Below the pieces are notes generated by a model. That model was not told the origin of the DNA, searched no databases, and saw nothing but the letters and a program-made list of their open reading frames with translations. Positions 1-64,000 of a stretch of 64,000 nucleotides of DNA are shown here, piece by piece. This DNA comes from an uncultured Hyphomonadaceae bacterium (GTDB taxonomy: Bacteria > Pseudomonadota > Alphaproteobacteria > Caulobacterales > Maricaulaceae): assembly GCA_913058335.1 (NCBI GenBank), contig CAJXPX010000003.1, positions 62,001-126,000 of the forward strand. Direction: 5' to 3'. The first letter of the stretch is position 1; each line of letters opens with the position of its first letter. Position numbers and translations under genes: made by a program.

Positions 1-632
1 CCATAACCGCCCGTAGCAAGGATAACCGTCTGCGCGCGGAAGCGATGCAAAGTCCCGTCATCTAATTTCCAAGCTGTGATACCGCGGCATTCGCCATCTT
101 CCATAATCAGGTCGAGCGCGAAATATTCGATAAAGAACTCGGCGTCATTACGGAGGGACTGACCGTAAAGCGTGTGAAGCATGGCGTGACCCGTCCGGTC
201 AGCCGCCGCGCAGGTGCGCTGCGCTTCGGGGCCCTTGCCCATATTCTGCATCATACCGCCAAAGGGACGCTGATAAATCTTGCCTTCTTCGGTACGCGAA
301 AACGGCATGCCCCAATGCTCAAGCTCATAAACCGCCTTGGGCGCTTCACGGCAAAGATATTCAATGGAATCCTGGTCGCCGAGCCAGTCGGAGCCTTTAA
401 CTGTATCATACATGTGCCAGCGCCAGTCATCATCGCCCATATTTCCAAGCGAAGCCGCAATACCGCCTTGGGCCGCAACTGTATGAGATCGTGTTGGGAA
501 AACCTTGGTCACGCAGGCTGTTTTCAGCCCGGCTTGCGCCGCCCCTAATGTCGCGCGAAGGCCAGAGCCACCGGCCCCGACGACGACGACGTCATAAGTG
601 TGATCAATCCATTGTGTTTTTTTGGCAGTCAT
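1..632 (-). CDS. sdhA: Succinate dehydrogenase flavoprotein subunit (N-terminal part, truncated by window edge)
   Basis: Catalytic subunit of complex II, oxidising succinate to fumarate with covalently bound FAD on the cytoplasmic face of the inner membrane. Reading the minus strand from the ATG at 632 gives [20 protein letters not shown], with the FAD dinucleotide motif [11 protein letters not shown], then the histidine-containing segment [12 protein letters not shown] that normally carries the covalent flavin, and [20 protein letters not shown] further on. The frame stays open to base 1, so about 210 residues are visible and the C-terminal two thirds lie outside. It follows sdhD by 25 bases, as in a normal sdhCDA(B) operon. 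Confidence 0.95.
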
Positions 633-657
633 ATCGACTTTCCTAATTCTTTAACTC

Positions 658-1065
658 TTAGCCTAAAAAGGCAAGTTTGAGGACAGCATAGGCGATGGCG
701 AGCCAGACAAGACCGGCAACGATTTTATTTTTAATCAAACCGAAAGTGCAGACACCACCTTCAAAGTAATCAAGGATCACCTCGTCCATTTCCAATTTAC
801 AATACCAGATGGCCGCCGTGGCAAAGGCAAGGAAGCCCAACCCGCCAATGGGGCTGGAGAGCCAAGCAACAAACCCCTCAGACCCGCCTCCAATGGCCGC
901 AGCGGCGGACCAGATGGCAAAAGGCAATCCAATAATAAGGCCCCAGCCCGTCACACCATGTATTTTGTGGTGTGTCGTGCCATGCCCCTTACCAGCATGT
1001 TTCGCTGTATAGCCGGGGGCGTCAGGCGTTTGAATGTTTGACGTATCCGTGGACTTGGTATTCAT
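658..1065 (-). CDS. sdhD: Succinate dehydrogenase hydrophobic membrane anchor subunit
   Basis: 135 residues, the usual size for SdhD, which with SdhC anchors complex II in the inner membrane and forms the haem b and quinone site. The N-terminal 35 residues are polar, followed by HHKIHGVTGWGLIIGLPFAI and three predicted membrane helices (about 40-60, 70-90 and 110-130). Its ATG overlaps the stop of sdhC by four bases (ATGA), implying translational coupling, and sdhA follows directly. Assignment rests on operon position and topology because SdhD sequences diverge quickly. Confidence 0.9.
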   Translation of the reverse strand: MNTKSTDTSNIQTPDAPGYTAKHAGKGHGTTHHKIHGVTGWGLIIGLPFAIWSAAAAIGGGSEGFVAWLSSPIGGLGFLAFATAAIWYCKLEMDEVILDYFEGGVCTFGLIKNKIVAGLVWLAIAYAVLKLAFLG

Positions 1066-1454
1066 GAGAAAACTCCTGATCCGATAAGCGTCACCAAGAG
1101 CGCCACGACAACGGCCAGCGCAATCATGGCATAAGACAAGGTGTTATTTAACTCCGGATTGAACATCGCGCCCTGATCCCAAACCGCATGTCGAAGCTGC
1201 GCCAATGCCATAAATGTGAAGGCAAAGACAAAAACAAAAAGACCCACGGCGCCCAGCGGACTAAAAATCAGACCTTCAAGCGGTAGAGATCCGGAGGTCG
1301 CGAGACAAAGGAGACCAATCGCCACCAGAAACAGACCTACATAGCTTATAATCGCGCTTGCCCGGTGAAGAATGGACGACAACATAGCGGGGTGCCAGCG
1401 CCAGACCTGTAAATGCGGCGACATGGGCCGCTTATCATTCCAAGATGAAGACAT
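1062..1454 (-). CDS. sdhC: Succinate dehydrogenase cytochrome b556 subunit
   Basis: 130 residues with the SdhC signature: RPMSPHLQVW near the N-terminus, then SILHRASAIISYVG, matching the family pattern S-x-x-H-R that includes a quinone-site serine and arginine, and a later histidine in QLRHAVWD that fits the haem ligand. Three membrane helices are evident. It is the first gene of the visible sdh operon; the roughly 90 bases upstream (1455-1543) would hold its promoter, but I could not pick out confident -35/-10 boxes. Confidence 0.93.
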   Translation of the reverse strand: MSSSWNDKRPMSPHLQVWRWHPAMLSSILHRASAIISYVGLFLVAIGLLCLATSGSLPLEGLIFSPLGAVGLFVFVFAFTFMALAQLRHAVWDQGAMFNPELNNTLSYAMIALAVVVALLVTLIGSGVFS

Positions 1455-1543
1455 GAAAAACTCTCTCTCTAAGTTGGGCGCAACCTAATCCGCCCGTCAG
1501 TATAGTCAACGTATAACGCGCCAAAAAGGACACTGTATATACG

Positions 1544-2095
1544 TTATTGCGGGTCTGACAGATCGAACTCCGCGCGGAAATGTCGCTGTTCACGGTTGAG
1601 TTCATAGACCAAGGCTTCATCCGGCATTATCTCAAGTGCCCAAATATTGCCAACCGAGTCGTCCAACCCATTTTCCCGAAAAAGGGTTTTGGAATACTCA
1701 TCCGCAGGAAATTCCTGCCGGATTGCAGTTCCTTCAACCAAGGTCTTCCCGCCATATCCGGTGACAGGATCAGGAGATCCGTCTTCCAATGTATGGGCGT
1801 GTGTGAGCTTGATCCAGTCTTCACTGGCGGAGGGCGGCATGATCGTCCAGACCCGGCTTTCATCCTCGCCGACAGCGAGCGGAATAGTGACCGCTACATC
1901 TGTGCAATCGACGGGGCCGAGTGTAAGCTCTTCTCCGCGCCAATCTTCGTCTTGCGGATCTTCGCTAACCACCTGTCCTTCAAATGTTTGACCACAGAGT
2001 TCAACGAGATTGGCGGCAAACTCGGTCTGAGGCAAAAGCTCAACCTCAGATTGGCAAGCTGTAAGCAAAAACAGGCAGGGTATAAAATATTTCAT
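1544..2095 (-). CDS. Hypothetical lipoprotein
   Basis: 183 residues from the preferred start at 2095 (MKYFIPCLFLLTACQSEVEL); an ATG 15 bases further upstream is in frame, but AGGA sits correctly spaced only for the inner start. The lipobox LTAC at the end of a short hydrophobic signal predicts lipidation and an envelope location. The mature part is acidic, with tryptophan-containing segments (DEDWRGEELTLGPVDC, VWTIMPPSASEDWIKLTHAH) and two cysteines that could pair. I do not recognise a family. It sits alone between sdhC and the divergent degP gene. Confidence 0.75.
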   Translation of the reverse strand: MKYFIPCLFLLTACQSEVELLPQTEFAANLVELCGQTFEGQVVSEDPQDEDWRGEELTLGPVDCTDVAVTIPLAVGEDESRVWTIMPPSASEDWIKLTHAHTLEDGSPDPVTGYGGKTLVEGTAIRQEFPADEYSKTLFRENGLDDSVGNIWALEIMPDEALVYELNREQRHFRAEFDLSDPQ

Positions 2096-2248
2096 AAGGG
2101 TTCCTAACACGTCCTATTGAATTAAAACACGGTCATATTCTGCGGCGTATCCTTGGAGATAGCCGAGGCGAGTCCTACATTGCTATTAGATTAACTGTCG
2201 CGGGTTTACCTAAGGTTTTCTCCGCGCCGTCTCTTAAAGGATGTATTC

Positions 2249-3682
2249 ATGAAAAAGACTCTTCTCATTGCCGCAAGCGGAATTGCACTTATAGCGGCGC
2301 CATTAGCTATTTCACAAGGCGTTTATTCCAACAGCCCGGCGATAGGGCAAAGCGGTGTTCTGACCATGGACAATACACGCGGCGTTTTGACGATGGCACC
2401 GCTTTTGGAAGTTGTTACCCCAGCCGTTGTTTCAATAGACATTGAAGGCTCTAGCTCACCGGTCTCTGCCGATTTGAGCGAGCAAGAAGAATTTTTGCGC
2501 CGTTTCTTTGGCGGCCAGTTGCCGGATCAATCCCGAAGCCAACCCAGACGCGGTCTTGGATCCGGCGTTATCGTGAATGCCCGCAAAGGCTTAATCGTAA
2601 CGAATAATCACGTTGTGAAAGACGCCGACCGTATTACTATCACTTTGCAGGATAAACGACAGTTACAAGGCGAACTCGTCGGCACGGACCCGAAAACGGA
2701 CCTCGCCCTCGTCAAAATTGATGCAAAAAACCTAAAAGAACTGAAAATCGCAAAAAGCCGTGACGTCAAAGTCGGCGATTATGTTATCGCTGTGGGCAAT
2801 CCTTACGGCCTGTCCAGCACGGTCACAACGGGTATTGTAAGTGCTTTGGGCCGCGAACAAGGCGGCAGTGATAATTATCAGGATTACATTCAAACCGACG
2901 CCTCGATTAACCCGGGCAATTCCGGCGGCGCGCTCGTTAATTCGAAGGGCGAGCTCATTGGACTGAATACGGCGATTTTGTCCCGCTCTGGCGGAAATAA
3001 CGGGATAGGCTTTGCGGTTCCAACCCAAATCGTCAGCGCGGTTATTAATCAGCTCGAAGAAAACGGTGAGGTACGCCGCGGCCGTATCGGTGTCGTTATT
3101 CAAAATATCACACCGGGCCTTCGACAATCCCTTAACTTGACGACCTTGAACGGCGCGCTTGTCAGCTCCGTTGCCGAAGACACGCCAGCGGAAAGCGCCG
3201 GACTAAAAGAAGGCGACGTTATTACGGCCTTTAATGGCGATGATATTCGCGACAGTTCCGATATTCGTAACGCGGTGGGTCTTTTGGTTCCGGGAACTGA
3301 AGCGGATATTACCTATATCCGTGACGGTAAAACCCGCACGACCAAGATTAAAGTCGCGGAAGTGGATGAAGATGAAGTTCTGAGCGCAGATGCTGCGACG
3401 CCGGCTAACCCTTCAATGGAGTCTTTCTCCGGCGCTTCTATCCGAAACATTCCGGGCGATGTTGAGCTACGCGGCGGAGATGAGGGGGTCTTTGTCGACT
3501 CCGTAGAGATAGGCTCCAACGCTTACCGCGCCGGACTGCGCCGCGGGGATGTTATCCGCGCCGTGAACCGGAACGATGTAGCGAATTTGAAAGAGTTTGA
3601 AGCCCGCATAAAAGATAAAGAGGGCCCCTTCGCCCTCTCTGTTGAACGCGGCGGATCCCGCATCTTCCTTGCGGTGGAGTAA
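2249..3682 (+). CDS. degP: DegP/HtrA-type periplasmic serine protease
   Basis: 477 residues, the normal length of Do-family proteases, which degrade or refold misfolded envelope proteins. A signal peptide occupies about residues 1-25. The trypsin-like domain shows His121 (TNNHVVKDAD), Asp151 (KTDLALVKI) and Ser225 (NPGNSGGALVN), with the adjacent GNPYGLSSTVTTGIVSALGR. Two PDZ domains follow (about 265-365 and 385-477); the second starts near GVFVDSVEIGSNAYRAGL. Start is the ATG at 2249, after AAAGGA. A strong terminator follows, so it is probably a single-gene unit. DegP, DegQ or MucD cannot be separated by eye. Confidence 0.93.
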   Translation: MKKTLLIAASGIALIAAPLAISQGVYSNSPAIGQSGVLTMDNTRGVLTMAPLLEVVTPAVVSIDIEGSSSPVSADLSEQEEFLRRFFGGQLPDQSRSQPRRGLGSGVIVNARKGLIVTNNHVVKDADRITITLQDKRQLQGELVGTDPKTDLALVKIDAKNLKELKIAKSRDVKVGDYVIAVGNPYGLSSTVTTGIVSALGREQGGSDNYQDYIQTDASINPGNSGGALVNSKGELIGLNTAILSRSGGNNGIGFAVPTQIVSAVINQLEENGEVRRGRIGVVIQNITPGLRQSLNLTTLNGALVSSVAEDTPAESAGLKEGDVITAFNGDDIRDSSDIRNAVGLLVPGTEADITYIRDGKTRTTKIKVAEVDEDEVLSADAATPANPSMESFSGASIRNIPGDVELRGGDEGVFVDSVEIGSNAYRAGLRRGDVIRAVNRNDVANLKEFEARIKDKEGPFALSVERGGSRIFLAVE

Positions 3683-3702
3683 GTCAAATTTAATTGCCTA
3701 AG

Positions 3703-3731
3703 AAAACCCGCGTCCAAAGCGCGGGTTTTTT
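3703..3731 (+). terminator. Intrinsic terminator after degP
   Basis: Perfect 10-bp stem AAAACCCGCG / CGCGGGTTTT with a 7-base loop, running into six T residues. It sits 20 bases after the degP stop codon. Confidence 0.9.
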
Positions 3732-3832
3732 AGTTTGCAAAGTAAGGAATTGATTAGCCGAAGGGGTTATCCAAACTGTGACGGGGCCGGGTAAACCAGA
3801 CAGGGCCGTCTTTATCCATATAGAAATGCGGT

Positions 3833-6472
3833 TTAATAATTCAAAATCGGCGCAAGCCAGCGTTCCGTGTCTTCAACCGACATTTGCTTACGGCGGGCGT
3901 AATCTTCGACCTGATCTTTTTCGATTTTACCAACGCCGAAATAGACGCTTTCGGGGTGGCCGAAATAAATCCCTGAAACAGAACTGGCCGGGTGCATGGC
4001 AAAACTTTGTGTCAGGATGACTTCTGTTTCTTTTGTGGCGTCCAGCAAGTTGAACAAAGTTGCTTTCTCGGTGTGGTCGGGCTGCGCGGGATATCCGGGG
4101 GCCGGGCGAATGCCTGCATAGCGCTCCGCGATGAGGTCTTCGCCTTCAAAGGTTTCGTCAGGCGCATAGCCCCAAAATTCGCGGCGCACCCTCGCATGGA
4201 GATGTTCAGCAAAGGCCTCGGCCAAACGGTCACACAGCGCCTTAAACAGGATGGAATTATAATCGTCTCCGGCTTCGGTGAAAGCTTTGGATCTGGTTTC
4301 TTCGCCGAGACCGGCCGTGACGCAAAACCCGCCAATATAGTCGCCATTGGGAGAGCAGAAATCCGAGATCGAGAAATTGGGTTTTTTATTGCCACCCTTG
4401 GAGATTTGCTGACGCAGACCATGGAAGGTCGCTACCTTGTCACTCATCTCTTCATCGGCATAAACATCGACATCGTCGCCTATTTGCTTTGCAGGCCAAA
4501 AGCCAAAGACTGCGTTCGCTTGAACCCAGTTCTCCTCAATCATTTGATTAAGCATAACCTGCGCATCTTTAAACAAATCCCGCGCCGCTTCGCCGTACAT
4601 TTCATTTTCTAAGATGGCCGGATAGCGGCCTTTAAGCTGCCACGTTGCAAAGAATGGTGTCCAGTCAATATAATCCCGTAATTTCTCAAGCGGATATTCC
4701 GTCAGCGTTTTCGTGCCGATAAAGCTTGGTTTATGAGGGGTATAGCTGTCCCAACCGCCTTCAGGTTGCCAGATATTATCCCGGGCTTCTTTCAGCGTCA
4801 GCCGCGCTTTGGCGCTTTGACCCCGATGGTGCGCGTCGCGGGCGCGTTCGTAATCCGCTTTAATTTCGGAGGCGTATTTATCTTTGCCTTCGCCCAGAAG
4901 CGTGCTGACCACGCCGACAGCGCGGGAGGCATCCGTAACATAAACGGTCGGGCCGTTTTTATAGGCCGGTTCGATTTTGACTGCCGTATGCGTTTTAGAT
5001 GTCGTCGCCCCGCCAATCAGTAAAGGTACCTGCATACCGAGGCGCTGCATTTCTTTGCCAACATAGACCATTTCATCCAAAGACGGCGTAATCAGTCCGG
5101 ACAGTCCGACCATATCGACATTGTGCTCTTTCGCGGCGGTGAGGATTTTATCGCAGGGCACCATCACGCCCAGATCGACAACATCATAGCCGTTACACTG
5201 CAAAACAACGCCGACAATATTTTTGCCAATATCGTGTACATCGCCTTTGACCGTCGCCATCAGGACCGTCCCGTTGGACGATCCGGCTGTGCCGAGTTCT
5301 TCTTTCTCTGCTTCCATAAAAGGCATTAAATGCGCGACAGAGGCTTTCATAACGCGGGCGGATTTCACAACTTGTGGCAAAAACATTTTACCGGAGCCAA
5401 ACAAATCCCCGACGACATTCATCCCGTCCATGAGCGGGCCTTCGATAACGTGGAGCGGCCGCTCGGCGGCTAAGCGGGCTTCTTCGGTGTCTTCGACAAT
5501 GTAATCCGTAATGCCGCGTACAAGCGCGTGTTCGAGGCGTTTCTCGACGGCTAGCTGACGCCATTCATCATTGACTACGGCGGCTTTGCCTTTGCCGTCG
5601 CCCCGGTATTTCTCGGCAATATCCAAGAGCCGGTCGGTTGCGTCGTCGCGGCGGTTCAGGACGACATCTTCAACGCGCTCGCGCAGCTCTTCGGGAATAT
5701 CATCATATATCGTCAGCTGGCCCGCATTGACAATCGCCATGTCGAGACCTGCCGGAATGGCATAATAAAGAAAGACCGAATGCATGGCCTCGCGCAACGG
5801 CTCATTACCTCTGAAAGCAAAACTGACATTGGACAGACCACCGGAAATCCGCGCATGTGGCAGATTCGCTTTGATACGTTTACAAGCTTCGAAAAACTCT
5901 ACGGCGTAATCATTATGTTCTTCAATACCCGTCGCGATAGCGAAAATGTTCGGGTCAAAAATAATATCTTCCGCCGGGAAATTTATATCTTCCGTCAGGA
6001 GCTTATAGGCGCGTTCACAAATTTCGTATTTATGATCGGCGGTTTCGGCCTGACCTTCTTCGTCAAAGGCCATGACCACCACGGCGGCGCCGAGGTCGCG
6101 GCATTTTTTGGCTTGCTCAAGAAATTTAGCCTCGCCCTCTTTCATGGAAATCGAGTTAACGACGCACTTTCCCTGAACGCATTTTAGACCGGCTTCCAAA
6201 ACTTCCCATTTGGAACTGTCGATCATGATCGGCACGCGGGAAATATCGGGCTCTCCGGCGACAAGTTGAAGAATGCGCTCCATCGCGGCGACGCCGTCAA
6301 TCAGGCCGTCATCCATATTGATGTCAATTATCTGCGCGCCGCTTTCGACCTGCTGACGGGCGACAGAAAGCGCTTTGTCATAGTCGCCTTTGACAATCAG
6401 TTTTTTGAACCGGGCCGAACCGGATACATTTGTCCGTTCGCCGATATTAACAAAATTTGCTGTAGAACTCAT
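3833..6472 (-). CDS. metH: Methionine synthase, cobalamin-dependent, C-terminal protein (folate, B12 and SAM-activation domains)
   Basis: 879 residues carrying everything in MetH except the homocysteine domain. In order: pterin (methyl-THF) binding domain from [16 protein letters not shown] to about 270; B12 cap helices ([21 protein letters not shown]) at about 370-395; cobalamin domain with the lower-ligand motif DVHDIGKN near 415 and [13 protein letters not shown]; and the AdoMet activation domain from about 560, with [12 protein letters not shown] and [16 protein letters not shown] near the end. It follows the homocysteine-domain gene with two bases between stop and start, so the two are surely co-translated. 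A split MetH is known in some alphaproteobacteria, so this is not a frameshift artefact. Confidence 0.95.
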
Positions 6473-6474
6473 GA

Positions 6475-7527
6475 TTATACCGCTATTTGAAAAGGCTCTA
6501 ACCCTGACAGACGCAAGGTTGTTTCGAGGTCCACCGGTTTACGCGGCGGCAGGCCTTCAGCCGCTTTCGCGATGGCCGCAATATGATCCGGCGTTGTTCC
6601 GCAACACCCGCCAAGAATATTGACAAATCCTTCTTCGACCCAAGGCTTTATCTGCTCTGCCATATCTGCCGGGCTCTCGTCATATTCGCCGAAGGCATTG
6701 GGAAGACCCGCATTCGGGAAAGAAATGACATGCGTATTGGCTACGCGGGAAATTGCCTCAATGTGAGGGCGCATTTCATCTGCGCCGAGAGCGCAATTCA
6801 GTCCCACGGCAAAAGGTTTGGAGTGAGCAATCGAAATCCAGAACGCCTCGGCTGTCTGCCCTGAGAGCGTCCGGCCAGAGCGGTCAGTAATCGTCCCGGA
6901 AATGATGATAGGTTTCTCATAGCCTACCGCATCAAAAACATGACGCGCCGCCGCAATCGCGGCTTTGCAATTAAGCGTATCAAACACGGTCTCAATTAAT
7001 ATGGCATCAACAATATCCACCATAGCTTCTATTTGGCCGATATAGCTGGTTTTCACTTCGTCAAAAGTGACATCACGATAGCCCGGGTCTTCGACCTTTG
7101 GCGAAATCGACAAAGTCTTGTTCATCGGACCGACAGAGCCAAGCACGCAACGGGGTTTCTCAGGCGTTTTTTCCGTCCACTCATCGGCGCATTTACGCGC
7201 TAACTCTGCCGCCGCACGCGCGATCTCCGGCGCTATTTCCGCCATATCGTAATCCGCTTGTGAAATCGTTGTGGCGTTAAAGCTGTTGGTTTCTATCAAA
7301 TCCGCGCCCGCCGCGAGAAAGTCATTATGCACTTTTGCAACGGCATCCGGCTTGGTCAGAACAAGAAGATCATTATTACCCTGCAAAGGCGACGGCCAGT
7401 CCTTGAAGCGCTCGCCGCGAAAATCCGCTTCCTCCAGGCTCTGCTTTTGCAACATCGTCCCCATCGCGCCGTCGAGCATAATAATCCGCTCTTTTATAGC
7501 TTTTTCAATATGGGGCCAATTCGACAT
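6475..7527 (-). CDS. metH: Methionine synthase, homocysteine-binding (S-methyltransferase) protein
   Basis: 350 residues forming a complete Zn-dependent homocysteine S-methyltransferase domain: [11 protein letters not shown] at the start, [10 protein letters not shown], and zinc-ligand cysteines in [11 protein letters not shown] and [11 protein letters not shown] near the end. It binds and activates homocysteine, which accepts the methyl group from cobalamin held by the partner encoded immediately downstream. On its own it could resemble MmuM/BhmT enzymes, but the adjacent MetH remainder settles the role. Its upstream region holds a 20-bp palindrome (7582-7601), a likely operator. Confidence 0.94.
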
Positions 7528-7581
7528 AGCACGATCCTTGTTAGCATTCCGGCGCCGTCTAACAGGCTTCGCTCCAAGTGT

Positions 7582-7601
7582 ATATAAAGAAATCTTTATA
7601 T
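7582..7601. promoter_or_regulatory. Palindromic operator candidate upstream of split metH (SahR-like)
   Basis: Perfect inverted repeat ATATAAAGA-AA-TCTTTATAT, 55-74 bases upstream of the first metH gene and between it and the divergent riboswitch-btuB unit. ArsR-type SahR repressors control S-adenosylhomocysteine and methionine-cycle genes in many proteobacteria through AT-rich palindromes of about this size. The palindrome is seen directly; the regulator is inferred, and no sahR gene is in the window. Confidence 0.55.
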
Positions 7602-7644
7602 CGCATATTTTTTACTTGCTCTCTCGGATAAAATCCTTAGAGGA

Positions 7645-7830
7645 GGCGCCGTTGGTCGCCCGATGCTTTGTGAAAAGTGTGACGGCGTTAATATGGGAAT
7701 GGACTGAAAATGTCCGACTGCTCCCGCAGCTGTGAAGGGTTAGAGCCTCACACATGTCACTGGTTGATACCGGGAAGACGTGAGTGCCTCGCCAGACCCC
7801 TAAGTCAGAAGACCTGCCAACAACGTCGCC
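7645..7830 (+). ncRNA. Cobalamin (adenosylcobalamin) riboswitch
   Basis: Matches the B12 riboswitch core in order: TATGGGAAT, then CTCCCGCAGCTGTGAAGGG, CATGTCACTGG, ATACCGGGAAGACG, and the B12 box AGTCAGAAGACCTGCC at 7803-7818. Outer bases GGCG-CCGTTG (7645 on) and CAACAACGTCGCC (up to 7830) can close the basal P1 helix. It lies in the leader of a BtuB-type receptor, so adenosylcobalamin should shut down expression. The expression platform is probably the alternative-pairing region at 7840-7936. Confidence 0.95.
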
Positions 7831-7839
7831 AGCACGCTT

Positions 7840-7936
7840 GGGCGGGATGGACCATGCGTACGGAAAAGCCCGAATAATCGGGCTGCCTCCAATGACGACA
7901 TTAATTTTGGCCGTCACCCCGCCCCTTTCAGGCGGG
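7840..7936 (+). promoter_or_regulatory. Candidate riboswitch expression platform with alternative hairpins
   Basis: CCCGCC (7918-7923, extending to CCCGCCC at 7924) can pair either with GGCGGG at 7931-7936, next to the btuB ribosome-binding site (GGAG 7944-7947), or with GGGCGGG at 7840-7846. The two pairings exclude each other. A separate 7-bp hairpin AGCCCGA/TCGGGCT lies at 7867-7884. No U-run follows either hairpin, so control of translation is more likely than transcription termination. The switching is inferred from pairing alone. Confidence 0.5.
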
Positions 7937-7953
7937 ACTTAATGGAGTGTGAC

Positions 7954-9843
7954 ATGAAACAATTATTATTGGGTGCGGCGCTGAGTGCTTTCGCCGCAAA
8001 TAGCTGGGCGCAAACTCAAGCTGACTATGATTACGCGGCAGAAGAAACGCCGGAGACGGAAAGTTCAGCAGACTTCAATTCAAATGAAATTATCGTGACT
8101 GCCGATCGGATTGGATATTCGACACGCGACGAACTCACAGCGCCTGTCACCGTCCTCACAGAAACAGAGATTCGGAACCGCAACCAAGCCTTCATCACCG
8201 ACTTGCTCCGCACCGTTCCGGGTCTGGCGGTCAGCCAATCCGGCGGCGGCGGCAGTTTGACAAATTTGCGTTTGCGCGGCTCTGAGGCCAATCATACTCT
8301 CGTTATTATCGACGGCGTAGAGGTCAATAACCCAACAGATGGAGGATTTGATTTTGGCGGACTTCGCAGTGAAGATGTAGTCAAAATCGAAGTTCTGCGC
8401 GGCGAGCAATCCGCGCTTTACGGCTCTGATGCCATCGGCGGAGTCATCAACATCATTACCCGCTCAGGCGCGGCCCGAGAAAGCTTTAGCGCCTCTGTCG
8501 AAGCCGGAAGCCGCGAAACTCTGGAAGGTCAGTTCAGCGGCGTCGTTCCTCTCGGTAATGCGGCGCTTTCCATTAACGGAAACGCCTTTACTACTGAAGG
8601 CTATGATGTCTCCGGCTTGGGCGGCGAAAAAGACGGCGCAGATAGTCGCCGCCTCTCCGTCGGACTTAACCAAGTGCAGATCGCAGGAATTACCTTTTCC
8701 GCGAGCGGCGCTATCAATCTCCGCCAAGCGGAATTTGACGGTGACACGGATTTTGACGGCTTCCTGAATAACACGGACAGCGAAACGGACGTCAAAACCA
8801 CCACGGCGCGCATTGATGCCCGGTTTGACTTGGCCGGATTCGATCACCTTATTCAGTCCAATATGGTGGAGACAGAGACTGATACAAAATCTGATTTTCC
8901 TACCCTATCAACAGGCACGCGCCAAAATGCGAGCTGGGCCGCAAAACGCCGTTTTTCTGATCGTCACGATCTGACACTTTTGGCCGAAGTCGAACGCGAA
9001 GAATATGAACTTGCCAGCGATCCGGACGTGCCGGATATTTACAATTACGGCCTCGTGGCGGATTATAGTTATACGGGCGAAGCGCTCACTCTGACCGGCT
9101 CTGTTCGTCAGGATATCAATGATGTGTTTGCGGACGCGACCACATGGCGCATCGGCGCAGGTTACAAATTTGGCTGGGAAGGTCGCCTTCGCGGCTCCGT
9201 CGGAACAGGCGTTAAAAATCCCACCTTAGTGGAACTGTTCGGATTTAGCCCTGTCGGGCGGTTTATGGGCAACCCAGACTTAAAACCTGAAACGTCTCTG
9301 GGATATTCGGTTGGATATGAGCAGTCTTTGGGCGGGCTTTCGCTCTCTGTCGATTATTTCCATTCGGATCTGGAAGACGAAATCACGACACTCTTTAATC
9401 CTGATTTCACAAGTACAGCCGTAAATCTGGCCACAGACAGCACACGCGAAGGCATAGAACTGGCGGCCCAGTGGGATATCGCCAACACGCTTTACCTCAG
9501 CGGATCTGCCAGTTTCCTAGACAGTGACCAAGACGGTATTGAGGAAATCCGCCGTCCGGAATTTCTCGCCAGCGCCACCGCAACGTGGTCTGCGACAGAC
9601 GAGTTGTCTCTGACGGTAAATGCCGATCACACAAGTTCTCAGCTCGACACCAATTTCGGTACGTTCTCAACGGTCGAGCTGGACTCTTACACGCTCATCG
9701 GCGCCAATATCCGCTATGCTGTGTCTGACATTGTCAGCGTTTACTTACGTGGAACAAATTTGTCGGATGAAGATTACCAAGAAGTGTTCGGATATGCCAG
9801 CGAGGGACGGGGCGTCTTTGCCGGCGTCAGCGCTGATTTTTAG
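7954..9843 (+). CDS. btuB: TonB-dependent outer-membrane receptor, vitamin B12 type
   Basis: 629 residues from ATG 7954, chosen over the in-frame ATG at 7942 because GGAG lies at the right distance and the signal peptide (MKQLLLGAALSAFAANSWAQ) then starts cleanly. NEIIVTADRIG fits a TonB box; the plug carries TDLLRTVPGLAVSQSGGGG and LRGSEANHTLVIIDGVEVN, then VEVLRG-like IEVLRGEQSALYGSDAIGGV. The rest is a 22-strand-type barrel ending in the usual C-terminal Phe. It is close to BtuB in size, and the cobalamin riboswitch in its leader makes corrinoid uptake the best assignment. No BtuCDF genes are in the window. Confidence 0.92.
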   Translation: MKQLLLGAALSAFAANSWAQTQADYDYAAEETPETESSADFNSNEIIVTADRIGYSTRDELTAPVTVLTETEIRNRNQAFITDLLRTVPGLAVSQSGGGGSLTNLRLRGSEANHTLVIIDGVEVNNPTDGGFDFGGLRSEDVVKIEVLRGEQSALYGSDAIGGVINIITRSGAARESFSASVEAGSRETLEGQFSGVVPLGNAALSINGNAFTTEGYDVSGLGGEKDGADSRRLSVGLNQVQIAGITFSASGAINLRQAEFDGDTDFDGFLNNTDSETDVKTTTARIDARFDLAGFDHLIQSNMVETETDTKSDFPTLSTGTRQNASWAAKRRFSDRHDLTLLAEVEREEYELASDPDVPDIYNYGLVADYSYTGEALTLTGSVRQDINDVFADATTWRIGAGYKFGWEGRLRGSVGTGVKNPTLVELFGFSPVGRFMGNPDLKPETSLGYSVGYEQSLGGLSLSVDYFHSDLEDEITTLFNPDFTSTAVNLATDSTREGIELAAQWDIANTLYLSGSASFLDSDQDGIEEIRRPEFLASATATWSATDELSLTVNADHTSSQLDTNFGTFSTVELDSYTLIGANIRYAVSDIVSVYLRGTNLSDEDYQEVFGYASEGRGVFAGVSADF

Positions 9844-9894
9844 GTTTCAAACTTGGTCAGTCCGTGTTTGACGCGAGATGACGAAAAAGCGTCC

Positions 9895-10890
9895 TTACTC
9901 CCGGTTTGGGCGCTCTATTGTTAATTCCGTGGGCGAGATCACATTCTCGCCCATAAAGGCGTAATACCGCTCGACCTCATATCCCGCCTCTTTCAGGTCT
10001 GCGATGAGGCTTTCTTCGCCCAGCAGATGTGCCGTACCGACCGCCACGACAGATATTCCGCTCCCCTCCAAATGACGGATGAGGGTTTTCGCCCATTTCT
10101 CATTTCTATCCACCAAAACAGACCGGTACATTTCTCCGGCGTCCGCTTTGAGCGGGTCGATCATTTGCTGCGTCAGAAAATCGGTCTGCCCCACGGACCA
10201 ACCTTGTGCCAAGCGCTTTAATTGCCGCCCCAAATCACTAAAATCTTCCATCGTTTCTGTCAGCACTTCGAGCTGTAAGCCCACCGGTAAATCCGCTGTG
10301 GCGCGAATTTGGTCCTCGACGCTTTCCAGATAAATAATATTTTTTTGTTGACGTTTGGCGAGGGATTTAAGGGCTTCATCCGCAGACAAATCTGCCGAAA
10401 GGCCCGCATTTTCAGCGGCGGTAAAGGTCAGATATTCACTCGCCAGCCAAGGCTTCATGGCGTCCAGACTTGCCAGCGGGATGTTTCCATTATTGGCCAC
10501 GGCGTCCAAAAGTTTAAGTTGGTAATTATCCAGCCCATCAGCCAGACGCAGCCCGTCTTTGCGAAACCCCAGCTGCGCGCTCAAAACGGTCGCGTCTATG
10601 CGCGCCTTTTCTGATGTATCCACTTCAAAGTATACTGTTCCCGCCTGTTGCAGAATATCGCGCAAATCATCCTTCAGCCAATTTAAGTCTTCCGGCAAAA
10701 GGTGAATCGTCCCGAACAGATAAAGCTCGCTGTCATGGTCGCTGACTTTCCAGATTGCCGGGCCGTCATTTCGCGCGCGGGCGTTAGCCACGCGGTCGTC
10801 AACGGAAACAGTCGGGCCGGAGCCGCCGTCACACGCCGTTAGAAAAAAGAGCGCCGCAGCCGCAGAGATAAGGAATAAATATCTGAACAT
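9895..10890 (-). CDS. TraB/GumN family lipoprotein
   Basis: 331 residues with a lipoprotein signal (lipobox LTAC, MFRYLFLISAAAALFFLTAC). The family hallmarks are visible: AIWKVSDHDSELYLFGTIHL, with the GxxH motif of the Tiki/TraB fold near residue 63, and a second conserved block VVAVGTAHLLGEESLIADL near the C-terminus. Members are proposed metal-dependent proteases or related hydrolases, but function in bacteria is mostly untested. It is convergent with btuB and followed on the other side by tRNA-Arg. Confidence 0.88.
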   Translation of the reverse strand: MFRYLFLISAAAALFFLTACDGGSGPTVSVDDRVANARARNDGPAIWKVSDHDSELYLFGTIHLLPEDLNWLKDDLRDILQQAGTVYFEVDTSEKARIDATVLSAQLGFRKDGLRLADGLDNYQLKLLDAVANNGNIPLASLDAMKPWLASEYLTFTAAENAGLSADLSADEALKSLAKRQQKNIIYLESVEDQIRATADLPVGLQLEVLTETMEDFSDLGRQLKRLAQGWSVGQTDFLTQQMIDPLKADAGEMYRSVLVDRNEKWAKTLIRHLEGSGISVVAVGTAHLLGEESLIADLKEAGYEVERYYAFMGENVISPTELTIERPNRE

Positions 10891-10992
10891 GATTGCGGTC
10901 TACTCCAGGCCAAAGCAGATGAAAACCATCATTGCGCAGCCGCGAGACTTCCCCTAAAAGACGGGTCTTGCTGTCAAAAGCAAATTTTGGAA

Positions 10993-11069
10993 GCACCTAT
11001 AGCTCAGCTGGATAGAGCGCTGCCCTCCGAAGGCAGAGGTCGCACGTTCGAATCGTGCTAGGTGCGCCA
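10993..11069 (+). tRNA. tRNA-Arg (anticodon CCG)
   Basis: 77 bases with a GCACCTA/TAGGTGC acceptor stem, D-arm AGCTCAGCTGGATAGAGC, anticodon stem-loop CTGCC-CTCCGAA-GGCAG (anticodon CCG, reading CGG), T-arm CGCACGTTCGAATCGTGC, and an encoded CCA at 11067-11069. Confidence 0.97.
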
Positions 11070-11087
11070 TTCTCCCTCTTTCAGAGC

Positions 11088-12404
11088 TTATTCTTCTTCT
11101 TTTTGCACCAGACCGGTATTCAAATCCGGCGCGTTTGCGTTTGTAAATTCCGGCTCGGGGCGTTTTGCCGCGCCGTCGCCTTGATAGGTGATGCGGTAAA
11201 TAATGCCGTTTTCGTCATCTGAGAGATACATTGCGCCGTCGGGGCCTTGAGCCAGACCTGCAAGGCGGCCCATCTGTCCCCAGCCCGTCGGGCTTTGCTC
11301 ATCCTGCATCAGGAAACCGGTCACAAAAGGTTTCATCCCAACGGGTTGGCCATTTTCGAAATCCACCCGGAGCACTTCGTAACCTGAAGGCGGCATACGG
11401 TTCCAAGAGCCGCGCAGCGCGATAAAGGCATCACCTTTATATTCTGCCGGCAGCGCGTTTCGGGCGTCAAAGGCAAGCTGCATGGGCGCGGAATGCGGCG
11501 TATGAAGCCCGATCGGCTCTTCACTTCCAGCGGCATAATCGGAAAAGCTTTCATCGGGCGGCGTGTCTTGAGGGTTAAAACGTGACAGGGCGTAAACATA
11601 AGGCCAGCCATATCGACTGCCCTCGGTCAAAAGGTTAAATTCTTCATGTTGTTCATTATCACCGAGCCAATCAATCCCGTGGTCAAAACCATAGGCGGCG
11701 CCCGTGGTCGGCTCAAACCCATACCCAATCGTGTTTCTTAGGCCTGACGCGAAAATGCGGCGGTCTGTGCCGTCCGGATTTAAAGAGACTATCGTTGCAC
11801 TTTCATCATCCGTCTCGCCGCAGGCATTACAGGTCGAACCAACGGAAACATAAAGTCTTTCATCCGGTCCCATCACGACCATCCGATTAGGGTGTTGTCC
11901 ACCGTCCGGAAAGTCTGTAGCAATTATTTCTAATTCTCCGAGCGTTCCATCTTCGAGACGCGGGGCGCGGTAGAGATCATTCACGGTCATTAAATAGACC
12001 GTGTCACCGACAATCTCTATTCCGTGCATCTGATCTTTTTGAGCCACGACGCGGCGCATATCTGCCGCCCCATCCCCTGTTGTGTCCTGCAACATCAAGA
12101 CATCCCCTTGCTTACGGCGGGTAATATAAAGCGTGCCGTCATCGGCCACGCGCATCATTCGAGCATTCTGCAAATCCCGCGCGTAAATATTTATATCAAA
12201 ACCTTGCGGCAGAGCGAGCCGCGCCATGCGTTCTGCGCTCCATTCCAATGGGACCGGCTTGAGGACATGCCCCACTACTTCTACGCCCTGTCGGCCGCGA
12301 TCTTCCTCGGCGGACGGCTTGCTGCTGCCGGCGCCGGCTTGGGCAAAAGCCACAGTGGGTAACATTACGGCGGCTAGGGCGAGTAAGGTAGAGGAATGAC
12401 GCAT
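11088..12404 (-). CDS. Soluble glucose/sorbosone dehydrogenase-type quinoprotein
   Basis: 438 residues from the ATG at 12404, which has GGAG upstream and opens a clean signal peptide (MRHSSTLLALAAVMLPTVAFAQ); an ATG 42 bases upstream is in frame but less convincing. The mature chain is a GSDH-type beta-propeller: LPQGFDINIYARDLQNARMM, MHGIEIVGDTVYLMTVNDLY, VSVGSTCNACGETDDESA, GLRNTIGYGFEP, WNRMPPSGYEVLRVDFENG. Members oxidise sugars or sorbosone with PQQ in the periplasm, though many are uncharacterised. The CNAC pair could form a disulfide or metal site. It is divergent from the radical SAM gene; no pqq genes are seen. Confidence 0.85.
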   Translation of the reverse strand: MRHSSTLLALAAVMLPTVAFAQAGAGSSKPSAEEDRGRQGVEVVGHVLKPVPLEWSAERMARLALPQGFDINIYARDLQNARMMRVADDGTLYITRRKQGDVLMLQDTTGDGAADMRRVVAQKDQMHGIEIVGDTVYLMTVNDLYRAPRLEDGTLGELEIIATDFPDGGQHPNRMVVMGPDERLYVSVGSTCNACGETDDESATIVSLNPDGTDRRIFASGLRNTIGYGFEPTTGAAYGFDHGIDWLGDNEQHEEFNLLTEGSRYGWPYVYALSRFNPQDTPPDESFSDYAAGSEEPIGLHTPHSAPMQLAFDARNALPAEYKGDAFIALRGSWNRMPPSGYEVLRVDFENGQPVGMKPFVTGFLMQDEQSPTGWGQMGRLAGLAQGPDGAMYLSDDENGIIYRITYQGDGAAKRPEPEFTNANAPDLNTGLVQKEEE

Positions 12405-12562
12405 GTAACAAGTCTCCGATAATAGATGCTTTCTAATCGAACTCACATCGCGGCATGGGGTTCCCTAATAATGAAGGGCGGGTTTGATGAATTTTCCTCC
12501 CCTAAAAACCTTCACAGAGTTTTCAGTGTGACACCGGAAAATTGTCGCGTTAGAGCCGACAT

Positions 12563-13504
12563 ATGACTGCTTTAATAGACCCCGCGAAATTTAAAAATCC
12601 AGATGTAACCGCCAAGGGCGAGTCCCGCGCGCGCGTGACGTTCCACAATCTTGAAACGCTCTGGTTTAATACCGGGTCGCTTTGCAATATCGAATGCAAG
12701 AATTGCTATATTCTAAGCAGCCCGACGGCCGATCATTTTGTATATTTAACGCCAAAGGATATGGCCCCCTATCTGGAGGAAGTTGACCAGATAGCGAAGG
12801 GGCCGATTGAGATCGCTTTTACAGGCGGCGAGCCCTATATGAACCCCGATATATTACGCCTTTCGGAAATGGCGCTTGAGCGCGGGCATAGCCTTCTCAT
12901 TCTGACGAATGCCATGAAACCACTCATGCGGCCCCGACTTCAAAAAGGCGTGATTGACTTAAATAATCGCTTTCCAGAAAAAATGACTTTGCGCGTTAGT
13001 CTCGATCATTTCTCGGAAAGCGGTCATGACGCCGAGCGCGGCGCGGGGAGTTTCGCCGCCGCCCTGGCAGGTATGAACTGGTTGAGTGAGAGCGGAGTCA
13101 CGCTCAATATCGCCGGACGGGCAATGTTTTCCGAAGACGAAGCTACGGCCCGGGCGGGTTACAGCGACTTGATTGCTGAATATGGCTGGGACATGGACGC
13201 GATGAACCCCTCGCAATTAATTCTTTTCCCGGAAATGGACGAGACGGCGGATGTGCCGGAAATAACAACAGAGTGCTGGGGCCTTTTAGATGTCAGTCCA
13301 AACGCCATGATGTGCTCCAGCTCCCGCATGGTGGTGAAGCGCAAAGGGGAGGCCCTCCCCTGCGTCCTCGCTTGCACTTTGCTCTGGAATGATGATCAAT
13401 TCGAAACCGGAAAAACCCTGGCCGAGAGCCTAGCACCCGTCGCCCTGAACCACCCGCACTGCGCCAAATTCTGCGTCCTCGGCGGGGCGAGCTGCTCGGC
13501 GTGA
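12563..13504 (+). CDS. Radical SAM protein with C-terminal cysteine cluster
   Basis: 313 residues. The 4Fe-4S/SAM motif is CNIECKNC (Cys41, Cys45, Cys48), followed by the glycine-rich IAFTGGEPYMNPDIL. The C-terminal 70 residues hold further cysteines (MMCSSSRM, LPCVLACTLLW, HCAKFCVLGGASCSA), suggesting a SPASM-like auxiliary cluster, as in enzymes that modify peptides or activate sulfatases. No precursor peptide or sulfatase gene is adjacent, so the substrate is unknown. It ends almost abutting the convergent dcd gene (stop to stop 18 bases). Confidence 0.85.
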   Translation: MTALIDPAKFKNPDVTAKGESRARVTFHNLETLWFNTGSLCNIECKNCYILSSPTADHFVYLTPKDMAPYLEEVDQIAKGPIEIAFTGGEPYMNPDILRLSEMALERGHSLLILTNAMKPLMRPRLQKGVIDLNNRFPEKMTLRVSLDHFSESGHDAERGAGSFAAALAGMNWLSESGVTLNIAGRAMFSEDEATARAGYSDLIAEYGWDMDAMNPSQLILFPEMDETADVPEITTECWGLLDVSPNAMMCSSSRMVVKRKGEALPCVLACTLLWNDDQFETGKTLAESLAPVALNHPHCAKFCVLGGASCSA

Positions 13505-13522
13505 GTCTTTAGAACACGGCTT

Positions 13523-14566
13523 TCAAAGAGCAAAATGTTTGGATAAACGCAAACCTTGGGATTGATAATGCGAGCCTTCTCCGCCGTAAAGGCCGGCGGG
13601 TTTTTCGCTGAGCGGTTCAAAGACGAGCTTGGCGACGGATTGGCCATGACGCAGCAGGAACGGCACGTCCCGCCCGCGTACCTCCAGCACGGCCCGGCTA
13701 CCCTGCCCGCCTGCTTCATCCAGTCCGAAACCGGGGTCGAAAAAGCCGGCATAATGCGCGCGAAATTCCCCAATTTCCGGCGCGATCGGCGCCATTTCGG
13801 CAGCCTGATCCTGCGGGATAGACACGGCCTCCTGACTGGCGAGAATGTAAAACTCTTCGGGGTCAAGCACAAGCTGCCCATCCGGCGCGGTGAGCGGTTC
13901 CCAATAATCGCGGGCGTTGTGGCCGGCAATATCGCGCAGATCAACAAGCCCTGAATGGCGGCGCGCGCGCCAGCCGACAATCCCGCTTTCATCCACGCCT
14001 TTCAAATCGATGCTGACTGTTTCTGTATTGAGAACCTGCGGCTCTCCGGAGCGAAAACGAAGCTGCACCAAACGGTCGCCCGGCCGCACTAAGATGGGGA
14101 AAGTGCGCGGCGCCACTTCGACATAGAGCGGTCCGTGATAGCCGCTCGGCACGGCGTCAAACCGCGTCGCCCCGTCGCAAATCACACGGGTAAAGACATC
14201 CAACCGTCCGGTCGAGCTTTTCGGGTTGGCCGCGGCGCTTAAATCTTTCGGCAGGGCCAAAGCCTCTTTTAAAGGTATTAGGTAAACACACCCTGTCTCC
14301 AAGACCGCCCCATTGGACATATCAATGGAATGCAGGCACAATGCGCCAAGCGTATCCTCTATCGTTTCGCCATTACCCGGCAGATAACTCGCCCGCATCC
14401 GATACGCGGTCGTGCCGAGCTGTAAATCCAGGCTGGCGGGCTGAACCAGAGGCGGCAAATCACTCTCCCCGCCCCCTTCGCGCCCCTGTGCCGACGCGGT
14501 TTGCGTGATGACTCCGTCATCTATCAGACCTTTAATGGCCTGTTGTGGAAGAATGCCCTTTTGCAT
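13523..14566 (-). CDS. dcd: 2'-deoxycytidine 5'-triphosphate deaminase, long alphaproteobacterial form
   Basis: 347 residues, about twice the usual 190-residue Dcd. The N-terminal half has VQPASLDLQLGTTAYRM and PKSSTGRLDVFTRVI, the dUTPase-fold nucleotide-binding motif; the C-terminal half repeats the fold in diverged form (LILDPEEFYILASQEAVSIP-like, HYAGFFDPGFG, LEVRGRDVPFLLRHGQ). This corresponds to the long DCD family of alphaproteobacteria, in which two tandem dUTPase-like domains are joined. It should deaminate dCTP to dUTP for thymidylate synthesis. Confidence 0.88.
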   Translation of the reverse strand: MQKGILPQQAIKGLIDDGVITQTASAQGREGGGESDLPPLVQPASLDLQLGTTAYRMRASYLPGNGETIEDTLGALCLHSIDMSNGAVLETGCVYLIPLKEALALPKDLSAAANPKSSTGRLDVFTRVICDGATRFDAVPSGYHGPLYVEVAPRTFPILVRPGDRLVQLRFRSGEPQVLNTETVSIDLKGVDESGIVGWRARRHSGLVDLRDIAGHNARDYWEPLTAPDGQLVLDPEEFYILASQEAVSIPQDQAAEMAPIAPEIGEFRAHYAGFFDPGFGLDEAGGQGSRAVLEVRGRDVPFLLRHGQSVAKLVFEPLSEKPAGLYGGEGSHYQSQGLRLSKHFAL

Positions 14567-14734
14567 GGATTTGAGGTAGCACGCTATTCGCGTCTGACAA
14601 GAAAAGACTGTAAATTTTTGGGGGATAGTGGGTAAATCCCTTGCGAGTCACGAAGACAGACCGCATTGTCAGGTTAGAGAGAGACGTCACGGACCGATAA
14701 AGGTTCCGGGCGTAAAATGAGAGGAGTGGGGGGT

Positions 14735-15190
14735 ATGGCAAGAATAGATTCGGCCTTTTCGAGTAGCATTAAAGTGGACGAGACGGTGGCGTCTCCCATG
14801 TTTGAACAACGCACCAAGGACGTCATTGTCCGCGTCGAACCTGAATTTCTTGCCGAACAATCCTCCGTCTCCGACTCCCGTTTTATCTGGGCCTATACCG
14901 TCGAAATCGACAATCAAGGCGAGAAAGACCTGCAAGTGACCGGACGGTTCTGGCAAATCGCAGATAGCCGCGGTCAGGTCCAGGAAGTGCGCGGCGCAGG
15001 CGTCGTCGGGGAACAACCCACCATCAAATCCGGCGAAATCTTCCGCTACACAAGCGGCGCGCCTTTAACAGCGCCCTCCGGCATGATGCTCGGCACCTAC
15101 CGCGTCGAATCACCGGACGGCGAGAGCTACGACATCGAAATCCCGGCTTTCGTCCTGGACAGCCCGCATGAGGGCCTCGGCGCGAATTAA
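14735..15190 (+). CDS. apaG: ApaG domain protein
   Basis: 151 residues from ATG 14735, chosen because GAGGAG lies 8 bases before it and alignment with ApaG begins nearby; the ATG at 14717 is in frame. The fibronectin-III-like ApaG/DUF525 fold is clear: FIWAYTVEIDNQGEKDLQVT, FWQIADSRGQVQEVRGAGVV, GEQPTIKSGEIFRYTSGAPL, and MMLGTYRVESPDGESYDIEI. It is named for cobalt/magnesium phenotypes in enterobacteria, but the biochemical role is unsettled. The N-terminal 20 residues are longer than usual. Confidence 0.93.
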   Translation: MARIDSAFSSSIKVDETVASPMFEQRTKDVIVRVEPEFLAEQSSVSDSRFIWAYTVEIDNQGEKDLQVTGRFWQIADSRGQVQEVRGAGVVGEQPTIKSGEIFRYTSGAPLTAPSGMMLGTYRVESPDGESYDIEIPAFVLDSPHEGLGAN

Positions 15191-15653
15191 GAGCTGAGGT
15201 TTTATCGACGCGATAAACCTTATCTGAGGGTCTGATTTTGAGCAATTTTTAAGCGCTCGCCAATGTTGGAAATTAGGCCGTTTCCGGCATTTTTTTATAA
15301 CCGCCGTGGCGGTGCTGGCTGCCCTCGAATACATAAATTATTATTATCATCGCCAATTGCAGTATTTTGACAATGAGACCGATTTGAAACGTGGGTTCTC
15401 GGGCAGAGGGTTTTGGCTGTCACAGATGCAGCGCAACTTAGAACAAATAGCTCGGCGCGAAGGGTGTAGGCCTAGCTAAACGACATTCCACATTAAGTCC
15501 GTTTCGCTCCGAAGGCGATAAAATCATGCCGGTGACTCGCCCTAAGCGGATTTCACTCCGCCCTTGTCGTCGGCCTAAATAAATGCCTAGCTATGCCTTA
15601 GGGCCTGTCAGCAATTTCGGACCCTGCCCCGCATCGCAATGTGAGTATGAGGA
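15191..15653. other. 460-base gap with a weak hairpin and one unassigned open frame
   Basis: Just after apaG, 15197-15220 forms a hairpin (AGGTTTTATCG/CGATAAACCT, one bulged T), not followed by a strong U-run. An open frame without ATG runs from about 15227 to the stop at 15479; from GTG 15306 it would give 57 residues with a short hydrophobic start, then LKRGFSGRGFWLSQMQRNLE. No ribosome-binding site supports it. I see no tRNA, repeat or clear promoter in the rest, which must include the leader of the BCCT gene (GAGG just before its ATG). Confidence 0.5.
15306..15479 (+). CDS. Possible small membrane ORF or gene remnant (very uncertain)
   Basis: 57 codons from a GTG start: a hydrophobic stretch (AVLAALEYINYYY) then a basic, glutamine-rich tail ending ARREGCRPS. 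The open frame extends upstream to 15227 without a start codon, which would suit a decayed C-terminal fragment. No ribosome-binding site is evident and I recognise no family. It is recorded because the composition is more protein-like than the rest of the gap. Confidence 0.15.
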   Translation: MAVLAALEYINYYYHRQLQYFDNETDLKRGFSGRGFWLSQMQRNLEQIARREGCRPS

Positions 15654-17204
15654 ATGAGAGATAGGTCAATTCGCCGAACGGTCTTCTGGGCGCCGCTGAG
15701 CCTGTTTGTTCTGCTTGTCATAACCAGCCTGATTAGTCCGGACGCATTTCTGGCGGTCGCCACCCGACTCAATGACTGGGTGTTAGAGATATTTTCCAAC
15801 GCGTTTACTTTTGCTGCTTTCGCTTTTGTTCTGACCTGCCTCTGGGCGGCGGTCTCGCCGCTGGGAAAAGTCAAGATTGGCGGAAAAAACGCGACGCCCT
15901 TATTATCGCGGTGGAACTGGATGGCGATAACTCTGACAACCACGATTGCGATTGGTATTTTATTCTGGGCGACCGCCGAACCTATCTATCACCTTTATAA
16001 TCCGGGCGGCCTGCCCATTGAACCGAACACACCGGAGGCCGCGCGATTTTCAATGGTGTCGCTTTATATGCATTGGTCTTTTACGCCCTATGCCATTTAT
16101 ACAGTGCCGAGCCTGACCTTTGCGATTTGTTATTATAACCTCAAAACACCATTTTCATTATCCGCTCCGATCTCTGCCTTAACAGGGCGGCCCGCCCCCA
16201 AATTAGGGGCAGATGCAATTGATTGTCTCGCTTTATTGGCACTCCTATTCGGATTATCCGCCAGTTTGGGAGCAGGAATACTGACAATATCGGGCGGCAT
16301 AGACCGCCTCACCTCTTTGGTAAGCGGCCCCGTCATGACAGGCTGTGTCGCCTTGGCGATTGTCGGTGCGTTTTTCCTCTCCTCCGCCAGCGGTCTTCAT
16401 AGAGGCATCCGGGTATTATCCGACATCAATACGAAAATGTTTCTCCTCCTGATGTTATTTGCGCTGATTGCCGGTCCCACTTGGGAAATTCTAAGTCTCG
16501 GCGGGCAATCTTTTACGCAATATATTAAAGAGTTCGTGCCCCGTTCCCTGACGCTCGCCCCTTTCGATAATGAGCCTTGGCTAAAAAGTTGGACCGTGTT
16601 TAATTTCGCCAACTGGATGGCATGGGCGCCACTTGCCGCCTTGTTTTTAGGAAAGATCTCACGCGGTTATACAGTCCGGGAATATATTCTGGTCAATCTC
16701 GTCTTGCCGGCTTTTTTCTCTATTGTCTGGATGACGATTTTTGGCGGGTTGGCGCTCAACATAGAGCTCGGCTCACCCAGTTTTTTAAAAAATATATTAG
16801 ATACACTTGGCCCGGAACGGATTTTATATGGCGTTCTGGATTATCTCCCCTTTGCCACGGCCTTAGCCGTATTTGTTGTCGCCATTTCATTTTTGTCTTA
16901 TGTTACCGCAGCGGATTCCAGCCTTGACGTGATATCCAACCTGACGACGAAAGACGGAGAGGCGACAGACAGAGCCGCTCCAGCAGATGAAACAGCCAAG
17001 CCCCGTAAAACAGATTTGGCGCTCAAACTCGTCTGGGCATTAGTGGTCGGGTTTGCGGCTTGGATAATGACCACCTTATCAGGCATTGAAGGCGTGAAGA
17101 TGCTCTCAAACCTCGGGGGGCTTCCCGCTCTCTTCATTCTGATTATGTTTAACATCACTCTGATTATTTTAGGTACGGTGAAATTGAAAGAGGTGACAAT
17201 TTAA
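15654..17204 (+). CDS. BCCT-family transporter (betaine/carnitine/choline type)
   Basis: 516 residues with about 12 membrane helices. The family signature in helix 8 region appears as FNFANWMAWAPLAALFLGKI followed by SRGYTVREYI, equivalent to the W-W-W-P-F..ISRGRT block of BetP and CaiT, and the first segment ATAEPIYHLYNPG matches the substrate-path motif. It probably imports a quaternary ammonium compound or a related osmolyte coupled to Na+ or H+. There is no long C-terminal osmosensor extension. The GMC oxidoreductase/aldehyde dehydrogenase pair lies 8 kb away, so a choline pathway link is only speculative. Confidence 0.9.
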   Translation: MRDRSIRRTVFWAPLSLFVLLVITSLISPDAFLAVATRLNDWVLEIFSNAFTFAAFAFVLTCLWAAVSPLGKVKIGGKNATPLLSRWNWMAITLTTTIAIGILFWATAEPIYHLYNPGGLPIEPNTPEAARFSMVSLYMHWSFTPYAIYTVPSLTFAICYYNLKTPFSLSAPISALTGRPAPKLGADAIDCLALLALLFGLSASLGAGILTISGGIDRLTSLVSGPVMTGCVALAIVGAFFLSSASGLHRGIRVLSDINTKMFLLLMLFALIAGPTWEILSLGGQSFTQYIKEFVPRSLTLAPFDNEPWLKSWTVFNFANWMAWAPLAALFLGKISRGYTVREYILVNLVLPAFFSIVWMTIFGGLALNIELGSPSFLKNILDTLGPERILYGVLDYLPFATALAVFVVAISFLSYVTAADSSLDVISNLTTKDGEATDRAAPADETAKPRKTDLALKLVWALVVGFAAWIMTTLSGIEGVKMLSNLGGLPALFILIMFNITLIILGTVKLKEVTI

Positions 17205-17324
17205 GAGATGGGGACATCCTTTACTCCCGCTTTGCGGCGCATCGTTCGGATAGTTTAAGCTGCGTTCGGATGGTATATGCCCTTTTCGGTTTTCCCTCAC
17301 CCTGAAAGCGTTTAAAGCCCCTTT

Positions 17325-18497
17325 ATGAGCACAACTTTACTCCAGAACGCCGAACCGGGCCTGACAAAGACGCCCCCTGCGCCTGCGCGCCCGTCCCTTG
17401 TGGGTTTGGGCCGTAAAGAAATTGCGGCGCATTTGGAGGAATTTGGGATTGAACCGAAAAAAATCCGGATGCGAACCAAGCAAATCTTCCACTGGATTTA
17501 TAATTACGGCGTGATGGATTGGGATCAAATGACCAATATCGCCAAGCCTCTGCGCGCGAAATTGGCTGAAGCCTTTACGCTTGAGCGCCCTGAAATTGTC
17601 GAGCGCCTGATTTCCAAAGACGGCACCCGCAAATATCTTATCCGCATGGCGCCAGGGATTGAAGTCGAGAGCGTGTTTATTCCGGATGTGTCAAAAACCG
17701 GCGCACTCTGTGTGTCCAGTCAAGTCGGCTGCACACTGACCTGTAAATTCTGCCATACGGGAACGCAGCGTCTCGTCCGTAATCTGACACCGCGAGAGAT
17801 TGTTCTTCAGGTTATTATTGCGCGCGATGATCTCGGCGAATGGCCGACAACGCAGGAAAACCGCCGCCTGACCAATATCGTCTTTATGGGCATGGGCGAG
17901 CCGCTTTATAATACAAACGCCGTGGGTGATTCTCTTGATATTATTTGCGATCCCGAAGGTTTGGGCATTGGCCGCCGCCGCATTACCGTTTCGACGTCCG
18001 GCGTAGTCCCGGATATTGGCCCAATGGGGGAACGAACCTCCGCCATGCTCGCCATTTCGCTTCATGCCGCGAATGATGACCTTCGCTCTCAAATTATGCC
18101 AATTAACAAGAAATATCCGCTGGCTGAATTAATGCAAGCGTGCCGCGACTATCCCGGTCTCTCTAATTCCAAACGGATCACTTTTGAATATGTTATGCTT
18201 AAGGGCGTCAATGACAGCCCTAAACACGCCAAGGAATTGATTAAGTTGCTTCGCGGCATTCCCGCAAAAGTAAACCTCATTCCCTTCAATCCTTGGCCGG
18301 GGTCTGATTATGAGTGCTCGGATTGGGACACGATTGAAACTTTTGCCGATATGGTCAATCGAGCAGGCTATGCCAGCCCAATACGAACGCCGCGTGGGCG
18401 CGACATCTTTGCGGCCTGCGGACAGCTTAAGTCGGAATCCGAGAAAAAACGCGCTAGCCAAATCCGCGCTGAAAGCAAGGCCGCAGAAACCGCCTAA
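17325..18497 (+). CDS. rlmN: Dual-specificity RNA methyltransferase RlmN (23S rRNA A2503, tRNA A37)
   Basis: 390 residues. Radical SAM cluster motif CTLTCKFC (Cys136, Cys140, Cys143) preceded by CVSSQVG, then [38 protein letters not shown] and the C-terminal AACGQL containing the methyl-carrying cysteine. It adds a methyl group to C2 of A2503 in 23S rRNA and A37 of certain tRNAs through a methylated-cysteine intermediate. The N-terminal 30 residues are a Pro-rich extension before [14 protein letters not shown]. Confidence 0.97.
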
Positions 18498-18625
18498 AAC
18501 GTCTAGACTTAATTAAATCCATGTCACTCTTTCAGGTTTGGCTTGCCTTCCAAGCCATATTTAAGCCATGGTGCTGAGGTTGATATGGGGCTCGACAAGC
18601 GGAAAACACGAAGAAGGGGATCCGT

Positions 18626-19039
18626 ATGCGTCCTGCGCTCGACAGTCTTGCCAATGGCCTGCCATATTTAATATTCTATCTCTTGGTGGTGACCGCGATT
18701 TTTATCATCGGTTTGGTGATTTATACAAAACTCACACCGCATAAAGAGTTAGAACTCGTCCAGCAGGGCAATATGGCCGCCGCTATTCATTTCAGCTCCC
18801 TCATCCTCAGCCTGACTATTCCCCTTGCTGCCTGCCTTATTAAACGCTTCAGCCTGTTTGATGTCGCCATTTGGGGCACGACGAGTATGTTTCTGCAATT
18901 ATTTCTCTTCCGCCTCACCGACGCTATTTTCAAAGGAATGCCGCAACGCATAACGAATAATGAATCCGCCCCGGCGCTGGTTCTGGCCTCGTTCAAGCTT
19001 GCCGGCTCAATCCTTCTTGCCTTCGCCATTGCGGGATAG
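18626..19039 (+). CDS. DUF350 (YjfL-type) inner-membrane protein
   Basis: 137 residues with four membrane helices arranged as in DUF350: LPYLIFYLLVVTAIFIIGLV, then the conserved block ELELVQQGNMAAAIHFSSLI, ending with FKLAGSILLAFAIAG. The function is unknown; the conserved polar residues inside the membrane suggest a small transporter or sensor. It opens a tightly packed four-gene operon (5 bases to the protease gene). GGGGATCC precedes the ATG at 18626. Confidence 0.85.
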   Translation: MRPALDSLANGLPYLIFYLLVVTAIFIIGLVIYTKLTPHKELELVQQGNMAAAIHFSSLILSLTIPLAACLIKRFSLFDVAIWGTTSMFLQLFLFRLTDAIFKGMPQRITNNESAPALVLASFKLAGSILLAFAIAG

Positions 19040-19044
19040 GGCTT

Positions 19045-19845
19045 ATGTTCCGGCATATACCGGATTGGCTGTTTTACGGCGTGGTTCTGGCTCTCATTTA
19101 TATTGCGGCCCTACTGGTCAATAAAAATGTCGAGGCCCCGCCCCCGCCGCCAGAGCTTGGCCCGCTTCTGCCCAGTGAAAGTCCGCGCGACGAGCAGGTT
19201 CTAACACAAATTGACATTCCTCGTTCGGGATCCGGTACAGCCTTTGCCATTGATGATGAGGGTAGCTGGCTGACCGCACGGCACGTTGTGGATAGCTGCA
19301 CTGAGGTTGCCCTCAAAGTGGGGCACAACCGGATTATTTCGGCCCAAGCCGAAGTCTATCAGAAACATGATTTGGCGAAGCTCACTACGAAATGGTCCCG
19401 GACGCCTCTTCCGCATGATGTAAATTCTCAGCGACATGTCGGAGAATCTGGTTTTTTCATTGGATTTCCGCAAGGACGCCCGGGGGAAGTTGTTGGAAAT
19501 CTGATATCCCGAAGCCGGATGTTGGTCCGAGGTCGGTATAGCTCTGATGAATCAGTGCTAGCATGGGCGGAGATTGGGCGAACCAGCGGGTTGAACGGGT
19601 CTCTCGGCGGACTATCCGGCGCACCGGTGCTTGATAAAGATGGAGAAATCATAGGAGTCGTCACCGCAGAAAACCCGCGGCGGGGCCGAATTTATACGGT
19701 AGCGCCCCGGGCGCTCCTACCATTTTTCAGTGACCCATCAGGCGAAGCTGAACCCCTTGATAAAGAAAGTTATGGGTTACAAGCTGACCAATTAAGGCGC
19801 TCCCGCCGAATTGCCCAAGTGTTTTGTCTAGTTGAACAGTCATAA
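19045..19845 (+). CDS. Membrane-anchored trypsin-like serine protease
   Basis: 266 residues. One N-terminal membrane helix (about 8-25) is followed by a Pro-rich linker (EAPPPPPELGP) and a trypsin-fold domain with an apparent complete triad: His80 (LTARHVVDSC), Asp109 (QKHDLAKL) and Ser191 (LGGLSGAPVL). SGSGTAFAID before the histidine is typical of HtrA-like folds, but no PDZ domain follows. The active domain should face the periplasm. Second gene of the DUF350/protease/extensin/TerB-like operon. Confidence 0.85.
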   Translation: MFRHIPDWLFYGVVLALIYIAALLVNKNVEAPPPPPELGPLLPSESPRDEQVLTQIDIPRSGSGTAFAIDDEGSWLTARHVVDSCTEVALKVGHNRIISAQAEVYQKHDLAKLTTKWSRTPLPHDVNSQRHVGESGFFIGFPQGRPGEVVGNLISRSRMLVRGRYSSDESVLAWAEIGRTSGLNGSLGGLSGAPVLDKDGEIIGVVTAENPRRGRIYTVAPRALLPFFSDPSGEAEPLDKESYGLQADQLRRSRRIAQVFCLVEQS

Positions 19846-19866
19846 ATCACACTTTAAAAACATCTT

Positions 19867-20592
19867 ATGAGCGGTTGGAAAGGACCTTTAATTTGGATAG
19901 CAACAACCGCAATTTTTGCTGGCGGCGCCTATCTGGCCGATAAACATATTCCAGGCGAACATCTGCCTTGGAAAGAATTAGATACATCCCGGCCTTTAGG
20001 AAAAGCGACCAAATCGCAAATTCTCCGCTTGGCGCTTTCTCCGCCAGAAGTCTGCATGGATTTAGCCCGGGATACCGACGGATTCGAAACTATTCCAGCA
20101 GAACCAAAATCAGGCCCTTCATCAGGCGACGGCAAAGGTGTGTGCGGATGGGATGTGGCCAGGATCGTTTATGGCCAAGACGATATAGTTCTCGCGCCGG
20201 GGGAAGCTAATATGAAATGTCCGCTCTCTGTGTCCACCTATCTTTGGACACGAGAAATTGACCGACTTGCTCAGGATAGATACGGAGAAGGCTTGGCTAA
20301 GATGCACCATATGGGGACTTATTCCTGCCGACGTCAGAACGGTAATAATTCAGGCCGCTGGAGCCAACATGCCTATGGTAATGCCTGGGATGTTGCGAGT
20401 TTCGAATTGACCGACGGGCACTTGGTTAGTGTGCAGAGTAAATGGAATTCGGATGACGGAGATGCAGAGTTTTTACGCGATATTCGAAGCGCGGCTTGTA
20501 AAGGTTTCAATGTCACACTCAGCCCCGATTATAATAGAGCCCACTATGACCACTTCCATGTCGATATGGGGCCTGCTACAGCCTGTCGGTAA
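19867..20592 (+). CDS. Extensin-like family zinc peptidase, membrane-anchored
   Basis: 241 residues with an N-terminal membrane helix (about 8-24) and an extensin-like C-terminal domain related to M15 D-Ala-D-Ala peptidases. Likely zinc ligands are His168 and Asp175 in SQHAYGNAWDVASF and a His in HYDHFHVD (226-233). Paired cysteines (Cys63/Cys93, Cys118/Cys154, Cys211/Cys240 as possibilities) fit a disulfide-rich periplasmic enzyme. Peptidoglycan is the expected target by homology to M15 enzymes. It follows the protease gene by 21 bases. Confidence 0.88.
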   Translation: MSGWKGPLIWIATTAIFAGGAYLADKHIPGEHLPWKELDTSRPLGKATKSQILRLALSPPEVCMDLARDTDGFETIPAEPKSGPSSGDGKGVCGWDVARIVYGQDDIVLAPGEANMKCPLSVSTYLWTREIDRLAQDRYGEGLAKMHHMGTYSCRRQNGNNSGRWSQHAYGNAWDVASFELTDGHLVSVQSKWNSDDGDAEFLRDIRSAACKGFNVTLSPDYNRAHYDHFHVDMGPATACR

Positions 20593-20619
20593 AGGGATTG
20601 CCGTTACAAGGAGAGCGCC

Positions 20620-21144
20620 ATGCATCTCATTGGAATACTGACGACGATTGCGATTGCCATCTTCTGGATAAGCCGTGCCGTTAGGGGGTCGCGTGATATT
20701 GCTGACGCAGCGCGTCGCTTTAAAAACCGCCCGCGCCAGGATAATTTCCGGAAACGTCAAGGAAAGTCTGGATATAGTCTCGTGGAAACACCTGTTGAAG
20801 CGGCGACAGTCCTGATGATTTCAACAGCGAAGCTGGACACACTTGGTGGAGTCAGCGAAGCCGAAATTGCGGCAATTACATTACAACTTGAAAACTACAT
20901 GCAGCTTAATACTGACACAGCAGACAGACTCTATCAGCAAATGTATAACCTCACGCAAAGTAGTACCCTGCCGGAAAAAGCCCTCTTTCCTATGGTTGAT
21001 ATATTAAAGACGTCCATTGAGCGGGACGAAGCGGTAGAGCTGTCTCAAATGATGAATCGGGTTGCGAGTTGCGAGACGCCGGCCACGGCAGAACAAAAAG
21101 AATTTATCAGACGTTTTAACGAACGTATGAACCTTGTACATTAA
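20620..21144 (+). CDS. Membrane-anchored TerB-like protein of unknown function
   Basis: 174 residues: one N-terminal membrane segment (MHLIGILTTIAIAIFWIS), a basic linker (RRFKNRPRQDNFRKRQGK), then an all-helical domain from about 57 with PVEAATVLMISTAKLDTLGG, VSEAEIAAITLQLENYM and KALFPMVDILKTSIERDEAV, the arrangement of TerB/DjlA-type helical domains. AAGGAG lies before the ATG. It is the last gene of the four-gene operon; its stop overlaps that of the convergent CDF gene by four bases. Confidence 0.65.
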   Translation: MHLIGILTTIAIAIFWISRAVRGSRDIADAARRFKNRPRQDNFRKRQGKSGYSLVETPVEAATVLMISTAKLDTLGGVSEAEIAAITLQLENYMQLNTDTADRLYQQMYNLTQSSTLPEKALFPMVDILKTSIERDEAVELSQMMNRVASCETPATAEQKEFIRRFNERMNLVH

Positions 21145-22112
21145 GTCTCCATTAGTGTGTTTTCCGACCTCCGCATCACTTGAATTGTAACGTGCTCGAC
21201 CTCAAACTTCTCTTTCAACCGCAATTTAATCGCCTGTCTAATCGGATCGATCCGGGTTTCAGGGCCAACAAATGCTTCAAGTGTCAGCATGGGCCTCTCC
21301 GGAGTAATCGACCAAGCATGGATGTGCTCAACCGCTAAAATGTCCGGAATATGAACCAGCAAATCTTCAATTATCGCGCGTCTGTCGATATGTTTGGGAG
21401 CGGCTTCCAAAAGAATATACGCGCTATCTTTCACTAACGTCCAGCCACTGCGAAGAATAATAAGGGCGACAAAGACAGACAATATAGGATCAATGGGTGT
21501 CCACCCTGTCTGAAAAATAACAATAGCAGCGATTATGGCGGCGACCGATCCCAAAAGATCACCCAAAACGTGCAGGACAGCCCCTCTTATGTTCAGATTA
21601 TGCTGATCAGCGCCTTGTAAAATCCAAAAAACCAGTAAATTCACTATAAGTCCGGCAATAGCGACATAGAGCATAGGCCCCGCCAACACTTCCCCGGGCG
21701 TATTTAGCCGTTCAATCGCTTCTTTCACGATTAAGACCGCGACGACAAAAAGTGTCAGACCATTTACGAAAGCTGTAAGAATCGAAAATCGGTCAAAACC
21801 GAAAGTATGTCGCCAATTCGCCGGGCGTTTGGCAATTGTAAATGCTGTCCATGCCATTCCCAAGGCTGCGAAATCGGTGAGCATATGCCCCGCATCCGCC
21901 AAGAGAGCGAGAGATCCTGAGATATACCCCCCCACAACTTCGACCACCATAAATAAACCGGTCAGTAAAGCGGCTAACCCAACCCGGTTGCGGTTTGTTT
22001 CATCGACTTTGGGGGCATGGGAATGATCGTGGCCATGGGAATGGGCGTGATCTTGAGATTGCGAGTGGTTATGCTCTCTATCCCCATGGTTTTTATCGTG
22101 ATTTGAACTCAT
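21141..22112 (-). CDS. Cation diffusion facilitator, zinc-exporting type
   Basis: 323 residues. The N-terminal 32 residues are His-rich (DHAHSHGHDHSHAP), probably cytoplasmic metal binding. Six membrane helices follow with the transport-site motifs LADAGHMLTD (His76, Asp80) and AVLHVLGDLLGS, and a C-terminal cytoplasmic domain beginning near LLEAAPKHIDRRAI. The HxxxD/HxxxD pattern is that of Zn/Cd/Co exporters such as CzcD and ZitB. It is convergent with the operon ending at 21144. Confidence 0.92.
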   Translation of the reverse strand: MSSNHDKNHGDREHNHSQSQDHAHSHGHDHSHAPKVDETNRNRVGLAALLTGLFMVVEVVGGYISGSLALLADAGHMLTDFAALGMAWTAFTIAKRPANWRHTFGFDRFSILTAFVNGLTLFVVAVLIVKEAIERLNTPGEVLAGPMLYVAIAGLIVNLLVFWILQGADQHNLNIRGAVLHVLGDLLGSVAAIIAAIVIFQTGWTPIDPILSVFVALIILRSGWTLVKDSAYILLEAAPKHIDRRAIIEDLLVHIPDILAVEHIHAWSITPERPMLTLEAFVGPETRIDPIRQAIKLRLKEKFEVEHVTIQVMRRSENTLMET

Positions 22113-22214
22113 ATATTTAGATAAGACGTGTCCCTTATCTTTTGCAACCGCTTTAAGCCGATATTAGCCCTTTGCGTCTATCAAGCCGAAACGAATTCAT
22201 TAAAGATATAAGAT

Positions 22215-23336
22215 GTGACAAAAACAGGATTTAAAATATCAATCTTTATAGCAGATGAACTGCCTGCATCGGTCTTCTCTGCATGGCAGGTATTGCGTAA
22301 TTCCAACCCGCGACTCTATTCTCCTTACTTCCATCCAGATTACACTAAAACGATCGCAGCTCTTGTCGATAACGTCAAAATTGCTGTCGCGGAAGACGAA
22401 AGCGGCATTGTAGCTATCTTGCCGTTCCAAGGAGAACGCTTTGCCCGTCCGGTAGGCGCTCCGATGACTGATTATCATGGTTTAATCTGCCGCCCAGAAT
22501 GTGAACTTACAATTGGTGACATGTTAAAAAACAGTTCTGTGGGCGTCTTTCATTATAGCGCTTTGGTCGAAAACCGCATGCATAATTCTGAGAAAACGAA
22601 GCAAGGAGCCATGATTTATTTCCCGGAGGGGGCCGAAGCCTGGAAAAAAGCGCAAAGCAGCTCTTACACCCGTCACTTAAAAGATTTGCGGCGGCGAACT
22701 CGCAAAAGCGATGACCAAATCGGTCCTAGCCGATTTGAGTTCAGAAGCCAGAACCCGGATTTATTTGAAACGCTATTCAAATGGAAGATAGCGCAATATG
22801 AGCGCAGCGGTTTTTACAATATTTTTGGAACGGATTGGACATCCAGACTTCTGTATTCCCTTTGGGAACGACCCATGAGCGCGGAGCTGAGGTTGGATAT
22901 GCACGCCCTTTACATCGGCGACAGGCTGGCCGCGATTGATACGGGTCTGACCGATGGAATTACCTATCATAGCTGGATCGTCGCCTATGATCCCACATTA
23001 GGGATCTACTCCCCCGGAGCAAGGCTCCTAAACGCCATTTTGGATAAATCAGATGATTTAGGTTATGAACGACTTGACTTAGGAGTCGGGATAGATGCGT
23101 TTAAACGTCATTATGCCACCGAGGACGTAACAACCTCTTCAGGGTTTACTCCGATATCCGGACCTGCCGCTGCCTTGGCGCAAGTCTATGATGCAGCCGA
23201 GAAACTTGGGCAAAAAAAATTGGCCGACGCGCCTGGGAAACTTCGCCGTCGCTATGCACAAATTGCTGCTTGCGAAGACACAATGGCAGGACGGGCAAAA
23301 GCTATTTTCAGTTCAATGGCAAATTACCGACTATAA
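22215..23336 (+). CDS. GNAT/FemAB-like acyltransferase (BioF2-like/CelD type)
   Basis: 373 residues. The start is a GTG at 22215, directly after an out-of-frame ATG-TGA, with only a weak AAGATATAAG upstream; no in-frame ATG occurs until residue 83. The fold is suggested by SPYFHPDYTKTIAAL, DDEDGIVAILPFQ-like ESGIVAILPFQGERF, LKDLRRRTRKSDDQIG, RLDMHALYIGDRLAAIDTGL and YDPTLGIYSPGARLLNAILD, the pattern of acetyltransferases linked with surface polysaccharide synthesis. No glycosyltransferase genes adjoin it, so the substrate is unknown. Confidence 0.75.
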   Translation: MTKTGFKISIFIADELPASVFSAWQVLRNSNPRLYSPYFHPDYTKTIAALVDNVKIAVAEDESGIVAILPFQGERFARPVGAPMTDYHGLICRPECELTIGDMLKNSSVGVFHYSALVENRMHNSEKTKQGAMIYFPEGAEAWKKAQSSSYTRHLKDLRRRTRKSDDQIGPSRFEFRSQNPDLFETLFKWKIAQYERSGFYNIFGTDWTSRLLYSLWERPMSAELRLDMHALYIGDRLAAIDTGLTDGITYHSWIVAYDPTLGIYSPGARLLNAILDKSDDLGYERLDLGVGIDAFKRHYATEDVTTSSGFTPISGPAAALAQVYDAAEKLGQKKLADAPGKLRRRYAQIAACEDTMAGRAKAIFSSMANYRL

Positions 23337-23452
23337 GCCTGCTATACTACATCTTTTATTTGTCTGCCCTGCAAAACTATGGGGCCTAGCTCACTCGACT
23401 CACCCTAACTTCCCGTGCAGTATTGATAAATAAAACAATAGTGGGAAGCATT

Positions 23453-24907
23453 ATGGTCAGAATTGACCCGTCATCAAAATTAAATGGCAAATTCGATAAA
23501 CCCGGAGAGCTGGAATCTATTCTGTCTTCCCAGCGCAACGATTTTAACCACGACCCCTACCCAGATTGGACTGCCCGAAGGTCGAAGATTGAAAAATTGA
23601 GAGACTCTGTTTTTGCTTCCGAGGACGCATTCATAAAAGCGATCTCGGAAGATTTTGGTCACCGCGCCGTCGAAGAAACCATGATTGCAGAATTTTTAGT
23701 GTTGAAAGGCGGTTTTTCTCACGCGCTAAAACATACGCCGAAATGGATGAAAACCCGCAGAGTCTCTACCGCCCTTCCCTATTGGCCTGCAAAAAACACT
23801 ATAGTCCCTCAACCTTTAGGCGTTGTCGGTATTATCAGTCCGTGGAATTACCCGCTTCAACTTGCGGTAATGCCGTTAATCGGGGCCCTGGGCGCAGGCA
23901 ATCGAGCTATGCTCAAACCAAGCGAATATACTCCAAAATTCTCCGCCCTTTTAAAGAATGTGATCTCTCATCATTTTTCTGATGAAGAAATTTATGTCGC
24001 GACGGGGGGCGTGGATGTCGCGTCCGCTTTTTCCGAATTGCCTTTTGATCATTTGGTATTCACCGGATCGACCCGTGTCGGCCGGAAAGTTGCTCAGGCC
24101 GCCGCTAAAAATTTGACCCCTGTGACCTTAGAGCTAGGCGGAAAATCTCCGGTAATTATTGATAAAAGCGCAAAGTTGGATTTGGTCATCCCGAGATTGG
24201 TCAACGCGAAACTCCTTAACGCCGGACAAACCTGCGTGGCACCGGATTACGTCTTAATGCCGCAAAATGATATAGAGGCTTTCTCCCGCGCTGTTTTGAA
24301 GCAAGCAGAGAAAATGTATCCAAGGTTTGCGGGGAATGACGACTTCACATCTATAATTGCTGATTCCCACTATGCCCGCCTCCAAGACCTTTTGGAGGAC
24401 GCCGAAAATAAAGGGGCAAAAATTACCGTGGCGGGTAATGATAACAAACAACAGTTAGCAAAAGAACGCCGCGTCCCCCTGACTATCGTGACAAACACCA
24501 CGCCAGAGATGAAAATCATGCAGGAAGAAATTTTCGGCCCGCTGCTGCCGATTGTGGCCTCTGAAACGCTTAAGGAAAGTCTGCAATATGTGCAGGCGCA
24601 AGAGCGCCCTCTAGCGCTTTATTGGTTTGGCGAAGATTCTGAAAAGAAAGATAAAGTTCTAAAAACCTCGCATTCCGGCGGCGTTTGCATAAACGAAGCC
24701 GCATGGCATGTCGTCCAGGATGACCTTCCCTTTGGCGGTGTCGGGCCGTCCGGCATGGGAGCCTATCACGGCGAGTATGGCTTTGAGAGCTTTTCCCATT
24801 TAAAAGGTGTTTTTCATCAAAGTCGTTTTAGTCAGGGCAAAACTTTACATCCGCCCTATACAGTCAAAACACATAAAATGATGAGCTTGATGAGAAAAAT
24901 TCTTTGA
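23453..24907 (+). CDS. NAD(P)-dependent aldehyde dehydrogenase, coniferyl-aldehyde dehydrogenase type
   Basis: 484 residues from ATG 23453, preceded by GGGAAG; a TTG 30 bases upstream is in frame but lacks a site. Domains: Rossmann motif LGVVGIISPWNYPLQLAVMP, VFTGSTRVGRKVAQ, catalytic glutamate in LELGGKSPVI, catalytic cysteine in NAGQTCVAPDYVLM, then EEIFGPLLPI and the C-terminal oligomerisation segment. The Cys-Val-Ala-Pro-Asp-Tyr pattern places it in the class 3/coniferyl group. Its stop overlaps the ATG of the GMC oxidoreductase (TGATG), so the pair probably oxidises an alcohol to acid in two steps. Confidence 0.9.
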   Translation: MVRIDPSSKLNGKFDKPGELESILSSQRNDFNHDPYPDWTARRSKIEKLRDSVFASEDAFIKAISEDFGHRAVEETMIAEFLVLKGGFSHALKHTPKWMKTRRVSTALPYWPAKNTIVPQPLGVVGIISPWNYPLQLAVMPLIGALGAGNRAMLKPSEYTPKFSALLKNVISHHFSDEEIYVATGGVDVASAFSELPFDHLVFTGSTRVGRKVAQAAAKNLTPVTLELGGKSPVIIDKSAKLDLVIPRLVNAKLLNAGQTCVAPDYVLMPQNDIEAFSRAVLKQAEKMYPRFAGNDDFTSIIADSHYARLQDLLEDAENKGAKITVAGNDNKQQLAKERRVPLTIVTNTTPEMKIMQEEIFGPLLPIVASETLKESLQYVQAQERPLALYWFGEDSEKKDKVLKTSHSGGVCINEAAWHVVQDDLPFGGVGPSGMGAYHGEYGFESFSHLKGVFHQSRFSQGKTLHPPYTVKTHKMMSLMRKIL

Positions 24908-26520
24908 TGGAGACGGAGTTTGACTATCTTATTGTTGGCGCGGGATCTGCCGGAGCCACGCTTGCAGCGCGGTTAAGCGAAGACAAAACTGTCTCCGTTT
25001 GCCTCATTGAGGCCGGCCCCAGTCATAAACATTTCTCTGTCTCGACGCCTGGACTTCTGCTCCTCAATATGGTGTCGAAAAAAAGGAATTGGGCATTTGA
25101 AACTGTTCCTCAAAAGGGTCTAAATGGCCGCAGAGGCTATCAACCCCGCGGGAAAATGCTCGGCGGGTCTTCCGGCTCCAATGCCATGATTTACATTCGA
25201 GGAAACAAGGCCGATTACGATCATTGGGCGTCGCTTGGAAATAAGGGGTGGTCTTATGAAGAGATCCTACCCTTTTTTAAAAAATCTGAACATTATGAAG
25301 GCGGCGAAAGTGAATATCACGGCATAGGCGGACCATTAAACGTCACATACAAAAAAGAGGCATCCCCTCTCAATCAGAGATTTATTGAGGCAGCCCAGAG
25401 CCTTCAAATTCCCCATCGCGAAGATTTTAATTCCGAGCATCAAGAAGGAGTCGGACTTTTTGATATCACGCAAAAGCGCGGCAAACGTTGGTCTGCGGCC
25501 AATGCCTATCTCGACCCCGCAATAGACCGAGAAAACCTAACAATAATAACTGAGTGCATAGCGGAAAGAATCATATTCAAAAAGAAACAAGCTACTGGGG
25601 TGCAAATCCGAACCAAATCTAACCAAACAATCCTGCTCGCGCGTCGGGAAGTCATTGTCTCTGCTGGAGCGTTTGGCTCCCCCCACCTCCTACTCCTGTC
25701 GGGGATTGGCGCCCCCGAAAAACTCCTGCCTCATGGTATTAAAATTCAGCATACCCTTCCTGGTGTAGGTGAAAACCTGCACGATCATGTAGACTGGATT
25801 GCAAATTATAGAGGCAAGCGATCGCTTCACAAGGAGACAGTTGGATTTTCTCTGTCAGGTGCAGCCAATATGATCGGGGAAACATTAAAGTACCGCAAAG
25901 ACGGGACAGGGATGTTTTCCTCTAATATCGCTGAATCCGGAGCCTTTCTCTATCTTGATCGTGAGGAGCCCTCACCGGACATACAGCTTCATTTTATAAT
26001 TTCGATTGTCGATGATCATGGGCGGAAGCTCCATTGGGGACACGGTTTTTCGGTTCATGTCTGCCTTTTACGTCCGAAAAGCAGGGGGAGTGTAAATCTC
26101 GCCAGCTCTAAACCCTCTGACGCCCCCCTGATTGATCCAGCGTTTCTCGCAGATGATCGAGATATGGAAAAGCTTTATCAGGGGGCGCGCCTTACGCAGA
26201 GGCTGCTGCAAACCCCCGCTTTTGACAGCATCAGAGGAAAGCCATTTTACGGCACGGCAGAACAAGATGAAGCGCGCTTGAAACAAGACATTCGAAACCG
26301 CGCGGATACGATCTACCATCCGGTCGGCACCTGCAAAATGGGTTCAGATAAAATGGCTGTGGTGGATGAGCGGCTCCGGGTTCACGGTCTTAAGGGCCTC
26401 CGTGTCATAGACGCCTCCATCATGCCGCAAGTCATTTCCGGTAATACCAATGCGCCAACGATAATGATCGGAGAAAAAGGCGCGCAGATGATTAAAGAGG
26501 ATTGGTCCGGAGCCGAATAA
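24907..26520 (+). CDS. GMC-family FAD-dependent alcohol/choline oxidoreductase
   Basis: 537 residues. FAD motif LIVGAGSAGATLAARLSED at the N-terminus, PRGKMLGGSSGSNAMIYIRG (GMC signature 1), SAGAFGSPHLLLLSGIG (signature 2), and the catalytic C-terminal region YHPVGTCKMG with VISGNTNAPTIMIGEKGA, a His/Asn pair as in choline dehydrogenase-like enzymes. It overlaps the aldehyde dehydrogenase gene by one base. The substrate is an alcohol of unknown type. The stop lies in the terminator of the convergent tRNA-Val. Confidence 0.92.
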   Translation: METEFDYLIVGAGSAGATLAARLSEDKTVSVCLIEAGPSHKHFSVSTPGLLLLNMVSKKRNWAFETVPQKGLNGRRGYQPRGKMLGGSSGSNAMIYIRGNKADYDHWASLGNKGWSYEEILPFFKKSEHYEGGESEYHGIGGPLNVTYKKEASPLNQRFIEAAQSLQIPHREDFNSEHQEGVGLFDITQKRGKRWSAANAYLDPAIDRENLTIITECIAERIIFKKKQATGVQIRTKSNQTILLARREVIVSAGAFGSPHLLLLSGIGAPEKLLPHGIKIQHTLPGVGENLHDHVDWIANYRGKRSLHKETVGFSLSGAANMIGETLKYRKDGTGMFSSNIAESGAFLYLDREEPSPDIQLHFIISIVDDHGRKLHWGHGFSVHVCLLRPKSRGSVNLASSKPSDAPLIDPAFLADDRDMEKLYQGARLTQRLLQTPAFDSIRGKPFYGTAEQDEARLKQDIRNRADTIYHPVGTCKMGSDKMAVVDERLRVHGLKGLRVIDASIMPQVISGNTNAPTIMIGEKGAQMIKEDWSGAE

Positions 26521-26544
26521 AAAATCGCGCCTTAATGGCGCGAT
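26515..26544 (-). terminator. Intrinsic terminator of tRNA-Val, overlapping the GMC stop codon
   Basis: On the minus strand an 8-bp stem ATCGCGCC/GGCGCGAT with a 5-base loop (26524-26544) is followed by a run of T residues (the A-run around 26519-26524). It starts at the CCA end of tRNA-Val and runs into the stop of the convergent GMC gene. Confidence 0.8.
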
Positions 26545-26618
26545 GGTGGGCGATACTGGGATTGAACCAGTGACCCCTACAATGTCAATGTAGTGCTCTC
26601 CCGCTGAGCTAATCGCCC
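26544..26618 (-). tRNA. tRNA-Val (anticodon GAC)
   Basis: On the minus strand: acceptor GGGCGAT, D-arm TAGCTCAGCGGGAGAGC, anticodon stem-loop CTACA-TTGACAT-TGTAG (anticodon GAC, reading GTC/GTT), T-arm CACTGGTTCAATCCCAGT, acceptor ATCGCCC, discriminator A and encoded CCA; 75 bases in total. Confidence 0.97.
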
Positions 26619-26786
26619 GTCCCATTCGACGTCAATAACATGCAAAGCATGTCATCGGGAAGCGGGTCTATAGGCGAGGCAGCTATGCTAATCAAGGGTG
26701 AAAACGCCTCCTCTGCAGATGTGTCTCGTCCCCCGCGCTGCCATCGCTAGCTTGCAGTGACAATGGCAAGAGCCTAAGCGATAATT

Positions 26787-28790
26787 ATGTTTAGAACGGG
26801 ATTAAAATGGCTGGCTTTCGCAGTTTTGGCTCTAGGCTCAACAGCTCAACCCAGCTTGGCTCGTCCCTTGACAACGGCGGAAGAAACCGTTTGCAAAAAT
26901 ATCCGCCATTGCTTGGATATTTTAAAAAACCATGACGTTAAAGATTTCGATTACCAAGTCCTGAAAGACGAGTTTAATAGATTTGAGATGGCCGGAAAAA
27001 AGCGGTTGCTGAAAGCTATATCAGATGAGGATCCCAACCTATCTAGGAACGCGGTCAATTTGTTATCGCTTTCAGATGACACATTTAGCGCAGCCGAAAT
27101 TAAACTTATAGCGGATCAATGGCCCCGCGGGGATATTGAATCTTTAGCGGGTTTAATGCTCATCCAATACTCGCCCGCCATACGGCAAGCGGCAATAGAA
27201 ACTCTTACGAGCCAGAATGAGGGCATTGCCAACTGGTCGCGCAAAATCTTGAAATTTGGAGAAAAAGACTTCCTTTCCGGGCCGTCCAAAACTGATGATT
27301 TCAATCCTTCACCTGAAAATTTCGACATATTAAAAGCCGCCGCCATTGCAAACCCTACCCGAGAGATAACTCATTTTCTCGCGAGATACCCCTCTCAACA
27401 AGCCCAACCCATTCTGAGGAATTTACTCTCCACTGAAAGGTCGGGGGTCGTCCATGCCGCTCTGAAAGGTCTCTATAGTTCTGACCCAGAAAGCAGCTTT
27501 GAATTCCTCCGAGAAACTGTCTCTCATTTAGAACCGGGTGACGAGAAAATAGCTCTGGCAGTCGCGGACGCCGTTCGAACGCAATATGTGGACACACAGG
27601 ACAAGAAATTTATCGACTTCGCGAGGCACAATCTCACGACCCCTTCTGCCAGCGAGCTTGAGGCTCTTGTCAGCGCCGACATTCTCATGGGCCTAAAATC
27701 AAATACGCATCTTCCGGAAACGACTATCGCCCTTAATGGGTTGCAAAACGCGTTACGGGCTCACGGTACTGTTCCTTTATTTTACATGGGAAATTTGCCG
27801 CAAAAGCTGGGCGGCAATCTTGAGGAAGGCTTAGAGCTTTTTTGGAATTCTCTTGAAATGCGGGTTTCGCAAAATGCATCTCTTTTAGTGAATGAGCTTT
27901 CTACAATACCGCCTAATGAAACCTCTTCAGAAATTTTGCTGTCCGCGCTAAACACCGATGCCGATTGGCGAGTCGTCGCAAAAACGGCTGAGGTCGCAAG
28001 TAAGCAAAACCTATCAATCCTAAGAACTACATTGGAAGAAGCCGCCGACAATCATCCAGTTTTATTTGCCAGAGCGGCTGCCCTAGCGGCCTTGGATGGT
28101 CTTTCCGAAAATAAAAAGTCTGACTATTCTAACTCACGACTAAATTGGGAAAAAACCTTGGCAGAGGAAGGAAAGTACTGCTCGGTTAAAGCTCACAATT
28201 TTAAAACTGAGTCCACACAGCTTCCTTATTTTAATTCCGTTCCAATTGCTTATGCCGGAGAGACCAAACGCGCTTCTCTTACTTCTGCGGTTCCGACAGG
28301 GAATGGCTGGCTCGCAGGGTACGATCAGGGAGAACTTTCAGGTGGCCTAGTTTATTATGACAACCGCACAGGAGCAGGAGAGTTAATTTATGGTCAACCC
28401 AACTCCAATGAAACATCCAGAGAAGATTACATACCTAATATCTTAGGTATTGCTCCAAAAATTCAACGCCCTATTGGACAATATGGTGAAGAGTATTGGG
28501 CTTTCTCGGGCTTAAACTCTTTAGGTCGTCATGGCTCTATTTTATCTGTGTCTGTTCAGGACGATAACATTCAGGTTTCAAGAGACTTCCTGCTCCCTGA
28601 AGCCCCTAAAGCTATAGAACGTCTGGAAGACAACTCTCTTTTAATCGGCTTTGATGGAGCCTCAAACGACAAAAATAGTTCTGATACTTCATTTAGTTTG
28701 CCCCACCCTCCTCTGCGTCTCTTGCCGGATGGAAAAGTCGTCCCTGGTTGCTCAGAGTTCCCCCAACTTAAAACACAGGCCTCCCCATAA
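26787..28790 (+). CDS. Secreted repeat-containing protein of unknown function
   Basis: 667 residues with a cleavable signal (MFRTGLKWLAFAVLALGSTA up to about residue 25). The first 450 residues are helical, in repeats of roughly 35-40 residues reminiscent of HEAT units (for example SLAGLMLIQYSPAIRQAAIE, SGVVHAALKGLYSSDPESSF). The last 200 residues look beta-rich (NGWLAGYDQGELSGGLVYYD, DDNIQVSRDFLLP). Several cysteines near both ends (residues 33, 39; C-terminal CSEF) could form disulfides. I recognise no named family. Its stop overlaps the start of mrp (TAATG). Confidence 0.7.
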   Translation: MFRTGLKWLAFAVLALGSTAQPSLARPLTTAEETVCKNIRHCLDILKNHDVKDFDYQVLKDEFNRFEMAGKKRLLKAISDEDPNLSRNAVNLLSLSDDTFSAAEIKLIADQWPRGDIESLAGLMLIQYSPAIRQAAIETLTSQNEGIANWSRKILKFGEKDFLSGPSKTDDFNPSPENFDILKAAAIANPTREITHFLARYPSQQAQPILRNLLSTERSGVVHAALKGLYSSDPESSFEFLRETVSHLEPGDEKIALAVADAVRTQYVDTQDKKFIDFARHNLTTPSASELEALVSADILMGLKSNTHLPETTIALNGLQNALRAHGTVPLFYMGNLPQKLGGNLEEGLELFWNSLEMRVSQNASLLVNELSTIPPNETSSEILLSALNTDADWRVVAKTAEVASKQNLSILRTTLEEAADNHPVLFARAAALAALDGLSENKKSDYSNSRLNWEKTLAEEGKYCSVKAHNFKTESTQLPYFNSVPIAYAGETKRASLTSAVPTGNGWLAGYDQGELSGGLVYYDNRTGAGELIYGQPNSNETSREDYIPNILGIAPKIQRPIGQYGEEYWAFSGLNSLGRHGSILSVSVQDDNIQVSRDFLLPEAPKAIERLEDNSLLIGFDGASNDKNSSDTSFSLPHPPLRLLPDGKVVPGCSEFPQLKTQASP

Positions 28791-29860
28791 TGCCCTATTC
28801 CGAAAGCGCCGCCCTTCGAGCTCTTCAAACGCTGACCGACCCTGTAGGCGGGAAAGACTTGGTAACGGCAGGGCTTTTAGGAGGGTTAAATTTCGAAGAC
28901 GGTAAACTTCGCGCTGTTTTGCAGATAGATCCAGCCAAAGCATCGAAATATGAGAAAACCCAGTCAGAAGCCCAATCTGTTTTGGAAAAACTTGAGGGCG
29001 TCGAAAAAGTGAGCGTTATTTTATCAGCGCATAAAGCTGCCCCGTCGGTCGGCGGCCGGAAACGCCCCCCCCCCCATCAGGCCCGCCGGCCGGAGGGCTA
29101 TCAAGGTGACGCAAAAATCAAACGTATGATTGCCGTTAGCTCTGCCAAAGGCGGAGTTGGTAAATCCACAATGGCGGTTAATTTGGCTGTCGCTCTGGCA
29201 AAATCCGGGAAAGCCGTTGGTTTGCTCGACGCCGATATTCATGGACCGAGCGCGCCGATGCTACTCGGCCTCTCAGGTCAGCGCGCCAAAACTGAAACGG
29301 AAGAAGGCCGCCGCCTCATCAAACCGATGGAAGCACATGGCATTAAAACGATGTCCATTGGATTTCTTACCGAAGATGACGGCCCTATCGTCTGGCGCGG
29401 GCCAATGGTTCAGGGCGCGATTTCGCGGATGGTTTGGGACGTCAACTGGGGTGAGTTGGACGTTCTAATTATTGACATGCCACCGGGTACAGGGGACGCG
29501 CAATTAGGGTTGGCTCAGGATATCAAACCCGCTGGGGCAATTATTATCTCGACCCCTCAGGACTTGGCGCTTTTAGATGCTCGCAAGGGCGTTCGCATGT
29601 TTGAAAAAGTCGGAATCCCTGTGCTGGGTTTGATTGAGAACATGGCTGTCTTTACCTGTTCGGACTGCGGGGCCCAACATCATATTTTTGGTGAGGGCGG
29701 AGCAAAACGGGACGCCGAAAAACTCGAAATTCCCTATTTAGGCGCTGCGCCGCTGACAATGTCCATTCGGATGAGCGGGGATGCCGGAAAACCTGTGGCC
29801 GCAAGTGAAACAGGAGAAGCCCGGCTCTTCGCCGCCCTTGCCCAAAAAGCCTTTACTTAA
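28790..29860 (+). CDS. mrp: Mrp/NBP35 (ApbC) family P-loop ATPase, Fe-S cluster carrier
   Basis: 356 residues. N-terminal MIP18-like domain (1-80), a Pro/Lys/Arg-rich linker (about 82-110), then the ParA/MinD-type ATPase: deviant Walker A AKGGVGKST (119-127), LLDADIHGPS, VDVLIIDMPPGTGD-like motif LIIDMPPGTGD, and a CxxC (CSDC) that binds a bridging cluster in the dimer. It transfers Fe-S clusters to apo-enzymes in the cytoplasm. The linker is encoded over an 11-base C run (29065-29075). Start codon overlaps the upstream stop. Confidence 0.95.
   Translation: MPYSESAALRALQTLTDPVGGKDLVTAGLLGGLNFEDGKLRAVLQIDPAKASKYEKTQSEAQSVLEKLEGVEKVSVILSAHKAAPSVGGRKRPPPHQARRPEGYQGDAKIKRMIAVSSAKGGVGKSTMAVNLAVALAKSGKAVGLLDADIHGPSAPMLLGLSGQRAKTETEEGRRLIKPMEAHGIKTMSIGFLTEDDGPIVWRGPMVQGAISRMVWDVNWGELDVLIIDMPPGTGDAQLGLAQDIKPAGAIIISTPQDLALLDARKGVRMFEKVGIPVLGLIENMAVFTCSDCGAQHHIFGEGGAKRDAEKLEIPYLGAAPLTMSIRMSGDAGKPVAASETGEARLFAALAQKAFT
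29065..29075. repeat. C11 homopolymer inside mrp
   Basis: Eleven consecutive C bases encode Arg92-Pro-Pro-Pro-His96 in the linker between the MIP18-like and ATPase domains. A gain or loss of one base would shift the frame ahead of the Walker A motif. Confidence 0.95.
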
Positions 29861-30200
29861 GCCAGGCCTCTTTAGCGTCGTCTTTCCACCCCACAGTGAT
29901 GGTATCTCCATCCGTAATGACCGGGCGCTTTATCAAGGTTGGGTGTTTACTCAGCAGAGAAAGCGCTTTCTCGTCATCCATCTCGGATTTAGCGCTATCA
30001 TCTAGGGCGCGCCACGTCGTTGAACGCGTATTCAATACCTTCTCATATCCAATGGTTTTTATCCATGTATGAATGGTTTCTTTTGCTACTCCATCCGCGC
30101 GGACATCCGTCAAATCTAAGTCTGGATGGGATTCTTTCAGAGACTTTATCGCTTTGCGGCAAGTGTCACAGCTTTTGAGGTGGTAAACGCGGAGTGTCAT
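29853..30200 (-). CDS. ArsC/Spx-fold thioredoxin-like protein
   Basis: 115 residues. CDTC (Cys11, Cys14) follows the first beta strand (LRVYHLKSCDTCRKAIKSL), and HPTLIKRPVITDGDTITVGW is the conserved ArsC-family ending with the cis-proline region. The CxxC pattern is closer to Spx/YffB-like proteins than to true arsenate reductases, so a thiol-reductase role is likely and arsenate reduction is not shown. Last gene of a four-gene minus-strand operon, one base after the lipase gene; its end overlaps the convergent mrp gene by eight bases. Confidence 0.88.
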   Translation of the reverse strand: MTLRVYHLKSCDTCRKAIKSLKESHPDLDLTDVRADGVAKETIHTWIKTIGYEKVLNTRSTTWRALDDSAKSEMDDEKALSLLSKHPTLIKRPVITDGDTITVGWKDDAKEAWLK

Positions 30201-30201
30201 A

Positions 30202-31041
30202 TTAGATCTTTGATTTTATGAATTGAATTATTTCGGCCGTAACGGCATTCTGGGGTGTATCATGATGCATTTCATGTTCGGAGTTCTCGTAATATCGAAA
30301 TCTCACATTTTTCGCGTTTTTTGCAAAGTCGGCACTGGCTTCGTATGAAGTAAGCTGATCTCCTTTGGCGTGCATCAATAAGAGCGGAGTATCCCATTGC
30401 GGAGCGAATGCGGCGATGCGTTCGCCCGCCTGCAGTGCATCGGCAGCTAAGCCGAAACTGATACGGCTATGGTTAAGAGGATCATTTTCATACCTTTTTT
30501 GCTCTTTTGGCAAGGTTGATATTTTATCACCTGTAAGAGGTTGTGACAAAGTGGCTTGCGGCAAAATTTTGCCAACGAGACTGGCAATTTGCCTCATAAA
30601 AGACGGTAGCGGCTTAGGAAGGCCAATAAAGGGCGCTGAAGCAATAATTGCCTTGATATCAACGCCCCGCGCTCGGCCATAATCCAAAACAAGGCCGCCG
30701 CCCAAAGAGTGACCGTAAAGGAAATGCGGTAAATCAGGATAAAGCTTCCGCGTTTTCTTTAGCAAGGTTTCCAGATCACCATGCAATAATTTATAATCTG
30801 TAGAAACGCCGCGCTTGCCTGCACTATATCCATGTCCGCGTAAATCAAGCGCCACAACCGCAATGCTTTCTTGGGTCAACGCCTGAGCCAATTCAGAATA
30901 ACGACCTGAATGCTCCCCTAGCCCATGTACCAAACTCATTACGGCGACAGGTTTTGGCGGAGCCCAGTATTGACCCTGAAGCCCGAGACCATCTGCGAGG
31001 CTTTCGACTTGAAACACATTCCCCATCTCTGGTTCAGACAT
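30202..31041 (-). CDS. Alpha/beta hydrolase, lysophospholipase/monoacylglycerol lipase type
   Basis: 279 residues of the serine aminopeptidase S33-like hydrolase group. Oxyanion segment VHGLGEHSGRY (39-48), nucleophile elbow LYGHSLGGG (Ser112), likely Asp in LLLMHAKGDQLTSY and His in SEHEMHHDTPQ near the C-terminus. No signal peptide, so it is cytoplasmic or membrane-associated. It starts eight bases inside the 3' end of the upstream YbjQ gene. Confidence 0.9.
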   Translation of the reverse strand: MSEPEMGNVFQVESLADGLGLQGQYWAPPKPVAVMSLVHGLGEHSGRYSELAQALTQESIAVVALDLRGHGYSAGKRGVSTDYKLLHGDLETLLKKTRKLYPDLPHFLYGHSLGGGLVLDYGRARGVDIKAIIASAPFIGLPKPLPSFMRQIASLVGKILPQATLSQPLTGDKISTLPKEQKRYENDPLNHSRISFGLAADALQAGERIAAFAPQWDTPLLLMHAKGDQLTSYEASADFAKNAKNVRFRYYENSEHEMHHDTPQNAVTAEIIQFIKSKI

Positions 31042-31492
31042 CTCGGCCTTTCACAGCTGTGCCATAAGCCAAAATTTCCGACCCGCCGGGGTGTTGAGGA
31101 TTTTGTCCGCCTATCGTCGAAAACTCAATTCGGATATTATGTACAGCTGTAGCGCCCAAAGCATCAGCTTCTTTTAGCATTCGTACAATCGCTTCGCGGC
31201 GGGCGCGTTCAAGGATCGACTCGTAAGAGCGGAGCGACCCCCCCACAATTGATTTGAGGCGAGCGACAATGATTTTGAAAAAATCGAGCGCCACCACAAC
31301 ATTCCCGCTGACCATTATGGCCCCTTCTTGGAGGTCATTATGAGGGCCGGGAATATGTTTCAAATTTGTTTGCAAAATATGTGATAACGCAGCTTCGTCA
31401 TCTCTTAGTCTCTGAAAATGGCGGCGTTCATTCAGCGTCCCAAAAGTCACGCCTATACATAACAAGCCGATGAAGACAATAAATTCAAACAT
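31034..31492 (-). CDS. YbjQ/UPF0145 family protein with N-terminal membrane helix
   Basis: 152 residues. A single hydrophobic segment (FEFIVFIGLLCIGVTFGTL) anchors a YbjQ domain: SGNVVVALDFFKIIVARLKS, IVGGSLRSYESILERARREA, ADALGATAVHNIRIEFSTIG, ending GSEILAYGTAVKG. YbjQ domains form pentamers of unknown function. It starts within the stop codon of the upstream paralog (one-base overlap), indicating a duplicated pair with one copy gaining a membrane anchor. Confidence 0.88.
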   Translation of the reverse strand: MFEFIVFIGLLCIGVTFGTLNERRHFQRLRDDEAALSHILQTNLKHIPGPHNDLQEGAIMVSGNVVVALDFFKIIVARLKSIVGGSLRSYESILERARREAIVRMLKEADALGATAVHNIRIEFSTIGGQNPQHPGGSEILAYGTAVKGRDV

Positions 31493-31815
31493 TAATCGAC
31501 CACCACGGCTGTGCCATAGGCATATAACTCAGACGCGCCGGCGGTCACTGAACTTGTCGAAAAGCGAATATTTACGATCGCATTGGCCCCCAAAGATCTG
31601 GCTTGCTCCACCATTCGCTCAATACTCTTATTGCGAGCATCATCCAGTAATTCTGTATATCCGCGCAGCTCTCCACCAACAATGTTCTTAAGTCCGGCCA
31701 TAATATCCCGTCCGACATGTTTTGACTGGACGGTATTACCTTGAACCAATCCCTTCCAAGCCACGATTGTACGCCCGGGAATGGTTTCCATTGTGGATAA
31801 AATTAAGTCACTCAT
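31492..31815 (-). CDS. YbjQ/UPF0145 family protein, soluble paralog
   Basis: 107 residues covering only the YbjQ domain: ILSTMETIPGRTIVAWKGLV, GRDIMAGLKNIVGGELRGYT, ARSLGANAIVNIRFSTSSVT, ASELYAYGTAVVV. It is the first gene of the operon ybjQ-ybjQ(TM)-lipase-ArsC-like. Function unknown. Confidence 0.92.
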   Translation of the reverse strand: MSDLILSTMETIPGRTIVAWKGLVQGNTVQSKHVGRDIMAGLKNIVGGELRGYTELLDDARNKSIERMVEQARSLGANAIVNIRFSTSSVTAGASELYAYGTAVVVD

Positions 31816-31880
31816 GAGGTTCTTCCATTCTTAAAAGCCTTGCCTGGAAACCATACGCAATCCCATCTTAAGAAGCGAAT

Positions 31881-31911
31881 AAAAAAGCCCCACCCTGTAA
31901 AGGGTGAGGCT
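31881..31911 (-). terminator. Terminator of the fasciclin gene
   Basis: Minus-strand stem AGCCTCACCCT/AGGGTGGGGCT (one mismatch) with a TTAC loop, followed by six T residues (A-run 31881-31886 on the plus strand). It lies 34 bases past the fasciclin stop. Confidence 0.85.
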
Positions 31912-31944
31912 GGATCAGTTATAAATTTCGTCTTTTTTTGGGTC

Positions 31945-32592
31945 TTATTTTGGAACGAGCACGCTGTTTACAACATGAACGACACCATTGGATTGCATGA
32001 CATCCGCATTTTCAATCATGGCTAAGGTGCCATTTTCGTCTGCAACACGAATTCCCCCATCCATGCGATAGAAAGTAAGCGTATCACCGCTGACGGTTGT
32101 CGCGGAATATCTCGCTTTACCCTCCAAAGCATCCGCCAAGTCTGAAGACGTGATTTTACCGGAAATGACGTGGGCGGTCAGGACTTTAGTCAGCATATCT
32201 TTGTTAGCGGGATCTGTTAGTGCAGAAATGGTATCAGACGGCACCATTTCAAATGCGGAATCCGTTGGAGCAAACACTGTGAAAGGCCCAGGCCCAGAGA
32301 GTGTTTCTACCAATTCAGCTTGCTTCACAAGTGAGACAAGCGTCGTCAAATTGTCAGCTGCTGAGGCATTTTCAACAATCGTCTTGCTTGGGTACATGGC
32401 AGCACCGCCGACCATCGGCGCATCCATCATATCACCTTCCATCATAGAATCTTTTTCCATGTTAGCTTCTTGAGCCATCATAGCATTATCTTCCAACATC
32501 GCGTCTTCTGAAGCAGAATTGCCAGTAGAAGCGCATGCCGCTAGGGTAAGCGCAATAGCGGCTGCAGAAGCAGTTTTAATAAAATGAGTCAT
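31945..32592 (-). CDS. Fasciclin-domain lipoprotein with Met-rich linker
   Basis: 215 residues. Lipoprotein signal with lipobox LAAC (MTHFIKTASAAAIALTLAAC), a 40-residue acidic Met-rich linker (DAMLEDNAMMAQEANMEKDS), then one FAS1 domain: KTIVENASAADNLTTLVSLV, GPFTVFAPTDSAFEMVP, LTKVLTAHVISGKITSSDL, SNGVVHVVNSVLVPK. FAS1 lipoproteins mediate adhesion or bind small molecules; the Met/Asp/Glu linker could hold metal. GGAG is well placed before the ATG. Confidence 0.9.
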   Translation of the reverse strand: MTHFIKTASAAAIALTLAACASTGNSASEDAMLEDNAMMAQEANMEKDSMMEGDMMDAPMVGGAAMYPSKTIVENASAADNLTTLVSLVKQAELVETLSGPGPFTVFAPTDSAFEMVPSDTISALTDPANKDMLTKVLTAHVISGKITSSDLADALEGKARYSATTVSGDTLTFYRMDGGIRVADENGTLAMIENADVMQSNGVVHVVNSVLVPK

Positions 32593-32733
32593 TTAGTATA
32601 TCTCCTTAAAGTAGATTATATTTTAGTTACGACTCGTCTTCCGCCATAGTTCCTAATCTAACGAATTTGTGATATACAAATTTAGCCCCCCAGAAGGCTT
32701 GCGCCTTTTCATCGGCTCTGGCACGAAACGGGT

Positions 32734-33693
32734 ATGACAGATACTCAGCCCTTGCGCGTTGCTTTCCAGATGGACCCGATGGAGACCGTCGACATTAACG
32801 GTGACACCACCTTCGCTCTGGCGGAAGTCGCCGCGGCGCGGGGTATGACGCTTTTCGAATATGGCCCGCAGCACCTTGCCTATAATGTGGGCCGCGTAAC
32901 GGCCAATGCCCGCCCCATGAAGGTGCAACGCGAGAAGGGAAATCATGTTACTTTTGGGGAGCGCCGAACACTTGACCTTGCCAAAGACGTCGATGTCATC
33001 TGGATGCGCCAAGACCCCCCTTTTGATATGTCTTATATCACAGCGGCGCATATTCTTGAACGGCTTAAAGGTGACACGCTGGTCGTCAACGACCCAGAAT
33101 GGGTGCGTTCAGGACCCGAAAAAATACTACCGCTAGATTATCCGAATCTCATGCCTGAAACGCTTATTACGCGAGATATTCCGACAATAGATGCGTTCCG
33201 TAAAAAGCATGGAGACATCATCATTAAGCCTCTCTTCGGCAATGGCGGAGTTGGCGTTTTCAGAATGAAAGGCGGCGATAGCAATTATGCCTCCCTTCTG
33301 GAAATGTTCTTTACCGCCTCCCGCGAGCCAATCATCGTACAGGCATTTCTTAAGGATGTCTCTAAAGGGGATAAACGCATTATTATTATCGACGGCGACC
33401 CGGTCGGCGCAATTAACCGCGTGCCTTTGCCCGGTGAAACACGTTCTAATATGCATGTCGGCGGAAAAGCTATGAAATCTGATCTCACCGAAAGTGATTT
33501 GATAATCTGCGATGCGATTGGGCCCATGCTAAAAAAACGCGGGCAAATACTGGTTGGTATTGATGTCATTGGAAATAAAATGACAGAGATTAACACGACC
33601 AGTCCGACAGGCGTCCAAGAGCTTAAGCGCTTTTCCGGCATTGATGCAGCCGCTCTGGCCTGGGATGCGATTGATCGCCGCCTAAATGAATAA
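32734..33693 (+). CDS. gshB: Glutathione synthetase
   Basis: 319 residues, the standard GshB length. LRVAFQMDPMETVDINGDTT, IWMRQDPPFDMSYITAAHIL, the ATP-grasp elements IIKPLFGNGGVGVFR and VQAFLKDVSKGDKRIIIIDG, and the ending GIDVIGNKMTEINTTSPTGV are diagnostic. It joins gamma-glutamylcysteine and glycine in the cytoplasm. gshA is not in the window. Upstream gene is divergent. Confidence 0.97.
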   Translation: MTDTQPLRVAFQMDPMETVDINGDTTFALAEVAAARGMTLFEYGPQHLAYNVGRVTANARPMKVQREKGNHVTFGERRTLDLAKDVDVIWMRQDPPFDMSYITAAHILERLKGDTLVVNDPEWVRSGPEKILPLDYPNLMPETLITRDIPTIDAFRKKHGDIIIKPLFGNGGVGVFRMKGGDSNYASLLEMFFTASREPIIVQAFLKDVSKGDKRIIIIDGDPVGAINRVPLPGETRSNMHVGGKAMKSDLTESDLIICDAIGPMLKKRGQILVGIDVIGNKMTEINTTSPTGVQELKRFSGIDAAALAWDAIDRRLNE

Positions 33694-33736
33694 ATAAATA
33701 TTCTGCTTTGACAGAATAACTTATCGGGGGTTTTCT

Positions 33737-35401
33737 ATGCAAATAGAAACAGTAAAGCCGTGGCTGAAATTCTATGAAGAGTTGGGCATATCAACGCCTG
33801 ATATAGATGACCGTCCGGTGGGCAGCTATGTTGAAAAACATGCAAAGGAAAGACCCGAGGCTCCAGCGTTAGCATATATGGAGTCCGTCATGTCCTATGC
33901 CGAGCTAAACGCGGCCTCGAACCAGCTAGCAAACGCCTTTATCGCTCTCGGTTTAAAGCGCGGCGACGTTATCGGGTTACATATGCCGAATATTCCACAA
34001 TATGTTATTGCCATCATTGCCATCAGCAAGATAGGCGCGATCGGAACGGGACTTTCGCCCCTCTTGGCCCCACCTGAACTGGCACATCAAATCAATGACG
34101 GGAAAGTCAAAGCCGTCATTTCTCTGAGCGATTTTTCCAGCGCTTTGGAGGAGATGCCCGAGACACCTGAATCCCTTAAAACGGTCATTGTAACGGGCTC
34201 TGCGGATTTTCTAACCCGCGCGCCCTTTGATTGCCCGAACATCAAAGGGGTAGAAATTCTTCCCTATTTGGGCCTGACAGATCCAGCTGACGACAGCTTT
34301 CAACAAGTAGGAGTGGATTGGAATGACACTTTCATGATCCAATATACGGGCGGAACAACTGGCAAGCCTAAGGGCGCAATGTTGTCTCATCGCAATGTGA
34401 TGCATAACGCCGCCCAAACCACATCTATCAATGAGTGGGAAGAAGCCCGTGAAACCATTATTAGTGCGTTTCCCATGTTTCATATTGCCGGGCTATCCAA
34501 TGCCCTTTCAAGTGCGCGGTATGGGGGATTGCTGGTATTAGTTCCCAATCCCAGGGATACTGATTTCATCTGCCAGCAAATAGAAACTTTCCCGCCGACC
34601 ATTTTGGCGGGCGTGCCGGCCCTATATGATATGATGACGGCCAATCCGAAATTTAGACAATTAGATTTTTCCAAACTCAAGACTGCTTTGACTGGCGCGG
34701 CTCCTTTGACCTGTACGAGCTATACCGCGCTTTCGGCGATTATCGGAGAAGGTAAAATTTCCGATGTATTCGGCATGACCGAAACGAGTCCCTGTTATAC
34801 AGGGCATCCTCCCAAACGTTATAAAATCGGTTCTGTCGGCGTTCCCATGCCTCAGGTTACGGTTCGAATTCGCGATATTGAGACTGGGGAAAAAGATATG
34901 CCAATTGGGGAACCAGGCGAAATTGTCTGTTCCGGCCCGCAGGTAATGAAAGGTTACTTAAACCTGCCGGAGCAGACCGACCACGCTTTGCGCTATATCG
35001 ACGGAGAGCAATATATGTTTTCCGGTGATGTCGGCTATATGGATGAGGACGGCTATATTTTTCTCTGTGACCGTGCCAAGGACATGTTGATTGTGGGCGG
35101 CTATAAGGTGTTTTCCGTCGAGGTTGAAGATAAACTTTGCTCCCTGCCTGAAGTCGCAGTCTGCGCGGTGGTCGGGACGAAAGATAAAGAGCGCCCCGGC
35201 AATGATATTGTCCACCTTTTTGTCGAGCTATCTCCGCGACATCAAAACGATTCATTGCAGGCAACAACAGAGGAAATCATTCAGTTCTGTAGAGAGACTA
35301 TGGCGCCTTATAAGGTTCCGAAACACGTTCATTTCATCGATTCTATCCCCCTGACCCCCGTTGGGAAGATCGATAAAAAAGCCCTTCGTCAAACTTTATA
35401 A
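33737..35401 (+). CDS. AMP-forming acyl-CoA synthetase (FadD-like)
   Basis: 554 residues of the ANL superfamily. Adenylate-forming motif IQYTGGTTGKPKGAMLSHRN, A5 motif DVFGMTETSP, A7 FSGDVGYMDEDGYIFLCDR and the catalytic lysine region VGKIDKKALRQ at the C-terminus. It should activate a fatty or other carboxylic acid to its CoA thioester. GGGGG lies seven bases before the ATG. It is followed after 42 bases by a nitroreductase, probably co-transcribed. Chain-length preference cannot be read from sequence. Confidence 0.9.
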   Translation: MQIETVKPWLKFYEELGISTPDIDDRPVGSYVEKHAKERPEAPALAYMESVMSYAELNAASNQLANAFIALGLKRGDVIGLHMPNIPQYVIAIIAISKIGAIGTGLSPLLAPPELAHQINDGKVKAVISLSDFSSALEEMPETPESLKTVIVTGSADFLTRAPFDCPNIKGVEILPYLGLTDPADDSFQQVGVDWNDTFMIQYTGGTTGKPKGAMLSHRNVMHNAAQTTSINEWEEARETIISAFPMFHIAGLSNALSSARYGGLLVLVPNPRDTDFICQQIETFPPTILAGVPALYDMMTANPKFRQLDFSKLKTALTGAAPLTCTSYTALSAIIGEGKISDVFGMTETSPCYTGHPPKRYKIGSVGVPMPQVTVRIRDIETGEKDMPIGEPGEIVCSGPQVMKGYLNLPEQTDHALRYIDGEQYMFSGDVGYMDEDGYIFLCDRAKDMLIVGGYKVFSVEVEDKLCSLPEVAVCAVVGTKDKERPGNDIVHLFVELSPRHQNDSLQATTEEIIQFCRETMAPYKVPKHVHFIDSIPLTPVGKIDKKALRQTL

Positions 35402-35443
35402 TGACCTTGCTATCTGATGAGAGTTGAAAACAGGAAAAAGTAT

Positions 35444-36106
35444 ATGACCGTTAAAAACCTTCTCGAAAACCGTTACTCCGTTCGGGGGTTCAAGCCTGAA
35501 CCAATTGATAAAGACCTATTGGTGTCTATCTTTTCACAAGCCCAAATGTCGCCTTCCAATTGCAATGTTCAGCCTTGGGAGCCTCTCGTTGTGAGCGGCG
35601 AGATGCGCGAAAAGGTTTCAGAGGCAATGATAAAATCAGTTATGTCTGGCAATCCTCCAAATCCGAAATTCGATTGGGTCACACGGTATCAAGACGAACA
35701 TCGCCAGCGGCAATTTGGCTCCGCAAACGCACTTTATTCCGCTATGGACATTAAACGCGAGGATAAGCAGGCCCGGAATATAGCCATGCTCCGCAATTGG
35801 CAATTTTTCGGAGCGCCCCACGCCGTCTTTTTTACTATGGAGACCTATATGGGGATTATGGGGGCGGTTGATGTCGGGATTTATGCCCAGACTTTAAGCC
35901 TGCTTTTCGAGGAAAACGGCATTCAAAGCTGTATGCAGGGCGCATTGGGCCAATTCCCGGAGGAAGTCGAGAAGCTCTTAGGCATTCCGGACACCAAAGG
36001 CATATTATTTGGTATGTCTTTTGGATATGAAAACACTGACCATCCCGCAAACAAAGCGCGGACAGATCGAATAGAGCTTGGCGAAGCTGTCAAATTTTTT
36101 GACTGA
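35444..36106 (+). CDS. Nitroreductase family protein
   Basis: 220 residues from ATG 35444 (AGGAAA upstream); an ATG 27 bases earlier is in frame. FMN-binding features: LENRYSVRGFKPEPIDKDLL, SPSNCNVQPWEPLVV, and the C-terminal GILFGMSFGYENTDHPANKA followed by RTDRIELGEAVKF. It should be an FMN-dependent NAD(P)H oxidoreductase; the physiological substrate is unknown. Downstream of the acyl-CoA synthetase and facing msrA. Confidence 0.9.
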   Translation: MTVKNLLENRYSVRGFKPEPIDKDLLVSIFSQAQMSPSNCNVQPWEPLVVSGEMREKVSEAMIKSVMSGNPPNPKFDWVTRYQDEHRQRQFGSANALYSAMDIKREDKQARNIAMLRNWQFFGAPHAVFFTMETYMGIMGAVDVGIYAQTLSLLFEENGIQSCMQGALGQFPEEVEKLLGIPDTKGILFGMSFGYENTDHPANKARTDRIELGEAVKFFD

Positions 36107-36130
36107 TATACTTTTAGTATTACAAATAAA

Positions 36131-36152
36131 GAAGGCGCCTAAGGGCGCCTTC
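36131..36152. terminator. Bidirectional hairpin terminator between nitroreductase and msrA
   Basis: Perfect 9-bp stem GAAGGCGCC/GGCGCCTTC with a TAAG loop. On the minus strand a T-rich tail (TTTATTTG) follows, fitting msrA; on the plus strand the tail is weaker (TGGTTTAT). Confidence 0.75.
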
Positions 36153-36175
36153 TGGTTTATCAGTTTTGGGGCCTA

Positions 36176-36751
36176 TTAGGCGTTTGCGCGGTCTGGAATA
36201 GGGCACGTCACGCCTGTTGGGCCGTGCGCGCAATAGCCTTGTGGGTTTTTCGCCAGATATTGCTGATGGGAATCCTCAGCCGGATAATATTCCGGCGCCT
36301 CACGAATTTCCGTTGTTACCTTCCGTCCATATGCCTCTTCATAACGTTTAGCGGCATCTTTGGCAGCCTTCATCTGGGCATCCGTATAGGTGAAAATTGC
36401 GCTACGATATTGCGTGCCGCGGTCATTACCCTGACGGTTGCCCTGGGTGGGGTCATGATTTTCGAAAAATACTTTTAACAGTTCTTCGAATGTGATGACT
36501 TTAGGATCGTACACGACATGAACCATTTCGGCATGCCCTGTAGACCCGGAACAGACGAGCCTGTAATCCGGTGAAGGGTGCGTTCCGCCGGAATAGCCCA
36601 CAGACGTAACATGCACGCCGTCCAGCTTCCATAAAATGCGTTCCGCGCCCCAGAAACAGCCCATTCCGAATTGAACCTGTTCCATGCCGTCCGGAACATC
36701 GCCAAACATAGGTTTACCATTTACGTGATGTTTATCGATAGTTGCGAGCAT
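36176..36751 (-). CDS. msrA: Peptide-methionine (S)-S-oxide reductase
   Basis: 191 residues with the MsrA active site GCFWGAE (catalytic Cys32), GYSGGTHPSPDYRLVCSGST, GHAEMVHVVYDP and ENHDPTQGNRQGNDRGTQYR. It repairs S-sulfoxide methionine. No MsrB domain is fused. Extra cysteines near 56 and 174-183 (YCAHGPTGVTC) may recycle the enzyme. It lies ten bases after the FGase-like gene on the same strand. Confidence 0.96.
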   Translation of the reverse strand: MLATIDKHHVNGKPMFGDVPDGMEQVQFGMGCFWGAERILWKLDGVHVTSVGYSGGTHPSPDYRLVCSGSTGHAEMVHVVYDPKVITFEELLKVFFENHDPTQGNRQGNDRGTQYRSAIFTYTDAQMKAAKDAAKRYEEAYGRKVTTEIREAPEYYPAEDSHQQYLAKNPQGYCAHGPTGVTCPIPDRANA

Positions 36752-36761
36752 TCTAATCTCC

Positions 36762-37508
36762 TTAAGTCGAATGAAGCGTAACTGAGCCGTTTATGACGGG
36801 CTCTATACAGTCCGCGAGGAGAGCGGCTATATGCCGAGCTTTCTCTTCTGTATCGATATGGTCCTGCCTTATCTCGATTGCAAGGTGACGCAAGGTAGGC
36901 TCCGTCACATGTGTATCCATAGTATGATTATAATATTCCGCTGAATAAGGCTGATTTACTTCGACGGTAAAATTGTGGGGAAGGTTTGTGAGATTTTGGC
37001 GTAAAACTTCGGCGCTATTGGGATCATGTTTGACAAGCAAGCCAAAATCCATCGACCGATTCTCGCCGGTAAGAGGGTGCGGGGTGAAGCTGTGAATATA
37101 AATCACGAATGGCTTTTTGAGTGTTCTAAGTGTTGCGCTCACTTGATTGTGATAAGGGAGATAGTAGTTATCTATCCGGTGCTGAATATCCGCTATCGAC
37201 AAATTCGTATTGCCCGGGATTGGCGTTCCATCGCTGACCTCCGGCACAAGGTCGGAAGCATTCGTTCCCCTGTTGGGATCAATTAACAATCGCGAAAATC
37301 CTGCCAACTGGCCGGCACATTCAAAATGTTCGCAAAGGTGCCGAATGACAGTTTCCGTTCCAATATCCCAAGCAATATGCCGTGTCAGATCTTCGCCGCG
37401 TAATCCGAGGTTATTAAACTCCGCCGGAATGTCATTAGAGGCATGATCCCCAAAAACAAATATGTCGCAATTACCCTCATGGGGGATTAATTTGTAAGCC
37501 TCTGTCAT
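36762..37508 (-). CDS. N-formylglutamate amidohydrolase family protein
   Basis: 248 residues from the ATG at 37508, which follows GGGGGGA; an in-frame ATG 18 bases upstream has no site. Family motifs: FVFGDHASNDIPAEFNNLGL, HIAWDIGTETVIRHLCEHFE, FSRLLIDPNRGTNASDLVPE, VIYIHSFTP, and EIRQDHIDTEEKARHIA near the end. FGases hydrolyse N-formylglutamate in histidine degradation, but no hut genes adjoin it, so the substrate may differ. It precedes msrA by ten bases. Confidence 0.88.
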   Translation of the reverse strand: MTEAYKLIPHEGNCDIFVFGDHASNDIPAEFNNLGLRGEDLTRHIAWDIGTETVIRHLCEHFECAGQLAGFSRLLIDPNRGTNASDLVPEVSDGTPIPGNTNLSIADIQHRIDNYYLPYHNQVSATLRTLKKPFVIYIHSFTPHPLTGENRSMDFGLLVKHDPNSAEVLRQNLTNLPHNFTVEVNQPYSAEYYNHTMDTHVTEPTLRHLAIEIRQDHIDTEEKARHIAALLADCIEPVINGSVTLHST

Positions 37509-37636
37509 TCCCCCCATTTGGCGCATATTACGCTATTGTGCCAGTAAAGTTTCGATGCTAATGGCCCGCGCTTACAGGCGGATAAGGTCATGCTTTATCT
37601 AAACCCCTCGGTGGAAGCCGAGGTCAATGCCTCAGG

Positions 37637-37727
37637 GGTGAGGTGGCCGAGTGGTTTAAGGCGCACGCTTGGAAAGCGTGTTTAGGTTTGTAGCCTAACG
37701 TGGGTTCGAATCCCATCCTCACCTCCA
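37637..37727 (+). tRNA. tRNA-Ser (anticodon GGA)
   Basis: 91 bases, class II tRNA with a long variable arm. Acceptor GGTGAGG/CCTCACC, D-arm GCCGAGTGGTTTAAGGC, anticodon stem-loop CACGC-TTGGAAA-GCGTG (anticodon GGA, reading TCC/TCT), variable arm around TAGGTTTGTAGCCTA, T-arm TGGGTTCGAATCCCA, encoded CCA at 37725-37727. Confidence 0.97.
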
Positions 37728-37779
37728 GCAGGCCGATATAGTTCCTTTACCCTCATGTCTCATGCGCTAAACGAGAGTC

Positions 37780-38352
37780 ATGACCAAGCCGCTTCCTCCT
37801 TCCCCGCCCAACCCTTGGGTGACGAAATCTACTGAAACCGTTTTTGAAAATCCGTGGATGCGGGTGGAGGCAAACCCTGTGCGACTGCCGGATGGATCTG
37901 ACGGCGTTTACGGCGTTGTTCGATTCAAAAATCGCGCGGTTGGGATTATCCCTTATCAGGACGGACATATCTGGATGGTTGGACAGACCCGCTACGCCCT
38001 GAACCAATATAGCTGGGAAATTCCTGAGGGCGGCGTACCAGAAGGCGAAGATATGGTAAATGCCGCGCGGCGGGAGTTGAAGGAAGAAACCGGTTTTACG
38101 GCCGATACCCTCACCCATCTTTTTGATCTTCACACCTCAAATTCTATTACAGATGAATGGGGGCAAATTTATTTGGCTACAGGCCTGACCGGAGGCGATA
38201 CAGCCCCCGAAGCCTCCGAAGATATAACGCAATTTAAGCTGGCGGTAGAGGACGCTATCACTCATATCGAGGCCGGGCGCATTACAGATTGCATGACGAT
38301 AGCAGCTATATACAAACTCCGGCTTTTACAGCTTTCCGGTGAACTTGATTGA
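37780..38352 (+). CDS. Nudix hydrolase, ADP-ribose pyrophosphatase type
   Basis: 190 residues. A full Nudix box begins at Gly84: GGVPEGE, then ARRELKEETGF (Arg98-Glu99, Glu102-Glu103). The preceding GIIPYQDGHIWMVGQTRYAL and NQYSWEIPEGG resemble ADP-ribose/NDP-sugar pyrophosphatases. It probably cleans up nucleotide-sugar or ADP-ribose compounds. No ribosome-binding site is obvious at the ATG. Followed after 18 bases by the FemAB-like gene. Confidence 0.9.
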   Translation: MTKPLPPSPPNPWVTKSTETVFENPWMRVEANPVRLPDGSDGVYGVVRFKNRAVGIIPYQDGHIWMVGQTRYALNQYSWEIPEGGVPEGEDMVNAARRELKEETGFTADTLTHLFDLHTSNSITDEWGQIYLATGLTGGDTAPEASEDITQFKLAVEDAITHIEAGRITDCMTIAAIYKLRLLQLSGELD

Positions 38353-38370
38353 AATCCGTCCGTAAGGAAT

Positions 38371-39525
38371 ATGATGCAACCTTCTGCCGACACATTCAAT
38401 GCGCGTATTCTCACCCAAATCAGCGAGGTGGGTGAAACGCAATGGGACGCGCATTTGCCCAACGGCTCACACCCGTTTCTGAGCTGGCGTTTTCTGCACG
38501 CCTTAGAAGAAAGCGGCTGCGCCGCAGATGAAACGGGTTGGATTCCGCGTCATATCTGGCTGGAAGATGAAAAAGGCCAGTCGCTCGGCGCGGCGCCGCT
38601 TTATGCAAAACTGCACAGTCAGGGCGAGTATGTTTTTGATCACGGATGGGCGGACGCTCTCGCCCGCGCCGGGGGACAATATTACCCGAAATTACAATGC
38701 TCTGTTCCCTTTACGCCAGCAACAGGGCCGCGTCTTTTGGCTAAGTCGGAGGCTCATAAAAGAGCGTTAGCCTCGGCCATGATCTCGGCTTGTCAGCAAT
38801 GGGATATGTCGGGCGTTCACCTGACCTTTTTACAGAATGAAGACCATAAAGTTTTGACCGAAATGGGTTTCTCAGCGCGAGAGGACAGGCAATTTCATTT
38901 CCTCAATCGCGGCTATAAAACTTTCGACGGTTTTCTTGCAAGCCTGACTAGCCGGAAACGCAAAAACATTCGAAAAGAGCGCCAAGCGGCGCAACACGGC
39001 GTTGTTATAAAACGGCTTACGGGCGATGATCTTAAAGACGAACATTGGGATATTTTTTATCGCTGCTATCTGGATACCGGACAACGTAAGTGGGGCCGGC
39101 CTTATTTAAACCGAGAGTTTTTCGCTCGTATGCAGGAGACAATGCGAGAAGATATCTGCCTCATCATGGCGTGGATGGACGGCGACCCTGTTGCGGCGGC
39201 CTTAAACTTTATCGGCTCGGACGCGCTTTACGGGCGAAATTGGGGAACGTTAATTGATAAGCCATTCCTGCATTTCGAATTATGTTATTATCAGGCAATA
39301 GAAGCCGGGCTGGAAAGAGGCTTACCCCGCGTAGAAGCCGGCGCACAAGGCGAACATAAGCTTTCGCGCGGATATGAGCCTGTGGCTACGCATAGCGCGC
39401 ATTATCTGGCCCATTCAGGATTGAGGTCGGCGGTGGAAGATTATTTGGTGCAAGAACGCGAGGCCGTCGAGCACGAGATTGAAATTTTAGACCAGCACAC
39501 GCCGTTCAAGAAAGGTCAGCGTTAA
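38371..39525 (+). CDS. FemAB-like GNAT protein (DUF482/PF04339 type)
   Basis: 384 residues. HPFLSWRFLHALEESGCA, FDHGWADALARAGGQYYPKL, QCSVPFTPATGPRLL, SRKRKNIRKERQAAQHGVVI, FYRCYLDTGQRKWGRPYLNR and EAGAQGEHKLSRGYEPVATH are the conserved blocks of the peptidoglycan-recognition/FemAB-like family. Members are thought to transfer aminoacyl or acyl groups, but the substrate is unknown. It starts after AAGGAAT at tandem ATG codons and overlaps the 3' end of the convergent lipoprotein gene by four bases. Confidence 0.88.
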   Translation: MMQPSADTFNARILTQISEVGETQWDAHLPNGSHPFLSWRFLHALEESGCAADETGWIPRHIWLEDEKGQSLGAAPLYAKLHSQGEYVFDHGWADALARAGGQYYPKLQCSVPFTPATGPRLLAKSEAHKRALASAMISACQQWDMSGVHLTFLQNEDHKVLTEMGFSAREDRQFHFLNRGYKTFDGFLASLTSRKRKNIRKERQAAQHGVVIKRLTGDDLKDEHWDIFYRCYLDTGQRKWGRPYLNREFFARMQETMREDICLIMAWMDGDPVAAALNFIGSDALYGRNWGTLIDKPFLHFELCYYQAIEAGLERGLPRVEAGAQGEHKLSRGYEPVATHSAHYLAHSGLRSAVEDYLVQEREAVEHEIEILDQHTPFKKGQR

Positions 39526-40040
39526 AGCGCGCTGTTATTTTGGGCAATTTCGCTTTCCAATGCATAATCCATGCCGCGCATACAGCTCTCGAATGTTGGG
39601 TCAAGTGCGTAACCCTTGCCCGCTTCCCAATAGAGGTATCCGCCGGCCTTTTCTTCGCAAGCGAGCCAGTCCTGCATATTCGATCCGCCTCCGATCTTGG
39701 CAAAGGAAATATCGGGAATGGATGGCAGGGGCTCTGAAGTATAATATCCTGTACCCGTCGTCTCAACTTCAACTTTATCGATCTGCGGGGGTGGTCCTTC
39801 AGCAAATGCTTTCGTCTGAACAGGGGGTTCATAGAGAATCACGTCATAGTCTTGAGTCGCATCAAAGACGTAAGTTTGTTCCGGCGCAGGGCGGAGCAAA
39901 GAAGCAACAGGCTTAAAGAAAAAACTGGCGGTATTTTCTGTCGTGTTCCAAGCAAAATCTCCTGCCGCGCCCAGTTGAGCGCACCCGGTGACAGCTAAGG
40001 CGGCAACGCTTAATATCGCGAATTTCATAGATTGTATCAT
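39522..40040 (-). CDS. Hypothetical lipoprotein
   Basis: 172 residues from the ATG at 40040, chosen because GGAGAG lies five bases upstream (an ATG 12 bases further up is in frame). Lipobox VTGC (MIQSMKFAILSVAALAVTGC). The mature part has a hydrophobic FAWNTTENTASFFFKPVASL, several prolines, and C-terminal cysteines (WLACEEKAGGYLYWE, FESCMRGMDYALESE) that could pair. No family recognised. Confidence 0.8.
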   Translation of the reverse strand: MIQSMKFAILSVAALAVTGCAQLGAAGDFAWNTTENTASFFFKPVASLLRPAPEQTYVFDATQDYDVILYEPPVQTKAFAEGPPPQIDKVEVETTGTGYYTSEPLPSIPDISFAKIGGGSNMQDWLACEEKAGGYLYWEAGKGYALDPTFESCMRGMDYALESEIAQNNSAL

Positions 40041-40142
40041 TTTACTCTCCACAAATGAATATGAGAGAAGTCATACAATTTATGTGCCAATTTCTGTAAA
40101 GATGGGATAGGTCTACAGATTAAGATGCATGAAGGACGACGA

Positions 40143-40703
40143 ATGACTAAACAGACGGCAAAGTCAAAGAAAACGAATGTGAGCTCTTCCGGCCCAAACC
40201 GTCTGGAAAAACTGGCGGAAGCGGCCCAGACTTACGGAAATCGTAGTTTTCACAATTATTCACAAATTCGAAATGTTGCCGAAACACTACGAGATGAATT
40301 TTGTCTCTTTCTGGATGAAGATCGTCTTTGTGTGTTTCTGGTTCCGCCGACCGGTCCATTTGCGGCTGCAAATGCTGGCTCCGCGGCTTTTTCCGTCTCT
40401 GGTAAAGGGTTTCTACCGCTTGAGCCGATTAGTTTTGGCCTAGCCGTCGCGATCACAAAATTCGGCGATTATATGCGCCTTGTCATTACATGCCGCAAAG
40501 AAGGCGGTTTTATGTATGTCAGTCCGGAAAAGGGCCGGGAACATAAAATCAGTCTCCCAATCAATGATATTGAAATGGGGGCGCTGATTGAAGGCTTATA
40601 TGAGCATTTAATGGATTATTTTGAGGACGGTGTCGATTCCTATGACAATGGGAATTACGGAAATACGGATATCGGGTTTGATATTTTACGAATGGATAGC
40701 TAG
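40143..40703 (+). CDS. Conserved-looking hypothetical cytoplasmic protein
   Basis: 186 residues from ATG 40143, favoured because GAAGGACGA sits seven bases upstream; ATG 40125 is also in frame. A basic N-terminus (MTKQTAKSKKTNVSSSGPNR) is followed by a mixed alpha/beta domain (ETLRDEFCLFLDEDRLCVFL, GKGFLPLEPISFGLAVAITK, GDYMRLVITCRKEGGF) and an acidic tail (MDYFEDGVDSYDNGNYGNTD). No signal peptide or membrane segment. I do not recognise a family. Confidence 0.65.
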   Translation: MTKQTAKSKKTNVSSSGPNRLEKLAEAAQTYGNRSFHNYSQIRNVAETLRDEFCLFLDEDRLCVFLVPPTGPFAAANAGSAAFSVSGKGFLPLEPISFGLAVAITKFGDYMRLVITCRKEGGFMYVSPEKGREHKISLPINDIEMGALIEGLYEHLMDYFEDGVDSYDNGNYGNTDIGFDILRMDS

Positions 40704-40802
40704 ATAGGACAGGGCTGTTGCGTGAATCGCCGGATATTCGGTGGCAATGTAGGCCATGCCCGACTTGTAAATCGATACTTTCGAGTTTGATAAAGGATTA
40801 GC

Positions 40803-42761
40803 ATGGCGGTTGATATTGCCCATCACGCGGTAAATGCCTTACCTCTTAAAATTGCTTTAATAGGCACTCTTGGCATTGGCGCCCAATGGCTGGCTTGGCG
40901 TTTACAGCGTCCGGCCATTGTTCTCATGGCGATTGCCGGTCTGATTTTCGGCCCGCTCCTAGGCTATCTCCTTGGATTTAACTTGCCGACACCAATTGAG
41001 GACCTCTTTCAACAATTAAGGCTCGATCCAGTAAATGATTTCGGCGAACTGTATCGCCCTATGATTGGTTTGGCTGTGGCGATTATCTTGTTTGAAGGCG
41101 GGATGAATCTGCGCTTTAGGGATCTTAGCGACACCCGTCATGCCGTGGGGCGCATGGTCTTTGTTGCCGCCCCCATCGCTTGGGTTTTAGGCGCACTTGC
41201 GGCGCATTACATCGTCGGTTTGGCGTGGGACATTTCAATCATGGTGGGCGGGCTGTTTATTGTGACCGGACCTACTGTTATTATGCCTCTACTTCGTCAG
41301 GCGCATTTAAAAACCCGGCCTGCCAATGTGTTGAAATGGGAGGGGATTGTAAATGATCCGCTTGGAGCGCTCTTTGCTGTGGGAGGATATGAATTTATAC
41401 GCTTCTCTCTAACCGAAGCATCCATGTTCTTTGTCTTTGGAAAACTTGCCTTTGCCGCCATTTTTGGAACCTTAGTCGGTATCATTTCGGGTATCGGTAT
41501 GGCTTGGGCCTTCCGCCGTGGACACATACCGGAATATCTCAAAGCCCCCATCGTGTTAGCATGGGTCCTGCTAATCTATGTAATCGCCAACCGTTTGGCA
41601 GATGAGACAGGCCTCTTAGCCGTAACCGCGCTTGGCATGACTATGGCGAATACAAAATTTGCGTCTATGGTCGAGATGCGCCGGTTTAAAGAAAACATCG
41701 CCATCATTCTTGTTTCCGGCGTATTCGTTATTTTGACAGCAACTTTGACCCCCGCGATTTTACGAGAATTTGTGACAAATTGGCGCGTTCTTGCTTTCGT
41801 TTTGGCTATGATGATTTTTGTCCGCCCAATTGCGGTCATGGTGTCAACGCTGTTCTCCGGTCTAACGTGGAAAGAAAGCATTCTCATCAGCTTCATCGCC
41901 CCCCGAGGAGTGGTCGCTGTGGCTGTGGCGGGTCTGTTCGCTGCTGAATTAAACGCGCTGGGGCGGGCAGATGGTACGTTATTTGTACCTTTGGCCTTTG
42001 CCCTTGTGTTTGCCACCGTCCTATTTGCAGGTTTTCTTATCAGTCCGATTGCGAAATTATTGGGTCTGGCCGCTGGCGGGGGACAGGGCGTTATGATTGT
42101 GGGGGCTAATCCGTGGTCTTTGGGGCTTGCCAAAGCTATTAAAGATATGGGCATTAATGTGACGGTCGCAGATACAAACTGGAGACGTCTCCGGGGGGCT
42201 CGTTTGGAGGGACATCAGACCTTTTACGGCGAAGTACTGTCAGAAAATGCGGATTACTCACTTGACCATTCAGCGTTCAATGTACTTATCGCGGCAACCC
42301 CTAATGATGCCTATAATTCACTCGTTTGCGTTGAATTTGCTCCCGAGCTTGGACGACATCGCGTCTTTCAGGTGCCCGCGCAAGAAAATGATGAAGATGA
42401 TGGCGATACCATTGCCTTTACCTCCCGCGGACGTACATTGACCTCACGCGGACGCAGTTTTGACGCGCTTACACGTGACTGGTGGGGCGGCTGGCGCTTC
42501 CGGTCAACCAACTTATCCGAGGCCTATACGCTCGAAGATCTCTATAATGATCGCGGGAATGATGTGGACTTGATCCTGTGTAAACGTCAGGACGGCACCA
42601 TTGATTTCATCCAGCCCGGCCAAGAATCCCGCGCTGAAGGAACAACTGTGCTCAGCTTCTCACCGCCACCTAAGGAAAGTAAGGAAAAAGGCGCTAATCG
42701 CGGAGAAGGCGCTAAAAAGTCCGGGGGACTCGCCGGGCCGACGAAACCTTTGCCATCCTAA
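40803..42761 (+). CDS. CPA1-type cation/proton antiporter with RCK-N domain
   Basis: 652 residues: about 12 membrane helices (30-420) with the ion-site motif GIVNDPLGALFAVGG and GGLFIVTGPTVIMPL, then a TrkA-N/RCK Rossmann domain (GVMIVGANPWSLGLAKAIKD, NVTVADTNWRRLRGAR) and a Lys/Gly-rich tail. It probably exchanges Na+ or K+ for H+ and is gated by nucleotide or redox signals. The tail from about 620 is low-complexity and may be disordered. Confidence 0.92.
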   Translation: MAVDIAHHAVNALPLKIALIGTLGIGAQWLAWRLQRPAIVLMAIAGLIFGPLLGYLLGFNLPTPIEDLFQQLRLDPVNDFGELYRPMIGLAVAIILFEGGMNLRFRDLSDTRHAVGRMVFVAAPIAWVLGALAAHYIVGLAWDISIMVGGLFIVTGPTVIMPLLRQAHLKTRPANVLKWEGIVNDPLGALFAVGGYEFIRFSLTEASMFFVFGKLAFAAIFGTLVGIISGIGMAWAFRRGHIPEYLKAPIVLAWVLLIYVIANRLADETGLLAVTALGMTMANTKFASMVEMRRFKENIAIILVSGVFVILTATLTPAILREFVTNWRVLAFVLAMMIFVRPIAVMVSTLFSGLTWKESILISFIAPRGVVAVAVAGLFAAELNALGRADGTLFVPLAFALVFATVLFAGFLISPIAKLLGLAAGGGQGVMIVGANPWSLGLAKAIKDMGINVTVADTNWRRLRGARLEGHQTFYGEVLSENADYSLDHSAFNVLIAATPNDAYNSLVCVEFAPELGRHRVFQVPAQENDEDDGDTIAFTSRGRTLTSRGRSFDALTRDWWGGWRFRSTNLSEAYTLEDLYNDRGNDVDLILCKRQDGTIDFIQPGQESRAEGTTVLSFSPPPKESKEKGANRGEGAKKSGGLAGPTKPLPS

Positions 42762-42863
42762 ACCCTATTATTCCGCCGAATGACAGTGGACGTTAAACCC
42801 GTCTTAAAGGGTTGGGGCGCAAAACAGGGCTAACGTCTTATTAACCCTGTTCTCAAGAGTGCT

Positions 42864-44804
42864 ATGCGCGAGTTTTTGACATCATTGCGTTTGCCGGAAT
42901 GGCGGCCCCCTGCCCTCCCCCCTAAGGTCAGATATGGCCTAAAACTCGCGGCGGTCGGGTCAACGCTTATAGCCTATATTTGCGGTATGACCGGATTTGC
43001 TGCCTTTGCTTTGGCCGCGCAGGATTTGCCTGACCCAAAACGACTTTGGGAAAATCAGCGTCCTGTCAGTGTTCAAATTGTAGACAGACAAGGACGGGAC
43101 ATCTTAGTACGGGGGGCTACTGTTGCGCCGCGAGTGAAAATTGAACAACTCCCCTTTCACATCCCGCTTGTTATGCTTGCCGTTGAAGACAGACGGTATT
43201 TTAACCATATTGGCGTTGACCCCGAAGCTCTGAGTCGGGCCGCAATCGCTAATTTCAAAGCGGGAGGCTATGTCCAAGGTGGCTCGACCTTGACACAACA
43301 ACTTTCCAAAAATGTCTTTCTTTCGCCTAACAAGACTTTGCGCCGTAAGGCCCAAGAAATGATGATGGCACTTTGGCTAGAGCGAGGATTCACAAAAGAG
43401 GAGATCCTCGAACTTTATCTTTCAAAGGTTTATTTTGGCAGTGGAGCATGGGGTTTAGAAGCCGCGTCTAAACGCTATTTCAACAAGCCGGCCGCAGAGC
43501 TTAACCTGCCGGAAACCGCCATGCTCGCAGGACTTTTAAAAGCCCCGTCTGCCTATAACCCTGTCAACAATCCCGAAAAAGCCGCCATTCGGACTAAAGT
43601 CGTCTTGGATATTCTCAGAGAGCAAAACATTATTGACGCTGAGATGTTTGAGGCGTCTCTGCACTACCCCATCCGTATTCACAGACCACAATCTGACAAT
43701 TCTGCGCAATATTTTGTCGATTGGATTTGGTCTGATATTGAACGCGTCCTTGGAGGCCCCCCAGGACAGGACGTTGTGGTGCAAACAACGCTGGATATGA
43801 CCGCTCAAAACTACGCTCAAAGAGCTGTGTCCAAGAATCTGGATAAAGACCGCCGCGCAGATCAGGCGGCTTTGGTCAGTCTCGACGGAACGGGCGCAGT
43901 TATCGCTATGATTGGCGGGGCGTCTTATTCAGAGAACCAATTCAATCGAGCGGTCAATGCCGAGCGGCAACCCGGATCGGCTTTCAAGCCTTTCGTCTAT
44001 TTAACCGCAATGGAAGCCGGGATGAGTCCCTGGGACATGCGGATTGATGCGCCGATCACGCTTCGAAGCCGCATCGATAGTTGGTCTCCAAAAAACTTTA
44101 AAAAAGAATATTCAGGGAATATTCTGCTCGAAGATGCTTTTGCGAAATCTATTAACACCGTGGCTGTCTCTATTGCCGAAGAGGTGGGGCGGGAGAGAGT
44201 GGTTGCTACAGCGGAGCGTTTCGGTCTTGGCCCGCTCAAGCCCTTGCGAAGTGTCTCGCTCGGTGCCCAAACCACAACACCGCTTCATTTGACACGAGCC
44301 TACCTTCCCTTTTCAAACTGGGGGAAAATGGCCGAGCCTTACGGAATTATTTCCATATCCACCGCAGAAGGCTCTCCGCTTTATGACGCGCCAGCTGCTA
44401 AGCTTACGCCCGTCATGGAGCTAACGCATCTGGCACAGATGAATCGCCTTATGCTCCATACGGTAGAGAGCGGCACAGGCGGCCGCGCGCGCATTCCGGG
44501 AAGAGATATTGGCGGAAAAACAGGGACAACAAATGATTTCCGTGATGCGTGGTTTGTCGGTTATCATCCCGATCTCGTAACAGGAGTCTGGGTTGGAAAT
44601 GACGAAAATGCTCCGATGAAGCGTGTAACAGGCGGCACAATCCCAGCAGAGATATTCCATGACTATATGGACGGAACTTTACAGTTCTGGCCGAAATCAG
44701 ACTTGATGGTGACACCTGACCCCAATCAAATTTCGCAGCAACGTATCCGCAAAAACCGATCGCTCGACACTCTCTTACAAACTATAGAAAATACATTGCC
44801 TTAA
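42864..44804 (+). CDS. Class A penicillin-binding protein (GT51 transglycosylase/transpeptidase)
   Basis: 646 residues. One membrane anchor (about 25-50), GT51 domain with catalytic Glu108 in AVEDRRYFNHIGVD, GGSTLTQQLSKNVFL, RRKAQEMMMALWLER, KVYFGSGAWGLEAASKRYF; then the transpeptidase domain with SxxK in RQPGSAFKPFVY, SIN in AKSINTVAVS and KTG in KTGTTNDFRDAWFVGYHP. It polymerises and cross-links peptidoglycan in the periplasm. Shorter than PBP1a of E. coli, with no OB-fold insert visible; a PBP1-like or MtgA/PBP1C-like role is possible. Confidence 0.93.
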   Translation: MREFLTSLRLPEWRPPALPPKVRYGLKLAAVGSTLIAYICGMTGFAAFALAAQDLPDPKRLWENQRPVSVQIVDRQGRDILVRGATVAPRVKIEQLPFHIPLVMLAVEDRRYFNHIGVDPEALSRAAIANFKAGGYVQGGSTLTQQLSKNVFLSPNKTLRRKAQEMMMALWLERGFTKEEILELYLSKVYFGSGAWGLEAASKRYFNKPAAELNLPETAMLAGLLKAPSAYNPVNNPEKAAIRTKVVLDILREQNIIDAEMFEASLHYPIRIHRPQSDNSAQYFVDWIWSDIERVLGGPPGQDVVVQTTLDMTAQNYAQRAVSKNLDKDRRADQAALVSLDGTGAVIAMIGGASYSENQFNRAVNAERQPGSAFKPFVYLTAMEAGMSPWDMRIDAPITLRSRIDSWSPKNFKKEYSGNILLEDAFAKSINTVAVSIAEEVGRERVVATAERFGLGPLKPLRSVSLGAQTTTPLHLTRAYLPFSNWGKMAEPYGIISISTAEGSPLYDAPAAKLTPVMELTHLAQMNRLMLHTVESGTGGRARIPGRDIGGKTGTTNDFRDAWFVGYHPDLVTGVWVGNDENAPMKRVTGGTIPAEIFHDYMDGTLQFWPKSDLMVTPDPNQISQQRIRKNRSLDTLLQTIENTLP

Positions 44805-44811
44805 TATAATA

Positions 44812-45657
44812 TCAGGGCAGTATAACGGTTTTTCGACCATTTATAAAAGAGCGGTGTTCCGCGTGATGCTTGACGGCCTTTGCGAGAACACGGGACTCAA
44901 CATCTCGGCCCATAGTTATAAGTTTGTCAGGCGTCATTGTATGATTCACTCTGACCACGTCTTGGTCGATAATTGGACCCTCATCCAAATCTGCCGTGAC
45001 GTAATGAGCTGTTGCCCCAATGAGCTTCACCCCTCTTTCATAAGCCCGGTGATACGGCCTCGCGCCTTTAAAACTTGGAAGGAAGGAATGATGAATATTG
45101 ATAATTTGACCTGAATAGTCCCGACAAAATGTATCTGATAAAATCTGCATATAGCGAGCAAGTACTATAAGGTCTGTATTCGTCTCTTTGATTAAACCCC
45201 TTAGCTGAGTTTCAGCGTCATTTTTTGTTGATCCCGTCACCGGAATATAATGATATTTCAACCCGAATGCCTCAATGAAGTCGCGCGATTTCTCATGGTT
45301 CGAAACGACCCCCGTTATGTCGATTGGCAAGCTATTATTCCGCCATCGGTAAATCAGATCGTTCAAACAATGATCAAATTTTGAGACCATTATGAGGGTT
45401 CGCATTTTAGCGACTGCCGGGATGATACGAGTCGTCAGGGTAAGTGTCTGACTGATTTCTTGAATTGACTCTTTGAGCTTTTGGAATTGACTGTCACCTA
45501 TGCGAAATGAAATTCTCGAATAGAAACGTTCCGAGGACGGTGTTCCAAACTGGGCATGTTCCGTAATGAATCCGCCATGTTCAGACAGGCAGCGCGTGAG
45601 AGCGGCGACAATCCCTATTCGGTCCTCGCTCTCCGTTGTTAAAATGTAATCGGCCAC
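44812..45657 (-). CDS. purU: Formyltetrahydrofolate deformylase
   Basis: 281 residues from a GTG start at 45657, which matches the 280-residue norm; the longer in-frame ATG at 45708 would add 17 residues inside the upstream gene. N-terminal ACT domain (ILTTESEDRIGIVAALTRCL), then the formyltransferase-fold domain with NIHHSFLPSFKGARPYHRAY and GATAHYVTADLDEGPIIDQD. It releases formate from 10-formyl-THF. The GTG follows the TAA of the M49-like gene by one base, so the two are likely translationally coupled. Confidence 0.95.
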   Translation of the reverse strand: MADYILTTESEDRIGIVAALTRCLSEHGGFITEHAQFGTPSSERFYSRISFRIGDSQFQKLKESIQEISQTLTLTTRIIPAVAKMRTLIMVSKFDHCLNDLIYRWRNNSLPIDITGVVSNHEKSRDFIEAFGLKYHYIPVTGSTKNDAETQLRGLIKETNTDLIVLARYMQILSDTFCRDYSGQIINIHHSFLPSFKGARPYHRAYERGVKLIGATAHYVTADLDEGPIIDQDVVRVNHTMTPDKLITMGRDVESRVLAKAVKHHAEHRSFINGRKTVILP

Positions 45658-45658
45658 A

Positions 45659-47326
45659 TTATATCTCAGACGGATAAACCGGGCGAATGTCATAAGGAAT
45701 ATCTTCAAGTTCCCCTAAGGCCGCCTTTGCAGGCTCATCCAGTTTCACGTAAGTTTTCAGATAAGTTTCCGTCGCCTCATAGCTGCCGTCTCCTTGAAGG
45801 CGAACAATTTCTCCGGTCAGGTCAGCAATAGACTGCTCCAAGACCTCAAAATCTACGCGATAGCGCCTTTGTTCCGGAAGCCATTCTGCGGCGCCGGTCT
45901 GCATATAATAATTATATTGAAACGCGGCGCCCTTAGCGTGTGCTTCAGTTATCCCGAACCGCATAGATCTGAACAGACCGGTAAAATAGGTCGCCAAAAA
46001 CGCTTCTTTTTCAGAGCTTGGTAATTCGCCACGCTCCATCATGTAAAGAATGTTATAGGCCCCCATGACATCAGCTTTACCTTCTTCCACGCCGGAATAC
46101 AGATCTTTGAGTTGCGCGCTCACACTTGTTTCCTCTCCGTTGACTGTAATGTTTCCCGGTCCAAGAGAGTGAGACAATTCGTGGAAGAGCGTATTATAAC
46201 TCATATATTTTTTGGTGGTAAGCAGGGCTTGATCATGCACCAGAACGCGCTCCCCAATTGGAGCCAAGATACGATCATATTTTGCGCCAAGAACATTATT
46301 CAAAATAACTTTTTTCGCGCCTTTGGCTTCCCGCACCCGCTCATCATTGGGTAAGTTAAAGGCAATCGTCTGTACGCCATTTTCATTATCGCCTCCGCCA
46401 TGAACTTGATAGGTCACAGCAATCGGGGATGCAAAACCTCGCGAGAAATTCTTGTACCGATCTTCAACGGGAAGATTAGCCTCCATATCGCGAAGATAGT
46501 TTTTATATTTTGCAAGAGCTGCGGATTCTTCTGGGTTTTTGATTGTAACAAAGCTCTCATAAGCCGTTTTATACCCGAACAAACCATCATCATAGACTTC
46601 GTAAGGACCGATTGCGACTTCGATATCTCCGTTCAAATCCATCCAAGCCATCTCTGATTCGAAATATTCATCGTTTAAAAACGCCTCAGCGCGTAGGTTC
46701 AAGAATTTGGTCAAACTCGCGTTCTCAGAAAGCTCTGCCGCTTCGCGCAGGAGCTGTGCAGCCGGTTCCAAAAACTTCGCATATTCGACATGATAAGGAA
46801 TAGCTTTAAGACCACCATCTTCAGTGCGGCGAATTACGGTATAGCCCGAAGTGAAAGCTGCTTCGTCACTTGGGTGAGCGGCAATCCAGTCTTCAAACTC
46901 CTGACGCGTCATATCGGTTGGGTAGAACCCTCCTCCCTCAGCGCATTGCGTATCCCCGTAGAAAGCAAAGTCGCTCTCCAGGCTATCACAGGGGCCATAA
47001 TGAAGGTCGAACATGGCAAGCTGGGTTTTCGATCCGTTCTGCGCAATCTCTTCTCTTAGGGCAGGATAGTCTGCGCCCCTTTGACGGAGATAAATTTCGG
47101 AAAGATATTCACTGGCCTGAATGAGTTTATTCACCACCGCTTTTTCAGACGCGCTAAGAAAACTCGTATCGGGATTCATATCGACTTTCGCGAATTTTTC
47201 GTACTGAGCGGCCACATCATATTCTGTGCCATCCTCCTTCATCATTTTTGGAGACGTTACGCAGGCCGAGAGAAGAGCAGCTGTCGAGAGGGCGATGAGG
47301 GATGATTTGAAGTGAAAAACACGCAT
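45659..47326 (-). CDS. M49-like zinc metallopeptidase lipoprotein (dipeptidyl-peptidase III type)
   Basis: 555 residues with a lipoprotein signal (lipobox LSAC, MRVFHFKSSLIALSTAALLS). The zinc site is FHELSHSLGPG with a second metal-ligand segment VEEGKADVMGAYNILYM, an HEXXH rather than the HEXXGH of classical DPP III; plant and some bacterial M49-like proteins (including those fused to Nudix) also show an HECCH-type site. The position in the envelope is unusual for DPP III, which is cytosolic. Substrate unknown. Stop is next to the purU start. Confidence 0.8.
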   Translation of the reverse strand: MRVFHFKSSLIALSTAALLSACVTSPKMMKEDGTEYDVAAQYEKFAKVDMNPDTSFLSASEKAVVNKLIQASEYLSEIYLRQRGADYPALREEIAQNGSKTQLAMFDLHYGPCDSLESDFAFYGDTQCAEGGGFYPTDMTRQEFEDWIAAHPSDEAAFTSGYTVIRRTEDGGLKAIPYHVEYAKFLEPAAQLLREAAELSENASLTKFLNLRAEAFLNDEYFESEMAWMDLNGDIEVAIGPYEVYDDGLFGYKTAYESFVTIKNPEESAALAKYKNYLRDMEANLPVEDRYKNFSRGFASPIAVTYQVHGGGDNENGVQTIAFNLPNDERVREAKGAKKVILNNVLGAKYDRILAPIGERVLVHDQALLTTKKYMSYNTLFHELSHSLGPGNITVNGEETSVSAQLKDLYSGVEEGKADVMGAYNILYMMERGELPSSEKEAFLATYFTGLFRSMRFGITEAHAKGAAFQYNYYMQTGAAEWLPEQRRYRVDFEVLEQSIADLTGEIVRLQGDGSYEATETYLKTYVKLDEPAKAALGELEDIPYDIRPVYPSEI

Positions 47327-47446
47327 AAACTTATCCTATATCTATTTGAAACGGTCAGAGCTGTAAAAGGCCTGCAATACAACCCAATCTCCGCAACCAT
47401 CTTTTATTAAGATCATACTAGTCACAGAACCGGACCAGGCCAAGGT

Positions 47447-47878
47447 TTAAAGCTGGGCGGCGATTTCTCCGGCTAATAATTTAAGGGCATCTATTTCGCT
47501 GGATTGGGCCTCACCGTGCCCAGCAAAAGCTTCGCCTTCAAATTTTGGAATGACATGCACATGTAGATGAAAAACGGACTGTCCCGCCGGAGCCCCGTTA
47601 AACTGTGTCACAACAATTCCATCGGGGTTAAATGCTTTATCCACGGCTTGGGCGACGCGCTGAACTGTTCCGAACAAGCGCCCTATATCTTTTGGAGCAA
47701 GTTCCAATAGGTTCCGCACGGGGCGTTTCGGAATAATGAGGCAGTGACCGCGAGACTGCGGAAAGGCATCCATAATAACGAGCGTATCTTTATCTTCCGT
47801 GACTTTCGCTGCCGGAATTTCTCCATTGATAATTTTAGCAAAAATATTGGTCGGATCATATTTGGCGTGCAAGGTCAT
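47447..47878 (-). CDS. HIT-family (HINT-like) nucleotide hydrolase
   Basis: 143 residues with the histidine triad HLHVHVIPKFEG, IVTQFNGAPAGQSVFHLHVH, and the N-terminal IFAKIINGEIPAAKVTEDKD. Such proteins hydrolyse nucleoside phosphoramidates or dinucleoside polyphosphates. It follows the epimerase gene by 63 bases on the same strand. About 95 bases separate its stop from the M49 start. Confidence 0.95.
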   Translation of the reverse strand: MTLHAKYDPTNIFAKIINGEIPAAKVTEDKDTLVIMDAFPQSRGHCLIIPKRPVRNLLELAPKDIGRLFGTVQRVAQAVDKAFNPDGIVVTQFNGAPAGQSVFHLHVHVIPKFEGEAFAGHGEAQSSEIDALKLLAGEIAAQL

Positions 47879-47941
47879 GCCTTAGACCTAACGATAATCA
47901 TTTGAAAAGTCAGCAAAGCTTTTGACTAAATTGGGAAGGCT

Positions 47942-48844
47942 TTAACAGTTTTCCGCTTTTAGCGTCTCCCGTAGACCAGTTTTGTAATCCTTGTATTTTG
48001 GAGCCCATCCCAATTCCTGCCGCGCGCGACTGATATCCACGCGTTTCGCCTCGCGGTAAAAACTACGAGCCATTTTAGACACGCTTTCATCATCAAGGCC
48101 GACCCGAGGGGGTTTCGTAACGCCTATAAGCTCTGCGGCATAATCCAAAACATCCTGAGGTGCGGCTGGATGACCGTCTGCGATATTATAGATACGTTGC
48201 GGATTAGGCGCGTCCATTGATGCCATCACTGCCGAAACTATATCGTCCACATGAATGCGATTGACGATATGCTGCTCTTTTATAACGGCGCGAGCCTGCC
48301 CATTTTTCAGCTTTTCAAAAGGTGAGCGTCCAGGCCCGTATATTCCGGCAAGCCGAAAAACATGGACAGGCCAAAGCGTTTCAATCCATTCGATTTCAGC
48401 TTCAGCCCGGGCGATGCCGCGTTTTAAACTTGGCGAGGGCGCCTCGCCTTCAAATGCCCATTGGCCAGATCGATCACCATAAACACTAGTCGCTGAGAGA
48501 TAACCGATCCAGCTTGCCTGTATTCCTGTTTCCCTCAGGACTGAAAGAACAGGGTCATAAAACCCATTTTCATCGGGTGTTTTTTTCGGCGAGATAGAGC
48601 TGAGGATAAGATCGGCCTTTTTAAATGCCTTCTTCAATTCAGAGTCTCTTAAATCCTCGGTAATTAGCGGGGTGATCCCGCCTTTTTTTATCGCTTCGGC
48701 GTGTTCCGGGGAACGAGTAGTCCCTAAAACCTGATAACCCCGGGCTAAAAGGGCAGGCGCGAGATGGCAGGCGACATATCCGGCGCCTAAAAGCAAGGCC
48801 GTTTTCCCTGTTATAGCTGTCTGCGAATTAATGTGGCTCGGCAT
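47942..48844 (-). CDS. NAD-dependent epimerase/dehydratase (YeeZ-like SDR)
   Basis: 300 residues. Rossmann motif TALLLGAGYVACHLAPALLA, SATSVYGDRSGQW (SDR Y-position region), VFRLAGIYGPGRSPFEKLKN, NRIHVDDIVSAVMASM and YNIADGHPAAPQDVLDYAAE, typical of the YeeZ group of extended SDRs. The catalytic Tyr-x3-Lys is not intact (YGDRS), as in other atypical members. Substrate unknown. Its 5' end overlaps the divergent TPR frame only if that gene's longer start is used. Confidence 0.85.
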   Translation of the reverse strand: MPSHINSQTAITGKTALLLGAGYVACHLAPALLARGYQVLGTTRSPEHAEAIKKGGITPLITEDLRDSELKKAFKKADLILSSISPKKTPDENGFYDPVLSVLRETGIQASWIGYLSATSVYGDRSGQWAFEGEAPSPSLKRGIARAEAEIEWIETLWPVHVFRLAGIYGPGRSPFEKLKNGQARAVIKEQHIVNRIHVDDIVSAVMASMDAPNPQRIYNIADGHPAAPQDVLDYAAELIGVTKPPRVGLDDESVSKMARSFYREAKRVDISRARQELGWAPKYKDYKTGLRETLKAENC

Positions 48845-48880
48845 TGCTGTGCCGCTCCTCCCCTTGCTAAAGGCGCTCTC

Positions 48881-49597
48881 ATGTTACGACGCCCTTTTAT
48901 CTATTTCCCCCCTGTCTTATCGGCTATGTCTGCGGTGGCAATGACCTTTCTTACTTCGCCTGCCTTTGCAGACGATATGACGGACGCTTTTGACCAGAAA
49001 CACAAAGAATGTCTGGAACGTATCGCCGAAGACTCTGATCTAGCCTATGAAGAAGCCATGATTTGGAGGTCTGAAGGCGGAGGCCGCCGAGCCAAGCATT
49101 GCGAAGCTATGGCACTTTTTTCCTTGGGCCACGAAGATGAAGCCGCCCACCGGCTGGATCAGCTGGCCAAGGCTTCTGATGGCGGCTCCCCAGCTATGCG
49201 GGCGGATTTTTATGCCGAAGCCGCAAATTTCTGGCTTATCTCTAAGGATCCAAAGAAAGCCTATGCGTCTGCCTCAGCTGGATTGAAATTAAAAGAAGAT
49301 CATACGGACCTGAGGATCGCCCGCGCACGCGCCTATAGTCTTGAGGGGCGTTATGATTACGCAGAAACAGATTTGACCTCAGCCCTTGTCTTCGACCCGG
49401 AAAGTGCGGCGGCTTTTCGCTACCGCGCAGACGCAAGAATGCAACAGGATAGGTTAGAAGCTGCGCTCGAGGATATTGAAACCTCCCTAAGCCTCAACCC
49501 TGAAAGTGTAGAGACTGCTGTGCTTCGGGGACGCATCAGGGAAGCCATCCGCAAACAGGAGGCATCCGAGACGGAGAGTGAAGCTGAACAACCTTAG
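48881..49597 (+). CDS. Periplasmic TPR-repeat protein
   Basis: 238 residues from ATG 48881 (MLRRPFIYFPPVLSAMSAVA), a signal peptide cleaving near SPAFA-DDM; an in-frame ATG at 48833 would overlap the divergent gene. TPR-like units lie at about 85-120 and 135-205 (ARAYSLEGRYDYAETDLTSA, RADARMQQDRLEAALEDIET). Likely a periplasmic protein-interaction scaffold. A terminator follows the stop. Confidence 0.8.
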   Translation: MLRRPFIYFPPVLSAMSAVAMTFLTSPAFADDMTDAFDQKHKECLERIAEDSDLAYEEAMIWRSEGGGRRAKHCEAMALFSLGHEDEAAHRLDQLAKASDGGSPAMRADFYAEAANFWLISKDPKKAYASASAGLKLKEDHTDLRIARARAYSLEGRYDYAETDLTSALVFDPESAAAFRYRADARMQQDRLEAALEDIETSLSLNPESVETAVLRGRIREAIRKQEASETESEAEQP

Positions 49598-49624
49598 TTT
49601 AGGGCAAAAAATTTGAGTAACTTC

Positions 49625-49646
49625 GGGGGCTGTCAGCCCCCCTTTT
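49625..49646 (+). terminator. Intrinsic terminator after the TPR gene
   Basis: 7-bp stem GGGGGCT/AGCCCCC with a GTC loop, followed by TTTTATTT. It lies 28 bases after the TPR stop and just short of the convergent DPP IV stop. Confidence 0.85.
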
Positions 49647-49648
49647 AT

Positions 49649-52141
49649 TTACTGTTGCAACTCAAGTGTCTCGAGGAAAAATTCGAGAATTTGACGATCC
49701 CGATGAATACGGTTCTCGGTTTTGCGGAAGCCGTGCTTCTCACCCGGATACGTCATCACTCGCAGATTCTGCTTACCGGCGGTTTGCATGGCATCCATGA
49801 ATTTGATGGAGTGACGGAACACGACATTATCATCTGCCATACCGTGGAGAAGAAGAATCGGTTCTGTGATACCGTCAATATGCTCGAAAACACTGCTCTT
49901 TTCATAGGCGTCTTCTGTGTAGTTTGTAGAATCCGGATTAGGGTCGCCCAAATAGCGTTCGGTATATGCGGTGTCGTACAATCTCCAGTCAGTGACCGGA
50001 GCTCCGGCGACGCCGCTGGCATAAATATCAGTCTGACCCAGCATTTGTAGCGTCATATATCCACCATAAGACCAACCATAAATGCCCATACGGTCATCGT
50101 CGATAAAGCTCTGAGCCCGGAGGAAATCTGCTCCGGCAATCTGGTCTGTCACTTCAACCGTACCCATAGCCCGGTTCAAACCGTCTTCAAATTTTTTCCC
50201 GTGATTACTTGCTCCGCGTCCGTCTATTTGAAAGACAACAAAGCCGTGATGCGCCAACATTTGCGCAAATTGATTGCGGAAATCGCGTTTAACCCGCTGC
50301 ACGCCCGGACCGTTATAGACGATTGTTATGCTCGCGCGTTCCTGACCTGGTTTCAAATCAAGCGGTTTGAAAAGCATATAGTCGAGCTTTGTACCGTCTT
50401 TACCGCTGATTTGTCCAAATTCAGGCGTGATGTGGTTGGACAAAAACGGCGCGTAAGGATGGTCACCATCCAATGTGTTTTCGTTAAGCCAGGCCAGGGC
50501 CGTTCCGTCAGACTCAAAGGCGCGAGTTTGTGACGGCGTCTTAACGCCGCTATAAGTCCCTATATAACGCGAGCAATCACGGTTAAAACTGGCAGAATGC
50601 TGGCCCGCACCTTGAGTAATTTGTGTGACTGTTCCTGCAAACTCAGTCGCCGAATTATCTTTTTCGTCGCTATCTGTTTCAGATTCGCTTGCCTCTTTTG
50701 CCCCCTCTTCTGCCTCTTCAGATTGAGAGATTTTAAAAACATGGTTTTCCAGAGGACTTTCTTGCCAACCAGAGACATAAAGATCGCCGGTCTGTTTATT
50801 CTGGCACAGTAAATTATTTACATTCAAAGTTTCAGGCGTGAGAGCTGTTATCTCCCCTTGGGTTTCGATTCTAAAAATTTGGCGGAGATTATTCCGTTCG
50901 GCGGACCACAAAAGGCTACCATCGGACTGCGTTCTCAAATCATTTCCGATATTCAACCAAGTCGGAGAGGTTTCAGTATATAAAACCTCAGTATTCCCGT
51001 TTCGCACATTATAGCGGCGGAAAGTGTGTGTTTTGTTGTCTCTTGATAATACTCCGGCCACTAAGGACTTTCCGTCTTCATCCCAGATGACGCGTGTTAG
51101 ATAAATGTCTTCGTCATTCCCAAGGTTGAGCCAGCGGGTTTTTCCGCCTTTAGAGCTGACGACTCCCAATTTTACGGTGGCATTGGCTGTGCCTGCAAAA
51201 GGGTAACGCTGTGAGATATTTTCAACTCCATCAGCGCCGAAATCAAGGCGGCTTTCAATAGCAATCTCGGATTCATCAATTTGGGTATAGGCCACATAAT
51301 TTGCATCCGGAGAGAGCCAGAAACCTGTATTCCGATCTAATTCTTCCTGTACGACAAAGCTGGCCGTCGCATTACGGACCGTTTCGCTTGCGCCGTCAGA
51401 AAGTTGGCGCTCCAACCCGGTTGATAAATCTTTTATGAAAAGCTCATTGGCGCGAACATAAGCGACTTTGCTGCCATCGGCGCTAACTTTCGGGTCGGTT
51501 TCGAACTCTTTTGTCGCTGTGACTTGACGGCTTTCTTGCGCTTCTAAATCATACAGATAAATATCTCCGCCCAGAGGGAATAAAAGCAAATTCTCGCCAA
51601 CCCAAGAATAAGAGATAATTCCTTTACCATATTCACGCGCGCGCTCTCGGCGGTTTTTTTCTTCTTCGGATAAAACTTCCGGTTCTCCAAGCAGGTCCGT
51701 TGAACTGACTAAAAGTCGACCTTCCCCCGTTGTCAGGTCATACGCCCAAAGGTCCTGCTGCCTGGCGTCGTCCTCGCGGCCCTGCAAAACGGTAATGAAC
51801 TCTCCGCTAGGCGCAATTTCCGGACTGGAGAGAGTCTTTCCGGCCAGAGCAGGGGAGCCGTTAATATTTTCAGGGGTAAGATAGCCGTCCCCCGGCTCCG
51901 CTTTGAGATTTGTGGTCGGTTGTTGGCGAGTCTGAGCCTGCCTTGCCGCGGCCTGCAAACTGTCCTGTGACGCTATCGGTGAGGACGTTTCGGTTTCACT
52001 CACCCCTTCTGCGGGCTCTATTCGTTCATTGTTACAAGCAGCAAGTGAAAGCCCCCCTGCCAGAAATACCGCCAAAGTGGCTCTACGAATTATTGTCGTA
52101 TTTAGAGTCAGAATCTTAGAATTTAGTCGGAGAGACGACAT
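49649..52141 (-). CDS. Dipeptidyl-peptidase IV, S9B family lipoprotein
   Basis: 830 residues from the ATG at 52141; an ATG 42 bases upstream is in frame and its start is not certain. Lipobox LAAC after RRATLAVFLAGGLSLAAC. An N-terminal eight-bladed propeller (GDIYLYDLEAQESRQVTATK, WLSPDANYVAYTQIDESEIA) precedes the alpha/beta-hydrolase domain with nucleophile in GIYGWSYGGYMTLQ, Asp in LLHGMADDNVVF and His in TYPGEKHGFRKTE. It should release Xaa-Pro dipeptides in the periplasm or at the surface. A 40-residue acidic Ser/Glu/Ala stretch (about 490-520) interrupts the propeller. Confidence 0.92.
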   Translation of the reverse strand: MSSLRLNSKILTLNTTIIRRATLAVFLAGGLSLAACNNERIEPAEGVSETETSSPIASQDSLQAAARQAQTRQQPTTNLKAEPGDGYLTPENINGSPALAGKTLSSPEIAPSGEFITVLQGREDDARQQDLWAYDLTTGEGRLLVSSTDLLGEPEVLSEEEKNRRERAREYGKGIISYSWVGENLLLFPLGGDIYLYDLEAQESRQVTATKEFETDPKVSADGSKVAYVRANELFIKDLSTGLERQLSDGASETVRNATASFVVQEELDRNTGFWLSPDANYVAYTQIDESEIAIESRLDFGADGVENISQRYPFAGTANATVKLGVVSSKGGKTRWLNLGNDEDIYLTRVIWDEDGKSLVAGVLSRDNKTHTFRRYNVRNGNTEVLYTETSPTWLNIGNDLRTQSDGSLLWSAERNNLRQIFRIETQGEITALTPETLNVNNLLCQNKQTGDLYVSGWQESPLENHVFKISQSEEAEEGAKEASESETDSDEKDNSATEFAGTVTQITQGAGQHSASFNRDCSRYIGTYSGVKTPSQTRAFESDGTALAWLNENTLDGDHPYAPFLSNHITPEFGQISGKDGTKLDYMLFKPLDLKPGQERASITIVYNGPGVQRVKRDFRNQFAQMLAHHGFVVFQIDGRGASNHGKKFEDGLNRAMGTVEVTDQIAGADFLRAQSFIDDDRMGIYGWSYGGYMTLQMLGQTDIYASGVAGAPVTDWRLYDTAYTERYLGDPNPDSTNYTEDAYEKSSVFEHIDGITEPILLLHGMADDNVVFRHSIKFMDAMQTAGKQNLRVMTYPGEKHGFRKTENRIHRDRQILEFFLETLELQQ

Positions 52142-52311
52142 TACACAGCCTTGTATCGGAACAGCTCTTTTAAGAGGTGTCATAAATTGATATTTCCGTT
52201 AAATATCATGCAGGCCAGTCATTCAAGTTATTCTCGCAATTGAGACACGTCTTTCACGCAAAATTTTGCTTATCACTTTGCAAAGCTTTTGCTTTTGGAT
52301 AGGGTTTCCCA

Positions 52312-53778
52312 ATGCCGGATTTGCGCCCAGTCTTTTTTGTTATCGGCTTAATGGTCGCTGTTCTGGGCTTACTGATGTTCATTCCCATGGGTATCGATAT
52401 GGCTTTCGAAGGGCGCTCGTGGCGCGCTTTTGCCGTTTCCGGAATTTTAACATCATTATTTGGCGGAGCCCTATCCCTCGCTAACTATACGCCCAAACCT
52501 GATTTACGCGCTCGGGGGGCTTTTCTTCTTACTGTATTCAGCTGGGTATCCCTATCTATATTCTCCTCCATTCCATTCATTATGGAGCCAATTGGATTAT
52601 CTGTTACCGACGCGCTTTTTGAAGCAACCTCCGGCATCACAACTACCGGCGCGACAATTCTGACAGGACTGGATGATTTGCCAGAAGGTGTACTCCTTTG
52701 GCGAGCAATGCTTCAATGGATTGGCGGAATTGGTATAATTGTCACCGCGATGGCTGTGCTTCCCATGCTTAAAGTCGGCGGGATGCAGCTTTTCCGCTTG
52801 GAAAGTTCGGATATGGGCGAAAAAATTCTGCCCCGGGCGGCGTCTATTGCTATGGCCATTTCCCTGATTTACCTCACTTTGACCCTCGCCTGCGCCATTT
52901 TGTATATGGTTGTGGGAATGAGCGGGTTTGACGCCTTGGCCCATGCCATGACAACGCTGGCAACAGGGGGGTTTTCGACCTCTGACGCATCTATGGGAGG
53001 GTTTATGGACCAAGGAGCTGATCTGGTCGGCATGGTGTTCATGATCGCTGGCGGCATCCCCTTTGGGGTTTATCTTCTTATGACACGCGGTGATTTTAAA
53101 GCCCCCTTAAAGGACCCACAAGTCAGAGCCTTTATACTGGTCTTATTAAGTCTCAGCCTGGCCATTGCTTTTATCCTATGGCTTGGAACAGAGTTTGGCT
53201 CCGCTAGTAATGAAGGTTTTTGGCAAGCATTACGGCTCTCGTCTTTTAATACGATTTCGATTGTGACTGGCACAGGCTATGCAACAGCAGATTATAATCT
53301 CTGGGGACCTTTGGCTGTAGCCAGCTTTTTCTGTTTTATGTTTATTGGCGGCTGCGCCGGATCAACTGCGTGTTCTATTAAGATATTCCGCTATCAGGTC
53401 GCGTTTGAAGGCTTACGCGCTTATCTCTTTAAAATGCCGCGGAACCATGCTGTGGCGCCGCTGCGTTATGGCGGGCGAGTTTTGCCGGAAACTGTAGTGT
53501 ATTCCGTCTTGGGATATTTCTTCTTGTTTTTCCTCACTTTTGCCGTGACCGCAATTTTATTATCCATCATAGGTCTCGACCCTTTGACGGCGTGGTCAGG
53601 CGCAGGAAGCGCCGTCGCCAATGTTGGGCCAGGATTGGGAGACATAATCGGTCCTGCCGGAACGTATCAGTCGCTGCCTCACAGCGCAAAATGGGTTTTG
53701 ATGACGGCGATGATTATAGGCCGATTGGAAATCATTACAGCTTTGGTCGTGCTCAGCCCCGGATTTTGGCGGACATAG
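52312..53778 (+). CDS. trkH: TrkH-type potassium uptake protein
   Basis: 488 residues. The four pore-loop selectivity motifs are visible: GITTTGATIL, TTLATGGFST, SIVTGTGYAT and AVANVGPGLG. FVIGLMVAVLGLLMFIPM and WIGGIGIIVTAMAVLPM are standard TrkH helices. It is the membrane subunit of a Trk K+ transporter; no trkA is in the window, so its gating subunit must be encoded elsewhere. Its start has no strong ribosome-binding site, and the gene faces hslO. Confidence 0.95.
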   Translation: MPDLRPVFFVIGLMVAVLGLLMFIPMGIDMAFEGRSWRAFAVSGILTSLFGGALSLANYTPKPDLRARGAFLLTVFSWVSLSIFSSIPFIMEPIGLSVTDALFEATSGITTTGATILTGLDDLPEGVLLWRAMLQWIGGIGIIVTAMAVLPMLKVGGMQLFRLESSDMGEKILPRAASIAMAISLIYLTLTLACAILYMVVGMSGFDALAHAMTTLATGGFSTSDASMGGFMDQGADLVGMVFMIAGGIPFGVYLLMTRGDFKAPLKDPQVRAFILVLLSLSLAIAFILWLGTEFGSASNEGFWQALRLSSFNTISIVTGTGYATADYNLWGPLAVASFFCFMFIGGCAGSTACSIKIFRYQVAFEGLRAYLFKMPRNHAVAPLRYGGRVLPETVVYSVLGYFFLFFLTFAVTAILLSIIGLDPLTAWSGAGSAVANVGPGLGDIIGPAGTYQSLPHSAKWVLMTAMIIGRLEIITALVVLSPGFWRT

Positions 53779-53801
53779 CGCTCAAAGTTTTTCGATTAAG
53801 A

Positions 53802-54749
53802 TTAAAGCTCGCTCAATTCAAAAATGTAATCTGTCGCGCAAAACTCGCAATTGGCTTTGATGATGCCCTCTTCGGCCATATCTTCAAGGGCGTTTCTTTC
53901 GAAGCTTTTAAGTGTGTTTTCCAAGCGCTCTCTCGAACATCTGCATTGTCCGGAAATTTTATGAGTTTCAACAATACGGACACCATCTTCATGAAATAAA
54001 CGGAAAAGCAATCTATTCTGAGATAGGTCTGGATCAATTAACTCCGCGTCGCTCAGAGTGCCAAAGAGGGAACGCGCGGTATCCCATGCCTCTTGCGTGT
54101 CGCCGCGAGCACTATCATCAGCGATTTTCTGGATCATCATCCCGCCGCCGCGCCATAAGGGATCGCTTCCGGTTTCTTGAACCTGGCCGACTGCCAGTCG
54201 GATTTCCGTTGGGATTTGCTCAGATTGTTCAAAATAGTGTTGGGCACAGTCAGAGAGCCGCTCACCTTGAATAGCCGCTAGCCCCTGATATTGATCCATG
54301 TCAGGGCCTTGATCTATAGTCATCGAGAAAGTTCCCCCGCCTAAAAGGGTTTCTGCACCGGGGTTACGGTTATCAAGTTTGGTTTCTTTCAGTTTTTCGT
54401 CGTCCCAACGGGCGTACCCCCGAATGGCCCCGTCCGTCGTGCAATCTGCCATAAGCAGGCTTACGGCGCCGTCATTTGTGCCATGGCATTGAACCACTAA
54501 TCGGCCCTCAAATTTAAGCGCTTGTGTCACAAGGGCGCCAGTCAGCATCGCTTCGCCCAATAAGCGTGCGATTTCGTCCGGATAACGGGGCTCGCCTTTC
54601 GGCCCGGTCAAAGCATCATTTAGGGCTTTTCCAAGATGAACGGCACGACCCCGCACAGGTTGTCCGTCTAATTGAAAAACGGTTACTTCATTATCGGTTA
54701 ATTTATCGAGGTCAGCGATAGGCTGTTTTATTTCGGTCATGGCGCTCAT
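53802..54749 (-). CDS. hslO: Hsp33 redox-regulated chaperone
   Basis: 315 residues from the ATG at 54749 (a nearby in-frame ATG at 54740 is as plausible; the longer frame to 54839 overlaps the ctrA terminator). N-terminal domain: GKALNDALTGPKGEPRYPDE, GEAMLTGALVTQALKFEGRL, RGYARWDDEKL. The zinc switch is SGQCRCSRERL (CxC) and ANCEFCATDY (CxxC) near the C-terminus, all four cysteines present. It is activated by oxidation and heat to hold unfolded proteins. Confidence 0.95.
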   Translation of the reverse strand: MSAMTEIKQPIADLDKLTDNEVTVFQLDGQPVRGRAVHLGKALNDALTGPKGEPRYPDEIARLLGEAMLTGALVTQALKFEGRLVVQCHGTNDGAVSLLMADCTTDGAIRGYARWDDEKLKETKLDNRNPGAETLLGGGTFSMTIDQGPDMDQYQGLAAIQGERLSDCAQHYFEQSEQIPTEIRLAVGQVQETGSDPLWRGGGMMIQKIADDSARGDTQEAWDTARSLFGTLSDAELIDPDLSQNRLLFRLFHEDGVRIVETHKISGQCRCSRERLENTLKSFERNALEDMAEEGIIKANCEFCATDYIFELSEL

Positions 54750-54820
54750 GTGGGGTTTACATAGTCGGCTTGCAAGGGAGTTTGTGTTGCCGAGCTGAGC
54801 GAGTAATCCCTCTCTTAAAA

Positions 54821-54848
54821 AAAAAAGCCCCGCTGGCAAGGCGAGGCA
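54821..54848 (-). terminator. Terminator of ctrA
   Basis: Minus-strand stem GCCTCGCC.../GCGGGGC (one mismatch) with a short loop, followed by ten T residues (the A-run from 54821 on the plus strand). It lies about 50 bases past the ctrA stop. Confidence 0.85.
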
Positions 54849-54898
54849 AAAAAGGAGGGTGGGAGGACCCTCAAAATTTTTTAAAGTAAGAGTGAGGT

Positions 54899-55594
54899 TT
54901 AAGCGCTCATTTTATCCTTGGAGGGATCCCGCAAAACATAGCCTCGGCCCCAGACAGTTTCGATGTAGTGATCGCCTTGTGTAGCCGACGCCAATTTCTT
55001 GCGCAATTTACAGATAAAGACGTCGATAATCTTCAATTCGGGTTCATCCATACCACCGTAAAGATGGTTCAGGAACATTTCCTTTGTCAGGGTCGTCCCT
55101 TTGCGAAGGGATAAAAGCTCCAGCATTTGATATTCTTTGCCGGTCAGGTGAACACGGTGATCGCCGACTTCAACTGTCTTGGCATCGAGGTTCACTTTAA
55201 TGTCGCCTGTTGTGATGACTGATTGGCTGTGACCCTTGGAACGGCGCACCACAGCGTGAATACGCGCGACCAGCTCGTCCTTGTGGAAAGGCTTAGTCAT
55301 GTAATCGTCAGCGCCGGTTCCGAGGCCTCTGACTTTCGTATCAATGTCAGACGTACCGGACAGAATGAAGATAGGTGTATTGACCTTCGCCATACGCAAT
55401 GTCTTCAGCACATCGAAGCCCGGCATATCAGGAAGGTTCAAGTCGAGAAGGATAATGTCATAATCGTAGAGTTTGCCGAGATCGACGCCTTCTTCCCCAA
55501 GGTCCGTTGTATAAACATTGAACCCTTCTGTCTTGAGCATTAGTTCAATGCCCTGTGCTGTCGCACTGTCATCCTCAATTAATAGTACACGCAT
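54899..55594 (-). CDS. ctrA: Cell-cycle master response regulator CtrA
   Basis: 231 residues, identical in length to Caulobacter CtrA and very close over the N-terminus ([40 protein letters not shown]). Receiver phospho-acceptor Asp51, conserved [20 protein letters not shown], then an OmpR-type winged-helix DNA-binding domain ([13 protein letters not shown]). The C-terminus is KMSA rather than ending Ala-Ala, the degron used by ClpXP in Caulobacter. It controls cell-cycle and motility genes by binding TTAA-N7-TTAAC. Upstream half-sites suggest autoregulation. Confidence 0.98.
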
Positions 55595-55952
55595 ACTTCC
55601 CTCCCAGGCGAATCATTGTCTCTAGCCGATGAGACATGGTTAATGGAACTCAATCGGTAAGGGAATCCCGTAAACCAAATGTTAACGGCATTAACCAATC
55701 TGACCGAAATGTCAGAAAAACTGCCATTTTATATGAGAAAGGCCGTTAATAGATCTAAACAGGCGGTAAGACCTCCTAATGTTTTTTAACCCTATCCCTT
55801 CACTGAATCGCAATTCTGTTGACCTATAAGAGTTTCAAAGACGGTTAGAGCGACAAATCATTTCATAAGATTTGCGTTTCTCTCCGGGCCTTCTGAGTAG
55901 AAGGATGGTGAAGATCGGCAACGATCACAGTGAGATATGTTGGGAGATAAAA
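55595..55952. promoter_or_regulatory. ctrA upstream region (CtrA-type sites, GANTC sites)
   Basis: Seen in this 358-base divergent region: GAATC (a GANTC methylation site) at 55610-55614 and 55663-55667, the half-site ATGGTTAA (TTAACCAT on the coding strand) at 55636-55643, and TAAA-N7-TTAAC at 55671-55686, one base off the TTAA-N7-TTAAC consensus, with a further TTAAC at 55691. Such sites flank ctrA in Caulobacter, where CcrM methylation and CtrA itself time transcription. The part nearer the FliJ-like gene (55700-55940) shows no certain motif beyond its own GGGAG site. Confidence 0.6.
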
Positions 55953-56327
55953 ATGGCACACTCTATGGATAAGTCTGTCCAGAAAACCAGATTTGCAATT
56001 TCCGAGTTGCAAAAGCGCATTGGTGTCCTTGAAGCCACTCGTGAGGATTTGGAGCGTCAAATCCGCAAGCTCAACGATAGCGTACCGGAAGATAATGTCG
56101 ATCCGAATGCCCAAAAAGAAGGCTATGTCGCTTACGGCTCTTATGCCAATTCTGTTATTAATCGAAGAGAGAACCTACGACGTTCCCTTGACGACATTTT
56201 AGATCAGACCGGAAATCTTTCCGAGGATCTACGCATTGCTATGGATTCTCTCGACAGTTTCGAACGTGTTCGCGCCCGCCGCCTAGCTACAAAAGCAGAA
56301 AAAGCCATGAATCGCCGCACCGGATAA
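55953..56327 (+). CDS. Coiled-coil protein, FliJ-like
   Basis: 124 residues from ATG 55953, where GGGAG precedes at the right distance; the longer in-frame ATG at 55872 gives an unlikely N-terminus. The whole chain is heptad-rich: ISELQKRIGVLEATREDLER, QIRKLNDSVP, NRRENLRRSLDDILDQTGNL, RARRLATKAEKAMNRR. Coiled-coil architecture beside ctrA, in the position held by flagellar export genes in some relatives, suggests FliJ, but no fliI follows, so this is inference. A terminator ends the unit. Confidence 0.6.
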   Translation: MAHSMDKSVQKTRFAISELQKRIGVLEATREDLERQIRKLNDSVPEDNVDPNAQKEGYVAYGSYANSVINRRENLRRSLDDILDQTGNLSEDLRIAMDSLDSFERVRARRLATKAEKAMNRRTG

Positions 56328-56371
56328 TGAGAGACTGACGTATCTAACGAATAAATCACGCATTGATTTAG

Positions 56372-56400
56372 AAGCCCGCCTTAATTGGCGGGCTTTTTTT
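56372..56400 (+). terminator. Intrinsic terminator after the FliJ-like gene
   Basis: 9-bp stem AAGCCCGCC/GGCGGGCTT with a 6-base loop, followed by seven T residues. Confidence 0.92.
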
Positions 56401-56466
56401 ATGGCAGAGAAGAACACAATTCAAATTTGACCCTTTTTTAGCTTTGTCGGAAGGTGAGGCCAAAAT

Positions 56467-56697
56467 ATGCTTTGTGTCTCAGTGGATCACTTACACAGCG
56501 CCGCCAAGAAGAACCTCTTGAAGCTGATGCGCCCTATTAAGCTGGGAGCAAGAAGCGCCCTTTTAAGAAAGTCACAAACGGCTAAGCTTCACAATGGCTC
56601 GGTCATAAAGAACTACAGAGACCCAGAGCCAATGTCAGAAAGCAAATGGAATACCAGACTTCTATCTCGCTCTTTGCAGAACTACCCCCACCTCTAA
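56467..56697 (+). CDS. Short ORF of unknown status (uncertain)
   Basis: 76 codons, basic, without membrane segment, signal peptide or family features (KLGARSALLRKSQTAKLHNG). No ribosome-binding site precedes the ATG. It occupies most of the 56401-56825 gap between two terminators. It could be a chance frame; otherwise this gap holds nothing else I can name apart from the hairpin at 56702-56742. Confidence 0.15.
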   Translation: MLCVSVDHLHSAAKKNLLKLMRPIKLGARSALLRKSQTAKLHNGSVIKNYRDPEPMSESKWNTRLLSRSLQNYPHL

Positions 56698-56701
56698 AAC
56701 G

Positions 56702-56742
56702 CAAAAAAGCCTTGGCAAGGACTTATCGTCCCTGTCAAGGCT
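56702..56742 (-). terminator. Long hairpin terminator of the downstream OMP gene
   Basis: Imperfect stem AGCCTTG...CAAGGCT continuing as GCAAGGAC/GTCCCTGT, about 15 bp in all. On the minus strand it is followed by six T residues (A-run 56703-56708), placing it after the gene ending at 56826. Confidence 0.8.
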
Positions 56743-56825
56743 TCGCTCCCACCACTGTCTTACCTAAGTAAGATCAGCCCTTGCCCCAAAGGAGTGACAG
56801 AAGTCTGTTTGAAAAAGAGGTTTCC

Positions 56826-57668
56826 TTAGAAGCGGTAACGACCGCGGAGCATGACCGGAATAGTAGTTCTTCCCCGGCTATTATTTGTTCCCGCTATCGG
56901 TGAACTGCCCGAAATGGTACTTGAGCTGTCCAGAGCCTGCGTATAGCGCACACCTGTTTCAATACCAATGGTGGAATAACGCGTTAACGGAGTTTCAATC
57001 CCCACGAGAGCAGCGGCGGAACCTACCCATCCACTATCATAAAATCGTGTGTTTAGGGCCGGAGTATCGACATTATTGATAGAGGCGTTCTCGAGTGAAA
57101 TATCGTCGACATAACTTGCCCCCAGGCGCCCTTCCACATAGGGACGAACGCTATTAACAATGACTCCCGGACGGGGTTTGAAATATTGGCGCAAACCGAT
57201 TTCGCCGCCGTAAGATTCATAATCTGACAAAGAGCCGCGAAGGTTTTGTCCCGTCGCGACATCGCCCCAATCCTGCACACCCGAGCTTTCCGCTTTTTCT
57301 AAATGCGCAATGGCGGTCACTTTGCGGTTTGGATTAACAGCATAGGATACACCCAGCTCTGCGCGGTAACCTGTATCATACATGTCGTTCCAAGACAGGT
57401 TATTGATATTTTTGCCCGCAATTTGATGCGTTTGGTCGCCCGTAACAGCGTCGCCACCAACAGGGAAAGCTGCCCCAATGCCGCCTTCAATATTCCAACG
57501 GGCTAAGCATTGCCCGCTGTGGCAGGCCTTTGGAGCCTGAGGGGCCGTGTTGTGACCGTAATAGCCGTTATGGGCCTGATGGTGTGAATAGTTATTCTGT
57601 CCACCAAATCCAAGGAAAGAACAGCCTGAAAGCGCGATTGTCGCTGCGCCGAGTAGTAAAATCCGCAT
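56826..57668 (-). CDS. Outer-membrane beta-barrel lipoprotein, paralog 1
   Basis: 280 residues from the ATG at 57668, eight bases after AGGA (the ATG nine bases upstream would sit on that site). Signal MRILLLGAATIALSGCSFLG has its lipid cysteine at position 16, exactly as in the two paralogs. A His/Tyr-rich segment (YSHHQAHNGYYGHN) and a CHSGQC pair precede a beta-barrel of alternating strands ending TTIPVMLRGRYRF with a C-terminal Phe. Shared blocks with the paralogs: DYESYGGEIGLRQYF, VRPYVEGRLGASYVDDISL, STIGIETGVRYTQ. Function unknown. Confidence 0.8.
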   Translation of the reverse strand: MRILLLGAATIALSGCSFLGFGGQNNYSHHQAHNGYYGHNTAPQAPKACHSGQCLARWNIEGGIGAAFPVGGDAVTGDQTHQIAGKNINNLSWNDMYDTGYRAELGVSYAVNPNRKVTAIAHLEKAESSGVQDWGDVATGQNLRGSLSDYESYGGEIGLRQYFKPRPGVIVNSVRPYVEGRLGASYVDDISLENASINNVDTPALNTRFYDSGWVGSAAALVGIETPLTRYSTIGIETGVRYTQALDSSSTISGSSPIAGTNNSRGRTTIPVMLRGRYRF

Positions 57669-57822
57669 TGTTTTCATCCTGTGTTCTGAATTGGCACAAT
57701 TGCCGACACGTCAATGTGTTGCGTTATGGCCATGCAATTACAGCACCAGTCTAAATATTCTGATTGGAAACGTGGTTTATAGTGAGTAAAAAATTTGTCG
57801 AAAAATAATGTCTTGCAGACAT

Positions 57823-57851
57823 AAAAAAAGCCCAACCAATGGTCGGGCTTT
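57823..57851 (-). terminator. Terminator of OMP paralog 2
   Basis: Minus-strand stem AAAGCCCGACCA/TGGTTGGGCTTT-type (one mismatch) followed by a T-run (A-run 57823-57829). It lies just after the stop at 57872. Confidence 0.8.
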
Positions 57852-57871
57852 CAGATAAGATTTTAATTTTA

Positions 57872-59176
57872 TTAGAAGCTAACGCGTCCGCGAAGTTTCA
57901 CAGGCACCTGCCAACGGTCATCCGATTGCACATTTGTTTGCAAATCGTCTGTCCAGCGAATTCCAGTTTCAATGCCAATGGCTGTCCGGGCGCCAACTTG
58001 ATACTCAGCGCCAATCACACCTGCCGCAGTCGGCGTCCACCCGCCCTCGACATATTGTTGCGTTTCAGTCCCGCCTGCGCCGCCGTTGAAGGCCGCAGAT
58101 GTCTGACTTAGCGTTATATCATTAGTGTGAGTAAAACCACCGGAGACACCTACATAAGGGCGCAATCCTGTCAGGCCATTATTAAATCCGCCGACATATT
58201 TCCGAATTCCGCCTTCGACAGTATATTGTTCCATATCCGACAGGCGACCAGTAATCGGAGCGGTCACTCCGTTTTCTGTGGCATCACCCAATGAAAAGTC
58301 CTTACCCTCCGCTTCGCTATATCCAACGCGCGCTAGAACTGTTGTAGAGGGGCTAAGGTCATAAGTGGTTGCCAAATCATAGCTAACGCCGTTTTCAAAC
58401 GCGTCTTTATAGCTAACTGCAGGCGTGGCAGAGACAAGTCTATTTGGATCCGGCTGTCCATTTTCATCCAAAGCCGGGCCGGCGCCCTTTCCCGGAAAAA
58501 GTTCTCCATCAACATCAAAGCTTGTGCCAATACCGGCCTCAAAGCCAAAGGGTAGAGCGGCACTTCCGCCGCGAAGGCCCGCCGTTTGATAGCTACAACA
58601 TGCGCTCTCAACACGAACAGGTTGTTGATAACCACAACATGCGCCTCCGGCGGCATAGGGTTGCGGCACATATATTGGATCGCCCTGAATGTTTTGAACA
58701 TAGGCGCCGTCTACATATTGCCCGTTAGACAATTGCGTCCCGACAACATTCTGTCCGTAGGCACTTCCTTGTCCGTAATTTGCCTGCCCATATGCCCCTT
58801 GAGCATATCCACTTTGACCGTATGCCGCTTGTTGACCGTATGCCCCTTGTTGACCGTAGCTCTCCTGTGCATACCCCTCTGACGATGCACCATAGGCAAC
58901 TTGCCCATATTGGGGTTGGCCATAACCAGCTTGATTGTATCCAGCTTGAGCATATTGAGTTTGTCCGTAACCAGCCTGTTCATAGCCCATTTGGCCATAT
59001 TGACCATACCCGGCCTGACCATACCCGGCTTGACCATAAGCCCCTGAGAAGCCTGCATATGACGCGTCATATGCGCCGCCTGCCTGATACCCATAATTGG
59101 CCTGATGTCCGCCCGAACCTAGCCAAGAGCAACCTGATAATAATACTGCTGATAAAGCGCAAACTGCGAGCCGCAT
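57872..59176 (-). CDS. Outer-membrane beta-barrel lipoprotein, paralog 2, with Tyr/Gly/Gln/Ala-rich tract
   Basis: 434 residues from the ATG at 59176 (GGGAGG upstream; an earlier ATG at 59218 is in frame). Signal [20 protein letters not shown], lipid Cys16. Residues 28-142 are a low-complexity tract of YGQ, AGYGQ and related units, followed by two Cys-Cys pairs (180-181, 193-194). The barrel from about 205 ([20 protein letters not shown]) carries the family blocks [52 protein letters not shown] and ends [13 protein letters not shown]. The exposed repeat domain could be a surface or self-assembling segment; that is inference. Confidence 0.82.
58751..59095 (-). repeat. Coding tandem repeats for YGQ-type units
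   Basis: Imperfect 15- and 18-base repeats, for example GCCGGGTATGGTCAG (Ala-Gly-Tyr-Gly-Gln) repeated back to back near 59000-59035, and Gln-Gln-(Gly/Ala)-Ala-Tyr-Gly units near 58815-58860. They encode residues 28-142 of OMP paralog 2. Confidence 0.9.
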
Positions 59177-59318
59177 ATCGGCCTCCCTTTTCCCAAAACT
59201 GGTTCTATTCTGTTTCACTTTAAATCAGGTTATACTTAATAAAGCGTTGCCAAACCTAAAACAAAACCTTAACTTTCAATCGACTAAACGGTTAATCGCC
59301 ATAATTAACGTCGATTTC

Positions 59319-60629
59319 CTAGAAATTATAACTTCCGCGAATGGTTAGTGGGATAGCAATATTAGTATCCCCTTTCTCATCATTGGCATATTTCCGAGCA
59401 CCTTCAATACGTAGGCCCGTCTCGAATGCTAATCCAACGCGCGGCGTTAATTGCCAATCAATCCCTGCATTCAACTGACCAGATGGCACCCACTGGCTGT
59501 CATACAAATTGACTGTGCGTTCTTGTCCATCAAGATCATAAAATTGCGTCTCTTCCCCATCAGGATCATTAAATGCCTGCTCGTAAAACCTTTGCTGCTG
59601 ATCAGTTGTGTAAGATACGGCATTGTAGTGAGACGCCCCGACAGAGGCCCCTAAGAAAGGTGTGATCGTATTGACACCCCCCGTTTTGTTGACCGGATTG
59701 AAGTAATGTCGCGCGCCGACTTCGACATCATACCGTTTCATATCTGTAAAATCGGCTGAAAAACGTGCAACATCTTCGCTCGGGATAAAAGCTGTTTGTG
59801 TTACAGAGGGGCCGAGTTGCGCGCCTGTGTCATCATAATTCGTTGTTGTAACATCCCGGTAAAGAGTAGCTTCGACCGTTCCGACCACGCCGGATTTTCC
59901 CTCTGCCGCAGAATAGCCGCCCTGAACAAAAACAGTATTTTTGTTCGACAGGATATATTCTCCGCCAATCGCAATACGCGTCGGTGTTGACCAGGCGTCA
60001 TCAAATGAAACCGTCGGAGTTCTAGCTTCATCATAAAGCTCTCCTCCGAAACGATCTCTGGCTCCCGCTGTGTAAGTTGTCCCCTCGACACGACCACTCG
60101 CAACGGAGCCTTCTACGCGGCCTTCTGTAAAGACTTGCGGATTATAGCCAACCGTAGGATCAGTAGACAGACCCGTTTCAGGATCTGTGGGGAAGATCGC
60201 GTAATCCAGAACATTACCCTGAAAGCTTTTCTCCGCCCCGAGGCTTAAGGTTCCACGAAATTTTGGTTTGCGAATGTGTGGGCTTTGACGCTGATAGTTT
60301 GCCCCCTGATGCGCGGCGCTGCCGACATGGGAGCCATATCCGCCAGTGGTATAGCTCGGTTGGCCAAATTGTGGCTGTTGGGGGAAACCGTTTGTCGCTC
60401 TATATTGTGATGTTGCGATGGTAACAGCTGCCGGGTCACACCCTTGCGGCGCGGCGGATTGAGCCGTGTAAACCTGACACGGGTCATAAGCCTCTGGCGC
60501 CTGATAAGCCCCATATTGGCTATTTTGGGCATAAGTATTGTGTTTCTGATGGGAACTACCTGTTAGCCCCCCTAACCAAGAACACCCCGACAGGGCAATT
60601 GCCGATACCGCACATAATACAAGACGCAT
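59319..60629 (-). CDS. Outer-membrane beta-barrel lipoprotein, paralog 3
   Basis: 436 residues. Signal [20 protein letters not shown] with lipid Cys16. A Gln/Tyr/Pro-rich segment (about 30-115, YAQNSQYGAYQAPEAYDPCQ, GFPQQPQFGQPSYTTGGYGS) is the counterpart of the repeat tract of paralog 2. Barrel blocks: YILSNKNTVFVQGGYSAAEG, DMKRYDVEVGARHYFNP, ITPFLGASVGASHYNAVSYT, GLAFETGLRI, ending IAIPLTIRGSYNF. A TTAACCAT half-site and a TAAA-N7-TTAAG site lie 51-94 bases upstream of the start. First of three consecutive minus-strand paralogs leading to ctrA. Confidence 0.82.
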   Translation of the reverse strand: MRLVLCAVSAIALSGCSWLGGLTGSSHQKHNTYAQNSQYGAYQAPEAYDPCQVYTAQSAAPQGCDPAAVTIATSQYRATNGFPQQPQFGQPSYTTGGYGSHVGSAAHQGANYQRQSPHIRKPKFRGTLSLGAEKSFQGNVLDYAIFPTDPETGLSTDPTVGYNPQVFTEGRVEGSVASGRVEGTTYTAGARDRFGGELYDEARTPTVSFDDAWSTPTRIAIGGEYILSNKNTVFVQGGYSAAEGKSGVVGTVEATLYRDVTTTNYDDTGAQLGPSVTQTAFIPSEDVARFSADFTDMKRYDVEVGARHYFNPVNKTGGVNTITPFLGASVGASHYNAVSYTTDQQQRFYEQAFNDPDGEETQFYDLDGQERTVNLYDSQWVPSGQLNAGIDWQLTPRVGLAFETGLRIEGARKYANDEKGDTNIAIPLTIRGSYNF

Positions 60630-60679
60630 TAAACATCCCCCTCAAACGCAGGCGTCCGAAAAAGGAGGGACTCCTGACC

Positions 60680-60723
60680 ATGGTTAACGAAGGAATGCCC
60701 TGTTTTGCTTAACAAGCCGTTTA
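60680..60723 (-). promoter_or_regulatory. CtrA-type sites upstream of OMP paralog 3 (candidate)
   Basis: TTAACCAT (reading the coding strand; 60680-60687) lies 51-58 bases before the start, and TAAA-CGGCTTG-TTAAG at 60708-60723 lies about 80-94 bases before it. Both resemble CtrA/cell-cycle sites, and the half-site is also found at nearly the same distance from ctrA (55636-55643). Confidence 0.45.
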
Positions 60724-60768
60724 AAAGCTGACTTTTTTAGGTGTTATTTAACTACGTTGACCTAAAGC

Positions 60769-61116
60769 TTATAAAAGTGAGAGCACGTTTTCCGGTGGCC
60801 GACCAATAATCGCTTGCTTGCCCCGCACAACGATTGGGCGCTCTATAAGTTTGGGGTTTTCGACCATTGCACTTAGAAGGGTCGCAGGATCTGTCTCATC
60901 TTTGAGACCTAATTCCTTATAGGCGGCCTCCCCTTTGCGCATGATTTCCTTAGGATCGCCAATCCCAAGACGAGTCATCAGAGTTTGCAGATCTGACGCG
61001 CTTAAACGATCTTCCAGATATTTAACGATGGTAGGCTCATACCCCGCCTCTTCAATCAGCGCCAAGGTCTGGCGGGATTTTGAGCAGCGCGGATTATGAT
61101 AAATGGTAATATCCAT
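60769..61116 (-). CDS. arsC: Arsenate reductase, glutaredoxin-dependent type
   Basis: 115 residues: ITIYHNPRCSKSRQTLALIE with catalytic Cys11, DRLSASDLQTLMTRLGIGDP, and NPKLIERPIVVRGKQAIIGR with the conserved RP pair. This is the ArsC/ArsH-neighbour type acting with glutaredoxin, in contrast with the CxxC protein at 29853-30200. No arsB, acr3 or arsR genes adjoin it. Confidence 0.92.
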   Translation of the reverse strand: MDITIYHNPRCSKSRQTLALIEEAGYEPTIVKYLEDRLSASDLQTLMTRLGIGDPKEIMRKGEAAYKELGLKDETDPATLLSAMVENPKLIERPIVVRGKQAIIGRPPENVLSLL

Positions 61117-61175
61117 GAGGAGCCTCTATTAAAATGCTAGTTGATTTCGCCCTATCATAACGCCATGACGGGACA

Positions 61176-62003
61176 ATGAAAACGGTTTTAGTGATATCCT
61201 CTTTCGTCGCGTCCAGCCGCGTCGGGGCCACTGTCAGCGCGTTTTGCCTGCGGCGTGTAGGGGTGGAAACGATCGTTTTGCCCACAACCTTGATGGGCCG
61301 TCACCCCGGATGGGGGAACCCCGGCGGCGGCGCGGTGGAAACCACGCAAATTGAAATCATGTGGCAGGCCATCCGAAAACAAGGACTGCGCTTTGACGCT
61401 GTTCTTACGGGATATATGGGCCATGTCGATCATGCCGCCCTAAGCGCTCGCATAATTCGCGAAGTGAAACAGGACAATCCGGAAGCCATAATTCTTGTCG
61501 ATCCGGTAATGGGTGATGAAGGCGCGCTCTATATCCCCGAAGACCGAGCGATGATGATTAAGTCCCAACTTGTGCCACTGGCCGACATATTAACCCCCAA
61601 TGCTTGGGAGCTTTCATATTTGACGGGTAAGGACTCTGATACCGCCCCGGCAATCGCTCAAACAGCTAAAGACTGGCGCGCAGAGACGGATGTTTTAATC
61701 ACATCCGTGCCTATCGATGAGAAAATCGGCGCTGTTCTCGTGACCTCTGAAGGGGCCTCTTTCGTTCAACATAAAAAATTCGATAAAGTGCCCCATGGTG
61801 GCGGGGACGCGCTGGCGGCAACTTATTTGGCGCAACTTCTTCTGGGGTTATCGCCTCGTCAGGCCTTGGAATTCTCTGTCGCGTCCATATTTGAAGTCAT
61901 GTCCGCCGCTATAAAACTTGATGCTGGTGAACTGCCTTTGGTACGAAAACAAGATGCGCTTGTCAGGGCTGACCCTCTGATAAGTAGGAAGATAGACTTA
62001 TGA
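61176..62003 (+). CDS. pdxY: Pyridoxal kinase
   Basis: 275 residues. ISSFVASSRVGATVSAFCLR, LMGRHPGWGNPGGG, VLTGYMGHVDHAA, LVDPVMGDEGALYIPE, LTPNAWELSYLTG and the catalytic HGGGDALAATYLAQLL (anion-hole GGGD). It phosphorylates pyridoxal or pyridoxine in the salvage pathway. First gene of a four-gene unit; the next start overlaps its stop (ATGA). Confidence 0.93.
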   Translation: MKTVLVISSFVASSRVGATVSAFCLRRVGVETIVLPTTLMGRHPGWGNPGGGAVETTQIEIMWQAIRKQGLRFDAVLTGYMGHVDHAALSARIIREVKQDNPEAIILVDPVMGDEGALYIPEDRAMMIKSQLVPLADILTPNAWELSYLTGKDSDTAPAIAQTAKDWRAETDVLITSVPIDEKIGAVLVTSEGASFVQHKKFDKVPHGGGDALAATYLAQLLLGLSPRQALEFSVASIFEVMSAAIKLDAGELPLVRKQDALVRADPLISRKIDL

Positions 62004-63148
62004 CCGACACGCCATTTGATATTTTTGCTGCCGAAGGATTAGACCCGGTCGTCGAGGCCTTCAAAGCAAATTTCGACGAGACGGATGAGATTGGCGCGCA
62101 ATTTTGTCTTATGCGGAAAGGCGAAACTTTGCTCGATCTCAAAGGCGGCTGGATGGATCGCCAGAAAACATCGCCAGTTCAAGCAGATACTCTTTTCAGC
62201 ATATTTTCCTCCGGCAAAGCCATGGCCGCATTGGTAATAGCTTGGCTCGCTGAAGAAGATCGCTTGGGTTATAACCAACTCGTGACCACGCTCTGGCCGG
62301 ATTTCGGACAGCACGGCAAAGATAAGTTAACTATTGCAGAGATTATGTCCCACCAATCCGGTTTACCCGGAATTACGGATTCAAAGTGGAGCCCGGAAGA
62401 CTGGTTTGATTGGGAAAAAACGATTAAAACCCTTGCTGCGCAAGAACCAATTTTCGAGCCGGGCACACAAACCGGATATCATCCCGTGACCTACGGTTTT
62501 CTCGCTGGGGAAATAGCTCGACTAGCCGATGAATCCCAGCGTCATTTAGGGCAGATCCTACGCGAAGAATTAGCTGCTCCAAACAACGCCGATGTCTGGA
62601 TTGGACTACCTGCCAGTGAACATAAGCGCTGCGCCCAAATCGCTAAACCGAAAGCTATCGCCGACCTCGGTGAAATGAACGCTGCGACAAAAGCTGCCTT
62701 TATGAGCAAAGCTGCCTCTCCCGGCGGTAAGGGCGCCGCAGCTTGGCGAGAAGCGCAGCTTGCAGGATCGAATTGTCACGCCACCGCCAAAGGGCTGGCG
62801 ACTCTCATGCAAATTGCGGTCAATGGGCGCTGTGAAGACACTGCCGTTCTAAGCGAAGATACGCTGACCGCCTTTCGTCAAAAACGAATTGGCGGAAATG
62901 ACCTCGTCTTGCCTTTCGAAATTAATTTCGCAGCCGGCGTCATGCTTAATACGCCGAATTATTTTTACGGGCCATCAGCAGATACAGTGGGCCATAGTGG
63001 GTGGGGCGGATCATGTGTTTTTGCCGATCCAAAAACCGGATTGCATGGAGCCTATGTGATGAACCGTCAACACAACACCTTGATCGGAGACATCCGGTCG
63101 CGGCGTCTTATTGACGCCGCCTATAACGCGTTAGGAATAAACTCATGA
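62000..63148 (+). CDS. Beta-lactamase-fold serine hydrolase (EstB/class C-like)
   Basis: 382 residues with SxxK at Ser70-Lys73 (FSIFSSGKAMAAL), YHPVTYGFLAGEIARL as the Tyr motif region, and HSGWGGSCVFADPKTGLHGA near the C-terminus. No signal peptide, so it is likely a cytoplasmic esterase or amidase rather than a beta-lactamase. Overlaps pdxY and the following thioesterase by four bases each. Confidence 0.88.
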   Translation: MTDTPFDIFAAEGLDPVVEAFKANFDETDEIGAQFCLMRKGETLLDLKGGWMDRQKTSPVQADTLFSIFSSGKAMAALVIAWLAEEDRLGYNQLVTTLWPDFGQHGKDKLTIAEIMSHQSGLPGITDSKWSPEDWFDWEKTIKTLAAQEPIFEPGTQTGYHPVTYGFLAGEIARLADESQRHLGQILREELAAPNNADVWIGLPASEHKRCAQIAKPKAIADLGEMNAATKAAFMSKAASPGGKGAAAWREAQLAGSNCHATAKGLATLMQIAVNGRCEDTAVLSEDTLTAFRQKRIGGNDLVLPFEINFAAGVMLNTPNYFYGPSADTVGHSGWGGSCVFADPKTGLHGAYVMNRQHNTLIGDIRSRRLIDAAYNALGINS

Positions 63149-63603
63149 GTGACAAAATACTAGAACGCCTCTGGGAAATGGGACCGACTCTTACGACGGA
63201 GACGCCCCACGCGAAACAGCTTGGCATTAAATTTGTGGCAGTAGATAAAGGCCGCGCGACCATGTCCCTGTCTTATAATAAAGAATTGATCGGCGACACT
63301 AATACAGGGGTCCTACATGGCGGCGCCGTAACAACTTTATTGGACCAAGCTTCAGGTCTGGCGTCAATAGCCGGATTTGAAACCCTCGGTGCAACCGCAA
63401 CCTTGTCGCTTCGAATTGATTATATGCGTGCCGCCACACCCGAAAAAACGATTATTGCGCAAGCCCATTGTTACAAAGCTACCAAACATGTCGCCTTTAT
63501 CCGGGCTGTCGCACATGATGGGGATGAGACAGACCCTATTGCCACGGCGCAAGCCTGCTTCATGGCCACAGGCCCGCGTCTTAATGCGGAGGATATCAAA
63601 TGA
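63145..63603 (+). CDS. PaaI-type hotdog thioesterase
   Basis: 152 residues with the hotdog signature TNTGVLHGGAVTTLLDQASG and LGATATLSLRIDYMRAATPE, plus AQAHCYKATKHVAFIRAVAH. It should hydrolyse aryl- or acyl-CoA thioesters. It is third in the operon and overlaps both neighbours by four bases. Confidence 0.92.
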   Translation: MSDKILERLWEMGPTLTTETPHAKQLGIKFVAVDKGRATMSLSYNKELIGDTNTGVLHGGAVTTLLDQASGLASIAGFETLGATATLSLRIDYMRAATPEKTIIAQAHCYKATKHVAFIRAVAHDGDETDPIATAQACFMATGPRLNAEDIK

Positions 63604-64000
63604 GCCGCCCCCCAAAAACACCTACACATTCAGAAGATCCGTCGGAATCCTATCCCGATATTCGTAAATTTCTCGAATCTATTCCCTATGCTCAAACTCT
63701 CGGAGTAAAGCCATTTTTCATGGGGGAAGAGTTTACCCTTATACTTCCCTATAAGCGGGAGAATATCGGCAATCCAACGCTTCCCGCCTTACATGGCGGC
63801 GGTGTCGGCGGATTTATGGAAGTCTGTGCTATCGCCCAACTTTTCATGGGAAGCAAAGCAGAAAATTTATCGAAACCCATAGGCATTAATATTGATTATC
63901 TGCGCCGGGGCAAACCCATTGAGACCTATGCCCGCGCCGATATTTTCAGGCAAGGAAGCCGGGTGGCCAATGTCCGCGTTCGGGCATGGCAGGAGAGCTA
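63600..64000 (+). CDS. Second PaaI-type hotdog thioesterase (cut by window edge)
   Basis: 133 codons from ATG 63600 (ATGA overlap with the previous stop) to the window end. PALHGGGVGGFMEVCAIAQL is the hotdog helix, and KPIGINIDYLRRGKPIETYA the following strand. It is a tandem paralog of the gene before it, with a longer polar N-terminus (SRPPKTPTHSEDPSESYPDI). The two may form a heteromer, as hotdog proteins often do; that is inference. Confidence 0.88.
   Translation, partial: MSRPPKTPTHSEDPSESYPDIRKFLESIPYAQTLGVKPFFMGEEFTLILPYKRENIGNPTLPALHGGGVGGFMEVCAIAQLFMGSKAENLSKPIGINIDYLRRGKPIETYARADIFRQGSRVANVRVRAWQES

Follow-up and report, generated by a model that had tools for sequence, protein, structure and literature searches.

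Three consecutive paralogous genes for putative lipidated outer-membrane barrel proteins in an uncultured Hyphomonadaceae bacterium

OmpA and OprF carry a peptidoglycan-binding domain behind an N-terminal outer-membrane barrel. The lipidated autotransporters NalP and SphB1 combine a lipid with a C-terminal barrel of twelve strands and a folded passenger, and the TolC homologues are trimeric alpha/beta ducts. In the account given in PMC13082787, the lipidated TolC homologues OprM and CusC carry a lipid at the N-terminus, lying in the inner leaflet, as well as an outer-membrane barrel, and the presence of a lipid anchor on a chain with its own barrel is posed there as a puzzle for the TolC family. 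RcsF, as presented in PMC4942254, also brings together a lipid, an extended segment and an outer-membrane barrel, in a system of two proteins.

Three adjoining genes, here called A, B and C, invite comparison with all of these. They were found in a 64,000-nucleotide stretch (the window) of contig CAJXPX010000003.1 from an uncultured Hyphomonadaceae bacterium. Their predicted barrels share fold, strand number, terminal aromatic residue and charged interior with the N-terminal barrels of OmpA and OprF (1qjp, 4rlc; Pfam OMP_b-brl superfamily), but are preceded by a lipid anchor and a linker. As in OprM and CusC, lipid and barrel would belong to one protein, but each of A, B and C would have its own barrel of eight strands; lipid and C-terminal barrel are also common to NalP and SphB1, from which A, B and C would differ in strand number (eight) and in their linker, which is predicted to be mostly disordered. 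What takes two proteins in the RcsF system would here take a single chain. A homologous Caulobacteraceae barrel with a Sec signal, Asticcacaulis excentricus WP_013480983.1 (tblastn E 7e-11, 24.8% identity), has neither lipobox nor linker and is a single gene in the stretch shown. An open-access literature search found no paper on the A/B/C family itself.

Gene layout, signals and linkers

All three genes are on the minus strand. Gene A (59319-60629) encodes 436 amino acids, with a lipobox LSGC at residues 13-16, linker cysteines at 51 and 64, and a barrel at about residues 121-436. Gene B (57872-59176) encodes 434 amino acids from the ATG at 59176, with LSGC again at residues 13-16, followed by a Gly/Tyr/Gln-rich linker of about 190 residues that contains two CC pairs; its barrel, placed by alignment to C, occupies the last 228 or so residues. 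There is an in-frame GTG 42 bases before this ATG, and a Shine-Dalgarno-like stretch precedes the ATG in the relatives shown in the upstream alignment. Gene C starts at either of two ATGs (56826-57677, 283 amino acids, or 56826-57668, 280 amino acids), and its LSGC lipobox is followed by a linker of about 40 residues with two cysteines and a predicted eight-stranded barrel at about residues 57-283. The initial annotation placed the lipid cysteine at position 16 throughout. This is so in A and B, and in C it is residue 19 from ATG 57677 or 16 from ATG 57668; most C-type relatives have a start matching ATG 57668, with the cysteine at 16.

As had been proposed, A, B and C are paralogs, with sequence similarity beyond chance (BLASTP E values from single pairwise comparisons of 2e-14 for A/B, 6e-11 for A/C and 1e-18 for B/C). 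The A/B score is owed partly to the low-complexity linkers, while the B/C and A/C alignments run through the barrel. All three follow the same plan of lipobox, polar linker and C-terminal barrel, and all finish with the expected motif [IV]P[VL]x[LI]RGxxxF. A hairpin resembling an intrinsic terminator lies between B and C (57826-57852, minus strand, 12 pairs with a T tail), which argues against a single A-B-C transcript; it is one of five terminator-like sites in the region, where 4.9 would be expected, and was chosen for its long stem and location. A sigma-70 promoter scan of the region was uninformative (three found, 5.6 expected).

Of 46 loci with 4.5 kb or more of sequence before C, 36 keep the order A-B-C (A is broken in one of these), in relatives that include Hellea, Litorimonas, Algimonas and Robiginitomaculum; these sequences are related, so that this and the counts that follow are not independent. 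A flank of arsC, pdxK and esterase genes is widely shared among the loci. Two loci (L085 and L099) have B and C with room upstream and no A, so a locus need not have all three genes.

A signal with lipobox and cysteine, as expected of an outer-membrane lipoprotein, was recognised by pattern in 149 of 158 family ORFs. The other nine are eight truncated or broken ORFs and one outlier (L133) whose signal, judged by eye like the other signal types, is of the Sec type. The C-terminal residue is Phe in 157 of the 158, the exception being a broken ORF, which is the kind of terminal aromatic signal recognised by BAM. Cysteines other than the lipid one sit in the linkers rather than the barrels and are mostly even in number. 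Among genes with a located lipobox and a profile score above 250, and with a fixed barrel length assumed, which makes linker lengths rough, there are two linker cysteines in 38 of 38 A-type proteins, with that of L115 counted from its true LSGC, which comes after another match to the lipobox pattern. Of 45 B-type proteins, 33 have two and the other 12 have four; of 63 C-type proteins, 49 have two, three have one and 11 have none. The barrels lack cysteine in 38/38, 44/45 and 60/63, respectively. The 14 C-type linkers with at most one cysteine count against a disulfide as a general feature of the linker.

Predicted fold and named families

The AlphaFold2 model of C has a mean pLDDT of 86.5, with most barrel blocks at 90-99 and the linker mostly below 55, and eight long strands can be read by eye from its DSSP string. 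That of A (mean pLDDT 81.6) has the same plan, with long inserts between barrel strands. In both, the only helices outside the signal are short and the N-terminal region is mostly disordered. Compared by VIA-align with the OprF barrel 4rlc, C gives Z 17.3 (rmsd 2.3, 131 aligned) and A gives Z 18.4 (rmsd 2.0, 132 aligned); against OmpA 1qjp the Z values are 16.1 and 16.8. Foldseek alone puts OmpA at the top of the list for C and larger barrels such as FadL at the top for A, while the VIA-align ranking puts eight-stranded barrels first for both. With Z values of 16-18 to the OprF, OmpA and NspA barrels, the prediction that A and C are eight-stranded barrels of the transmembrane type is supported, in agreement with the lipobox-plus-barrel arrangement originally suggested and with the structure that had been anticipated from it; for B, a similar barrel is indicated by its alignment to C. 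In C, only four strands (61-74, 103-115, 235-246 and 270-282) show a significant alternation of inward and outward residues; it is weak in 153-165 and 177-190 and absent in 118-129 and 216-230. Glu and Arg abound on the inward faces, pointing to a barrel that is closed or very narrow and not to a general porin. Since a barrel of eight strands has both ends in the periplasm, the linker is more likely to be periplasmic than exposed at the surface.

Searches of Pfam and NCBIfam with A, B and C gave no family at cut-off, including PF13505 at its gathering score. Weak PF13505 matches were seen in two of 57 C-type (best E 0.0018) and two of 35 A-type proteins (best E 0.0011), and the Sec-signal relatives, which come near the outer-membrane barrel and Opacity families, score up to 27.3 bits on it (cut-off 28.7). 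The nearest named family appears to be DUF3575 (PF12099, cut-off 21.1 bits), which has no attached function. Two A-type relatives pass it over the barrel, L121 from Robiginitomaculum antarcticum at 27.8 bits and L101 at 21.3. These were among ten A-type relatives rescanned, of which one more scored 17.3 bits and seven had no match at E 0.01; at E 0.1, four of 35 A-type members match. The window proteins have no DUF3575 match at E 1, and it would not serve as a label for them. The view that they belong to no named family thus holds at cut-off for the window proteins themselves, and at least two of their A-type relatives depart from it. A profile search of the sequences of solved structures gave a single match, at E 0.46.

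Several other labels were set aside. Weak matches to FxLYD, PorG, DUF7840, DUF6089 and Nup_retrotrp_bd were put down to chance or distant barrel resemblance. A TolC or outer-membrane-factor label has no corresponding Pfam or NCBIfam match and is at odds with the short helices of the models, and a lipidated autotransporter of the NalP type would have a twelve-stranded barrel with a passenger in place of eight strands and a mostly disordered N-terminal region.

CtrA-type sites and the position of ctrA

In Caulobacter, according to PMC3692519, the CtrA sites have the sequences TTAACCAT and TTAA-N7-TTAAC. The half-site before the first gene, noted in the initial annotation, is TTAACCAT at 60680-60687 on the minus strand, 58 bases upstream of the ATG of A, and there is a degenerate full site, TAAA-N7-TTAA, with one mismatch to TTAA-N7-TTAA, at 60709-60723 on the same strand. 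Upstream of B there is a TTAACC (59290-59295, minus strand). In the window alone TTAACCAT is unremarkable, with four matches against 2.08 expected and 11 of 100 shuffles reaching four, and what makes the copy before A remarkable is its conservation in relatives. Exact TTAA-N7-TTAA occurs three times in the window (1.48 expected), nowhere near A, B or C.

Upstream regions were counted for genes with a located start, a profile score above 200 and no fewer than 150 bases of preceding sequence, and compared with first-order Markov resamplings rather than exact dinucleotide shuffles. Of 37 A genes, 32 have TTAACCAT in the 250 bases before the gene (resampled mean 0.36, maximum 2), and 35 have a one-mismatch full site upstream (mean 7.0, maximum 13). 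Within 150 bases, the half-site is found before 32/37 A and 15/45 B genes, and in four control genes taken from these loci before 1/36 arsC, 3/25 pdxK, 0/35 esterase and 0/19 thioesterase genes. TTAACC on either strand precedes B in 32 of 45 (mean 8.8, maximum 16). No CtrA-type site is seen in the 250 bases before the window's own C; among 65 C-type genes, three have TTAACCAT upstream, all of them belonging to the basal lone group, and 11 have an exact full site. Putative control of A by CtrA is independently supported by these conserved sites, which would make A a candidate for an outer-membrane protein under cell-cycle control in the prosthecate marine bacteria related to Caulobacter.

The ctrA gene itself (54899-55594, minus strand), with TTAACCAT upstream of it at 55636-55643, is a neighbor here and in one near relative, outside the conserved cluster. 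A ctrA match of at least 60% identity was found in just these two of 97 loci, many of which overlap the same genomes and some of which end close to the cluster. Adjacency to ctrA had been offered as a clue to a cell-cycle or pole-related surface role; it is not conserved in this comparison, and a functional link based on the neighborhood was dropped.

Possible roles and relatives

On balance, A, B and C are probably outer-membrane proteins timed by CtrA, each anchored twice, by a lipid and by a barrel, with a disulfide-bearing periplasmic linker joining the two anchors, that contribute to a mixed structural patch. Lipid and barrel of the same chain would sit together in the outer membrane, which is feasible because both ends of an eight-stranded barrel are periplasmic, and the linker would be a flexible segment with its disulfide. 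CtrA, acting through the sites before A and probably B as well, would time expression so that all three are produced at one stage of the cell cycle, and they would build the patch, probably as a mixed assembly. A more elaborate arrangement, with the disulfide-bearing linkers, rich in Gly, Tyr and Gln, threading or cross-linking the barrels of other paralogs in an interlocked complex that forms a cell-cycle-timed, self-associating lattice of lipids and barrels in stalked marine bacteria, is modelled by analogy on the threading of RcsF through partner barrels and seems rather doubtful.

The lipid might instead only aid targeting, with the work done by extracellular loops of surface adhesins displayed in the manner of Opa, NspA or Ail and serving to attach the cell to algae or other surfaces. 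Barrels of the NspA, Ail and Opa/OpcA kinds turn up in the structural comparisons, the inserts of A would make long loops, and the relative Algimonas porphyrae is described as an isolate from a red alga. Fold likeness says nothing of function, however, the listed invariant positions are also in strands and linkers, and conserved linker motifs and paired cysteines would be left unexplained, so that this reading is possible but not favored. Three variants of a narrow channel for small solutes or ions would be in keeping with the matches to OmpW and OprG (Z 13.8-16.5 for X-ray entries), but are unlikely given the many inward Glu and Arg in the strands of C, as in closed barrels; the window proteins also reach no porin family at cut-off. 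A lipobox and eight strands would also suit a soluble lipid-anchored surface barrel like TbpB or factor H-binding protein, and there is some resemblance to PsbO (Z up to 10.9 for C and 11.3 for A) and to factor H-binding protein (Z 8.6 for A). Transmembrane barrels score far higher (Z 16-18), and this label was rejected; the terminal RGxxxF with its nearly invariant Phe, the hydrophobic alternate faces of the four significant strands of C, and the nearness of Sec-signal relatives to outer-membrane barrel and Opacity families also make it very improbable.

It is equally hard to credit that the cysteine is not lipidated and that signal peptidase I releases ordinary outer-membrane barrels. The eight relatives inspected outside the family all have plain Sec signals with no lipobox, as such a reading would have it, N-termini having been read in six of 16 out-of-family genomes; but the place of LSGC-S hardly varies across the three lines of paralogs and dozens of genomes, which argues for lipidation, as the cysteine would hardly be kept otherwise. 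In a quick tree of 164 barrels, in which long branches were flagged, six Sec-signal relatives split from all lipidated proteins with SH-aLRT 98, and the proteins with a lipobox appear as one clade. The step of gaining a lipid that is implied for the TolC family seems to have occurred here in a simple eight-stranded barrel. The non-lipidated relatives, a lone lipobox group (L130-L132) and the triplicated A-B-C set offer a natural comparison for it, bearing on why a lipid is acquired by a barrel and on how one client might be shared between Lol and BAM. Within the lipidated clade, A and B each have SH-aLRT 100, and C together with extra copies 93. One extra paralog, L068:7378-8202, falls outside the lipobox pattern, with a GTGC-type box visible by eye.

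Genes, predicted fold and family affinity

The three genes follow one another on the minus strand: A at 59319-60629 (436 aa), B at 57872-59176 (434 aa), and C at 56826-57677, or from an ATG at 57668 (283 or 280 aa). All share a layout of a short signal ending LSGC-S, a polar linker, and a barrel-like region closing with RGxxxF. The initial annotation took them for consecutive paralogs with a lipobox signal, polar linker and barrel-like end, and ORF translations and pairwise BLASTP (E 2e-14, 6e-11, and 1e-18 for the three pairs) agree with this. A search of their own genome with C at E 10 returned four matches, confined to A, B, and C.

The proposed C-terminal beta-barrel is supported by structure prediction for C and A and, for B, by BLASTP alignment with C over the barrel region. 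The AlphaFold2 model of C (57 sequences, mean pLDDT 86.5) has a linker of low confidence and, in our reading, eight long strands (61-74, 103-115, 118-129, 153-165, 177-190, 216-230, 235-246, and 270-282); that of A (35 sequences, mean pLDDT 81.6) has its barrel at about 121-436, with pLDDT near 78 in the linker around Cys51-Cys64. Eight-stranded outer-membrane barrels take the top VIA-align ranks for both models. Z scores for C and A, respectively, were 17.3 and 18.4 with OprF (4rlc), 16.1 and 16.8 with OmpA (1qjp), and 17.5 and 17.7 with a designed barrel (6x9z). Soluble barrels rank lower, PsbO reaching at most 11.3 and factor H-binding protein 8.6. In C, Glu and Arg abound on the inward strand faces; in/out alternation reaches significance in four of its strands, the remaining four showing it weakly or not at all.

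No named family had been recognized for the trio, and A, B, and C are indeed without a match at the curated cut-offs of Pfam and NCBIfam. Matches of the wider alignments were mostly sub-threshold, as for OMP_b-brl (2/57 C-type and 2/35 A-type members). The strongest named family, DUF3575, was matched at E 0.1 by 4/35 A-type members, and two of ten rescanned (L121, 27.8 bits; L101, 21.3) passed its cut-off of 21.1 bits. PF21785, a 5-fold beta-flower family, was matched by 2/38 B-type members (best E 5.5e-06), perhaps through their linker repeats. Homologous barrels with a plain Sec signal and no lipobox fall just under the cut-offs of two families, scoring 27.3 bits for OMP_b-brl (cut-off 28.7) and 19.2 for Opacity (cut-off 21). 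We take the A/B/C barrel to belong, as a divergent form, to the OmpA/Opa-like superfamily.

Distribution and gene neighborhood

A three-row profile matched 29 of 60 genomes, the source genome included. The C profile matched 64 of 137 genomes in the same family, in 8 of 19 genera, and 31 of 200 in an order-wide sample, 16 of these outside the family. The named loci (n = 61) are from Hellea, Litorimonas, Algimonas, Robiginitomaculum, and unplaced Caulobacterales, Hyphomonadaceae, or Alphaproteobacteria records. Among the 46 loci whose sequence extends 4.5 kb or more upstream of the C gene, 36 have A-B-C in order (31 ABC, 4 ABCC, and one with a split A), two have BC, and eight C alone; three of the last are a basal group (L130-L132), and at least some others are in genomes also holding the cluster. 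The split A gene (L057 6363-7705 and L113 4924-6266, one locus, named record JAJRSJ010000001.1) runs over two overlapping frames and looks broken, with B and C whole. C duplicates locally: five loci (L100, L107, L111, L119, and L122) have a second C-type gene between B and C, clearly longer in three of them.

The place of the cluster beside ctrA had been offered as a hint to function. ctrA adjoins it in its own genome and in a near relative (G003); the other loci among the 97 examined, which overlap and are in some cases short, have no ctrA at 60% identity or more. The adjacency is therefore no clue to function, and was rejected as one. The opposite flank, with arsC, pdxK, esterase, and thioesterase homologs, is widely common to the loci. 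A small coiled-coil ORF (55872-56327, plus strand), which weakly matches FliJ (E 0.005), is divergent from ctrA, and also adjoins it in the near relative L039.

CtrA-type upstream sites

PMC3692519 gives TTAACCAT as the CtrA half-site of Caulobacter and TTAA-N7-TTAAC as the full site. The half-site noted before the first gene is well conserved: of 37 A genes counted, 32 are preceded by TTAACCAT at a distance of 34-61 bases (shuffle mean 0.36, maximum 2), against zero to three occurrences within 150 bases upstream of control genes at the same loci (arsC 1/36, pdxK 3/25, esterase 0/35, thioesterase 0/19). A one-mismatch full site, TTAA-N7-TTAA, is present in 35/37 (shuffle mean 7.0, maximum 13), mostly about 36 bases upstream of TTAACCAT. 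Upstream of B, TTAACCAT occurs in 15/45 (shuffle mean 0.5) and TTAACC in 32/45 (shuffle mean 8.8). An exact full site precedes 11/65 C-type genes (shuffle mean 1.3), and TTAACCAT precedes 3/65; none of these sites is upstream of C in the window, and ctrA itself has TTAACCAT upstream. Judged from these motifs, CtrA control is likely for A and probable for B, and the case for C is weak. A TTAAGCA-like or TTAAGTATA-like element (60704-60712 and 59231-59239 in the window), perhaps part of the core promoter, is also common to the upstream regions of A and B in many of the species aligned.

Linkers, possible role and origin

After correction of one start, 38/38 A linkers have two cysteines; 45/45 B linkers have two or four, and 49/63 C linkers have two; the barrels of all three types are almost without cysteine. 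B linkers are about one-third Gly, plus Ala, Tyr, and Gln, with 1.3% charged residues. Conserved motifs within the linkers, including one around PIPxGCxPxQVT and another in B linkers, argue for linker function, perhaps in periplasmic contacts. The reading we favor is that A, B, and C are outer-membrane proteins held by lipid and barrel at once, with a periplasmic linker that would bear disulfides; CtrA would time their expression, and they might act together as a structural patch. TolC homologs are a precedent for combining lipid and barrel (PMC13082787). A structural role is plausible because a porin-lipoprotein assembly, there of separate proteins, shapes the cell in Rhodospirillum rubrum (PMC11369160).

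Outside the family, N-termini were read for relatives in 6/16 genomes and for two genes on Asticcacaulis plasmids; these have a Sec signal and no lipobox. A quick tree of 164 barrels splits six Sec-signal relatives from all lipidated proteins (SH-aLRT 98). If the root is on the Sec side, the first branch is the lone-gene group L130-L132 (84). Separate clades are then formed by A (100), B (100), and C together with its extra copies (93), B and C being nearest each other (75). These lone genes have a lipobox and a short linker; in L056, from the genome that also contains L130, the linker has no cysteine past the lipobox within the stretch read; they sit near an esterase homolog, with TTAACCAT upstream in 3/3, in reverse orientation. 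The simplest path would lead from a plain barrel through lipid gain and triplication to linker growth with paired cysteines. Elsewhere in two same-genus genomes (L068, L070) there are further barrels whose lipobox region reads GCAYQG; on the tree they form a more distant line near C. On the Asticcacaulis plasmids (L035, L036), the non-lipidated homolog has a DUF2490 gene and a set of two-component genes nearby, an arrangement shared by two species.
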